From IMG/VR virus record IMGVR_UViG_3300035701_000194, positions 1 through 29,839 of that record: a DNA stretch of 29,839 bases; one strand, given 5' to 3'. The DNA comes from a virus. Below the pieces are notes generated by a model that was not told the origin of the DNA, ran no database searches, and saw nothing but the letters and a program-made list of their open reading frames with translations. Position 1 is the first letter of the stretch; the number at the start of each line of letters is the position of its first letter. Positions 1 through 29,839 of this stretch are shown piece after piece. A program made the translations under genes and the position numbers.

Positions 1-136
1 AGCTTGGTTTGTAGAGATTAATGATTTAGATGAACTAATGAAATTTCAGGAGAAGTACGGTCAAATTGTAATCCAATGGTTCATGTTTAATCAGGATCTT
101 TTAGAGTTAGAGATATATGATAGTTACAGGGAGTAA
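1..136 (+). CDS. Hypothetical protein, 3' part only (paralogue of the next gene)
   Basis: Open from the window edge, with codons starting at base 2, to a TAA at 134-136. The visible 44 residues end in DSYRE. They match the next gene closely: VEINDLDEL against VEINDIQDL, EKYGQIVI against EKYGAIVI, and EIYDSYRE against EVYDAYRE. The stop is two bases before the ATG of that gene. The two are therefore tandem copies that have diverged. No function is recognisable and the N-terminus lies outside the window. Confidence 0.7.
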   Translation, partial: AWFVEINDLDELMKFQEKYGQIVIQWFMFNQDLLELEIYDSYRE

Positions 137-138
137 AA

Positions 139-333
139 ATGAAATTTATATTTACTAGAACCGCAGGGAATGGGTTAAATGATCCAAAGTACGTAGAGAT
201 TAATGATATCCAGGACTTGGTAAAGTTTATAGAAAAATATGGGGCTATCGTAATTGAAAAGCCTGAACCGGATGGTCATTACTCTATTCCAAGGGAATGG
301 ACGATAGAAGTTTATGATGCTTACAGGGAATAA
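139..333 (+). CDS. Small hypothetical protein (tandem paralogue of upstream gene)
   Basis: A 64-residue acidic protein beginning MKFIFTRT, with no Cys pairs, signal peptide or membrane segment. A purine-rich AGGGAG stretch just before the ATG can act as ribosome-binding site. Residues about 18-64 align with the truncated protein upstream, apart from a short insertion rich in Pro and Glu near residue 42. Local tandem duplication followed by drift is the simplest reading. Function unknown. Confidence 0.75.
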   Translation: MKFIFTRTAGNGLNDPKYVEINDIQDLVKFIEKYGAIVIEKPEPDGHYSIPREWTIEVYDAYRE

Positions 334-339
334 CTAATC

Positions 340-930
340 ATGCATAGAAGGTCTACTACCGTCCGTGGGTTTGTTAGATTCCCTATAAATGATCATAGGT
401 ATAAGAATACTAATGAAGGAGGGATGTTCGTTCGTTTAGTTGTAGTAGAGAATAGGGACAGGAAGAATGGATGGAGGGTATGTACTGGGGGGTCTTGTTA
501 TGTAAAGTTTGATGAATCATTCCAGGGGGATGATGTTCATGGAAGTAACTATGAAAAAGATCCTACTAAAGAAGAAATAGAGAAGTGGACTCCAGAACAG
601 GCTAAAGCTTATATTGATAAATCTCAGACCAGACCTTATGAAAAATTTCATTTCCCTTTGATTGATGTAACTAATAGAAAGGGGTTGAATTGGAATTCAG
701 AACCTCATGATGAAAGGGTCTTAGCAGATAGGAAGTATAATTCTATTCCTTACCTTGCTATTATTAATATGGGGTCTACTGGTTGGTCTGGGTTTGATTC
801 TGAGAAGGAGGACTATTGGATTTGTTCTTATAAAGATTTGACTGATGAGGGTAAATCTTTGTATAATACGGTAAAGAAGTTGTATGGTAAGTTTGCTGAT
901 GTTTATTTAACTACATGGCTCGACACCTAA
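340..930 (+). CDS. Hypothetical protein, 196 aa
   Basis: A soluble, charged protein of 196 residues with many Trp, Tyr and Gly residues and no motif I recognise. The ATG at 340 lies six bases after the preceding stop and has only a weak AGGGAA upstream. The next in-frame ATG at 424 has a GGAGGG directly against it, which is too close, so 340 is kept. The gene is followed by the 43-base gap at 931-973, the first possible transcription boundary in the window. Confidence 0.7.
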   Translation: MHRRSTTVRGFVRFPINDHRYKNTNEGGMFVRLVVVENRDRKNGWRVCTGGSCYVKFDESFQGDDVHGSNYEKDPTKEEIEKWTPEQAKAYIDKSQTRPYEKFHFPLIDVTNRKGLNWNSEPHDERVLADRKYNSIPYLAIINMGSTGWSGFDSEKEDYWICSYKDLTDEGKSLYNTVKKLYGKFADVYLTTWLDT

Positions 931-959
931 ACATTTTATTAATGTTTGTGTATGATTCA
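929..959 (+). promoter_or_regulatory. AT-rich hairpin followed by promoter-like element
   Basis: AAACATT (929-935) and AATGTTT (941-947) are perfect inverted repeats around a 5-base loop. They overlap the stop of the 196-residue gene. TGTGTATGATTCA (947-959) follows and resembles TGTGTATAGTTAGA at 19857. The hairpin is weak and has no clear T-run, so it is only a possible terminator. The pairing is seen; the function is inferred. Confidence 0.3.
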
Positions 960-973
960 TTGGAAGGATAACT

Positions 974-1243
974 ATGAAGAAGAAACATGTATCTAGTCCA
1001 ATGAATTTAGCTGGTGGTCTGTACGGGTATAAAACTGTTGTTCCTATCATTACAAGGACGGTGAACAGGAAAGAGTTAGATATGCTTCTTGAGTATAAAC
1101 TTGATAAGAATGGTGAGTGGGTTCTTGCATTCCATAATGTTGGGAATGATCAGTATAATGTTATTCTCCTTCAGAAGTACAATGATACTTGCCCTTGTTG
1201 CAAGCGAAAGTTTAACGGGGTTAAAAAGCATGAGCCTTCCTAA
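974..1243 (+). CDS. Small protein with C-terminal CxxC
   Basis: An 89-residue protein with a good AAGGA site nine bases before the ATG. Its C-terminus holds a CPCC motif, a half zinc-ribbon that would need two more ligands from a partner or another chain. The rest has no recognisable domain. The last 14 bases overlap the next gene in another frame. It is one of a long series of small Cys-containing proteins in this region. Function unknown. Confidence 0.7.
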   Translation: MKKKHVSSPMNLAGGLYGYKTVVPIITRTVNRKELDMLLEYKLDKNGEWVLAFHNVGNDQYNVILLQKYNDTCPCCKRKFNGVKKHEPS

Positions 1244-1484
1244 TGAAATGATCCATTCGATACAAACAGCTGGTATGTTCTTACAAGCGTTGATGGATTC
1301 TAAAAAGACTCCTAAGATCCCTTTAAAGATTAGAATGGAAGCTAGGGCTAGACTTAAACACTTTCCATATTGTTATAGTGATTTAGCTAGTTTATTAAAG
1401 CCTGAATACAAAGATGTTGCAAATCCTTTAGCTCAATTATTCCGTTATGATAATGGATATTTTAAAAAGGATAAGACTAAATGA
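1230..1484 (+). CDS. Small basic hypothetical protein, 84 aa
   Basis: The open frame reaches back to 1089, but its upstream half only shadows the preceding gene. The ATG at 1230 (MSLPNEM) gives a short overlap typical of this cluster and has GGGG eight bases upstream. The protein is basic, about 84 residues, probably helical in its first half, with no Cys pairs. Its TGA at 1482-1484 overlaps the next ATG as ATGA. No family recognised. Confidence 0.65.
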   Translation: MSLPNEMIHSIQTAGMFLQALMDSKKTPKIPLKIRMEARARLKHFPYCYSDLASLLKPEYKDVANPLAQLFRYDNGYFKKDKTK

Positions 1485-1759
1485 TTCCTAATACTTATAG
1501 AAGGCAGAATGGTTGTTACAATTGTGAGAAGTGTTTTATTAAATCAGAATATGATGATGAGAATTTATATTATTGTACTATGAATGCTCCTAAGAGGCCT
1601 CCTTGCATGTCTGTTTTAATGGATGAATATGAATCTTCTTTAAAGGATGAAAAAAAGTTTCATGATATGTATGAGGAATGGGAGGTATGGGTTAAGGATA
1701 GGAATGTTTCAGCTTGGGGAATTTGTGATTCTTGGGAAAAGAGAAAGGAGGAATCTTAA
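1481..1759 (+). CDS. Cys-containing small protein (paralogue of 4798-5058)
   Basis: A 92-residue acidic protein with GCYNCEKCF near residue 12, further Cys residues in the middle and GICDSWEK near the C-terminus. The 86-residue protein at 4798 has the same layout: GCVNCKFG near residue 15 and GICNKWEK near the end. The two are paralogues 3.3 kb apart. The Cys pattern suggests metal binding, but I cannot name the fold. An ATGA overlap couples it to the upstream gene. Confidence 0.75.
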   Translation: MIPNTYRRQNGCYNCEKCFIKSEYDDENLYYCTMNAPKRPPCMSVLMDEYESSLKDEKKFHDMYEEWEVWVKDRNVSAWGICDSWEKRKEES

Positions 1760-1842
1760 TGGTTCCTGCATTTGATGATGAGAAGTTAGCTGAAGCTCAG
1801 GAAACTTTACAGAGACATGGGGAGGGAAACAAATGGCTGTAA
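1759..1842 (+). CDS. Very short ORF, 27 aa
   Basis: It starts at an ATG overlapping the preceding stop (TAATG), with GGAGG six bases upstream. It ends in a TAA at 1840-1842, ten bases into the next gene. The product is a 27-residue acidic peptide starting MVPAFDDEK. The ribosome-binding site and the tiling with both neighbours are the only support. It may be a real microprotein or a translational relay to the next gene. Confidence 0.45.
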   Translation: MVPAFDDEKLAEAQETLQRHGEGNKWL

Positions 1843-2054
1843 TAAAAATGATGGAACCACATTATAGTGGTAAGTTGTCAACACCATTTTGGAAGAAGGT
1901 GCATAAATTAAGTGAGAAGAATTGTAACATCCTTTATAAGTGTGGTTGTCTACTCCAGAATATGGAGGGGGATATTCTTCAAACATTGCAAAACGCTGAG
2001 AAGGAAGAGTGGTGGAGAAAGTATCATGGACGTAAAAGAACCTGTAAAAGTTAA
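1833..2054 (+). CDS. Small hypothetical protein, 73 aa
   Basis: A basic 73-residue protein with a GGGAGGG site before the ATG. A CGC motif lies at about residue 37, followed by an amphipathic, Trp-rich C-terminal helix. It overlaps the 27-residue ORF at its start and the next gene at its end, both in other frames. No family recognised. Confidence 0.65.
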   Translation: MAVIKMMEPHYSGKLSTPFWKKVHKLSEKNCNILYKCGCLLQNMEGDILQTLQNAEKEEWWRKYHGRKRTCKS

Positions 2055-2418
2055 TTGTATCGTTTGTTCCAAAGAATTAGATTGTGACTGTGACAGTATG
2101 GAATGTCCAATGGGAGGGACTGGATTTACTGCCACTGGGAATTGGGGGTCTACTTTGTTTGATCCGGTAGGAGAAAAAATAGCTCGTTCCTCCATATCTA
2201 CTACTTTGCATACTGTTATCTGTGATGAATGCTTAAGGGAGAAGGCTCATTTTGTTCGCCAGAAGAAACAAGAGAAGGAGTTTGTTACTAAAGAAATAAA
2301 ATCCTTTAGACTAGTATTAAAAGAGCATGAGGCAATAAGAAGTATTCGTGAAGAAGAGGAACGGAAGCAGATGGAAAGGAATGAAGAAGCTACTGATCCA
2401 GAAGAAGGAGCGCACTAA
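2026..2418 (+). CDS. Cys-rich protein with charged C-terminal helix, 130 aa
   Basis: The frame is open from 1912, but the ATG at 2026 (MDVKEPVK) follows a GGAGAA site and avoids deep overlap, so I choose it. Near the N-terminus are CIVC and then CDCD..MEC; a CDEC pair follows at about residue 66. Together they could form a zinc-binding ribbon. The C-terminal third is a long Glu/Lys/Arg-rich helix, probably a coiled coil. The TAATG junction couples it to the next gene. Function unknown. Confidence 0.7.
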   Translation: MDVKEPVKVNCIVCSKELDCDCDSMECPMGGTGFTATGNWGSTLFDPVGEKIARSSISTTLHTVICDECLREKAHFVRQKKQEKEFVTKEIKSFRLVLKEHEAIRSIREEEERKQMERNEEATDPEEGAH

Positions 2419-2744
2419 TGGGTAAAAGTAAAGGTTGTCCTTTGTGTGGGTCTGCCGTGATCCACTCTTGCCCAGGGCCAAAATTAGATAGGTGGATTGA
2501 TTTAAATCTTCCTATTGGTCCTATTAATAATTATGCTCCTGGTGGGAAAGGGGAGGAATTAGATAGTGCTTATAAGCTTGGTATTATTAAACCTGGGATA
2601 TTAATAGATACAGGAAATGAAACCTTATTAGTTGGTGATATAAATTATAATGGTGGTGTTTGTGATGATTGCCATATTGGGAAGAAGTTAATTGTTAAGC
2701 GATACAAAGTTGTTTGGGAGAGAGGTAAGGAGGAAAAGCAATGA
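2418..2744 (+). CDS. Zinc-ribbon-like small protein, 108 aa
   Basis: The protein begins with GCPLCGS and has a second pair, CDDC, near residue 85, so a four-Cys zinc ribbon with a long insertion is likely. The middle is rich in Gly, Asn and Pro. An ATGA overlap joins it to the prepilin-like gene downstream. The zinc-ribbon reading rests only on Cys spacing. It could be a nucleic-acid-binding or adaptor protein. Confidence 0.7.
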   Translation: MGKSKGCPLCGSAVIHSCPGPKLDRWIDLNLPIGPINNYAPGGKGEELDSAYKLGIIKPGILIDTGNETLLVGDINYNGGVCDDCHIGKKLIVKRYKVVWERGKEEKQ

Positions 2745-2965
2745 GAAAAGGATTTACTGCTATTGAGCTTATGATATGTATTTCTGTTGTAGCAATAATA
2801 TTAGCAATTATCTTTGGTGGTAATAAGGAAAGAACGGAAAGGGAAAAGAAAGAGTACATAGAGTTAATGAAGAAACAAGATCCAAAGAAGTATGAAAGAT
2901 TACAGCAGGAAGAGGACAAGAAGAAGTACGAGGAATTGCAGAAGAAGTTTGAGGAAGAGAAATGA
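2741..2965 (+). CDS. Prepilin-like membrane protein with coiled-coil tail
   Basis: A 74-residue protein whose N-terminus, MRKGFTAIELM, fits the class III (type IV prepilin) signal: short basic leader, Gly before the cut, Phe+1 and Glu+5. A hydrophobic stretch follows to about residue 26. Residues 30-74 are almost entirely Lys/Glu/Gln and predict a coiled coil, so the usual pilin globular head is absent. The start is well supported by GGAGG nine bases before the ATG. In the known family this signal is cut and N-methylated by prepilin peptidase at the inner membrane. Whether the host does this here is inference. It is coupled by ATGA overlaps on both sides. Confidence 0.75.
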   Translation: MRKGFTAIELMICISVVAIILAIIFGGNKERTEREKKEYIELMKKQDPKKYERLQQEEDKKKYEELQKKFEEEK

Positions 2966-3273
2966 AACCAGATAAACACGGTAATCAGGTCTTTGGTGTT
3001 CCAATGCCAAAGACTAAAGAGGTTAATAAAGAAGCTGAGAAGTATCGTAAACTCCTTTGTAAAGTGCTTATGGAGTTTTATGATGTAGCTAGTAGGAATA
3101 TAGGTTTATTGGATTTATGGTATAAGGCAGCTTTGAAGTGCGGATTGACAGTTCGTTTAAAGCATAAAGAGAGGAAGTGTAGAATGAAGGGAAAGAAATG
3201 TTCTTGGTGTGGAACGGCAAAAGCTGTTACTACTTCTGGTCTTTGTAGGGCATGTAATGGGGGTAATTTTTAA
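2962..3273 (+). CDS. Small protein with C-terminal zinc ribbon
   Basis: A basic 103-residue protein. The last 30 residues carry CSWCGTA and then CRACNGG, a CxxC-x15-CxxC arrangement typical of a zinc ribbon. The N-terminal 70 residues look helical. It overlaps its neighbours by ATGA (upstream) and TAATG (downstream). Nucleic-acid binding is plausible but not shown. Confidence 0.7.
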   Translation: MKPDKHGNQVFGVPMPKTKEVNKEAEKYRKLLCKVLMEFYDVASRNIGLLDLWYKAALKCGLTVRLKHKERKCRMKGKKCSWCGTAKAVTTSGLCRACNGGNF

Positions 3274-3464
3274 TGGAAAAGAAAGATTATGTATTTAATA
3301 TGATAATGCTTGGGGCATTGTGTTTATCTTTATTTGCAGCATTGCTTACTACGTACAATACAAAGGCCGCTTATAAATCCGCGCTTGAAAAAATCCTTAA
3401 AGAACCACAGAATGCCAAGATCATTGCTGAAACTGTATTAGGACTACCGGAGGAAAAGAAATGA
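3273..3464 (+). CDS. Single-pass membrane protein, 63 aa
   Basis: Residues about 9-26 (MIMLGALCLSLFAALL) form one hydrophobic segment after a short charged N-terminus, so this is a small inner-membrane protein with a cytoplasmic or periplasmic helical tail. GGGG lies upstream of the ATG within the overlap. It is the second small membrane protein in this cluster, close behind the prepilin-like gene. Function unknown. Confidence 0.65.
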   Translation: MEKKDYVFNMIMLGALCLSLFAALLTTYNTKAAYKSALEKILKEPQNAKIIAETVLGLPEEKK

Positions 3465-3679
3465 CTAAGCACGATTTTGAATTAGCCCCCCCAGATAAGG
3501 ATTCCATTTTTTGGGTCCGTGGGTCGTGTAAAGCTTGTGGACACCTTTCGCATGTATATACAGTACCGGCATTATTTTTAGGAACGGAGCAAGAGGTTGT
3601 AGATGCAATTGCTGTTCGGGAACAACAGTGGGGAGACACTTATACTGATAAGGGTAATTGTACTGGAGGAAAGAAATGA
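3461..3679 (+). CDS. Small hypothetical protein with CxxC
   Basis: A 72-residue protein with a strong GGAGG before the ATG and an ATGA overlap upstream. A CKACGH motif sits near residue 24, with no second pair apart from a lone Cys near the C-terminus. No family recognised. Confidence 0.65.
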   Translation: MTKHDFELAPPDKDSIFWVRGSCKACGHLSHVYTVPALFLGTEQEVVDAIAVREQQWGDTYTDKGNCTGGKK

Positions 3680-3969
3680 AAGTATATGTTGTAATGTCTG
3701 TTAGTATGGATTGGGGTGATTTTCCCGTTATTGAAGCGATCTTTAGTACCAAAGAGAAGGCAGCGGCTCACTGTAACAAGTATCAAGAAGTTGAAGAACA
3801 TATAGTAGATCCAGAGCCTCCAAAGAAAAGTCATGAGTGCATTGATAATACGTCTTGTATATGTGGTCCTACTACTTTAGAACCAAAGTCTGGTTGTCCA
3901 GTTCATGAACCTTCATTTCCTAAACATTGCAAGATTTGTGGGCAGTATATGAAAAGGAACAAGAAATGA
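3676..3969 (+). CDS. Small protein with several Cys pairs, 97 aa
   Basis: The frame extends to 3658, but the ATG at 3676 makes the usual ATGA overlap and has GGAGGA upstream. The N-terminal 35 residues (MKVYVVMS...) look like a small alpha/beta unit seen in many unnamed phage proteins. Cys residues at about 54, 61, 63 and 73 and a CKICG near the end suggest one or two metal sites. Function unknown. Confidence 0.7.
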   Translation: MKVYVVMSVSMDWGDFPVIEAIFSTKEKAAAHCNKYQEVEEHIVDPEPPKKSHECIDNTSCICGPTTLEPKSGCPVHEPSFPKHCKICGQYMKRNKK

Positions 3970-4595
3970 CTCATTTGATGCTTGAAAGGGTTTATCAGGG
4001 TGGAAGGGATGGTATAGTTAATATGCAAGAAGGGGATGGCATCCTTTCAGTTTTATTAGAACAGGAAATGAGCAGGACGTTTGTTAATCCAAAGTATGTG
4101 CATAAGCTTATTCCATTCCCTGATGCACAGCCTTTCCCATTAGATAAGATTATAGATGGGGCTTTATGGGTAGAGAAGTTCCTTTCAGAGCATAAAGATA
4201 AACAAGTCCTTGTCCATTGTGCAGAAGGGAATAGTAGATCAATTGCTGTAATCCTAGCACTATTACTTGGAAGGGGAAAGAAGTTAGAGGAAGCGATTAA
4301 TCATATTGTTACAGTTAAGAATATGTGTACTGAGGGTGGGCGTTATGTACACGAAAAGCAGATTGATAGAATAAACAAATCCTGGGGGGACTTCCCTAAG
4401 AACTTAGAATCATATTTACATGGAATTGCAGTAAAGCGTTATTGGGAACTAACGGATCTTATTCTAAAAGGAGGTTTAACTGAAGAAGAGGATGATAAGA
4501 TTAGGGAAGAGATGGATGATCTTTGGCATAAGAAAATGACGGAGGAAGAACGGAAAAAGATTAACCTTCAAATAGGTGGAACAGGGGAGATATAA
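3966..4595 (+). CDS. Dual-specificity protein phosphatase-like
   Basis: A 209-residue protein from the ATG at 3966. The HCAEGNSRS signature (His84, nucleophile Cys85, Arg91) is the CX5R P-loop of the dual-specificity/tyrosine phosphatase family. Asp53 in FPDAQPFP lies 32 residues upstream, where the general acid of this family sits. The C-terminal 70 residues are Glu/Lys-rich and lie outside the phosphatase core. The family removes phosphate from Tyr, Ser or Thr residues, and some members act on RNA or lipids, so the substrate is open. The start further upstream at 3927 is unlikely because 3966 gives an ATGA overlap. A role in changing host signalling is inference. Confidence 0.8.
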   Translation: MTHLMLERVYQGGRDGIVNMQEGDGILSVLLEQEMSRTFVNPKYVHKLIPFPDAQPFPLDKIIDGALWVEKFLSEHKDKQVLVHCAEGNSRSIAVILALLLGRGKKLEEAINHIVTVKNMCTEGGRYVHEKQIDRINKSWGDFPKNLESYLHGIAVKRYWELTDLILKGGLTEEEDDKIREEMDDLWHKKMTEEERKKINLQIGGTGEI

Positions 4596-4801
4596 TGAAG
4601 TTACATCCTATTACTAAATGGAATGTTTGTATAAAACTTAATACAGTAATTCAGGAGGCGAGTAGCGCCTTATTGGAACTGTCAGACCCAAGTACTGTTA
4701 ATAACAGTGAAATTAGATTGGAGAAAAATTTAATGATAATACTAAATCAAGTAGAAGATTTTAAGAAAGTGGTAAATGCTCTGAGGGAGAAAAAGAAATG
4801 A
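4595..4801 (+). CDS. Small helical hypothetical protein, 68 aa
   Basis: A 68-residue, mostly helical protein with a GGGGAG site before the ATG. It overlaps the phosphatase gene (TAATG) and the next gene (ATGA). Leucine spacing in the second half could support a short coiled coil. No family recognised. Confidence 0.65.
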   Translation: MKLHPITKWNVCIKLNTVIQEASSALLELSDPSTVNNSEIRLEKNLMIILNQVEDFKKVVNALREKKK

Positions 4802-5058
4802 TAACAAAGATCCCTGCAACGTATAAAGATCGGGATGGTTGCGTGAATTGTAAGTTTGGTAAAATACTATACGAAGGGTATGAAGAGCAGGGGAAAACCT
4901 TTTGTATAATTGATAATCCCGGTGTTTCACATCAAGTTGTATGGGTGGATGATGCTGAAACAGCAGAACAGAAAGCAGAGATGCAGACTTGGTTTTACGC
5001 CCACATTGTTTCCCCGGCTGGCATTTGTAATAAGTGGGAGAAGAACGATGAAGAGTAA
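4798..5058 (+). CDS. Cys-containing small protein (paralogue of 1481-1759)
   Basis: An 86-residue acidic protein with GCVNCKFG at about residue 14 and a GICNKWEK end, the same frame of Cys residues as the product of 1481-1759. The region between the motifs differs in length and sequence, so only the metal-binding corners seem constrained. It follows its neighbour with an ATGA overlap. Function unknown. Confidence 0.75.
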   Translation: MITKIPATYKDRDGCVNCKFGKILYEGYEEQGKTFCIIDNPGVSHQVVWVDDAETAEQKAEMQTWFYAHIVSPAGICNKWEKNDEE

Positions 5059-5347
5059 ACTCAAGAGTTTGTATACTCCTGAAGGTAGGTTAATAGGGTC
5101 TTATGCACCAAGACCTGATATTGGTACTCCAATTTCGATGGCTGAGGCATGTAGAACAGCTAGGAAGATTTTGGAAGATGCTGAACGAGGGAGGCTAGAG
5201 GCGGCTGAAAAGGAAGCTAATATTCATAGGTTTAAACCACCGGGATGCCTTCCTCCATTGAAAGGTGATTGCTCATTTCAGGAGTTTAGGGATCATGTTA
5301 TGACAAGATTATCTTTTATTGAAGAGTACCTAATGAACCATGATTAA
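5048..5347 (+). CDS. Hypothetical protein, 99 aa
   Basis: The open frame reaches 4910, but the ATG at 5048 (MKSKLKSLY) has a GGGAGAA site and a short overlap with the preceding gene. The protein is basic at the N-terminus, with an Ala/Glu-rich helix in the middle and a Pro-rich turn near residue 70. No family recognised. It overlaps the metallophosphoesterase start by eight bases. Confidence 0.65.
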   Translation: MKSKLKSLYTPEGRLIGSYAPRPDIGTPISMAEACRTARKILEDAERGRLEAAEKEANIHRFKPPGCLPPLKGDCSFQEFRDHVMTRLSFIEEYLMNHD

Positions 5348-6104
5348 AATACTTTCCCTTTCAGACCTTCATTTAGGCGATGGTTCCACAGCAGATAACT
5401 TCTGGATTCCTAATAAGAAGTTCCTAAACTTTTTAAAGGATGCTTGTAATAAATATGATTATGTTGTTCTAGTTGGGGACATTGAAGATCTCCTTAATGC
5501 CCCAATTCCTTATACGGATCTTCAAGCTTACTACTCTATAACAAGAGCGCATTATGATATCTGTGTATTTATTGAGGAACAGATGGAGTTAGGGAAGATT
5601 ATTTATATTAATGGAAACCATGACTCTGTTATTAGAACATCTAAAATTTATCCATTGGCAAAAAAACATTGGTCTATTGGAGAAGGATCTCAAAAAGTTT
5701 ACTTTGAACATGGGCATCATGGGGATGTTATTTGTCACAAGTTTTCCTGGATTTCACGGCTTGGGATTTGGATCGGAGGACTGTTGGATAGATTTGGTAT
5801 CATTGATGCAGATATAGTTTGGGGGTGGTTTGCTCATTACTTCCCTGTTGGGGCAGATGCAGATGAAGGGAAGTTTTATAATTATATTATTAAAAGAGGG
5901 AAGGAAGTAGAGGCTAAGCTATTTATTTGTGGGCATACCCATAAAGAACTTGAGGGTAGTAACAGCGGAGTTTCATTTATAAATTGTGGTGCGGTGGTTA
6001 AACAAAAAGAGAAATTTCCTGTAGTAGAGATAGAAGTTCCTGATAGTGGAATTGTTCAGTTTGAAATCAAGTATGTAGACATTACTTCATTAGAAGGAGA
6101 ATAA
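5340..6104 (+). CDS. Calcineurin-like metallophosphoesterase
   Basis: A 254-residue protein with the full set of metal-binding motifs in order: D9-L-H11, G46-D47, G92-N-H-D95, the HGHHGD stretch at 124-129 and G198-H-T-H201. In the family these ligate two metal ions and hydrolyse phosphomonoesters or diesters. The length and the GNHD/HGH spacing recall the LpxH/YfcE-type branch, but phage members also include nucleases, cyclic-nucleotide hydrolases and end-processing phosphatases. There is no signal peptide, so it is cytoplasmic. It sits 0.7 kb behind the phosphatase-like gene, so the cluster encodes two phosphate-removing enzymes. The exact substrate is unknown. Confidence 0.85.
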   Translation: MIKILSLSDLHLGDGSTADNFWIPNKKFLNFLKDACNKYDYVVLVGDIEDLLNAPIPYTDLQAYYSITRAHYDICVFIEEQMELGKIIYINGNHDSVIRTSKIYPLAKKHWSIGEGSQKVYFEHGHHGDVICHKFSWISRLGIWIGGLLDRFGIIDADIVWGWFAHYFPVGADADEGKFYNYIIKRGKEVEAKLFICGHTHKELEGSNSGVSFINCGAVVKQKEKFPVVEIEVPDSGIVQFEIKYVDITSLEGE

Positions 6105-6105
6105 A

Positions 6106-6297
6106 ATGGATCTTTGTAATTGTACATGTAAGAACGCTTATTTTGATAAGCGTTATGGTATTGGAAAGCGTCCTACTTACTGGAAGAAGAACTGGGAACA
6201 TAATACGTTGGTTCTTCTGTGCGTCTGTGGTGTTCCTGTGGGAGGTCAAAAGGAGATGAACTTTAATGTTCAAAAAGATCCTGTCGTTCATCGGTAG
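6106..6297 (+). CDS. Small Cys-rich protein, 63 aa
   Basis: A 63-residue basic protein with CNCTC at the N-terminus and CVCG near residue 39, a possible metal site. AAGGAG lies five bases before the ATG, so translation is well supported. Its last 32 bases overlap the PKD-domain gene in another frame. Function unknown. Confidence 0.65.
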   Translation: MDLCNCTCKNAYFDKRYGIGKRPTYWKKNWEHNTLVLLCVCGVPVGGQKEMNFNVQKDPVVHR

Positions 6298-6622
6298 CCT
6301 GTTCTCATGGCTCGGCAACATCGTCGTGAAGGCCCCGAAGTGCAAAGGGCCAGATGCGGGCGTTGTTGGTGGGACAGTCATGTTTACTGTTAAGAGTGGG
6401 TATGAAAAGCTTTCTGATGATTACTTGTACTCATTTGATTGGGGTGATGGTAATCCACCGACCGAGTTAGAGGAAGGCAAGAAGCTTCGGAAGGAGACAG
6501 GGACGCTTGGGAAGGCCCATGTTTTCAAGGCTGCTGGTGTCTACAACGTAAGGGTCAGGGAGAAGTGCCCATTGAATGCCCATGACCATTGGAGTAAGGT
6601 TCACCAGATTACGATTAAGTAA
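6266..6622 (+). CDS. PKD-domain protein with hydrophobic N-terminus
   Basis: A 118-residue protein. Residues 5-21 are hydrophobic and may be an uncleaved membrane anchor or signal. Residues about 35-118 look like one PKD/Ig-like domain: SFDWGDG at 56-62 and the HVFKAAGVYNVRV strand pair at 85-97 match the family's WxDG and H-x-Y-x3-G-x-Y-x-V signature. PKD domains are usually extracellular binding modules, and in phages they occur on virion surfaces. The start follows AGGAGA at nine bases. The 5' half is strikingly GC-rich (37 of 60 bases at 6301-6360), unlike its neighbours. A recent origin or strong codon selection is possible. Confidence 0.75.
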   Translation: MFKKILSFIGSLFSWLGNIVVKAPKCKGPDAGVVGGTVMFTVKSGYEKLSDDYLYSFDWGDGNPPTELEEGKKLRKETGTLGKAHVFKAAGVYNVRVREKCPLNAHDHWSKVHQITIK

Positions 6623-6633
6623 AGGAGAAAAAC

Positions 6634-6825
6634 ATGAAGTACAAGAGAAAGAGTATTGACGTTGCCGCGTTTAAGATTACTGAGAAGCATGTTGGACTGT
6701 GGGCTGTTGTTGACCCACGCGATCCATTTACCATTCGCCTTGTCCAACAGGAGGTATTCATGCAGGACTTTGAAGAAACTGAAGAAATGAAGGCAAAGTC
6801 CGAAAAGGAGCCTGATAAGAAATGA
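6634..6825 (+). CDS. Small hypothetical protein, 63 aa
   Basis: A 63-residue protein with AGGAGAAA before the ATG. The first 45 residues look like a small beta-rich unit; the last 18 are almost all Glu, Lys and Asp. An ATGA overlap leads to a tiny membrane protein. No family recognised. Confidence 0.65.
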   Translation: MKYKRKSIDVAAFKITEKHVGLWAVVDPRDPFTIRLVQQEVFMQDFEETEEMKAKSEKEPDKK

Positions 6826-6938
6826 GTGTTTTGATTGGGTTTATAGTTGGGTATACGGTATTCTTCTTGATTGGGTTATTGATTTTTTCTAAGTTAATAC
6901 GTCCATTTTTAGATAAGGAAGAGAAGGGAGGTTCATAG
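6822..6938 (+). CDS. Small single-pass membrane protein, 38 aa
   Basis: It starts at the ATG overlapping the preceding TGA and ends at TAG 6936-6938. Of its 38 residues, about 2-26 are hydrophobic (MSVLIGFIVGYTVFFLIGLL), followed by a short charged tail ending in EEKGGS. The upstream AAAAGGAG is distant (about 15 bases), so translational coupling is likely. Function unknown. A membrane-active phage microprotein is plausible. Confidence 0.55.
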   Translation: MSVLIGFIVGYTVFFLIGLLIFSKLIRPFLDKEEKGGS

Positions 6939-6948
6939 GTGGTCTAAC

Positions 6949-7731
6949 ATGGAAGAACCTTATATTAATACTGATTTAATAAAAGTTTATAATTGTGATT
7001 GTACTTATGGTCTAAAAACATTCGTTCCAGATAAGTCTATAGATATTATTATTACTTCTCCACCTTATAATCTTGGTATTAAATATGATTTTTATGATGA
7101 TAAGAGAAACAGGGAATATTATTTAGAATGGATTGGTGGGGTAGGAAAAGAGTTATATAGGGTATTGAAAGATGATGGGTCATTTTTCTTTAATGTAGGG
7201 GGAAAGCCAACTGATCCATTCTTTCCATTGGAAATTGCTAATAAAATTAAACAAATCTTCACTTGTCAGTGTATAGTAACTTGGGTCAAATCAATAGCGA
7301 TACCAGAGGAAAATGTAGCAGTAGGGCATTATAAACCAATTAATAGTAAAAGATTTCTAAATGATTGCTTTGAGTTTATCTTCCATTTTACTAAGTGCGG
7401 TGATATTTCTCTTGACAGGCTTTCCATTGGGGTTGAACATAAGGACAAATCCAATGTCAAACGATGGGGAGGGAAGGATAAACGGTGTAGGGGAAATGTT
7501 TGGTTCATTCCATATGACACCATCCAGACCCATCGCCCTCATCCCACAATGTTCCCAAAAAAGTTACCAGAGATGTGTATGAAGCTCCACGGCCTAGATA
7601 GGATCCAAACTGTTCTAGACCCATTCTCAGGAGCTGGCACAACAGGTATCGTAGCTAAATCTTTTGGGAAGAAGTTTGTGGGCTTTGAACTTAGCACTAA
7701 CTACATTGACTTGATGAAGGAACAATTATGA
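6949..7731 (+). CDS. Beta-class DNA methyltransferase (N4-cytosine or N6-adenine)
   Basis: A 260-residue protein with catalytic motif IV TSPPYN at 36-41 near the N-terminus and the SAM-binding motif I DPFSGAGTTG at 224-233 near the C-terminus. This order defines the beta class of amino-methyltransferases. Ser-Pro-Pro-Tyr is common in N4-cytosine enzymes but also occurs in N6-adenine ones, so the base is not decided. The target-recognition part lies between the motifs. No restriction endonuclease gene is adjacent, so it is an orphan, probably protecting phage DNA. It overlaps the deaminase gene by ATGA, so the two are co-translated. Confidence 0.88.
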   Translation: MEEPYINTDLIKVYNCDCTYGLKTFVPDKSIDIIITSPPYNLGIKYDFYDDKRNREYYLEWIGGVGKELYRVLKDDGSFFFNVGGKPTDPFFPLEIANKIKQIFTCQCIVTWVKSIAIPEENVAVGHYKPINSKRFLNDCFEFIFHFTKCGDISLDRLSIGVEHKDKSNVKRWGGKDKRCRGNVWFIPYDTIQTHRPHPTMFPKKLPEMCMKLHGLDRIQTVLDPFSGAGTTGIVAKSFGKKFVGFELSTNYIDLMKEQL

Positions 7732-8084
7732 CTAGAATTTTCGAGAAGTGTAAGCATTTAGCGTCGAAGTCGGATCACCAGCATTTCAAGTTTGGGGCTG
7801 TCGTGACTGATGGGAATAAGGTGGTTTCCTGTGGCTACAACACGAACCGGACCCATCCGAAGTCCCCTACCCCCTGGCAGACTAGACATGCTGAAGTGGA
7901 TGCCATATTGAAGCTGAAGGGCAGGACTGGCACTTGCATATATGTCCTTCGGTATATGCAGAATGGCTCTTATGGGAATGCTAAGCCGTGTAATGATTGT
8001 ATGAACTTTATTAGGAAGAACGGAATAAAGTTTATTATTTATACTATGAATGATGGTATTTGGTCTATGAACCTTGTGGCCTAA
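7728..8084 (+). CDS. Cytidine/deoxycytidylate deaminase family protein
   Basis: A 118-residue protein with the zinc-site signature H54-A-E56 and P87-C-N-D-C91. These supply the three zinc ligands and the proton-shuttling Glu of the cytidine-deaminase fold. In phages such enzymes usually convert dCMP to dUMP for dTTP supply. The protein is shorter than typical dCMP deaminases, so a base- or nucleoside-type substrate cannot be excluded. It is fused by ATGA overlap to the upstream DNA methyltransferase. The first two thirds are more GC-rich than the surroundings (32 of 60 bases at 7861-7920). Confidence 0.82.
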   Translation: MTRIFEKCKHLASKSDHQHFKFGAVVTDGNKVVSCGYNTNRTHPKSPTPWQTRHAEVDAILKLKGRTGTCIYVLRYMQNGSYGNAKPCNDCMNFIRKNGIKFIIYTMNDGIWSMNLVA

Positions 8085-8094
8085 AGGAGAAATA

Positions 8095-8280
8095 ATGCCA
8101 AGTCAGATGGAAACATTTAGGAAAGCTTTATATAGGGGTATGGGAATTCCTAAAGGATCTCATGGTACATCAGCGTTAGGAATGGATCTTCTTTATAAAA
8201 AGAATAAACGTGATCAAACACTTCTTAAAGGAATTCTAAAGAAGATGGTAAAAGAACATCTAACAAAGGAGAAAATATGA
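8095..8280 (+). CDS. Small basic hypothetical protein, 61 aa
   Basis: The frame is open from 8074, but AAAGGAGAAATA directly precedes the ATG at 8095, which I take as start. The 61-residue product is strongly basic and Lys-rich, particularly toward the C-terminus. Nucleic-acid binding is conceivable but unproven. It overlaps the HNH gene by ATGA. Confidence 0.65.
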   Translation: MPSQMETFRKALYRGMGIPKGSHGTSALGMDLLYKKNKRDQTLLKGILKKMVKEHLTKEKI

Positions 8281-8759
8281 TAGATATAAAGAAACATCAT
8301 TCTTGGGGTAATACCACTGATTCAGAAAGATTTTTCCATAATGTAACAAAAACTGATTCTTGTTGGATTTGGACTGGTGCAATTGGTGATGATGGGTATG
8401 GGAGATTTAGGATTGGTCCAAAGATTTTTCGTTCACATCGTTATGTTTATGAATTTTATTATAAAGTAGATCCTGATAATCTTTTAGTTTGTCATACTTG
8501 TGATAACATTGTATGTGTTAACCCAGAACATTTATTTTTAGGCACACAAGCTGATAATTCAGCTGATCGTGATAGAAAGGGTAGGCAAGCAAAGGGTGAA
8601 GGGAAACCAAATACTAAATTAACCGATAAAATTGTAAGCGAAATTAGACAGCTTCGTTCTACTGGTTTAAGGATTGTTGATATTGCTAGGAAGTTAGTAT
8701 TACCTTGGATAACTGTTTGGAAAATTACAAGTGGTCGTGCATGGAGGCACACATTATGA
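8277..8759 (+). CDS. HNH homing-type endonuclease with C-terminal helix-turn-helix
   Basis: A 160-residue protein. The core CHTCDN..CVNPEHLFLGT has His73, Asn82 and His85 of the HNH site, with Cys72, Cys75 and Cys80 nearby; the following ADNSADRDRKGRQ is typical of phage HNH enzymes. The N-terminal CWIWTG and GYGRF strands also fit. Residues about 113-150 look like a DNA-binding helix-turn-helix, as in modular homing endonucleases. Such genes are selfish: they cut a sister genome and are copied in by repair. It lies freely between genes and not in a visible intron. It overlaps neighbours by ATGA on both sides. Confidence 0.88.
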   Translation: MIDIKKHHSWGNTTDSERFFHNVTKTDSCWIWTGAIGDDGYGRFRIGPKIFRSHRYVYEFYYKVDPDNLLVCHTCDNIVCVNPEHLFLGTQADNSADRDRKGRQAKGEGKPNTKLTDKIVSEIRQLRSTGLRIVDIARKLVLPWITVWKITSGRAWRHTL

Positions 8760-9670
8760 GAATCGCATTACTGTCTACTATGTCGTGCAAATGTGGAGTG
8801 GCAGAGTATACTCGTTATCTTGGTAAAGCATTAACAGATAATGGTGTTGAAGTTTATTATTTAGCTAATATAATTTCTGGTAAAGGTAATCAAGATATCT
8901 CTGCATATACTGCATCTGAAGATCCACTTAATGTTTATAGAATATTTAGTGTTGCTGGCTGGAGTGGGGAAACTTTCTTTGAAATTCCTCAATCAATTAA
9001 AGATATAAATTTTGATGTTGTACATGTGCAATACCAAAGTTTCCTTTATGATAAGTCTTGGTTCCCAGAGTGTTTACGGGAATTAAGGAAGATGAATACC
9101 AAAACTGTATTTACTCTTCATGATTCTAATGTTGTTGGTAATGCTTTAATAATGGCTGATGGGGTTGTATTTCATTCACACGAAATGAAGGATGCAGTTC
9201 AAACGTCTGCTAAGTCAATGTTAATACCAAGTGGAATGCCATTTAAGAAGCCAAAGTTAATGTCTTTCGGTCTTGGTAGGTCTAACTCTTCTATGGTTAG
9301 GGATGTTTGTAACGAATTAGATTTAGATTTTGAAGAATTACATTGGAGCAATTGGTTAACCCAGGAAAAGTTAATAGAAAAGTTAAAGACAGCAGATGGT
9401 ATAGTTTTATATTATCCACCTGACAATGCTAAAGTTTGTAGTTCCTCTGTGAAGGTAGCTTTATCAACTTACCGTCCAGTAATAGTATCAGACACAACTT
9501 GGTTTTCTGATCTTGATGATAATTTTGTTACTAAATGTCCTTATGGGGACAAGCCACGTTTACGAACTACTTTAAATAGTATTTTCTATAAGAGAGACTT
9601 CTTCAAGAATCTTGGGTGGGACAGTATAGCGAAGAGGCATGTGAAGTTCTATGAGGAACTAAATCAATGA
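8756..9670 (+). CDS. GT4-like glycosyltransferase
   Basis: A 304-residue protein starting at the ATG that overlaps the HNH stop; an earlier in-frame ATG at 8705 lies inside the HNH gene and is unlikely. CGVAEYTRYLGKAL near residue 14 and DVVHVQYQ near residue 83 are the N-terminal Rossmann features of GT-B, family-4-like transferases. In the C-terminal half, CSSSVKVALSTYRPVIVSD resembles the donor-site loop and helix. Phage enzymes of this kind may put sugar on modified DNA bases, on virion proteins or on host surface glycans; nothing here decides which. The next gene overlaps it by ATGA. Confidence 0.72.
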   Translation: MRIALLSTMSCKCGVAEYTRYLGKALTDNGVEVYYLANIISGKGNQDISAYTASEDPLNVYRIFSVAGWSGETFFEIPQSIKDINFDVVHVQYQSFLYDKSWFPECLRELRKMNTKTVFTLHDSNVVGNALIMADGVVFHSHEMKDAVQTSAKSMLIPSGMPFKKPKLMSFGLGRSNSSMVRDVCNELDLDFEELHWSNWLTQEKLIEKLKTADGIVLYYPPDNAKVCSSSVKVALSTYRPVIVSDTTWFSDLDDNFVTKCPYGDKPRLRTTLNSIFYKRDFFKNLGWDSIAKRHVKFYEELNQ

Positions 9671-10134
9671 ATGTAGAAGAATTTAGAAATGATGTAATTA
9701 AAAAGGCTAAATTTAATTTAACTAAGTTTAAAGAATTAATCCCAATTTGTTTCTTTTTAATGGAAAAAGAGGAAGTTGAGGGAGCCGTTGCAATGATGGT
9801 TGAAGATATTAATACTGCTCCAAATGCAATTAAATTTTTTAGTGAAACACATGATGAAGTTCGGGCATATTTATTCCTTTCAAGTGGATGGGTTGCCCAG
9901 ATTCCTGAGTACTTTCAAAAGATGATGGAGAAAGGTGTTGTGAAGATGGAAGATTACCCAAGTGCGTCTGAAGCACTAAATAAGCAAGAAGTTATCACTT
10001 TGGTTTCAAAAGAGCGATATAAACCTACTGAACAAGTTACTATATTCTTTGAAAGGCTGTTGAATGGGGATATAAGGTTTGGTAGACAAAATAAAACTTG
10101 TGAGGTTCAGGGACGGTTTGCTGATTTAATTTAG
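9667..10134 (+). CDS. Hypothetical protein, 155 aa
   Basis: A soluble, mostly helical, acidic protein of 155 residues with no Cys pairs and no motif I can name. It is joined by ATGA to the glycosyltransferase, so the two may work together. It ends 22 bases before the next gene. Confidence 0.65.
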   Translation: MNVEEFRNDVIKKAKFNLTKFKELIPICFFLMEKEEVEGAVAMMVEDINTAPNAIKFFSETHDEVRAYLFLSSGWVAQIPEYFQKMMEKGVVKMEDYPSASEALNKQEVITLVSKERYKPTEQVTIFFERLLNGDIRFGRQNKTCEVQGRFADLI

Positions 10135-10156
10135 TTTTAAAAGAACAGGAGAAATT

Positions 10157-10357
10157 ATGGCTAAGAAGTGTAAGGATTGTAAATATCTTCTGAAAGATAG
10201 AGAACATTGGAAGAATTTATATTATGGATACATGAGAGCCTTTTTTAATTTTAAATCATTTATAAAAGATGAATCAGATAGATTTATTTGTAACTGTCTT
10301 GCAAAATCAAATAAGCTTTCTGAAAAAGCAGAAAGGCATAAAGATGGAAAAAACTAG
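10157..10357 (+). CDS. Small protein with Cys pairs, 66 aa
   Basis: A basic 66-residue protein with CKDCKY at residue 5 and CNC near residue 46, which could jointly bind a metal ion. AACAGGAGAAATT before the ATG is a good ribosome-binding site. The middle is rich in aromatic residues. Function unknown. Confidence 0.65.
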   Translation: MAKKCKDCKYLLKDREHWKNLYYGYMRAFFNFKSFIKDESDRFICNCLAKSNKLSEKAERHKDGKN

Positions 10358-10583
10358 GTATCATATTTATACTGCACGATTGCAACCAGCTACTAATTTT
10401 GTTGATAATAACTTTGATCCTCCAAGGAGAATTAAATGGTCTGAATGGGATTTAGCAAGATGTTGGAACTGCCAGAAGTTACACCGGCTTAAAAATATGG
10501 TAGTTCAAGTTTATTATGATGGATTGAGATTTTTTTGCAGAGATAAAGTTAAGTGCAAGAAGTGTAAGAGAGGAAAAAAATGA
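10344..10583 (+). CDS. Zinc-ribbon-like small protein, 79 aa
   Basis: The frame is open from 10269; the ATG at 10344 (MEKTRYHI) gives a short overlap with the preceding gene. CWNCQ near residue 42 and CKKC near the C-terminus form a CxxC...CxxC zinc-ribbon pattern. The protein is strongly basic. Nucleic-acid binding is plausible, but no family is recognised. Confidence 0.65.
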   Translation: MEKTRYHIYTARLQPATNFVDNNFDPPRRIKWSEWDLARCWNCQKLHRLKNMVVQVYYDGLRFFCRDKVKCKKCKRGKK

Positions 10584-10900
10584 AGTACACCAAATGGGAA
10601 AAGAAAGATGATTTGAAGGCGAGGGAGTGGATGAAGATGCTTCGCCTTGATGGTTTTAATTCAGCGGCTAACTTTGTGGGGAAGATGCTTTGTACTATCC
10701 ATAAACTACAAAAAGAGCGTGATGATACAATGCAAAGTGAAGATGATCTTCAGTGTAGCATTGCTTCTGCATTAGGATGGGATACTCATGGACTTTCGTT
10801 TGATGAGTGCGTAAGAAGAATTGTCGCTGGTGATGAAAAACTTAGATTAAAATGTAAAGAAGGATTAAACTATTTACCACCTGGAATGGAGAAGAAATGA
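10580..10900 (+). CDS. Hypothetical protein, 106 aa
   Basis: A charged, probably helical protein of 106 residues with an AGAGAGG-like site before the ATG and ATGA overlaps at both ends. No motif recognised. Confidence 0.65.
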   Translation: MKYTKWEKKDDLKAREWMKMLRLDGFNSAANFVGKMLCTIHKLQKERDDTMQSEDDLQCSIASALGWDTHGLSFDECVRRIVAGDEKLRLKCKEGLNYLPPGMEKK

Positions 10901-11175
10901 ATTCTGAAGATAGGCGACCACTTACAATATTAATACCAAAGCCACATGATAATAGGGGTTATTGCAGTACTAATTGTTTACTATATCGGACGAATTGTAG
11001 TGGGCCTGGATGTATGGAAGGGCTAGCTCAGCATGATAGTTACAGTATAAAGCCTGGGTTTGGCTGTCCTTGGGGTGTAACTAAGCCAGTTAAGATTTTT
11101 GTTGGGAAGAAGAAAAAGAAGAGGAAGGAGAAGTATGTTTATTCACCCGAACAGCCAGATGGGGGATTCATTTAA
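10897..11175 (+). CDS. Small Cys-containing protein, 92 aa
   Basis: Residues 22-40 include CSTNCLLYRTNC and GCME, and a further Cys lies at about residue 57. Four or five Cys within 40 residues suggest a metal site. A run of Lys and Arg near residue 73 is strongly basic. It stops directly against the next ATG. Function unknown. Confidence 0.65.
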   Translation: MNSEDRRPLTILIPKPHDNRGYCSTNCLLYRTNCSGPGCMEGLAQHDSYSIKPGFGCPWGVTKPVKIFVGKKKKKRKEKYVYSPEQPDGGFI

Positions 11176-11391
11176 ATGGAGTTTGAATTCAACCCTGCTA
11201 CAATGACTTATATGTATTGTTTCTCTCTATTAGAGCATACTTTAGATCATCCAAAAGTAATGGAAAGAGTGTATAGTGATTACAATAATGCAATTTCACT
11301 AAAACAAATTGAGAGGAACATTTTGGATGGTAACAGGAACAGGCCACGTTTTGAACGGATGCGATCTTTAATCCGAAAGGGAAAAGTATGA
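11176..11391 (+). CDS. Small hypothetical protein, 71 aa
   Basis: A 71-residue helical protein starting at the base after the preceding stop, with GGGGG about eight bases upstream. The C-terminus is rich in Arg. No family recognised. It overlaps the next gene by ATGA. Confidence 0.6.
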   Translation: MEFEFNPATMTYMYCFSLLEHTLDHPKVMERVYSDYNNAISLKQIERNILDGNRNRPRFERMRSLIRKGKV

Positions 11392-11597
11392 TTTGTAACA
11401 TTCAGTCTAATGATATGTGTGTTCATCCCGAATTGTTTACCACTCAATGGGAGCAGAAGAAGCCAGAGCCTTGTCATTTTATGCAATGCAAGTGTGGGAA
11501 GAATACAACTTGTCCTGTGTGTGGGTGGGGAATGGGGTGTTACCCTTGTGACTGTGATGAAGTTGAAGAAAGGAAAGAAATATGGTCAAATGCCTAA
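11388..11597 (+). CDS. Cys-rich small protein, 69 aa
   Basis: A 69-residue protein holding ten Cys. CHFMQCKCG and CPVCG..MGCYPCDCD in residues 29-57 make it the densest candidate metal-binding protein in the cluster. A second frame (11410-11616) overlaps most of it but lacks such structure, so I take this one. It overlaps the first radical-SAM gene by 16 bases. Function unknown; a zinc or iron-sulphur site is possible. Confidence 0.65.
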   Translation: MICNIQSNDMCVHPELFTTQWEQKKPEPCHFMQCKCGKNTTCPVCGWGMGCYPCDCDEVEERKEIWSNA

Positions 11598-12580
11598 ACT
11601 CATTCTATTTACCTAGCGGTCGGATCTTTTTGTTAGATTTAGGTAATGGTTATCCGGTTGAATGTACCGAAATGCGGGATGTTTCCACGGAAGGGAAAGA
11701 GCATCAGGAAGTAAGGAGTTCCAATGACCCCCATGTAATTTGGAACCATCTTAAGCCTTATGAAGAGAAGTGGTTGCTAACTGTTTCAACACAGATGGGT
11801 TGCCCACATAAATGCAAATTTTGTGACGTTCCTTCACTTCAGTTTAAAGGTAATTTAACTCAGGGGGAGATTGAAGATCAGATTAGATTTATTATAGAAG
11901 CAACTCCTTATGTAACTAAATGTAAGAAGGTGAAGATTGGGTTTGCTCGGATGGGTGAGCCAGCCCACAATATAGAGAATGTAATTGGGGCAATGATAAA
12001 TCTTGAGTCTATTTCTAGATTTTATGGGAAAGATTTTCAATGGCTTCCTTGCTTTAACACAATTTTACCAGTTTTCGTAATGGGGGATTTTACTGGAATT
12101 CAGGTATTAGATTCAGTACTCAATTTGAAAGAGGAATTCTTTGATGGGAATCTTCACCTTCAAATCAGTTGCAATTCAACTGATGAAAAGGTTAGAAAGG
12201 ATTTGTTTGGTGGAGCAGAGGTAGTTCCAATAAAAGATATTGTTAAATACATTAATGATAGGCCACTACACAATAGGACCGCTACATTAAACTTTATTGT
12301 AATGAAGGGTGTTCCTGTTGATGTTAATGAACTTATGGGTTATGGACTTAATCCAGAGAAGTTTACAGTAAAGTTAATTCCATTAAATACTACTATTAGG
12401 TCCAAGGACAATAAGTTAGAGACATATGCTAACTATGATAACTATGAAAAGTTACAAGAGTTAGGGGAGGAATTCAAAAAGCATGGTATTCCAATCGTTG
12501 TTGATTCCATTGCTAAGTGTGAGGAAGCTGGTCTATGTTGTGGTCAGCTTGCACAAGTGTTTGTGAAGAAGAATGTATAA
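11582..12580 (+). CDS. Radical-SAM protein of the RlmN/Cfr type, lacking the first catalytic Cys
   Basis: A 332-residue protein. C74-PHK-C78-KF-C81 is the iron-sulphur CxxxCxxC motif. RMGEPAHNIENV near residue 123 matches the RlmN GMGEPLLN..NV segment, KLIPLN matches its NLIPWN, and CCGQLA at 319-324 matches the C-terminal ACGQLA that holds the methyl-carrying Cys (Cys355 in E. coli). RlmN methylates A2503 of 23S rRNA and A37 of some tRNAs; Cfr makes 8-methyladenosine and blocks antibiotics. Both need a second Cys seven residues before the cluster. Here that position is Thr67 (LTVSTQMGC). The reaction is therefore probably altered. It overlaps the next radical-SAM gene by eight bases. Confidence 0.8.
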   Translation: MVKCLNSFYLPSGRIFLLDLGNGYPVECTEMRDVSTEGKEHQEVRSSNDPHVIWNHLKPYEEKWLLTVSTQMGCPHKCKFCDVPSLQFKGNLTQGEIEDQIRFIIEATPYVTKCKKVKIGFARMGEPAHNIENVIGAMINLESISRFYGKDFQWLPCFNTILPVFVMGDFTGIQVLDSVLNLKEEFFDGNLHLQISCNSTDEKVRKDLFGGAEVVPIKDIVKYINDRPLHNRTATLNFIVMKGVPVDVNELMGYGLNPEKFTVKLIPLNTTIRSKDNKLETYANYDNYEKLQELGEEFKKHGIPIVVDSIAKCEEAGLCCGQLAQVFVKKNV

Positions 12581-13295
12581 CTACGCTAGCATTTTGTTCA
12601 CAGGTGTATGCAATGCTAATTGTCCATCTTGTATTGGGAAGCTCCCTGAGTTTAAAAATTTTAAAGGGAATTTATCCATTTATCCATTACCAGGGATGGA
12701 AGCCTTCTTAAAGGAATTAATTTGGGCAAAAACGGAATATATTAGTTTCTCTGGTATTCTTGCTGATCCTCAGCAATATGAGCATGAGATAGAACTAATT
12801 AATTATCTTAGGAAAAAGTTGCCGGGTGTGGTAATTTCATTACATACCAATGGTTTATTAGCATTAAAGAATATGATTGAGTATCGTAATTACGATAGAG
12901 TTACTTTGTCTTTCCCATCTTTCAAAAAAGATATTTATAAAAAAATGACTGGGGTTAACCAAATAGATTTAATTAGGATTCTTGACAGATCTAAACTTTC
13001 AGTAAAATTATCAATGCTCTTGACGGAAGAAACGAAAAATGATATTGATAGTTATATAGAGAAGGCAAGGAGACTTGGTATAAGGAGGGTGGTGATACGA
13101 AGGATGTTTGGTGAGAAAGAGAAAATTAAAGTATTTCCTGTGGATGAGCCATATAAGTATGTTTATGGTAATCCAGTTTATGATGTTAATGGAGTGGAAG
13201 TGACTGTATGGGATTATGCAAAATCCACGGTGAATGCCTTATTCCTATTTCCAGATGGAAGTGTTAGGGGAAGTTTTCTTAGAGAGAATGCTTAA
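12573..13295 (+). CDS. Second radical-SAM protein
   Basis: A 240-residue protein with C13-NAN-C17-PS-C20 right after a first strand (YASILFTGV), the standard place for the radical-SAM cluster. FSGILADP at about residues 59-66 stands where many members have GGEP, so that motif is degenerate. LHTNG near residue 90 fits the next strand. It has no C-terminal SPASM Cys set and does not match QueE or an activase convincingly, so the substrate is unknown. Because it overlaps the RlmN-like gene, the two probably act in one pathway. It ends against the SNF2 gene. Confidence 0.75.
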   Translation: MYNYASILFTGVCNANCPSCIGKLPEFKNFKGNLSIYPLPGMEAFLKELIWAKTEYISFSGILADPQQYEHEIELINYLRKKLPGVVISLHTNGLLALKNMIEYRNYDRVTLSFPSFKKDIYKKMTGVNQIDLIRILDRSKLSVKLSMLLTEETKNDIDSYIEKARRLGIRRVVIRRMFGEKEKIKVFPVDEPYKYVYGNPVYDVNGVEVTVWDYAKSTVNALFLFPDGSVRGSFLRENA

Positions 13296-15127
13296 TGTAT
13301 TATATTGATGCTGAACCAACGAAGCTGATGGTGAATCCACCGCCAGAATCGTTTAGGTTCTTCCTAAAGAGTGATGGGAATGTAAAGGATGGACTGGATG
13401 TTCCCAGACTCTTTAGTGAGCAACTTTGTGCTAAAGTTAAGGAGGAAAGACTATCCTGTTCTTTGTTTGATTTCCTAAACTTTAATAGACTATTGACAGA
13501 TAAATCCCAAGTTAGACTTTCAAATCCAGCTGCAAAAGTCCTTTCAGATTACTATTCCCAATTGAATTTAGTTAATAAAATTAAAAATGGGGAATACAAT
13601 AAATTTATTCCTCCTGGGTTGTGCAAGAAAGAGCCGTGGGAAGATCAGAAGGCAGCGATTTCCTTTATTCTGGCCCGTAGTAGATGTGGTAATTTCTCGG
13701 ATGTAGGACTTGGTAAAACTTATGCTTGTATCTATTGGTACTCAATTCTTCGTAAAGAAGGTAAGGCTAGGAGAGGATTGGTCCTATGCACAAATTCTAT
13801 TAAAAACACTTGGAATATTGAGCTAGATAAATACTTTAATGGTAGTTGGTATGTTGCAGGAAATGGAACGAATAAAGTACTTAGAGATATAGATTCATTC
13901 CTTTCTTCTAAGCAAGATTTATTGGTTATTCATTATGATGCTTTGTTATCCAAGGATGTTGTGGATTTGCTATCATCAGCATCCTTTGATGCCATGATTT
14001 GTGATGAAGCTCATATGATTCAAAACTTAACCTCCCAAAGATCAAAAGCTTTAGTAAAGATTAAAGAGAGTATAAATCCTAACAATATCCTTTTTATGAC
14101 CGCTACTCCTATTTCAGAATCCCCAATGAATGCCTATTGTTTTTTAAAGGTTATTGAGCCTGATTTAGTTCCAACTAAAACTAGATTTGAAGAGCATTTC
14201 TGCACCTTCAAGAAGATCCCCATTTTAAAGAAGGGTCAAAGAGTTACACCGTTTACAAGGTGGATGAATGTAGTTGATAAATATAAAAACTTAGATGAGC
14301 TTGGTAGGATGTTAGAGATATACTCATTTAGGAAAACTCATGCTGAAGTTATAGGTATGCCCCCTACTGTGCATAAGGTAGTTCAGGTGGAAATTACAGG
14401 TAGGCAACGAATGATTTATGATGCTATAGCTTCTCAGATTTATAGTCAATTAAAGGCTTCAAATATAAAACTCATGAGATTAGACCATGCTTTAGTTAGG
14501 ATTCTTAGATTGAGGCAATTTCTTAGTCACCCATCCTTGATTGGGGAATCTGGGGATTCGGCTAAATTTGAGGCTTTGGATGATTTACTGGACGAAATTT
14601 TGGCCGATCCTAAAGCAAAGGTAGTGCTTTGGAGTGTTTGGGTGGACACAATAAAACTTCTTACAGAGAGGTACAAACATTATGGCACTTTACCCTATTT
14701 TGGAGATGTACAGCCTGAAGAGAGATCACGATATGAAAACTTGTTTCGGTTAGAGGATCGTTTTAGAATTCTTGTTGCTAACCCTCAGTGTGCTGGACTT
14801 GGGTTAAATCTTCAACGTGCTAGGGTAGCTATCCATGTTGACCGTTCAGAAAAGCTAATTCTTTGTGAGCAAAGTGATGGGAGGATTACTAGAAGGGACG
14901 CGGTTGGTACTGCTATTATCATTGATCTTGTTGGAAAGAATACTATTGACGAATGGCTTTTTGGTATTCTAAAAAGAAAGAAGGAGATGAAACGGACTAT
15001 ACTGGACCCGGATTCTATTCCTATGGAGGTTGAAGTTACTTCTCTTGAAAAATACCTGAAGGGTTCTAAGGATGAAGCGAGTACCAATAATCCTAAATCC
15101 ATTGAACCACAGATCCAAACCATATAG
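13295..15127 (+). CDS. SNF2-type superfamily 2 helicase/translocase
   Basis: A 610-residue protein with the SF2 motifs in order: Walker A VGLGKT at 137-142, DEAH at 237-240, TATP at 269-272, and motif VI QSDGRITRR near 526-534. LRQFLSHP and GLGLNL before it are typical of SNF2 enzymes. The family moves along double-stranded DNA and displaces proteins or remodels forks. About 110 residues before motif I are unrelated to known domains. It is the first gene of the replication block and overlaps the radical-SAM gene by one base, so it may be co-expressed with that pair. Substrate and partners are not visible. Confidence 0.88.
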   Translation: MYYIDAEPTKLMVNPPPESFRFFLKSDGNVKDGLDVPRLFSEQLCAKVKEERLSCSLFDFLNFNRLLTDKSQVRLSNPAAKVLSDYYSQLNLVNKIKNGEYNKFIPPGLCKKEPWEDQKAAISFILARSRCGNFSDVGLGKTYACIYWYSILRKEGKARRGLVLCTNSIKNTWNIELDKYFNGSWYVAGNGTNKVLRDIDSFLSSKQDLLVIHYDALLSKDVVDLLSSASFDAMICDEAHMIQNLTSQRSKALVKIKESINPNNILFMTATPISESPMNAYCFLKVIEPDLVPTKTRFEEHFCTFKKIPILKKGQRVTPFTRWMNVVDKYKNLDELGRMLEIYSFRKTHAEVIGMPPTVHKVVQVEITGRQRMIYDAIASQIYSQLKASNIKLMRLDHALVRILRLRQFLSHPSLIGESGDSAKFEALDDLLDEILADPKAKVVLWSVWVDTIKLLTERYKHYGTLPYFGDVQPEERSRYENLFRLEDRFRILVANPQCAGLGLNLQRARVAIHVDRSEKLILCEQSDGRITRRDAVGTAIIIDLVGKNTIDEWLFGILKRKKEMKRTILDPDSIPMEVEVTSLEKYLKGSKDEASTNNPKSIEPQIQTI

Positions 15128-15932
15128 AATTTCTATATCTAAGGATGCTCTGGAGACTATCCCAGAGGAAACCCAGTTACTATTTAGAATTCTGCTATCT
15201 GTTCCAGTAAACCATAGGGTTTCTAAGGATAACGGAATTCCTTTAACAGATCAAGAAAAGGAGAGATTTGATTTGGGGGTGTCAGTATTGGCTTCCTACA
15301 ATGCGATTAGGAGAAAATTCTATGAAAGAAAGAATACCTTTATTCCTGAGCCACATTCCTTTGTTGGGGACGTAAAGAAACATTGTTTGTCCATTGTTGA
15401 CTATTGTAGAAGGTATGGTATAACTGATTATTCACTCTATTTTACTTGTTTGTTTGAGGCTAGTAACTGGGAATTCTGCCGTCCAATAAATGCTTGCTAC
15501 TCAACCAATTGTTATGACATATGGACGGATAGGAAAGATACAGTAAGAGCGCAAATGGTACTGGAGAGTGATGTTAGGGGGCAAATTGAGAAAGATAGAG
15601 TAGAGGAAAGTAATGGGTTAAAGAAAAGTGTATACCGTGATCTGTTCCCTGCTGTGGAAAAACGGAAGTCGGTATATGAAAAGAATAATGAATTAGAGTT
15701 ATGCCTTGCTAATATAAGTGATACTTTGGGGTACCATCCTAAGTCTGAAGTATGTAAAAGGTGCAAGTTAGCTAATGTATGCAAGACGGAGCTAAATAAG
15801 AGGATAGCAAAGGCTTCTAGTGGACTAATAGACATTCTTTCAATTCGGAATGAAGAAGAGAAATTGGAGCATATTTTCAAGTTAGTAAGTAAATACCATC
15901 TAGCCCTTGATTTATATGCGGAGAGATTATGA
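15072..15932 (+). CDS. Unknown protein with C-terminal four-Cys cluster
   Basis: A 286-residue protein. Cys211, Cys228, Cys231 and Cys237 form C-x16-C-x2-C-x5-C; the VCKRCKLANVC part resembles the iron-sulphur corner of Cas4/AddB-type proteins as well as zinc knuckles, and I cannot decide between these. The N-terminal 200 residues have no recognisable motif. The ATG at 15072 lies 56 bases inside the helicase gene and no better start follows soon. Its place between a helicase and the DnaB-like gene suggests a replication accessory such as a loader or nuclease. That is inference. Confidence 0.7.
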   Translation: MKRVPIILNPLNHRSKPYRISISKDALETIPEETQLLFRILLSVPVNHRVSKDNGIPLTDQEKERFDLGVSVLASYNAIRRKFYERKNTFIPEPHSFVGDVKKHCLSIVDYCRRYGITDYSLYFTCLFEASNWEFCRPINACYSTNCYDIWTDRKDTVRAQMVLESDVRGQIEKDRVEESNGLKKSVYRDLFPAVEKRKSVYEKNNELELCLANISDTLGYHPKSEVCKRCKLANVCKTELNKRIAKASSGLIDILSIRNEEEKLEHIFKLVSKYHLALDLYAERL

Positions 15933-17254
15933 GCCAACAGCAGCAATTTCCATTTAGCCAAGAATTCAAAAAGAGGATCATTGCCCTGTGTTTAAAGAAT
16001 CCAGAGTTTTTCCTACAGGCAAAACGGTGGATAGAACCTGAATTCTTTGGTGAAGAAATGATGGTTAATTTGGTTAGGTGGATTTTTGATTATCACTCTA
16101 AGTACAAGTCCATTCCTACTGATGTTGCATTAATCGAAGTAGTTAAACAGGAAGATCCTAATAAGAATCAAGAGTATGAGATTCTAATTAAAGAGTTATT
16201 TGGATTAGTTATTTCTGATGTTCCATTTATAAAGCAAAAGATTAAAGACTGGATTCAACGTAACAAATATGTTAGGTCTTTAATGACAAGTCAGGACTTG
16301 TACAATGCTGGGAAACAGGAAGAAGCTTACCAAAAAACTTTAAATGATGTAAGAGAGATTAATACATTAACTTTTGACCCCCCTAAACGAAGTTTCTTCT
16401 TTGAAGAATTTAAAGATAGGGAAGAAACTAGACGAGTCGAAGCACTGGGGGACTCTAATAAATTTACTACAGGTATTGGAAAACTTGATGAAATAACTGG
16501 TGGTGGTTTAGGGGTAGGGGAGTTAGGGATTGTCTTTGGAGATAAGGGGTCTGGGAAGAGTATTGCATTAGTCCATTTTGGGGCTTCTTGTGTTAGAGCA
16601 TATGCAGGAAAAGTTCTTCATATCATTCTTGAAGGAAGTCTTACCCAAACAAGGAATAGATATGATTCTAGGTTAGCAGCTTATAACTACAATCAAATCA
16701 AACGTGGGGACATGCCAAATGAAGTATTCCATCGTCTTGAAAATGAATATGAAAAACTTAAAGGGAATTTAGTTATTAGGGAAATGTTGGATGAGTTTGA
16801 ATACACCCCAGAGCATGTAGAAACTGAAATTTTGGATTTGGAAGCTCATGGGTTTCACCCGAATCTTTTGATTGTTGATTATGGTGACTTGCTTACCCCT
16901 AGGACTAAATCTTTGAAGTCAGAGATTTATTTAGCCCAGAGGGAGATATTTAATGATCTTAGGATTTTAGGTAACAAGTATCGTGCTGGTGTATGGTCTG
17001 CCAGTCAGAGTACTCGTCCTAAAGGAAAGGAGGAAGATCCGACATTTGTAATGACTTCCTCTAATATGTCTGATAGTTACCATAAGCCAAGATTAGCAGA
17101 TTTAGTAATTAGTTTGAATAGGACTACAGCGGAGAGAAAAGCCGGGATGATGAGGTTATGGGTGGACAAGTACCGTGACGATGAATGCAAGTTACTTGTT
17201 CCTTTGCGTAATGACTTTTCCAAGATGCAATTCAGTTTCACTGATCCGATATAG
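15929..17254 (+). CDS. Replicative DNA helicase, DnaB-like
   Basis: A 441-residue protein. Residues 1-145 look like the helical DnaB N-domain and linker. The RecA-type core has Walker A GDKGSGKS at 204-211 and Walker B LLIVDYGD at 313-320. SASQSTR and the SNMSDSYHKPRLADLVISL stretch match the DnaB H3/H4 region, and the late MRLWVDKYRDDE fits the arginine-finger end. It unwinds the lagging-strand template as a hexamer and recruits primase, whose gene follows six bases later. It overlaps the Cys4 gene by ATGA. A phage that carries its own helicase and primase probably builds a largely self-made fork. Confidence 0.88.
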   Translation: MSQQQQFPFSQEFKKRIIALCLKNPEFFLQAKRWIEPEFFGEEMMVNLVRWIFDYHSKYKSIPTDVALIEVVKQEDPNKNQEYEILIKELFGLVISDVPFIKQKIKDWIQRNKYVRSLMTSQDLYNAGKQEEAYQKTLNDVREINTLTFDPPKRSFFFEEFKDREETRRVEALGDSNKFTTGIGKLDEITGGGLGVGELGIVFGDKGSGKSIALVHFGASCVRAYAGKVLHIILEGSLTQTRNRYDSRLAAYNYNQIKRGDMPNEVFHRLENEYEKLKGNLVIREMLDEFEYTPEHVETEILDLEAHGFHPNLLIVDYGDLLTPRTKSLKSEIYLAQREIFNDLRILGNKYRAGVWSASQSTRPKGKEEDPTFVMTSSNMSDSYHKPRLADLVISLNRTTAERKAGMMRLWVDKYRDDECKLLVPLRNDFSKMQFSFTDPI

Positions 17255-17259
17255 CTATA

Positions 17260-18246
17260 ATGAATATCAATTCAAGTGCGGTTGAAAGTTATCTACGGGA
17301 TCGTACAGAAGTACGGTCTGGGTGGAAGTCTAATGATTCATCTGAAAAGCGTATATGCTGCCCATTCTGTGTTGAAAAGAGGGGTACAGAGGATACAAAA
17401 TTTCATCTTGGGATTAACATAACAAATGGGAAGTTCCATTGTTACCGTTGTGAGTCCGGTGGTTTTATAACAAAACTAATTCGGTTTTGGGATAAGGTAT
17501 CCTTTAGCGATGCAGTAAAAGTAATAGAGGATGTACAAGAAAAGGAAATTTCTATAGATAGATTGGATCTTGGTATAACAAAGCCTAAGAAAGTGGAAGT
17601 TGAAAAGTTAAGTAGAGTAAAGCCCCCAGAGTATTTTGAATCATTAAAAGATGTTGGGCACCCATATTTGGAGAATCGGCGGATAGGAATAGATATGGTG
17701 AATAGTTATGCTCTTGGGGTATGTAAGATTGGGGCGTATAAAAACAGGATTGTGATTCCAGATTTTGATAACGCTGGGGAGTTGATTTATTGGACAGCAA
17801 GAGCAATGGGGGACGAAAACCCAAAGTACTTACATCTTCCAAATTCTTATTCTGGTAAGACCATATTTAACTTTTGGAGAGCAAAGAAACATGATATGAT
17901 AGTTCTTACTGAAGGGCCTTTTGATGCTATGCGGGTTGGTTTCAATGGGGTGGCTACTTACGGGCATTCTATAAAGGATGGACAAAGAAAACTTATATTG
18001 AATAGCTCGGTGAAAGAGGTTGTTTTAATGTATGATTCAGATGTTCCAATAGATGATATTGAAAGTATGGCAGCTGAACTTACATCTTTTAAGAAAGTAT
18101 CTGTTGTATATATACAAAATGGTGATCCTGCTGATCATACACGAGAGGAATTACTTTCAATGATCAATAAAAGAAAGACGATAGATGAAATTTTTTTTGA
18201 GATTTTCTCCAAAATTAGGCTTCATTTCCGAAAGTCGTGTATATAA
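17260..18246 (+). CDS. DNA primase (zinc finger plus TOPRIM)
   Basis: A 328-residue protein. Residues 33-64 hold a zinc finger (CCPFC, then CYRCES: Cys34, Cys37, Cys61, Cys64). The TOPRIM part shows LTEGPFDAMR with Glu218 and then MYDSDVP with Asp259 and Asp261, the metal-binding triad. It lacks the long C-terminal helicase-binding domain of bacterial DnaG and is shorter than that enzyme. It makes RNA primers on the lagging strand together with the DnaB-like helicase just upstream. There is no clear ribosome-binding site before the ATG. The stop lies inside a promoter-like TGTATATAATGTA element. Confidence 0.87.
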   Translation: MNINSSAVESYLRDRTEVRSGWKSNDSSEKRICCPFCVEKRGTEDTKFHLGINITNGKFHCYRCESGGFITKLIRFWDKVSFSDAVKVIEDVQEKEISIDRLDLGITKPKKVEVEKLSRVKPPEYFESLKDVGHPYLENRRIGIDMVNSYALGVCKIGAYKNRIVIPDFDNAGELIYWTARAMGDENPKYLHLPNSYSGKTIFNFWRAKKHDMIVLTEGPFDAMRVGFNGVATYGHSIKDGQRKLILNSSVKEVVLMYDSDVPIDDIESMAAELTSFKKVSVVYIQNGDPADHTREELLSMINKRKTIDEIFFEIFSKIRLHFRKSCI

Positions 18247-18250
18247 TGTA
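18238..18250 (+). promoter_or_regulatory. Candidate phage promoter element TGTATATAATGTA
   Basis: TGTATATAATGTA overlaps the end of the primase gene. The identical 13 bases recur at 26813-26825, and a close copy (TGTATATAATAGA) lies at 22682. Each precedes a gene or block. The TATATAAT core is like a -10 box, but no conserved -35 is visible. It may be read by the sigma-like protein encoded just downstream. Identity of the copies is seen; promoter function is inferred. Confidence 0.5.
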
Positions 18251-18271
18251 CTGTAAATACATTGCCAAAGA

Positions 18272-18286
18272 TGAATATATAATAGG
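18272..18286 (+). promoter_or_regulatory. Second TATATAAT element before the sigma-like gene
   Basis: TGAATATATAATAGG lies in the 81-base gap 18247-18327, 42 bases before the sigma-like gene. It shares the TATATAAT core and the following AGG with the copy at 22682. Two elements in tandem before a regulator gene would allow self-regulation. The rest of the gap is AT-rich with GGGGG near 18316 as ribosome-binding site. Confidence 0.4.
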
Positions 18287-18327
18287 GGATAGTTTTTACT
18301 GGATCTTTTTCTATAGGGGGTTTTAGT

Positions 18328-18903
18328 ATGTATAGGATGTTAGATAGTAATAAGGAAGATAACAGAACAGAATTGAGGGAATTTGAATATGAAGTAGATA
18401 GGGAGACTCGGTACGTTAAGAATAATAAGAGGTTTATACTGTACCACTTTGCTTATTCAGAAGAGGATTTGAAACAGGATTTGTGGATGGAAGCGGATAA
18501 AGCATTAAAAGACTATGATCCGGTGAAATCTATTAGGATTTATGATGGAAAAGAGAAAAAAGCTAGAAGAAGTACTTTAGTAACATCGTATCTCCGTAAG
18601 CATGTAAAGAATAAAGAACATATGTGTAATCATAAAAAACGGAAGTGCCAGCCAATCCTGTCTGGGCTGTTGATGGAAGCTTCTTCAAATTCAATGAATG
18701 TTGAAAATGATATTTTTGCTTGGGATTTGTTAGATGCTATTCGTGCAAGGATAAATGATTTTGAGAAATCTGTATTGTCTTTTATGCTGGAAAACTTTAA
18801 AGTAACAGAAATTTCCCGTATACTTAAAACTAAGACTATCCGTGTTCAGTTAGCTATGGATTTTATTAGGAGTATTACAAAAGAACTTGTTCCCCTAACT
18901 TAG
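18328..18903 (+). CDS. Sigma-70-like phage transcription factor
   Basis: A 191-residue protein. SEEDLKQDLWMEADKALKDYDP (residues 44-65) followed by an Arg/Lys-rich helix resembles sigma region 2, which binds core RNA polymerase and the -10 element. Residues about 145-183 (EKSVLSFM...VTEISRILKTK...) look like a reduced region 4 helix-turn-helix. Phage late sigma factors such as T4 gp55 and SPO1 gp34 are similarly small. A CNHKKRKC stretch near residue 100 is unusual. Two TATATAAT elements lie just upstream. Assignment rests on motif pattern only. Confidence 0.65.
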   Translation: MYRMLDSNKEDNRTELREFEYEVDRETRYVKNNKRFILYHFAYSEEDLKQDLWMEADKALKDYDPVKSIRIYDGKEKKARRSTLVTSYLRKHVKNKEHMCNHKKRKCQPILSGLLMEASSNSMNVENDIFAWDLLDAIRARINDFEKSVLSFMLENFKVTEISRILKTKTIRVQLAMDFIRSITKELVPLT

Positions 18904-18920
18904 TTATTTTAGGAGTAGTT

Positions 18921-19640
18921 ATGGAATCTACTGTGAATGACAAGAAAGATTGTAGTGTTGGTTTGTCAAAGTATGTTCTTCCTATAAAAATGTTAAATCA
19001 GAAAGATAGTGGGGTAAATTTAATATCCACTATAAATTGCTTTGTGTCTGGTATGATAAGTAATAGTGATGTTACAGGTGTGATGATTGACTTATTTCAT
19101 GATTTCAATAAGGATGATTGGGACAACGAGGCTATAGTAAACTTTCTTAAAACATTACAAATGCGGACTAATTCTTCCCAGGCCCATTTAGGATTTGAGT
19201 TTTTATACCCTGTTCCAAGTAGGGATAGAGGTATTAGATACTTCCCTTGCAAACTAGATTGTTCAGCCAAGGGATCTAGAGTAAAGTTTTCGTTAAATAT
19301 TAGTATGGAATTACCAGCATATTTTTATGTAGGTGAGAAGTTATTTTCTACTGTAGGGGTTGTAAAGGTTTCCGTTCATTTTGATTCAGTTGGCGGTGTA
19401 TTTGTTGATGAGATTGTTGAATTGATTGAGGGTTCAGTGAGAAAGTTTTATTCGGACGTTGATTGGTCTTGTGATTCTAGGGTAGGTGTCTTTACAGATT
19501 CTATATCTAATGATTTAAACAAATCGGAAAGAATTATTGATTACTCAATTTCTTGTGAACACTTTTCCCATGAATTGGGATTTAACGTTGTAAAGAATAT
19601 TTCCAAGGGTATTGTTGGCGGTATCAGAGTTGGGAGCTAA
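18921..19640 (+). CDS. Unknown protein with possible FolE2/T-fold resemblance
   Basis: A 239-residue protein. By eye its order of segments follows GTP cyclohydrolase IB (FolE2): SSQAHLGFEF near residue 88, a core strand pair near 120-160, and DEIVELIEGSV at about 170-180, where FolE2 has its helix with ELVE. The spacing between the latter two agrees with the family as I remember it. However, the catalytic CPCS and GAHNQR segment is absent, so it would be an inactive or re-purposed relative. The other possibility is an unrelated alpha/beta protein. It sits between the sigma-like and cold-shock genes, one gene before a DpdA-like gene, and AGGAG lies before its ATG. Confidence 0.5.
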   Translation: MESTVNDKKDCSVGLSKYVLPIKMLNQKDSGVNLISTINCFVSGMISNSDVTGVMIDLFHDFNKDDWDNEAIVNFLKTLQMRTNSSQAHLGFEFLYPVPSRDRGIRYFPCKLDCSAKGSRVKFSLNISMELPAYFYVGEKLFSTVGVVKVSVHFDSVGGVFVDEIVELIEGSVRKFYSDVDWSCDSRVGVFTDSISNDLNKSERIIDYSISCEHFSHELGFNVVKNISKGIVGGIRVGS

Positions 19641-19646
19641 AAAGTG

Positions 19647-19841
19647 ATGAATGGTTCAGTTAAGTGGTTCAACGAATTGAAGAGATTTGGATTTATTATT
19701 CATGAAGGGAAGGATGTTTTCCTGCATAAAAATAATACTCAGGATAGAAGTTATACCCCGAAAGAGGGGGATAAAGTTGAGTTTGAGATCCAAGTTGGCA
19801 ATAAGGGTCCAATTGCTGTTAATGTGAAGAAGGCTATCTAA
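19647..19841 (+). CDS. Cold-shock domain protein
   Basis: A 64-residue protein. GSVKWFN at the N-terminus, RFGFI (RNP1) and DVFLH (RNP2) are the nucleic-acid-binding signature of the CspA family, and the length fits one OB-fold domain. Such proteins bind single-stranded RNA and melt structure. The ATG at 19647 is used; a GTG three bases earlier also fits the GGGAG site. A phage copy may act as RNA chaperone or antiterminator for its own transcripts; that is inference. Confidence 0.9.
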   Translation: MNGSVKWFNELKRFGFIIHEGKDVFLHKNNTQDRSYTPKEGDKVEFEIQVGNKGPIAVNVKKAI

Positions 19842-19856
19842 ACTTTTTTAGGTTTT

Positions 19857-19870
19857 TGTGTATAGTTAGA
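19857..19870 (+). promoter_or_regulatory. Promoter-like TGTGTATAGTTAGA
   Basis: This lies in the 47-base gap before the DpdA-like gene, 18 bases upstream of its ATG and followed by AAAGGAGGG, a very strong ribosome-binding site. It shares GTGTATA with the elements at 18238 and 947. It may be a variant of the same promoter class, but the spacing to the start is short. Confidence 0.3.
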
Positions 19871-19888
19871 TAAAGGAGGGTTTATTCT

Positions 19889-20695
19889 ATGGCTATTGAA
19901 ATATCTCATGTTGCCCCTACAAAGTACTTAAAAGTTGTTGATGAATTCTGTAAGTTTCATTTGGTTAATGGGGCATTGATTGGTGTTGATAAGGAGTATA
20001 CGGACTTTTTCATTAATAGTAATAAGTATAAGATACTTAATAATGGTTTTGTTGAGGGGCAACCACTCAACATTCATGACTTAATCATTTCGGCTCAATT
20101 AATTAATGCTGACGAGGTTGTTTGTCCAGAAATGATTATTAGTCCAGAGTTAGCAGATTGCCGGATGGAAGATTTTTGGAATGCCTGTAAAGGAAAGTTT
20201 AAGGTGATGGTTGTTCCTCATGGGGAGAATGCCACTGAATGGCATGAAAGTTTGGGTACATCCAGAGAGTTAGATAAGAAATATAAAATTAATTCTGTTG
20301 GATTGGCTGCTTCTGTACTAGCTGATGCTTACAAAGATATAACAGGTATGAATGCTACTTATCCAAATAGGTTAGAGGTATTAAAGAACAGAAGGCTTCG
20401 GGACACTTTTTACGATCTTAAGTGGGACATTCACCTACTTGGTCTTTCCACCAGGGGTGGTAGGGAATTGCTTGAATCTTCTTTACGTCCAGAAATCAAA
20501 CGATGCAGTACTTCAATTGCTTACCAAGTTTCAAATGAAGGTGGGGTGTTGATGTATAATGATTATGATTTTGTAAGGGTGCATAAGCCTGTTAATTATG
20601 CTGATGAATATGATAATGAAGTGGCTTTCAGGCTTCGTGGTAGTTGTCAGGCGTTGAATGAGATTGCTAAAGGAATTACTATGAACGTTGAATAG
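19889..20695 (+). CDS. DpdA/TGT-like protein (possible 7-deazaguanine transglycosylase relative)
   Basis: A 268-residue protein. Its ordered motifs resemble the phage DpdA branch of tRNA-guanine transglycosylases: LNNGFVEG at 50-57 (DNGxxE in the family), ADEVVCPE at 74-81 (usually ending PD), VMVVPHG at 106-112 (VPQG), NSVGLA at 135-140, and HLLGLS at 182-187 before a short Arg/Ser-rich stretch. DpdA swaps guanine in DNA for a 7-deazaguanine base. Here the Asp of DNG and of the later pocket appear as Asn and Cys/Ser, so activity is in doubt. No queC, queD or clear queE is seen in the window. The overall fit to the family is moderate. It has a strong ribosome-binding site. Confidence 0.5.
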   Translation: MAIEISHVAPTKYLKVVDEFCKFHLVNGALIGVDKEYTDFFINSNKYKILNNGFVEGQPLNIHDLIISAQLINADEVVCPEMIISPELADCRMEDFWNACKGKFKVMVVPHGENATEWHESLGTSRELDKKYKINSVGLAASVLADAYKDITGMNATYPNRLEVLKNRRLRDTFYDLKWDIHLLGLSTRGGRELLESSLRPEIKRCSTSIAYQVSNEGGVLMYNDYDFVRVHKPVNYADEYDNEVAFRLRGSCQALNEIAKGITMNVE

Positions 20696-20705
20696 GAGAA
20701 GAAAA

Positions 20706-21230
20706 ATGAGTGTTATTGCAGTTAGAAAATATAAAGATAGGATTGAAATTGCTTCAGATACCCAAGTTACTATTGATTGGGATTCCAAAGAAAAAAATAG
20801 TTTTGCTAAACTTGGTAGGCTTTCCCCAGATCTTGTAGTTGGATGCTGTGGGGATGCTGGATTATTTGTTTTGCTTAGAGAATATTGTAAAACAAATACA
20901 TTAAGATTTTCTGGTGAAAGTGCTATCATTGAATTTTTTACTAAATTTCATAAGTATGCAAAATCAGAACATATGGATGCTTCTGATTATAATGTAAATA
21001 CTAATACATTTGTTCTTATTCATGGACATACCATTTATGTGGTTGGGGGTTACTATGTGAGGAAAATTAATAATTATTATGCTACGGGCTCTGGTGGAAT
21101 AGCTGCCTTTGTTGCTCTTGACCTGGGAAGTTCAGTAACTAAAGCAGTTCAAGTTGCATGTAAACATAGTATTCATTGTGGACTTCCAGTTAAACATATT
21201 ATTGTTAGAAAGAATAAGAAAAATGGATAA
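20706..21230 (+). CDS. HslV/proteasome-like Ntn hydrolase
   Basis: The frame is open from 20688, but AGGAGAAG lies before the ATG at 20706, giving 174 residues. After Met removal the order fits the proteasome beta/HslV fold: nucleophile-position Ser1 (SVIAVRK), ASDTQVT with Asp17, and AKLGRL with Lys34 close to the catalytic Lys33 of the family. GSGGIAAF in the second half matches HslV GSGGPYA. HslV and most beta subunits use Thr1; Ser1 is rarer but can work. No HslU-type ATPase is visible nearby, so it may use the host unfoldase or act alone. Targets are unknown. Confidence 0.65.
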   Translation: MSVIAVRKYKDRIEIASDTQVTIDWDSKEKNSFAKLGRLSPDLVVGCCGDAGLFVLLREYCKTNTLRFSGESAIIEFFTKFHKYAKSEHMDASDYNVNTNTFVLIHGHTIYVVGGYYVRKINNYYATGSGGIAAFVALDLGSSVTKAVQVACKHSIHCGLPVKHIIVRKNKKNG

Positions 21231-21291
21231 TGTAAAAAAGTAGGAACTGTTTGTGTTTATGCGATGGCCAATCCTAAATAGGGGGAATATG

Positions 21292-21561
21292 ATGGAAAAT
21301 GATTATGGTAATTACAGACCGAGAAAAGTTGTGTGTGGTTTTTTAACTAAACTAGTACAAAAGGTATATCCTACTGCTGTTGTTTATTCTTATGATGAAG
21401 ATAGTCCAGAAGAGCATTGGGGGATTGAATTTCCTTTTGATGATAGGGAATCAATTGGGGTAGGAGATAATTTTAAATATGCTAAATACTGTGTGATGAT
21501 GTTATTGAATGCGGCTAATAATCAAAGTGGATTAAACCAAGAAAATGAGGAGGAAAGGTGA
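21292..21561 (+). CDS. Hypothetical protein, about 89 aa
   Basis: The open frame begins with a GTG at 21253, but GGGGG sits six bases before the ATG at 21292 (MENDYGNY), with another ATG directly before it. The product is acidic, with HWGIEFPFDD in the middle and a C-terminal helix. No family recognised. It ends GTGA, coupling it to the next gene. The 60-base gap before it shows no clear promoter. Confidence 0.6.
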   Translation: MENDYGNYRPRKVVCGFLTKLVQKVYPTAVVYSYDEDSPEEHWGIEFPFDDRESIGVGDNFKYAKYCVMMLLNAANNQSGLNQENEEER

Positions 21562-21833
21562 ATCCCCCGAAAGTGCCTTCAGGCAGATGGTGGTTAGATG
21601 CAGAGAAATGTCCTTATTGTCATTGCACTCCTTATGACTGGGGTGTTGAAGGGAATGTTACTATTACATATCATGTTGGTTGTAAACCAGTTAGGGGGAT
21701 AAATATGAAATCTCCTTGTGGTAATGGGAAAACATTTCAAGAAGCTTTAGATGATTGGAACAGTCAATGCAGGAAAATAAAAGAAACTTTAATCAACCTT
21801 GGAAAATTTGTGGAGGAAGCGTTGCCTTACTAA
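21558..21833 (+). CDS. Lar-like zinc-ribbon protein (GTG start)
   Basis: A 91-residue protein that starts with GTG at the GTGA overlap, backed by GAGGAGGAAAG. CPYCHC at residue 18 and two later Cys, then EALDDWNSQC, follow the layout of the Lar (restriction alleviation) family: CPFCG, second Cys pair, and A..WN.R at the end. Lar proteins modify the activity of host type I restriction systems. The length and the missing Arg leave the assignment moderate. A phage Dam-type methyltransferase gene follows, which fits a shared anti-restriction role. Confidence 0.55.
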   Translation: MNPPKVPSGRWWLDAEKCPYCHCTPYDWGVEGNVTITYHVGCKPVRGINMKSPCGNGKTFQEALDDWNSQCRKIKETLINLGKFVEEALPY

Positions 21834-21834
21834 A

Positions 21835-22296
21835 ATGAATAGTGTTCTATTTCATTCCGGTGAAGGTGAGTGGCAGACCCCTAAATATTTGTTTGATGAG
21901 TTGAATAAGGAGTTTCATTTTACTGTAGATGCTGCCGCTACCAAAGAGAATGCGTTATGCGGTAAGTATTGGACTAAAGAAGATGATGCTTTTAAGCAGG
22001 ATTGGGGGAAAGAAGTAATATACCTAAACCCCCCCTATGGAAGAGGCGTGGGTAAGTGGGTAGAGAAAGCATATGAATCTAGTAAGGATGGCGCAACTGT
22101 TGTAATGCTATTGCCGGTTAGGAGTGATACTGCATGGGCATTTGATTATATACATGGGAAGGCTGAGATAAGATTTATCCGTGGTCGTTTGAAGTTTGGA
22201 CACCCAGATGGGACTTGTAATGCTGCCCCGTTCCCTTCTTGGGTAGTGATTTTTAGGCCCCAAAGTCATTTTTGGGATTTGGGGGGTAAAACTTAA
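21835..22296 (+). CDS. Phage Dam-type DNA N6-adenine methyltransferase
   Basis: A 153-residue protein from the ATG at 21835; upstream in-frame codons to 21799 lie inside the preceding gene. The N-terminus EWQTPKYLFDELN, then DAAATKENALC and KYWTKEDDAF, is the hallmark of the short phage DNA N-6-adenine methyltransferase family, and NPPY at 65-68 is the catalytic motif IV. Such small enzymes methylate adenine in short sites and shield phage DNA from restriction. No restriction gene is adjacent. It is the second DNA methyltransferase in the window and of a different class from that at 6949. Confidence 0.9.
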   Translation: MNSVLFHSGEGEWQTPKYLFDELNKEFHFTVDAAATKENALCGKYWTKEDDAFKQDWGKEVIYLNPPYGRGVGKWVEKAYESSKDGATVVMLLPVRSDTAWAFDYIHGKAEIRFIRGRLKFGHPDGTCNAAPFPSWVVIFRPQSHFWDLGGKT

Positions 22297-22297
22297 T

Positions 22298-22366
22298 ATG
22301 GAAATATTAGAAAGATTTTATGATAAAGCAGAGAATCCCTATTATAAAATTACCGAAGAATCCTAG
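22298..22366 (+). CDS. Very short ORF, 22 aa (doubtful)
   Basis: It starts one base after the methyltransferase stop, with GGGGGG about eleven bases upstream, and ends at TAG 22364-22366. The peptide is MEILERFYDKAENPYYK plus five residues. It overlaps the next gene in a +1 frame by 47 bases. It could be a leader peptide or the true N-terminus of the next protein if a frameshift occurs. Weak evidence. Confidence 0.3.
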   Translation: MEILERFYDKAENPYYKITEES

Positions 22367-22661
22367 TTTATATACAGACGACAATGTTATTGGTAAACAA
22401 ACCTTTATAAAAGGGGAGTTTAATGTTAATGATGTTGCTTTCAGAGTAAAGCATTATGTGTTAACTCAAACAAAGTTAAAGAGGTCTTGGAAGTGGGAAC
22501 ATTTTGCTGGGTTGTATGAAGGATTGAAGGATTCTGATTACAAAGATGCTATCATGACTTCTTTAGGGAAATTAGTTAGATTGAAAGGAACTAAAAACAA
22601 GGATGTTCTGAAATTCTTTTATGAGATGTTTGATAAGTTGCGGAAAAATAAGAGGTTATAG
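22320..22661 (+). CDS. Hypothetical basic protein, 113 aa
   Basis: A basic 113-residue protein, mostly helical after residue 40, with no recognised motif. No ribosome-binding site precedes the ATG at 22320, which lies inside the 22-residue ORF, so the real start or a coupling mechanism is uncertain. The gene ends 20 bases before a TGTATATAATAGA element. Confidence 0.6.
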   Translation: MIKQRIPIIKLPKNPSLYTDDNVIGKQTFIKGEFNVNDVAFRVKHYVLTQTKLKRSWKWEHFAGLYEGLKDSDYKDAIMTSLGKLVRLKGTKNKDVLKFFYEMFDKLRKNKRL

Positions 22662-22681
22662 AGCAAATAATTTGATAATTA

Positions 22682-22694
22682 TGTATATAATAGA
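22682..22694 (+). promoter_or_regulatory. Candidate phage promoter element TGTATATAATAGA
   Basis: This lies in the 44-base gap 22662-22705 and differs from the identical elements at 18238 and 26813 only in its last three bases. It ends 11 bases before the next ATG, and GAGGGA between them serves as ribosome-binding site, so a transcript from it would have a very short leader. Promoter function is inferred. Confidence 0.45.
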
Positions 22695-22705
22695 GTGAGG
22701 GAAAC

Positions 22706-23320
22706 ATGGGAGAATTGAGGCAGATTTACAAGATTTTGAATGGGTCTGACATTAAGTACGATAAAAGTTACTCTTCAGAGCGTTTACGTCATTTAGCACA
22801 TTTAGCGACTATAAAAATTAACTCCAAATCTGAATGTTTTGGGTATCGAGATTTAAATGATCGGGGCTGGTCCGATGGTAAATGCCCCTGTATGGATGAT
22901 ATTTGTAATGCATGGCAGTTATGTCAGGAGTTAACGGATTACAATAATAAAATTGATATGGTTGTAGTTAGTGAAGTTTCTTCAAACCAAACATTTTTAC
23001 CGGAAAGACCGGCAAAAAGGAGTTCTAGGATGAGTGTTGAAAAGGATAAGTTTGGGCTTCGCGTTGGTTCAAAATCTTCCAAAATTGCTGAGATCCTTAC
23101 TACTAATATGGATCTTACCAGGACGAAGGCTGTAGAGTTAGTTATGGCAGCGAACAACGTTACTGATAACACAGCTAACGTTCAGATCTATACAGTCAAA
23201 AAGAAGTTAGCCGAGCAGGGAATCAAGATTGATTTCAAGCGCGGGCCGCGAAAGCCGAAGGCGAAGCTAGTGGAAGCTCCTGCTGCTCCTGCTGCTCCTG
23301 CTGAAACTCCGAAGGCGTAA
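22706..23320 (+). CDS. Two-part protein with Ala/Pro tail and possible internal start
   Basis: A 204-residue protein. Residues 1-85 hold Cys residues (ECFGYRD, KCPCMDDIC, LC) and a Trp, perhaps a metal site. Residues 109-185 form a separate helical unit (KFGLRVGSKSSKIAEIL...). The end is a Lys/Arg/Pro/Ala tail from a 9-base repeat. AAGGAG at 23017-23022 stands seven bases before an in-frame ATG at 23030, so a 96-residue C-terminal product may also be made. DNA binding is possible for the C-terminal part but no family is recognised. The tail is GC-rich. Confidence 0.7.
   Translation: MGELRQIYKILNGSDIKYDKSYSSERLRHLAHLATIKINSKSECFGYRDLNDRGWSDGKCPCMDDICNAWQLCQELTDYNNKIDMVVVSEVSSNQTFLPERPAKRSSRMSVEKDKFGLRVGSKSSKIAEILTTNMDLTRTKAVELVMAANNVTDNTANVQIYTVKKKLAEQGIKIDFKRGPRKPKAKLVEAPAAPAAPAETPKA
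23276..23302 (+). repeat. Tandem 9-bp repeat, three copies of GCTCCTGCT
   Basis: Three exact copies of GCTCCTGCT lie end to end and code for Ala-Pro-Ala units in the tail of the preceding protein. Copy number may change by slippage. The tail is probably a flexible linker or interaction segment. Confidence 0.8.
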
Positions 23321-23333
23321 GGTTATGGCTTGT

Positions 23334-23361
23334 GGGGAGCCACGCTTAAACGTGGCTCCCC
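23334..23361 (+). terminator. Strong GC-rich hairpin, probable terminator
   Basis: GGGGAGCCACG (23334-23344) and CGTGGCTCCCC (23351-23361) pair perfectly over 11 bases around the loop CTTAAA. It begins 13 bases after the stop of the Ala/Pro-tailed gene and 47 bases before the polymerase ATG. The following bases are CC then a mixed T/C stretch, not a clean T-run. An RNA-end-protecting or processing hairpin is the alternative. The pairing is seen; termination is inferred. Confidence 0.7.
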
Positions 23362-23408
23362 CCATTCTTCCTTTGTTAATACTTGTTTATAAAGGCTAGG
23401 GAGACTAC

Positions 23409-26009
23409 ATGGTATTGAGTGGGGTATTACCACCAGGGGCTTTAGGTGATTTAAGGGTTTGTGATAGATGTTCTTGTGTAGGTATTAGGAAAAATGTGGT
23501 TCCTAATAGAATTATTAGGAGTGCCCCTTTAGCTATAATTGGACAGGCACCTGGGGTTACTGAGGATGGTCAGGGGGTAATGCCATTTACTGGTGAGGCT
23601 GGGGATCTTTTATGTGATACTATAGAAAAATTGGGTGGAGATAAGAATAACATTTCTTTATTAAATATTATCCAATGCTTCCCTGGTAGGAATATTGGTG
23701 GGGACAATAAACCTGATGCTAAACAGATTTCAGCCTGTGAATCTTGGAGAGAGAGGGATATAACCTTAGCTTCACCAAAGGTGCTTGTTACACTTGGTGA
23801 TGTTGCCACTAAAGTAATTACTGGTAAGACTGGTATTACGTCGTTAAATGGGAAGCCATTGACTCATCCTAGGTATCCAGAGATAACTATTATACCTGTT
23901 ATCCATCCTGCATATGTGAAACGTAACCCTGAAAAAATGGATGAATTTGTATTCGGTATTACCCAGGCGATAAAGTATGCAACTGGTAAGGTTGTGGAGA
24001 CTAATAAGGATAGTAAATATGTAATTTGTAATACAAAAGAATTGATTGATGAGTGCTTTAAAGAACTTGAATCAGCCAAGATGATTGCGGTGGATATCGA
24101 GACTTCTTCATTAGATTTTACTACTGGATACATACTCTCAATTGGGTTTTCAACCAAGGAGAGAACTGGCTGGTGCATTCCTATTACTACTCATGATCCA
24201 GCCATGTATGAGGCAATCAAAAAGATTAGGGAGAATGAGAAAAAACCTACTCCAATCTCTGATCCAGTGGCTTTCTGTAAGGGGATGGGATTGCAAGAAC
24301 CAAAACAAATAATTGATACGTTATGCCCAGATTTCAAAGATAGGTTAAATGCTATTCTTGGCAGGGAAAATGTTGTAAAAGTACTTCATAATTATAAGTT
24401 TGATAAGATATTCTTGAAGAAGTTTGGGATAAATATTAGTGGGAAGGTATTTGATACTTATGTTGCTCATTATCTCCTTGACGAGAATAGTTATGGTCAT
24501 GGACTGAAGGATTTAGCTTTCAAGTTTACTGATATGGGGGATTACGATAAAGAGATTAAAGATTATTTAAAATCGGATGGGGATAGTTATGTTCTTGTAA
24601 TACCGGAAAAACTGTGTTGGTATAATGCTGCTGATGCCGATGCTACAATTAGGTTAGCTAAAATATTCATTCCAAAGATTCAAGAAGAGGGACTAGAAAT
24701 TTTCATGTCTGGGTTGTTGATGCCAGTTAGTGATTTAATCAGTGAAATAGAAGAAACTGGTATCATAATTGATAATGATTATAGGGATAAGTTGGATGGT
24801 GCATTGACGAAAGAATCAGAAAAACTCGAAAGAAAGTTAAGATCACTTACAAATCCTGATATTAACTTTGGTTCTCCAAAACAGTTGAAAAAACTTCTAT
24901 TTGAGGATCTGAAACTTCCTTCTATTAAAAAGACTGAAAAGGGTAATGACAGTACGGATGCTGAGGTTCTTGAGGAACTGGCCAAAATGCATCCAATCCC
25001 TAATTTATTAACCAATTTGAGAAAAGTAGATAAGTTAAAATCTACTTATGTTGATGGACTTGCAAGTTTCATTCGTATGGACGGGAGGGTTCATGCAAGT
25101 TTTAATGTTGTTGGTGCTGAAACTGGTAGGATAACTGTAAAAGACCCTCCATTACAAACAATGCCAAAGAAGCCTATTGAATTAGTTGATTGGGAGGAAG
25201 TGCTTAAATTAGGTTCTGGGTACATTGATTTAGAATCTGTGCCAAGAAAGAAGTATCACGTTAAAGGATTAGTAATTGCACCACCTAAATTTAAGGTGGT
25301 GGAAATGGATTATTCCCAGGCAGAGCTTAGGATATTAGCGGAGCTTTCCAAGGATGCGGAGTTATGCCTTTGCTTCTTACAGGGGATTGATGTTCACCTT
25401 AAAGTTTCCATTGAAGTGCTTCATATGGCGGAAAATGCGGAGGGTGAGATTAGAGAGATGTTCCGTGGGAGGGCTAAAGTAATTAATTTCGGTATAGCAT
25501 ATGGCATGGGGCCTTCCCTTTTGGCCAAGGAAGCTGGTATTTCCATTGATGAAGCTAAAATGTATTTGGCTGATTGGAAGAGGAAGTTTGAGGGCGTTGC
25601 TGAGTATCAGCGCAATTTGATAGAGGAATGTCGGGAGAGAGGGTATGTAAGGAGTTTATATGGTAGGAAGCGTAGGATTGTTGCTATCAATGATCTTAAT
25701 ATGGATATTAGGCTTCATGCGGAACGTGAGGCTATCAACTTTCCAGTTCAGGCTACAGCAAATGAAATGAATTTGTGGTCTGGAGTAAAGATTAGAAGGG
25801 CGTTATCTAATAAGTTTGAGTTCTATCCAATCAATCTTATCCATGATGCTAACCTTTGGTACGTGAGGGATGATTGTATTAAGGATTTTTGTAAGGAATC
25901 TGCTCAAATTGCTAACCATCCTCCTGGTATTAAACTTCCAATTGAGACTGAATTTAAGGTTTCAGTTGGGAATAGCTGGGGTGACATGGAGAAAGTGGAG
26001 TTAACATGA
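23409..26009 (+). CDS. polA: DNA polymerase A family with N-terminal family-4 uracil-DNA glycosylase domain
   Basis: An 866-residue fusion. Residues 10-195 are a family-4-like UDG: GQAPG at 45-49, PFTGEAG, HPAY at 166-169, and all four iron-sulphur Cys (18, 21, 90, 110). Next comes a 3'-5' exonuclease with Asp229-x-Glu231 (AVDIETSS), LHNYKFD and YNAADADAT. The polymerase palm and fingers show DYSQAELR (motif A), KVINFGIAYGMG (motif B) and LIHDANLW (motif C). Motif C has Ala where Pol I usually has Glu (HDE), an unusual change. A UDG-like domain on a phage polymerase is known from SPO1. It copies the phage genome and may remove or sense uracil at the fork. The 5'-nuclease domain is absent. Confidence 0.93.
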   Translation: MVLSGVLPPGALGDLRVCDRCSCVGIRKNVVPNRIIRSAPLAIIGQAPGVTEDGQGVMPFTGEAGDLLCDTIEKLGGDKNNISLLNIIQCFPGRNIGGDNKPDAKQISACESWRERDITLASPKVLVTLGDVATKVITGKTGITSLNGKPLTHPRYPEITIIPVIHPAYVKRNPEKMDEFVFGITQAIKYATGKVVETNKDSKYVICNTKELIDECFKELESAKMIAVDIETSSLDFTTGYILSIGFSTKERTGWCIPITTHDPAMYEAIKKIRENEKKPTPISDPVAFCKGMGLQEPKQIIDTLCPDFKDRLNAILGRENVVKVLHNYKFDKIFLKKFGINISGKVFDTYVAHYLLDENSYGHGLKDLAFKFTDMGDYDKEIKDYLKSDGDSYVLVIPEKLCWYNAADADATIRLAKIFIPKIQEEGLEIFMSGLLMPVSDLISEIEETGIIIDNDYRDKLDGALTKESEKLERKLRSLTNPDINFGSPKQLKKLLFEDLKLPSIKKTEKGNDSTDAEVLEELAKMHPIPNLLTNLRKVDKLKSTYVDGLASFIRMDGRVHASFNVVGAETGRITVKDPPLQTMPKKPIELVDWEEVLKLGSGYIDLESVPRKKYHVKGLVIAPPKFKVVEMDYSQAELRILAELSKDAELCLCFLQGIDVHLKVSIEVLHMAENAEGEIREMFRGRAKVINFGIAYGMGPSLLAKEAGISIDEAKMYLADWKRKFEGVAEYQRNLIEECRERGYVRSLYGRKRRIVAINDLNMDIRLHAEREAINFPVQATANEMNLWSGVKIRRALSNKFEFYPINLIHDANLWYVRDDCIKDFCKESAQIANHPPGIKLPIETEFKVSVGNSWGDMEKVELT

Positions 26010-26380
26010 TGGAAGAAGAAACTAAACCTGATTATGGTAAAGTTATAGATGTTAAGGCTATACTTCATTCTAAACTTTTTTTGTGTGGATGTTGTGAGTT
26101 CACAGAAATAATTAAGACTGTTAAATACATATTAGAAAAAATTAAAGATGGACAGAAAGAATCTGATTGGTACCAGAAAACGTTTCATGGGGATCTTGGG
26201 GTTTATTATTTAATTGTTTGTCTTTTAGAAGAAGGTGGATTTTGTGAACATGGAACAGCAATACGGTTTCCTTGGCTTACAAAAGACGGGGAAAAATTAT
26301 TTGAGGCTTTGAATAAGTTTAGTCCAGAGGAAATAAGTGATGCGAAAGGTACAGCTTATGATGGGGATTATTATGATTAG
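26006..26380 (+). CDS. Hypothetical protein, 124 aa
   Basis: An acidic 124-residue protein with CGCCEF near residue 27 and a further Cys pair region near residue 72. GVYYLIVCLLEEGGF looks like a buried helix, and the later RFPWLTKDGEKLFEAL resembles a winged-helix end, but I cannot name a family. It overlaps the polymerase by ATGA, so the two are co-translated. Confidence 0.65.
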   Translation: MMEEETKPDYGKVIDVKAILHSKLFLCGCCEFTEIIKTVKYILEKIKDGQKESDWYQKTFHGDLGVYYLIVCLLEEGGFCEHGTAIRFPWLTKDGEKLFEALNKFSPEEISDAKGTAYDGDYYD

Positions 26381-26389
26381 GAAGAGAGC

Positions 26390-26800
26390 ATGAAAAAATC
26401 TGTATTAGAGTTAGAGATATGCTTTAACTGTCATAAAGTTTTAAGTGTTAAAGAATCTATTGTTGAAAGTGATATTGATAGAAATCCAGTTAGCAATATA
26501 GATTATTTTAGTGGTATAAAAATAGATAAAAAGTGTGATTCTTGTAATAATAATTTAGGTTTAATTAAAACTTCACCCAGGGACACGGTTGAAAAAACTG
26601 ATGAATCTTTAGTAATTTTTAATGATCCACCAAGTATGAGTAGTGACTTTCTTTCCGGTAAATGGAAAGTTCCAGAGGAAACTAAAAAATGGCTTAAAGG
26701 CCAGATTCATAAGTACATTAAACTAACTCCAGAAGTAAAAAAGGAGTTTAAAGATAAAGCGCAAAAAAAGATTGAAGAATCCAGAAAACTTAGGGCATAA
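26390..26800 (+). CDS. Hypothetical protein with two Cys pairs, 136 aa
   Basis: CFNCHK near residue 11 and CDSCNN near residue 49 form a CxxC...CxxC zinc site of wide spacing. The C-terminal half is basic and helical and ends in a Lys/Glu-rich helix. AAGAGAG lies before the ATG. It ends shortly before a promoter-like element. Function unknown. Confidence 0.65.
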   Translation: MKKSVLELEICFNCHKVLSVKESIVESDIDRNPVSNIDYFSGIKIDKKCDSCNNNLGLIKTSPRDTVEKTDESLVIFNDPPSMSSDFLSGKWKVPEETKKWLKGQIHKYIKLTPEVKKEFKDKAQKKIEESRKLRA

Positions 26801-26812
26801 GTGGAGTAATTC

Positions 26813-26825
26813 TGTATATAATGTA
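26813..26825 (+). promoter_or_regulatory. Candidate phage promoter element TGTATATAATGTA
   Basis: An exact copy of the 13 bases at 18238-18250. It lies in the 62-base gap 26801-26862, 37 bases before the gp32-like gene, a distance that suits a -10 box and leader. The leader contains AAAGGAGAAAC as a good ribosome-binding site. The single-strand-binding protein is needed in quantity, which fits its own promoter. Function is inferred. Confidence 0.55.
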
Positions 26826-26862
26826 GGTAGGAGAAGTAAAAAGTACTTGAAAGGAGAAACAA

Positions 26863-27756
26863 ATGCCGTTTTTTGATTTTGATTCTGATCTGATTGGGAA
26901 AGAGAAGAAGCGGATTGCAGAGAAGCAGGGTCAGTCCCCCATCTTTTGGAAGCCCATTGATGGCAGGAACCTAATTCGTTTCCTCCCGTCATGCGATGAG
27001 AAGGTCCGTCAATTCTGGAAGAGGGTACTGGTTCACTTTGATATGAGGGATGATGAGGGTAGATTTACTGAATATGTTTGTCCTCGTACCCATGATTCAA
27101 AGTCCGTCTGTCCGATCTGTATTCATGTGAACCAGTTATATCGGACTGGCAATGAGAGTGATCGGGAAGTTGCTGGGAGGATTCGGCCTATGATCAGATA
27201 TTATTATAATATCTGTGAGATAAAGCAGGGAGTACAGCCCCGCATTTGGGTATGGAAAGCCCCAATGACTTTCCATGAGAAGAAGCTGATTCTTCAGCTT
27301 ACTGAATATGGGAATATCACAGATGTTAAGAGTGGGCTTAACATGGTAGTTACTCGGATCAAGGGAGAGAATGGGATTCCTTCTTATGAGTTAATTCCTA
27401 AGTCGGAAAAAGTCCCGGTTGATCCTGAAATTATGAAGTTAATGCAACAGCCAAACATTACTGATCTTAACAGTGAACGTGCTGAAAAAGGTCAGGGGAT
27501 GTATGATCTAACTGTTGCGTCAGTTTCATTGTCTTATGACGAATTAAAGGAGGCCCTAAGTCGTAGGTTGGTTGCAGATTCCAAGATTTCAGCCCCTGAA
27601 GATCGGGCTGCAAAATCAGTTTCTGCTTCCAGCCCGTCAAGTTCACCTTCTGCGGCTAAACCAGCTGAAGTTAAGGTGGAGTCAAAACCGGCCCCGGTAA
27701 ATCCAGCGGAGTATGGACAGTCTCTAGATGATTTTGAAAAGAGTCTTAAAGTTTAA
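26863..27756 (+). CDS. gp32-like single-stranded DNA-binding protein
   Basis: A 297-residue protein. Cys73-x9-Cys83-x2-Cys86, with His58 or His77 as fourth ligand, repeats the zinc-finger spacing of T4 gp32 (Cys77, 87, 90). The N-terminal FWKPIDGRNLIRFLP and the core ARIWVWKAP-like strands fit the OB fold of this family. Residues 245-285 are a flexible Ser/Ala/Pro linker, followed by the acidic end SLDDFEKSLKV, which in the family contacts partner proteins. It coats single-stranded DNA in replication and recombination. The 5' part uses more GC-rich codons than neighbours, fitting strong expression. It probably serves the UDG-polymerase upstream and RecA downstream. Confidence 0.9.
   Translation: MPFFDFDSDLIGKEKKRIAEKQGQSPIFWKPIDGRNLIRFLPSCDEKVRQFWKRVLVHFDMRDDEGRFTEYVCPRTHDSKSVCPICIHVNQLYRTGNESDREVAGRIRPMIRYYYNICEIKQGVQPRIWVWKAPMTFHEKKLILQLTEYGNITDVKSGLNMVVTRIKGENGIPSYELIPKSEKVPVDPEIMKLMQQPNITDLNSERAEKGQGMYDLTVASVSLSYDELKEALSRRLVADSKISAPEDRAAKSVSASSPSSSPSAAKPAEVKVESKPAPVNPAEYGQSLDDFEKSLKV
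27195..27215 (+). repeat. Perfect 21-base palindrome inside the gp32-like gene
   Basis: CAGATATTAT, a central T and ATAATATCTG are exact reverse complements. It is AT-rich and lies in coding sequence (RYYYNI). It could be an operator for autoregulation or only a chance result of a Tyr-rich stretch. Confidence 0.4.
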
Positions 27757-27765
27757 GGGTAAGTT

Positions 27766-28095
27766 ATGTTCAAAGCACCATTTGAGTACAGACAACTTGT
27801 ACACAATTTGTGTGGAGAGATAACTGATACCTTACTGAAAGAGTACAATGTTAATAAGAATATTTATATTAATGAAATAGTTGAGGGGGCAGTAAAAATA
27901 AAAGCTAAAGAAATTTATGACCGAGAAAATACGGATGTTAACCTTTTTTCTGGGATATTGTTTAGTGCAAAACAGGATTTGCTGGGCAATATCCGAACAC
28001 TTGTAAAGAAATGTGTGGAGGAAAAAGATGGTCAACATGGACCAGACGGAATTTCCGAATGCTCCGCAAGTAGTGATGCTTGCTCAGCATCTTGA
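27766..28095 (+). CDS. Hypothetical protein, 109 aa
   Basis: A mostly helical 109-residue protein with a Ser/Ala/Cys-rich end. It follows the gp32-like gene by nine bases (GGGTAAGTT before the ATG) and overlaps the next gene by 68 bases in another frame. It lies between gp32-like and RecA genes, so a role in recombination or SSB handling is possible but not shown. Confidence 0.6.
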   Translation: MFKAPFEYRQLVHNLCGEITDTLLKEYNVNKNIYINEIVEGAVKIKAKEIYDRENTDVNLFSGILFSAKQDLLGNIRTLVKKCVEEKDGQHGPDGISECSASSDACSAS

Positions 28096-28675
28096 CATTG
28101 ATATAACTAATATCAATAAAGAGTTACAGGAGAGTCCGGGGAAGCTATTCTACTGGGATGGTCTAGCCACAGAAGCCAAGCGTGAGCTGTCCATATTTGA
28201 AACTATTCATTATGCGAAATGGATGGCCCATGCTAGGAACTTTGCTAGAATGTATATGAAGGTAACGAAGCTAAAGGATACTGTAGACAATCAGATGGAT
28301 ACAGTGATCCTTTTGTATTCCAAGGATGCTACATCTGTCCATCGTCGGAAGTATTCAGAAGCTTGTTTTCTTGAGTCATTAACCAGTGAAATGAATGCGG
28401 AATCTATTGAAAAATTGAAGGCAAATCAGGATGAATTTATGGGGAAGTTTAAGGCATTCTATCAGGATATGTATAAAGATATACTGAAAGATAAGCCTTG
28501 TTTCTTTGAGGATATTGAAACAAATTTAATTGAGGCAAGGCAGAAGAAGGAACTTACTGAAGCTTTGTCTAAATCTTTCGCTCAAAAAGGGATAATGATT
28601 ACCAGCATAGCTAGTAACATGCGAGCTACTAATGATGTGGATTCCTTGCGTTTGTTAGACAAGAAAGCGAAGTAG
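28028..28675 (+). CDS. Hypothetical helical protein, 215 aa
   Basis: The start at ATG 28028 is chosen because GGAGG lies seven to eight bases upstream; ATG 28037 and 28013 are alternatives. The protein is almost wholly helical and highly charged, with no Cys pair or nucleotide motif. It sits directly before RecA with one base between the genes, the place where phages often keep a recombination mediator. No sequence motif of UvsY or another mediator is recognisable, so this remains inference. Confidence 0.65.
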   Translation: MVNMDQTEFPNAPQVVMLAQHLDIDITNINKELQESPGKLFYWDGLATEAKRELSIFETIHYAKWMAHARNFARMYMKVTKLKDTVDNQMDTVILLYSKDATSVHRRKYSEACFLESLTSEMNAESIEKLKANQDEFMGKFKAFYQDMYKDILKDKPCFFEDIETNLIEARQKKELTEALSKSFAQKGIMITSIASNMRATNDVDSLRLLDKKAK

Positions 28676-28676
28676 C

Positions 28677-29705
28677 ATGGACAAGTTAACAAAATTCCTT
28701 GAGGCAGTTTCTAAGGAAATTGGGGATGGTTACGCGGTAACTGGATCTAGCAACTTCCCTGCTGTCGAGAAGCTTCCTACGGGGATATTGTCCGTGGATT
28801 GTATGCTAAATGGGGGGATTCCGCTTGGGGGGATCATAGAGCTATTTGGTCCTGAAGGGAGTGGGAAAAGCTCATTAGCTCTATCTCTTGCGGCTTCTTG
28901 CATCAAGCGTGGTGGGACTGTTGTTTATGTGGATGCGGAACATGCATTAAATCCTAAGTATGCTGAAGATGTTGGTATAGACTTTAATAAGATGGCATTA
29001 TCCCAGACTAAAAATGGTGAACAATCTCTTGTAGTTATTGATAAAGCTTTAGATACTCTTGCTAAGGGTGATTTAATTATTGTGGATTCTGTAGCGGCAT
29101 TGACTCCTAGGGCTGAGATAGAGGGGGATCTGATCAATAAAGATGGGGATATGAAACAGCATGTAGCTACTCTTGCTAGGTTGGTAAGCCAAGCGATGAA
29201 GCGATTTGTTGCTAAGGCAAGCATAGCTGGTATCCCCATAGTGTTTATTAATCAAGTAAGGGAGAAAGTAGGGGTTATGTATGGGAATCCAGAAATAACT
29301 CCAGGTGGTAGGGCGTTAAAGTTTTCTGCTGACATGAGAATGGAGATTCGTAGGAAAGGGGAAATTAAGGAAGGTAATGAAGCAATAGGCCATGTGTCTA
29401 CTATTAGAACTGTTAAATCTAGATATTGCCGTCCTTATGCTTCAATTGAAGTGGATCTGATTTGGGGTAAGGGGTTCTCCAAATTTTCTTCTGCTTTAGA
29501 GGCTGCTTTAAATTGTGGGGTGATAACTCGTTCTGGCCCATTCTATGATTACAAGGGAATAAAGTATAAGGGGCAGAATGAAGTTATTGAGTTTATGAAG
29601 GCGGGTGCTATAGACGCTATTGAGAAGGAAGTTGGTGAGAAGGTTTATGGGCCGATGTTGCAGAAGGAGCTTGCCAGTGGGAAAGAAGAAGTCAAAGCAA
29701 CCTAG
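28677..29705 (+). CDS. recA: RecA-family recombinase
   Basis: A 342-residue protein. Walker A is GPEGSGKS at 58-65, and the Walker B strand LIIVDSVAAL lies at about 133-142. VYVDAEHALNP and INQVREKVG...GNPEITPGGRALKFS are classic RecA segments, the latter covering loop L2 and its flanks. It is closer to bacterial RecA than to T4 UvsX. RecA pairs single-stranded DNA with homologous duplex; in phages it drives recombination-dependent replication and repair. The length matches the family. The C-terminus is Lys/Glu-rich, and its last codons overlap a downstream gene by 29 bases. Confidence 0.95.
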   Translation: MDKLTKFLEAVSKEIGDGYAVTGSSNFPAVEKLPTGILSVDCMLNGGIPLGGIIELFGPEGSGKSSLALSLAASCIKRGGTVVYVDAEHALNPKYAEDVGIDFNKMALSQTKNGEQSLVVIDKALDTLAKGDLIIVDSVAALTPRAEIEGDLINKDGDMKQHVATLARLVSQAMKRFVAKASIAGIPIVFINQVREKVGVMYGNPEITPGGRALKFSADMRMEIRRKGEIKEGNEAIGHVSTIRTVKSRYCRPYASIEVDLIWGKGFSKFSSALEAALNCGVITRSGPFYDYKGIKYKGQNEVIEFMKAGAIDAIEKEVGEKVYGPMLQKELASGKEEVKAT

Positions 29706-29839
29706 AAAAACTGCTCTGTGGTATCTGGGGGAGCTTCTTAGGATCTCCCAAGAGTCTAATAATCTATTAAAGGAGATCATTTCCAGATTGCCATTTACTT
29801 CTGTTCTTCCAATTGTACCAAAGATAGTATGGCATCCAA
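29677..29839 (+). CDS. Hypothetical protein, 5' part only (GTG start)
   Basis: The GTG at 29677 stands seven bases after AAGGAG and opens a frame without stop to the window edge. The visible 54 residues start MGKKKSKQPRKT, a very basic leader, then an amphipathic helix (LWYLGELLRISQ). The first 29 bases overlap the recA gene. No family is recognisable from this piece. Confidence 0.6.
   Translation, partial: MGKKKSKQPRKTALWYLGELLRISQESNNLLKEIISRLPFTSVLPIVPKIVWHP

Follow-up and report, generated by a model that had tools for sequence, protein, structure and literature searches.

The locus carries a 74-aa gene on the plus strand (2741..2965) of a 29,839-base viral contig, the whole of which is called the window. 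The gene encodes a mini-prepilin, MRKGFTAIELMICISVVAIILAIIFGGNKERTEREKKEYIELMKKQDPKKYERLQQEEDKKKYEELQKKFEEEK, with an MRKG leader, a prepilin hydrophobic helix and a charged helical tail without a head. Its ATG start codon lies at 2741 and its stop codon at 2963-2965, and a ribosome-binding site, AAGGAGG, can be read from the sequence at 2727..2733, 7 nt 5' of the ATG. The layout is MRKG|FTAIELMICISVVAIILAIIFGG followed by a 47-aa tail: the leader is encoded at 2741..2752, with prepilin peptidase cleavage predicted after Gly4; mature residues 1-23 (2753..2821) form the transmembrane/filament-core helix, whose hydrophobicity was computed and in which the Glu(+5) codon occupies 2765-2767; and the tail spans 2822..2962.

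The gene stands in a run of small same-strand genes and overlaps either neighbor by 4 nt (ATGA). Across its start lies a 108-aa Cys-containing ORF with no family match (2418..2744, plus strand), and across its stop a 103-aa Cys-rich ORF with CxxC pairs (2962..3273, plus strand), for which family searches gave nothing significant. A further 63-aa ORF (3273..3464, plus strand) combines one hydrophobic segment at its N-terminus with a polar tail, lacks a prepilin motif, and is the second small membrane protein in the cluster. Read from sequence, the ATGA overlaps and the AAGGAGG site look as they would in a translated phage operon.

Elsewhere the record encodes a polymerase A that carries a UDG domain, together with DnaB-type helicase, primase, RecA and DNA methylase; since none of its proteins searched was recognised as a head or tail component, it is probably a fragment. 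In the polymerase (23409-26009), an N-terminal uracil-DNA-glycosylase-like domain is fused before the exonuclease and polymerase domains. Two adjacent radical-SAM genes, one slightly below the Pfam cut-off, lie at 11582-13295, and a weak proteasome/HslV-like peptidase match at 20703-21230; in Pseudomonas phage PAK_P3, a gene annotated "peptidase HslV family" lies four genes upstream of a mini-prepilin. Host assignment via RecA in genome contigs returned no match.

The prepilin signal and the headless tail

Two curated models recognise the N-terminus above their cut-offs, namely Pfam N_methyl (PF07963; residues 2-25, 27.9 bits against 21.2) and NCBIfam IV_pilin_GFxxxE (TIGR02532; 29.0 bits against 16.3). 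When the whole record was searched with N_methyl, the mini-prepilin was the sole site found, at 30.1 bits. The leader is short, basic and ends in Gly, and it is followed in FTAIELMICISVVAIILAII by Phe(+1), Thr/Ser(+2), Glu(+5) and a hydrophobic run of about 20 residues, the arrangement of class III signals. Under a rule that combined a basic leader, Gly, a hydrophobic +1 residue, Ser/Thr at +2, Glu at +5 and a hydrophobic stretch, shuffled N-termini gave an expectation of 0.0017 matches per window, against one observed. An HMM trained on the prepilin signals of 168 other ORFs from phage contigs scored the mini-prepilin at 33.5 bits; the best of 40,000 shuffles reached 15.3 bits and none equaled its score. 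Judged by its sequence, ORF 2741-2965 bears a genuine class III (type IV prepilin) signal, as the earlier note had proposed. That note's wider statement, that all main prepilin rules are satisfied, holds for class III signals but not for the type IVa landmarks of the mature helix, Gly14 and Pro22, which are Ala14 and Gly22 here. Matches to DUF4446, SLATT, FliL and similar families fell under curated cut-offs, were driven by the hydrophobic helix and charged tail, and were set aside.

The absence of a pilin head, also claimed beforehand, agrees with the single-sequence AlphaFold2 model (mean pLDDT 85), which consists of helices at 7-46 and 48-73 and nothing else, so that the globular C-terminal head of a type IVa subunit is missing. 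The idea that the remainder is a coiled coil fares poorly. The tail is 66% D/E/K/R, its heptads are weak, with hydrophobic residues at no more than 4 of the 14 a/d positions whichever register is chosen, and it has 16 i/i+4 opposite-charge pairs; on these features of composition and spacing, it is more likely an ER/K-type charged single helix. The best PDB match, 8qag (sc-CC-6-95, a synthetic-looking repeat protein), was rejected as compositional similarity only.

Among known pilins, a close counterpart is the Geobacter short pilin PilA-N (Geopilin domain 1; 7tgg, 9egp), which is headless and helix-only like the window protein. Geobacter chains were the first pilins in a PDB sequence search, where they covered residues 2-25 only and were not significant (E 0.09-0.17). 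The mature Geobacter short pilin has 61 aa (PMC6201914) and the mature window protein would have 70 aa. Headless pilins can thus be real filament subunits, as the Geobacter proteins demonstrate. PilA-N is, however, bacterial, and no PilA-C-like head partner was recognised beside the window gene in family searches, in which the neighboring ORF 2962-3273 had no match. Pseudopilins of type II secretion and competence (GspG/H, ComGC/D/E) have the same N-terminal signal and gave weak matches, but they are bacterial proteins with head domains, and the window matches lie far under the equivalog cut-offs.

Headless prepilins in other phages and their SPFH neighbors

Searches of IMG/VR and phage records with the window protein and two neighboring proteins returned no close homologs. 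The protein type nevertheless recurs in other phages, where the earlier note had suggested a search for homologs, and headless prepilins of ∼29-110 aa are found across many unrelated phage contigs. A DNA pattern for KGFTxxELM yielded 112 stretches in IMG/VR, with about half of the ORFs ≤ 110 aa and many of 29-80 aa, and another pattern, with EL[L/F] at its end, added 46 small ORFs. Combined, the two patterns gave 96 small ORFs in 57 clusters at 60% identity, a few of them truncated at contig ends or possibly host pilins.

Named carriers include Pseudomonas phage PAK_P3 and relatives, Vibrio phages KVP40, nt-1 and 1.081.O, Delftia phage PhiW-14, Acinetobacter phage Acibel004, and Aeromonas phages PX29 and AhP_Mru1, the last with a whole protein of 37 aa; cyanophages carry longer "pilins". 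In KVP40 (AY283928), the signal lies at 17976-18047 within a 72-aa open frame. Mini-prepilins were absent from T4, T5, SPO1, Felix O1, RB43, phiKZ, S-PM2 and P-SSM2 when these were checked, and from Stenotrophomonas phage DLP3, which uses type IV pili and has an SPFH gene. One tblastn survey, biased by its query and therefore no census, matched 175 phage records, almost all from phages of Synechococcus, Pseudomonas, Vibrio, Aeromonas, Acinetobacter, Xanthomonas and Delftia. The host genera of the surveyed mini-prepilin phages are mostly piliated. Pilin matches in "Acinetobacter phage MD-2021a" resemble bacterial contigs (ppdD and pulG annotations) and were left out.

The signal occurs in at least six PHROG families: 10597 (PAK_P3-type), 13280, 11263, 27437 and 11596, all five of "unknown function", and 3433, labeled "pilin". 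Like the window protein, the database mini-prepilins (PHROGs; Acibel004 gp97, "PilE-like") are short, have a class III signal and no recognised head, and are embedded among small hypothetical genes; PX29 gp038 is annotated as "similar to N-terminal part of fimbrial protein". Their tails are unrelated to that of the window protein and their neighbors are not shared with it, and the window protein stands apart from the other phage mini-prepilins compared by a more divergent motif, GFTAIELMICISVV, and a more highly charged tail. Architectures similar to that of the window protein, with charged tails, occur at loci L231, L019, L011, L061/L079 and L099. Taken together, the window protein is a divergent new form of a phage protein type that recurs but is essentially undescribed; a literature search, of incomplete coverage, found no paper on phage-encoded pilins.

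Two further groups are defined by their tails. Mini-prepilins of 63-65 aa at eight loci form a family with the conserved tail C...GGKW.EG...GR.TQLCTYN; several of its contigs exceed 200 kb and an SPFH gene lies near many members. At six other loci the short tail has a common Cys-framed motif, C..GY.F......Q..D..G.G..C, with variable spacers.

No downstream partner is common to all mini-prepilins, and neighbors vary outside a subset that adjoins SPFH/Band-7 genes. An SPFH gene lies within 750 nt of 29 of the 96 small prepilin ORFs and of 2 among 136 longer ORFs (Fisher P = 9e-11, with related sequences counted separately and ORFs drawn from two pattern samples). By cluster, an SPFH neighbor, always on the same strand, is present in 17 of the 42 whose flanks were long enough to judge, and Pfam Band_7 was confirmed in five of seven neighbors submitted. 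A reciprocal test, which partly overlaps the first in that several loci are on contigs already sampled, identified 16 prepilin-signal ORFs at 80 loci found by SPFH alone; 15 of these lay ≤ 405 nt from the SPFH gene, all on the same strand (location P = 6e-13). Prohibitin/HflC-like SPFH genes stand directly beside the mini-prepilin at 18 loci.

Presence of an SPFH gene somewhere in a genome was rejected as a marker: such genes are common in large phages, and so only adjacency is informative. They occur in four of 12 control phage records (T5, RB43, KVP40 and DLP3), and a single-query count, an underestimate, found them in 98 of 50,697 records. The window itself, a 29.8-kb record and probably a fragment, has no SPFH gene in any frame.

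Candidate roles at the host filament machinery

As the leading reading, we consider it possible, with a probability of roughly 40%, that the mini-prepilin is processed by the host and engages a host type IV filament machinery, and less certain that it acts there as an abnormal subunit. No prepilin peptidase was found in any of 24 records tested, comprising 23 with a mini-prepilin or phage pilin and another contig from the phage that the window belongs to, while control genomes were positive as expected; maturation would therefore depend on a host enzyme. Searched with a DNA pattern that left +5 unconstrained, and conditional on an otherwise canonical motif, Glu occupied +5 in 102 of 103 matches and in 50 of 51 small ones, a conservation that recent shared descent from host pilins could explain in part. 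Glu5 is dispensable for processing and required for homopolymeric assembly; Glu5 mutants form no homopolymeric pili, yet are incorporated alongside wild-type subunits (PMC4471445). It pairs with Phe1 of the adjacent subunit and is shared by most minor pilins (PMC5059446). Because a residue that is needed for assembly and dispensable for processing is nearly invariant, a role beyond occupation of the prepilin peptidase PilD is favored. The earlier suggestion that the protein exploits host pilin machinery is supported by the real signal, its recurrence in phages of mostly piliated hosts and the lack of a phage peptidase in the records tested, but loses ground in the form in which the protein would act by occupying PilD alone.

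An alternative reading treats the N-terminus as a borrowed signal-anchor by which a charged helix is positioned on the periplasmic side of the membrane to serve in lysis (spanin-/holin-like), membrane integrity or superinfection exclusion, independently of pili. The long charged helix of the tail and the other one-helix membrane ORF of the cluster (3273-3464) would suit such a role, as would the SPFH/Band-7 membrane-scaffold gene that adjoins the mini-prepilin in many phages. So would a 4.8-kb region at L019, where the mini-prepilin and its neighbor have a similar charged tail and only one of them has the prepilin motif, giving two different membrane anchors for one tail. A plain anchor has no use for Gly(-1)/Phe(+1) and Glu(+5), however; the PHROG spanin and holin matches of the window gene are weak (E 0.1 and 0.023), and no nearby lysis genes were recognised in the searches made. 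We regard this explanation as doubtful.

Less probable still is a pure decoy, in which the protein would merely occupy the host prepilin peptidase (and methylase) so that normal pilins stay immature. The leader-Gly-Phe site is complete and prepilin peptidases are promiscuous (PMC4471445), but very high expression would be required to compete with abundant pilins, and Glu(+5), unnecessary for a decoy, is retained in nearly all small phage prepilins and in the window protein. The sequence pattern is better explained by contact with filament subunits than by a decoy acting on the peptidase alone.

We hold it improbable that the protein is instead a minor-pilin-like helper, promoting or altering host filaments to the benefit of the phage (adhesion, secretion, DNA uptake). 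The assembly of headless Geobacter pilins and the presence of Glu5 in most minor pilins fit this account, and PHROG 3433 ("pilin") is classed as moron/host takeover; against it, the window protein has neither a head nor an adhesive domain, and mini-prepilins are also present in phages considered strictly lytic. Accidental resemblance of an ordinary small membrane protein to a prepilin, which the lone sequence without homologs might suggest, is very improbable given two curated models above cut-off, the low expected number of rule matches and the shuffle scores.

For the abnormal-subunit reading, the steps would be as follows. The mini-prepilin would insert into the host inner membrane with its N-terminus in and C-terminus out. 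Cleavage after Gly4 by host prepilin peptidase would yield a mature helix of 70 aa (Phe1, Thr2, Glu5), which would dock on a host type IV filament machine or its subunits, with the pilus, type II secretion pseudopilus and competence pilus as candidates, and the charged tail would project into the periplasm at the usual place of the pilin head. During infection, the abnormal subunit might then stall, cap or modify the filament, a less certain step, with less piliation and less re-adsorption of pilus-using phages as an example outcome. Pilus blocking by the mini-prepilin, which the earlier note linked to exclusion of other phages, is a plausible candidate effect. Small phage proteins are known to act on the inner-membrane pilus machine: PfsE of Pf4 binds PilC (PMC8764522) and Tip of D3112 binds PilB (PMC8143254), each stopping type IV pili, although neither is described with a prepilin signal. 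Several points count against the abnormal-subunit reading, namely that the window protein has no homologs in the records searched, that the type IVa residues Gly14 and Pro22 are absent, that several mini-prepilin phages have no known pilus dependence, and that a host peptidase and filament are assumed.

Recurrence of headless prepilins in many unrelated phages suggests that phages often interfere with or borrow host pilus machinery. The broader generalization is tentative and, as a whole, rather unlikely: many unrelated phages would use headless, host-matured prepilins as faulty filament subunits, in a large subset as a two-gene module with an SPFH membrane scaffold, and the window gene would count as a divergent member with a charged tail.

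Type IV pili serve as receptors for phages and as machines for virulence and DNA uptake. If true, a recurrent headless pilin made by phages would be a direct route of phage control over them. Mini-prepilins would also supply small proteins with which to study filament assembly and the effect of a subunit without a head, and the presence of this kind of protein in the much-studied phages PAK_P3 and KVP40 makes the proposal directly testable in laboratory strains.

Follow-up and report, generated by a model that had tools for sequence, protein, structure and literature searches.

The window analysed here, a 29,839-nucleotide stretch of viral DNA, encodes a radical-SAM protein from a family that the features tested set apart from both RlmN and Cfr. 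Members keep the methyl-carrier cysteine of RlmN and have no counterpart of its resolving residue, Cys118; the best reading is that they form a separate, RlmN-derived variant within the class A radical-SAM methylases, with a target that likely differs from that of RlmN. We give about even odds (a probability near 0.5) to a more specific reading, that these enzymes keep the methyl-carrier step and act on nicotinamide or an NAD-related small molecule, and not on rRNA.

The two-cysteine mechanism is defined by RlmN and Cfr, and an enzyme of this kind that loses its resolving Cys is left stuck on its substrate. RlmN methylates A2503 of 23S rRNA or A37 of tRNA at C2. In the mechanism of RlmN and Cfr, the carrier Cys receives a methyl group from SAM, a radical from a second SAM makes Cys-CH2, which adds to adenine, and a second Cys takes the ring proton, letting the adduct break up; Cys118Ala or Cys105Ala/Ser variants remain crosslinked to RNA (PMC9692996, PMC13001441). 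Nature offers a test of the resolving Cys's role in this large family, where that residue never occurs and one clade has the carrier Cys on a separate protein of 40 residues. If NAD or a relative is indeed modified, bacteria and phages would have a hitherto unknown step in their NAD metabolism, one that might matter for NAD-depletion immunity.

The window protein has threonine at the site of the resolving cysteine

In a phmmer search against the PDB, the window segment lltvstqmgCphkCkfC pairs with LCVSSQVGCALECKFC of E. coli RlmN (3rf9), which places Thr67—seven residues ahead of C74 in the cluster motif C74-x3-C78-x2-C81—on Cys118 (Table 1). The protein ends in AKCEEAGLCCGQLA, where Cys320 aligns with Cys355 and the Cys319-Cys320 pair is followed by GQLA. 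The first-pass annotation of this DNA had already proposed a Thr in place of Cys118, and both this alignment and the family alignment below bear it out. Profile searches likewise left Thr67 standing, with no Cys at the Cys105 position of Cfr; the window protein falls below the cut-offs for RlmN (TIGR00048; 60.2 bits, curated cut-off 290) and for the Cfr profiles (48–50 bits, cut-offs 530–550), and matches the phage family phrog_24834 over residues 58–321. Its score against the Pfam radical-SAM profile PF04055 is 27.7 bits for a gathering score of 29.5, and motif and fold agree with radical SAM. Among the RlmN-like motifs listed at first pass, the cluster and the C-terminal CGQLA stood, whereas the GEP segment reads ARMGEP and not MGMGEP as in RlmN.

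Table 1. Features of the RlmN-like gene and its neighbour in the window
Feature	Position	Strand	Basis
RlmN-like radical-SAM protein, 332 aa, CC clade	11582..12580	+	ORF; phrog_24834 E 1.3e-33; PDB sequence and fold matches to RlmN
Thr67 at the site of RlmN resolving Cys118	11780..11782 (codon ACT)	+	Alignments
CX3CX2C cluster motif, Cys74-Cys78-Cys81	11801..11824	+	Sequence; invariant in 195/195 family members
Cys157, candidate second catalytic Cys	12050..12052	+	CC clade 16/16, others 10/179, RlmN 0/14
Cys319-Cys320; Cys320 counterpart of methyl-carrier Cys355; Cys319 in CC clade only	12536..12541	+	
rSAM2, second small radical-SAM protein, 240 aa, Cys13-Cys17-Cys20	12573..13295	+	PF04055 E 1.4e-9

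The AlphaFold model of the window protein (pLDDT 94.9, pTM 0.93) upholds the RlmN/Cfr-type fold claimed at first pass: its best match is RlmN (3rfa_B; Z 25.7 over 275 residues, rmsd 2.9 A), its second is Cfr (9p0p; Z 18.4), and other radical-SAM folds reach about 14. The RlmN match begins at RlmN residue 78, and the window protein has only 60-odd residues ahead of the barrel; the N-terminal HhH RNA-binding domain is thus absent. Cys157 sits on strand 151–160 of the model. A 69-aa Cys-rich ORF, probably zinc-binding, lies immediately upstream and overlaps the RlmN-like gene (11388–11597).

Set against known systems, the family has the radical-SAM barrel, beta-extension, CX3CX2C motif and C-terminal CGQ carrier Cys of RlmN (E. 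coli 3RFA, 5HR6; TIGR00048), but lacks both Cys118 and the HhH domain. Unlike RlmN, it has Q194, N237 and K264, NAD-gene neighbours and a split form. Cfr (9P0P; TIGR04432, NF000424) resembles the window protein in fold and C-terminal carrier, and its profiles align over residues 60–324, but it has a resolving Cys105 and an N-terminal domain, neither of which the window protein possesses. Similarity to phrog_24834 extends to Thr67 and the C-terminal Cys; this phage family includes a protein of Bacteroides phage Versailles (WAK79139), which belongs to the CGN clade, has TCGN and not CCGQ, and has no second radical-SAM gene adjoining.

A family of added enzymes in phages and cellular genomes

Scans of viral and genome collections recovered hundreds of relatives of the window protein; when only the three closest sequences served as queries, a scan of the genome collection found none. 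The alignment comprised 195 relatives, drawn from phages and from cellular genomes, and 14 canonical RlmN proteins whose genomes also encode a family member. Cys occupies position 67 in all 14 RlmN proteins and in none of the 195 relatives, which instead have Thr (96), Gly (62), Met (15), Asn (9), Ala (5) or, in a few, other residues, so Thr67 is not attributable to chance or sequencing error. Three further positions are nearly invariant in the family and differ in RlmN—Q194 (A/S in RlmN), N237 (E) and K264 (N). R123 is found in 195/195 members where RlmN has G, though partly by construction, with RMGE in the search pattern and filter. Glu27 is invariant and common to both groups, aligning with RlmN Glu105, and the carrier Cys is present in 129 of the 131 members that reach that far.

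The tree separates the family from RlmN (support 0.96) and divides it into four clades: split (62 members), CGN (87), CC (16, including the window protein) and SNCGQ/TSCGQ (28), with a Moorella chromosomal member (L254) as sister of the CC clade. A standard RlmN was also present in every one of 16 genomes checked, 15 times above the cut-off and once just below, so the family represents an added enzyme. The first-pass description of a phage enzyme holds in that phages do encode it, but the family is not exclusively phage and also occurs in bacterial operons. Five Elusimicrobia members (L274, L307, L314, L319, L323) are 485–515 aa long and have Met at the Thr67 position; they lie near genes that, named by reading, resemble coaBC and panD of CoA synthesis.

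In one clade the carrier cysteine lies on a separate peptide

Split-clade enzymes, with Gly67, stop short of the carrier Cys. Of 64 non-redundant split loci, 62 have a nearby gene for a separate peptide of 40–60 residues with an AACGQ motif; none of 147 fused loci does (0/72 viral, 0/75 cellular). At one split locus (L238, on a contig shared with L159) the AACGQ segment stands at the end of a longer ORF, and at another where no peptide was found (L180) the contig stops less than 1 kb past the enzyme gene. The 40-aa carrier peptide of Moorella phage MTATph1 reads MGTLLAELAHAGFDYAFAVATQEEIKNGAACGQLSMIMEE, and Vibrio phage D479 (L004) encodes the AACGQ peptide as a tandem duplicate. With one stop read through, enzyme and peptide form a single chain whose model fits RlmN residues 80–363 (Z 26.5). 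From sequence and model together, the carrier segment of this clade probably acts in trans.

We also considered whether stop-codon read-through or selenocysteine completes the short members, and rejected this: among same-frame peptides the stop is TAA with a single exception, and the majority of peptides are encoded in a different frame or as much as kilobases from the enzyme gene. Frame, stop and distance thus mark the split-clade peptides as separate genes. Across loci L003–L008 and L090–L248, a 40–60 aa ORF with the AACGQ segment adjoins enzymes without it. Other radical-SAM genes occur within 10 kb in 18 of 63 split loci, and at four loci (L213, L219, L220, L228) proteins of 69–114 aa adjoin the split enzyme and resemble RiPP precursors in having tails of the CSRG/CSHG type with Cys as the last residue.

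The window's clade gained cysteines and has a second radical-SAM gene nearby

Cys319 is found in 16/16 members of the CC clade, in 0/179 other members and not in RlmN. The proposal that it takes over from Cys118 is therefore rejected as a general explanation, but within the CC clade it is possible, with Cys157 an equal candidate; the distribution of Cys157 (Table 1) makes that residue a candidate for a second catalytic Cys that has moved. The second radical-SAM gene, rSAM2, whose start overlaps the 3' end of the RlmN-like gene in the window, adjoins every CC-clade gene in either order, with one gene between in a few loci. By HMM it was recovered in 11/11 viral CC loci (window included) and 4/5 cellular ones; the fifth cellular locus (L249) has it by BLAST clustering, the sister L254 also carries it, and the other groups have none (0/61, 0/64 and 0/69 loci). 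That the two genes stay paired while their order changes argues for one pathway. A PDB sequence search with rSAM2 gave no useful match.

NAD genes cluster close to the family

All four clades have members adjoining NAD-salvage or nicotinamidase-like genes. In split loci, NAD genes account for 5.8% of the genes up to 2.5 kb away and for 1.9, 0.3 and 0% further outward; the corresponding series, again beginning with the innermost genes, is 5.3, 0.9 and 0% in cellular loci and 1.6 and 0.4% in viral fused loci, for a category that was picked after the neighbours had been seen and whose genes were called mechanically. Most single loci have no NAD gene in the flank, and the window, itself a fragment, has none by HMM.

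The genes involved differ among clades. Split phage loci encode NAMPT in 17/57 and NMNAT in 17/57, with NAD kinase and a macrodomain in a few, and an NMNAT-like gene is present at three loci of the CC clade and its sister (L250, L251, L254). Cellular CGN loci carry PncB, PncA-like, NadE, NadD, PncC and NrtR genes, and one of them (L273) has PncB, NadE, NadD, PncC and NrtR in a single operon run, confirmed by Pfam and NCBIfam. The enzyme gene of the SNCGQ clade adjoins a nicotinamidase-like gene of the isochorismatase superfamily and one for a flavoprotein resembling pyridine-nucleotide-disulfide reductases; the PncA profile reaches the entire isochorismatase superfamily, and PncA-type matches in this clade are at superfamily level only. 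The hydrolase–flavoprotein–RlmN-like cassette was seen in bacterial and archaeal MAGs (L259, L263, L269, L276, L293, L297, L301, L302, L315), with the isochorismatase-type hydrolase and flavoprotein fused in L276 and the hydrolase not seen in L259.

NAD genes are frequent in large phages, with NadV in 22–33% of the larger ones (PMC9503650), yet frequency alone gives no placement within 2.5 kb. The genes of phage NAD+ salvage and reconstitution (NadV/NAMPT, NadM, NadR; PMC9503650, PMC12774641) are the same ones that adjoin many family members. Neither "radical" nor "RlmN" occurs in the virus-wide NAD survey (PMC9503650), and searches of the open-access literature gave nothing relevant for a radical-SAM gene in NAD operons or for a split RlmN. 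We consider the link between the family and NAD to be good circumstantial evidence.

A proposed mechanism and competing readings

Family-wide loss of the resolving Cys, the missing RNA-binding domain, the altered barrel residues and the NAD context together point to a new target, and lend support to the first-pass suggestion of new chemistry or a different target. With the carrier kept and the second Cys never present, a changed substrate is the most economical reading. For an enzyme of NAD metabolism, we envisage that SAM would methylate the carrier Cys (Cys320), that a second SAM would yield a 5'-deoxyadenosyl radical, and that the ensuing Cys-CH2 radical would add to an sp2 ring carbon of a small molecule—candidates being nicotinamide or nicotinate nucleotide, NAD, or the adenine of NAD. 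By general pyridinium radical chemistry, a charged pyridine ring would be a ready radical acceptor and would lose a proton more easily. Release without Cys118 might then follow from easy proton loss by a pyridinium-type adduct, or another group could act: Cys157 or Cys319 in the CC clade, the dissociating peptide in the split clade, or the neighbouring flavin disulfide reductase in the SNCGQ clade. In the CC clade, rSAM2 may act in the same pathway as the RlmN-like enzyme.

Glu27, common to the family and RlmN, counts against a small-molecule substrate and makes adenine in RNA a possible target. The enzyme could accordingly be an RNA modifier that methylates adenine in tRNA or another RNA, with another group replacing Cys118 and incidental NAD neighbours; the RlmN fold fits this, and RNA modification is frequent in phages. 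We think it unlikely, given that the family has no N-terminal RNA-binding domain, that barrel residues are changed relative to RlmN, that NAD genes cluster near the family in independent sets, and that hosts already carry RlmN. Without a resolving Cys, Cys-CH2 might instead stay joined to its target and consume the carrier, as in the crosslinked RlmN and Cfr variants (PMC9692996, PMC13001441), leaving a peptide–nucleotide link in the split clade and a self-inactivated enzyme in the fused clades. A separate, cheaply made carrier peptide in 62/64 split loci, in tandem copies in Vibrio phage D479, would suit such a reaction. It is nevertheless rather improbable: the fused form predominates and is conserved in operons of bacteria, for which an enzyme good for a single turnover would be wasteful, and both the Cys157 and Cys319 gained in the CC clade and the disulfide-reductase-like neighbour in the SNCGQ clade speak for turnover. 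The suicide trap for host RNA envisaged at first pass is the fused-clade form of this outcome, and it has no direct support in view of the missing RNA-binding domain, the bacterial operons and the split form with its detachable carrier.

The small separate peptide, the further radical-SAM genes in 18/63 split loci and the four loci encoding small proteins with CSRG-like tails would also accommodate a RiPP-like maturase, with the CGQ peptide or the adjoining small proteins as substrate. This seems very unlikely, as the peptide is a homologue of the catalytic C-terminus of RlmN itself and, in the model, fits onto RlmN, while CSRG-type proteins are rare and none is near fused members. Comparably speculative is a scheme in which the carrier Cys is a consumed co-substrate: a thiomethylene bridge would join the peptide, or the enzyme's own C-terminus, to the nicotinamide or adenine ring. 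Phages and bacteria would share this system, whose product would be either an NAD-type cofactor tethered to a peptide or a mark placed on the NAD pool.

Other genes in the window

By eye only, the ORF at 19889–20695 (268 aa) appeared DpdA-like, and 7-deazaguanine DNA modification was considered; the ORF has no match in Pfam, PHROGs, phage records or PDB sequences, and the idea was dropped. A short ORF at 2741–2965 has a type IV prepilin-like N-terminus (MRKGFTAIELMICISVVAIILAIIF), here in a phage contig. The gene at 8705–9670 encodes a glycosyltransferase 4-like protein (PF13439) and comes after genes for a deaminase, an HNH endonuclease and an N6/N4 DNA methyltransferase; a role of this group in DNA or surface modification is possible.
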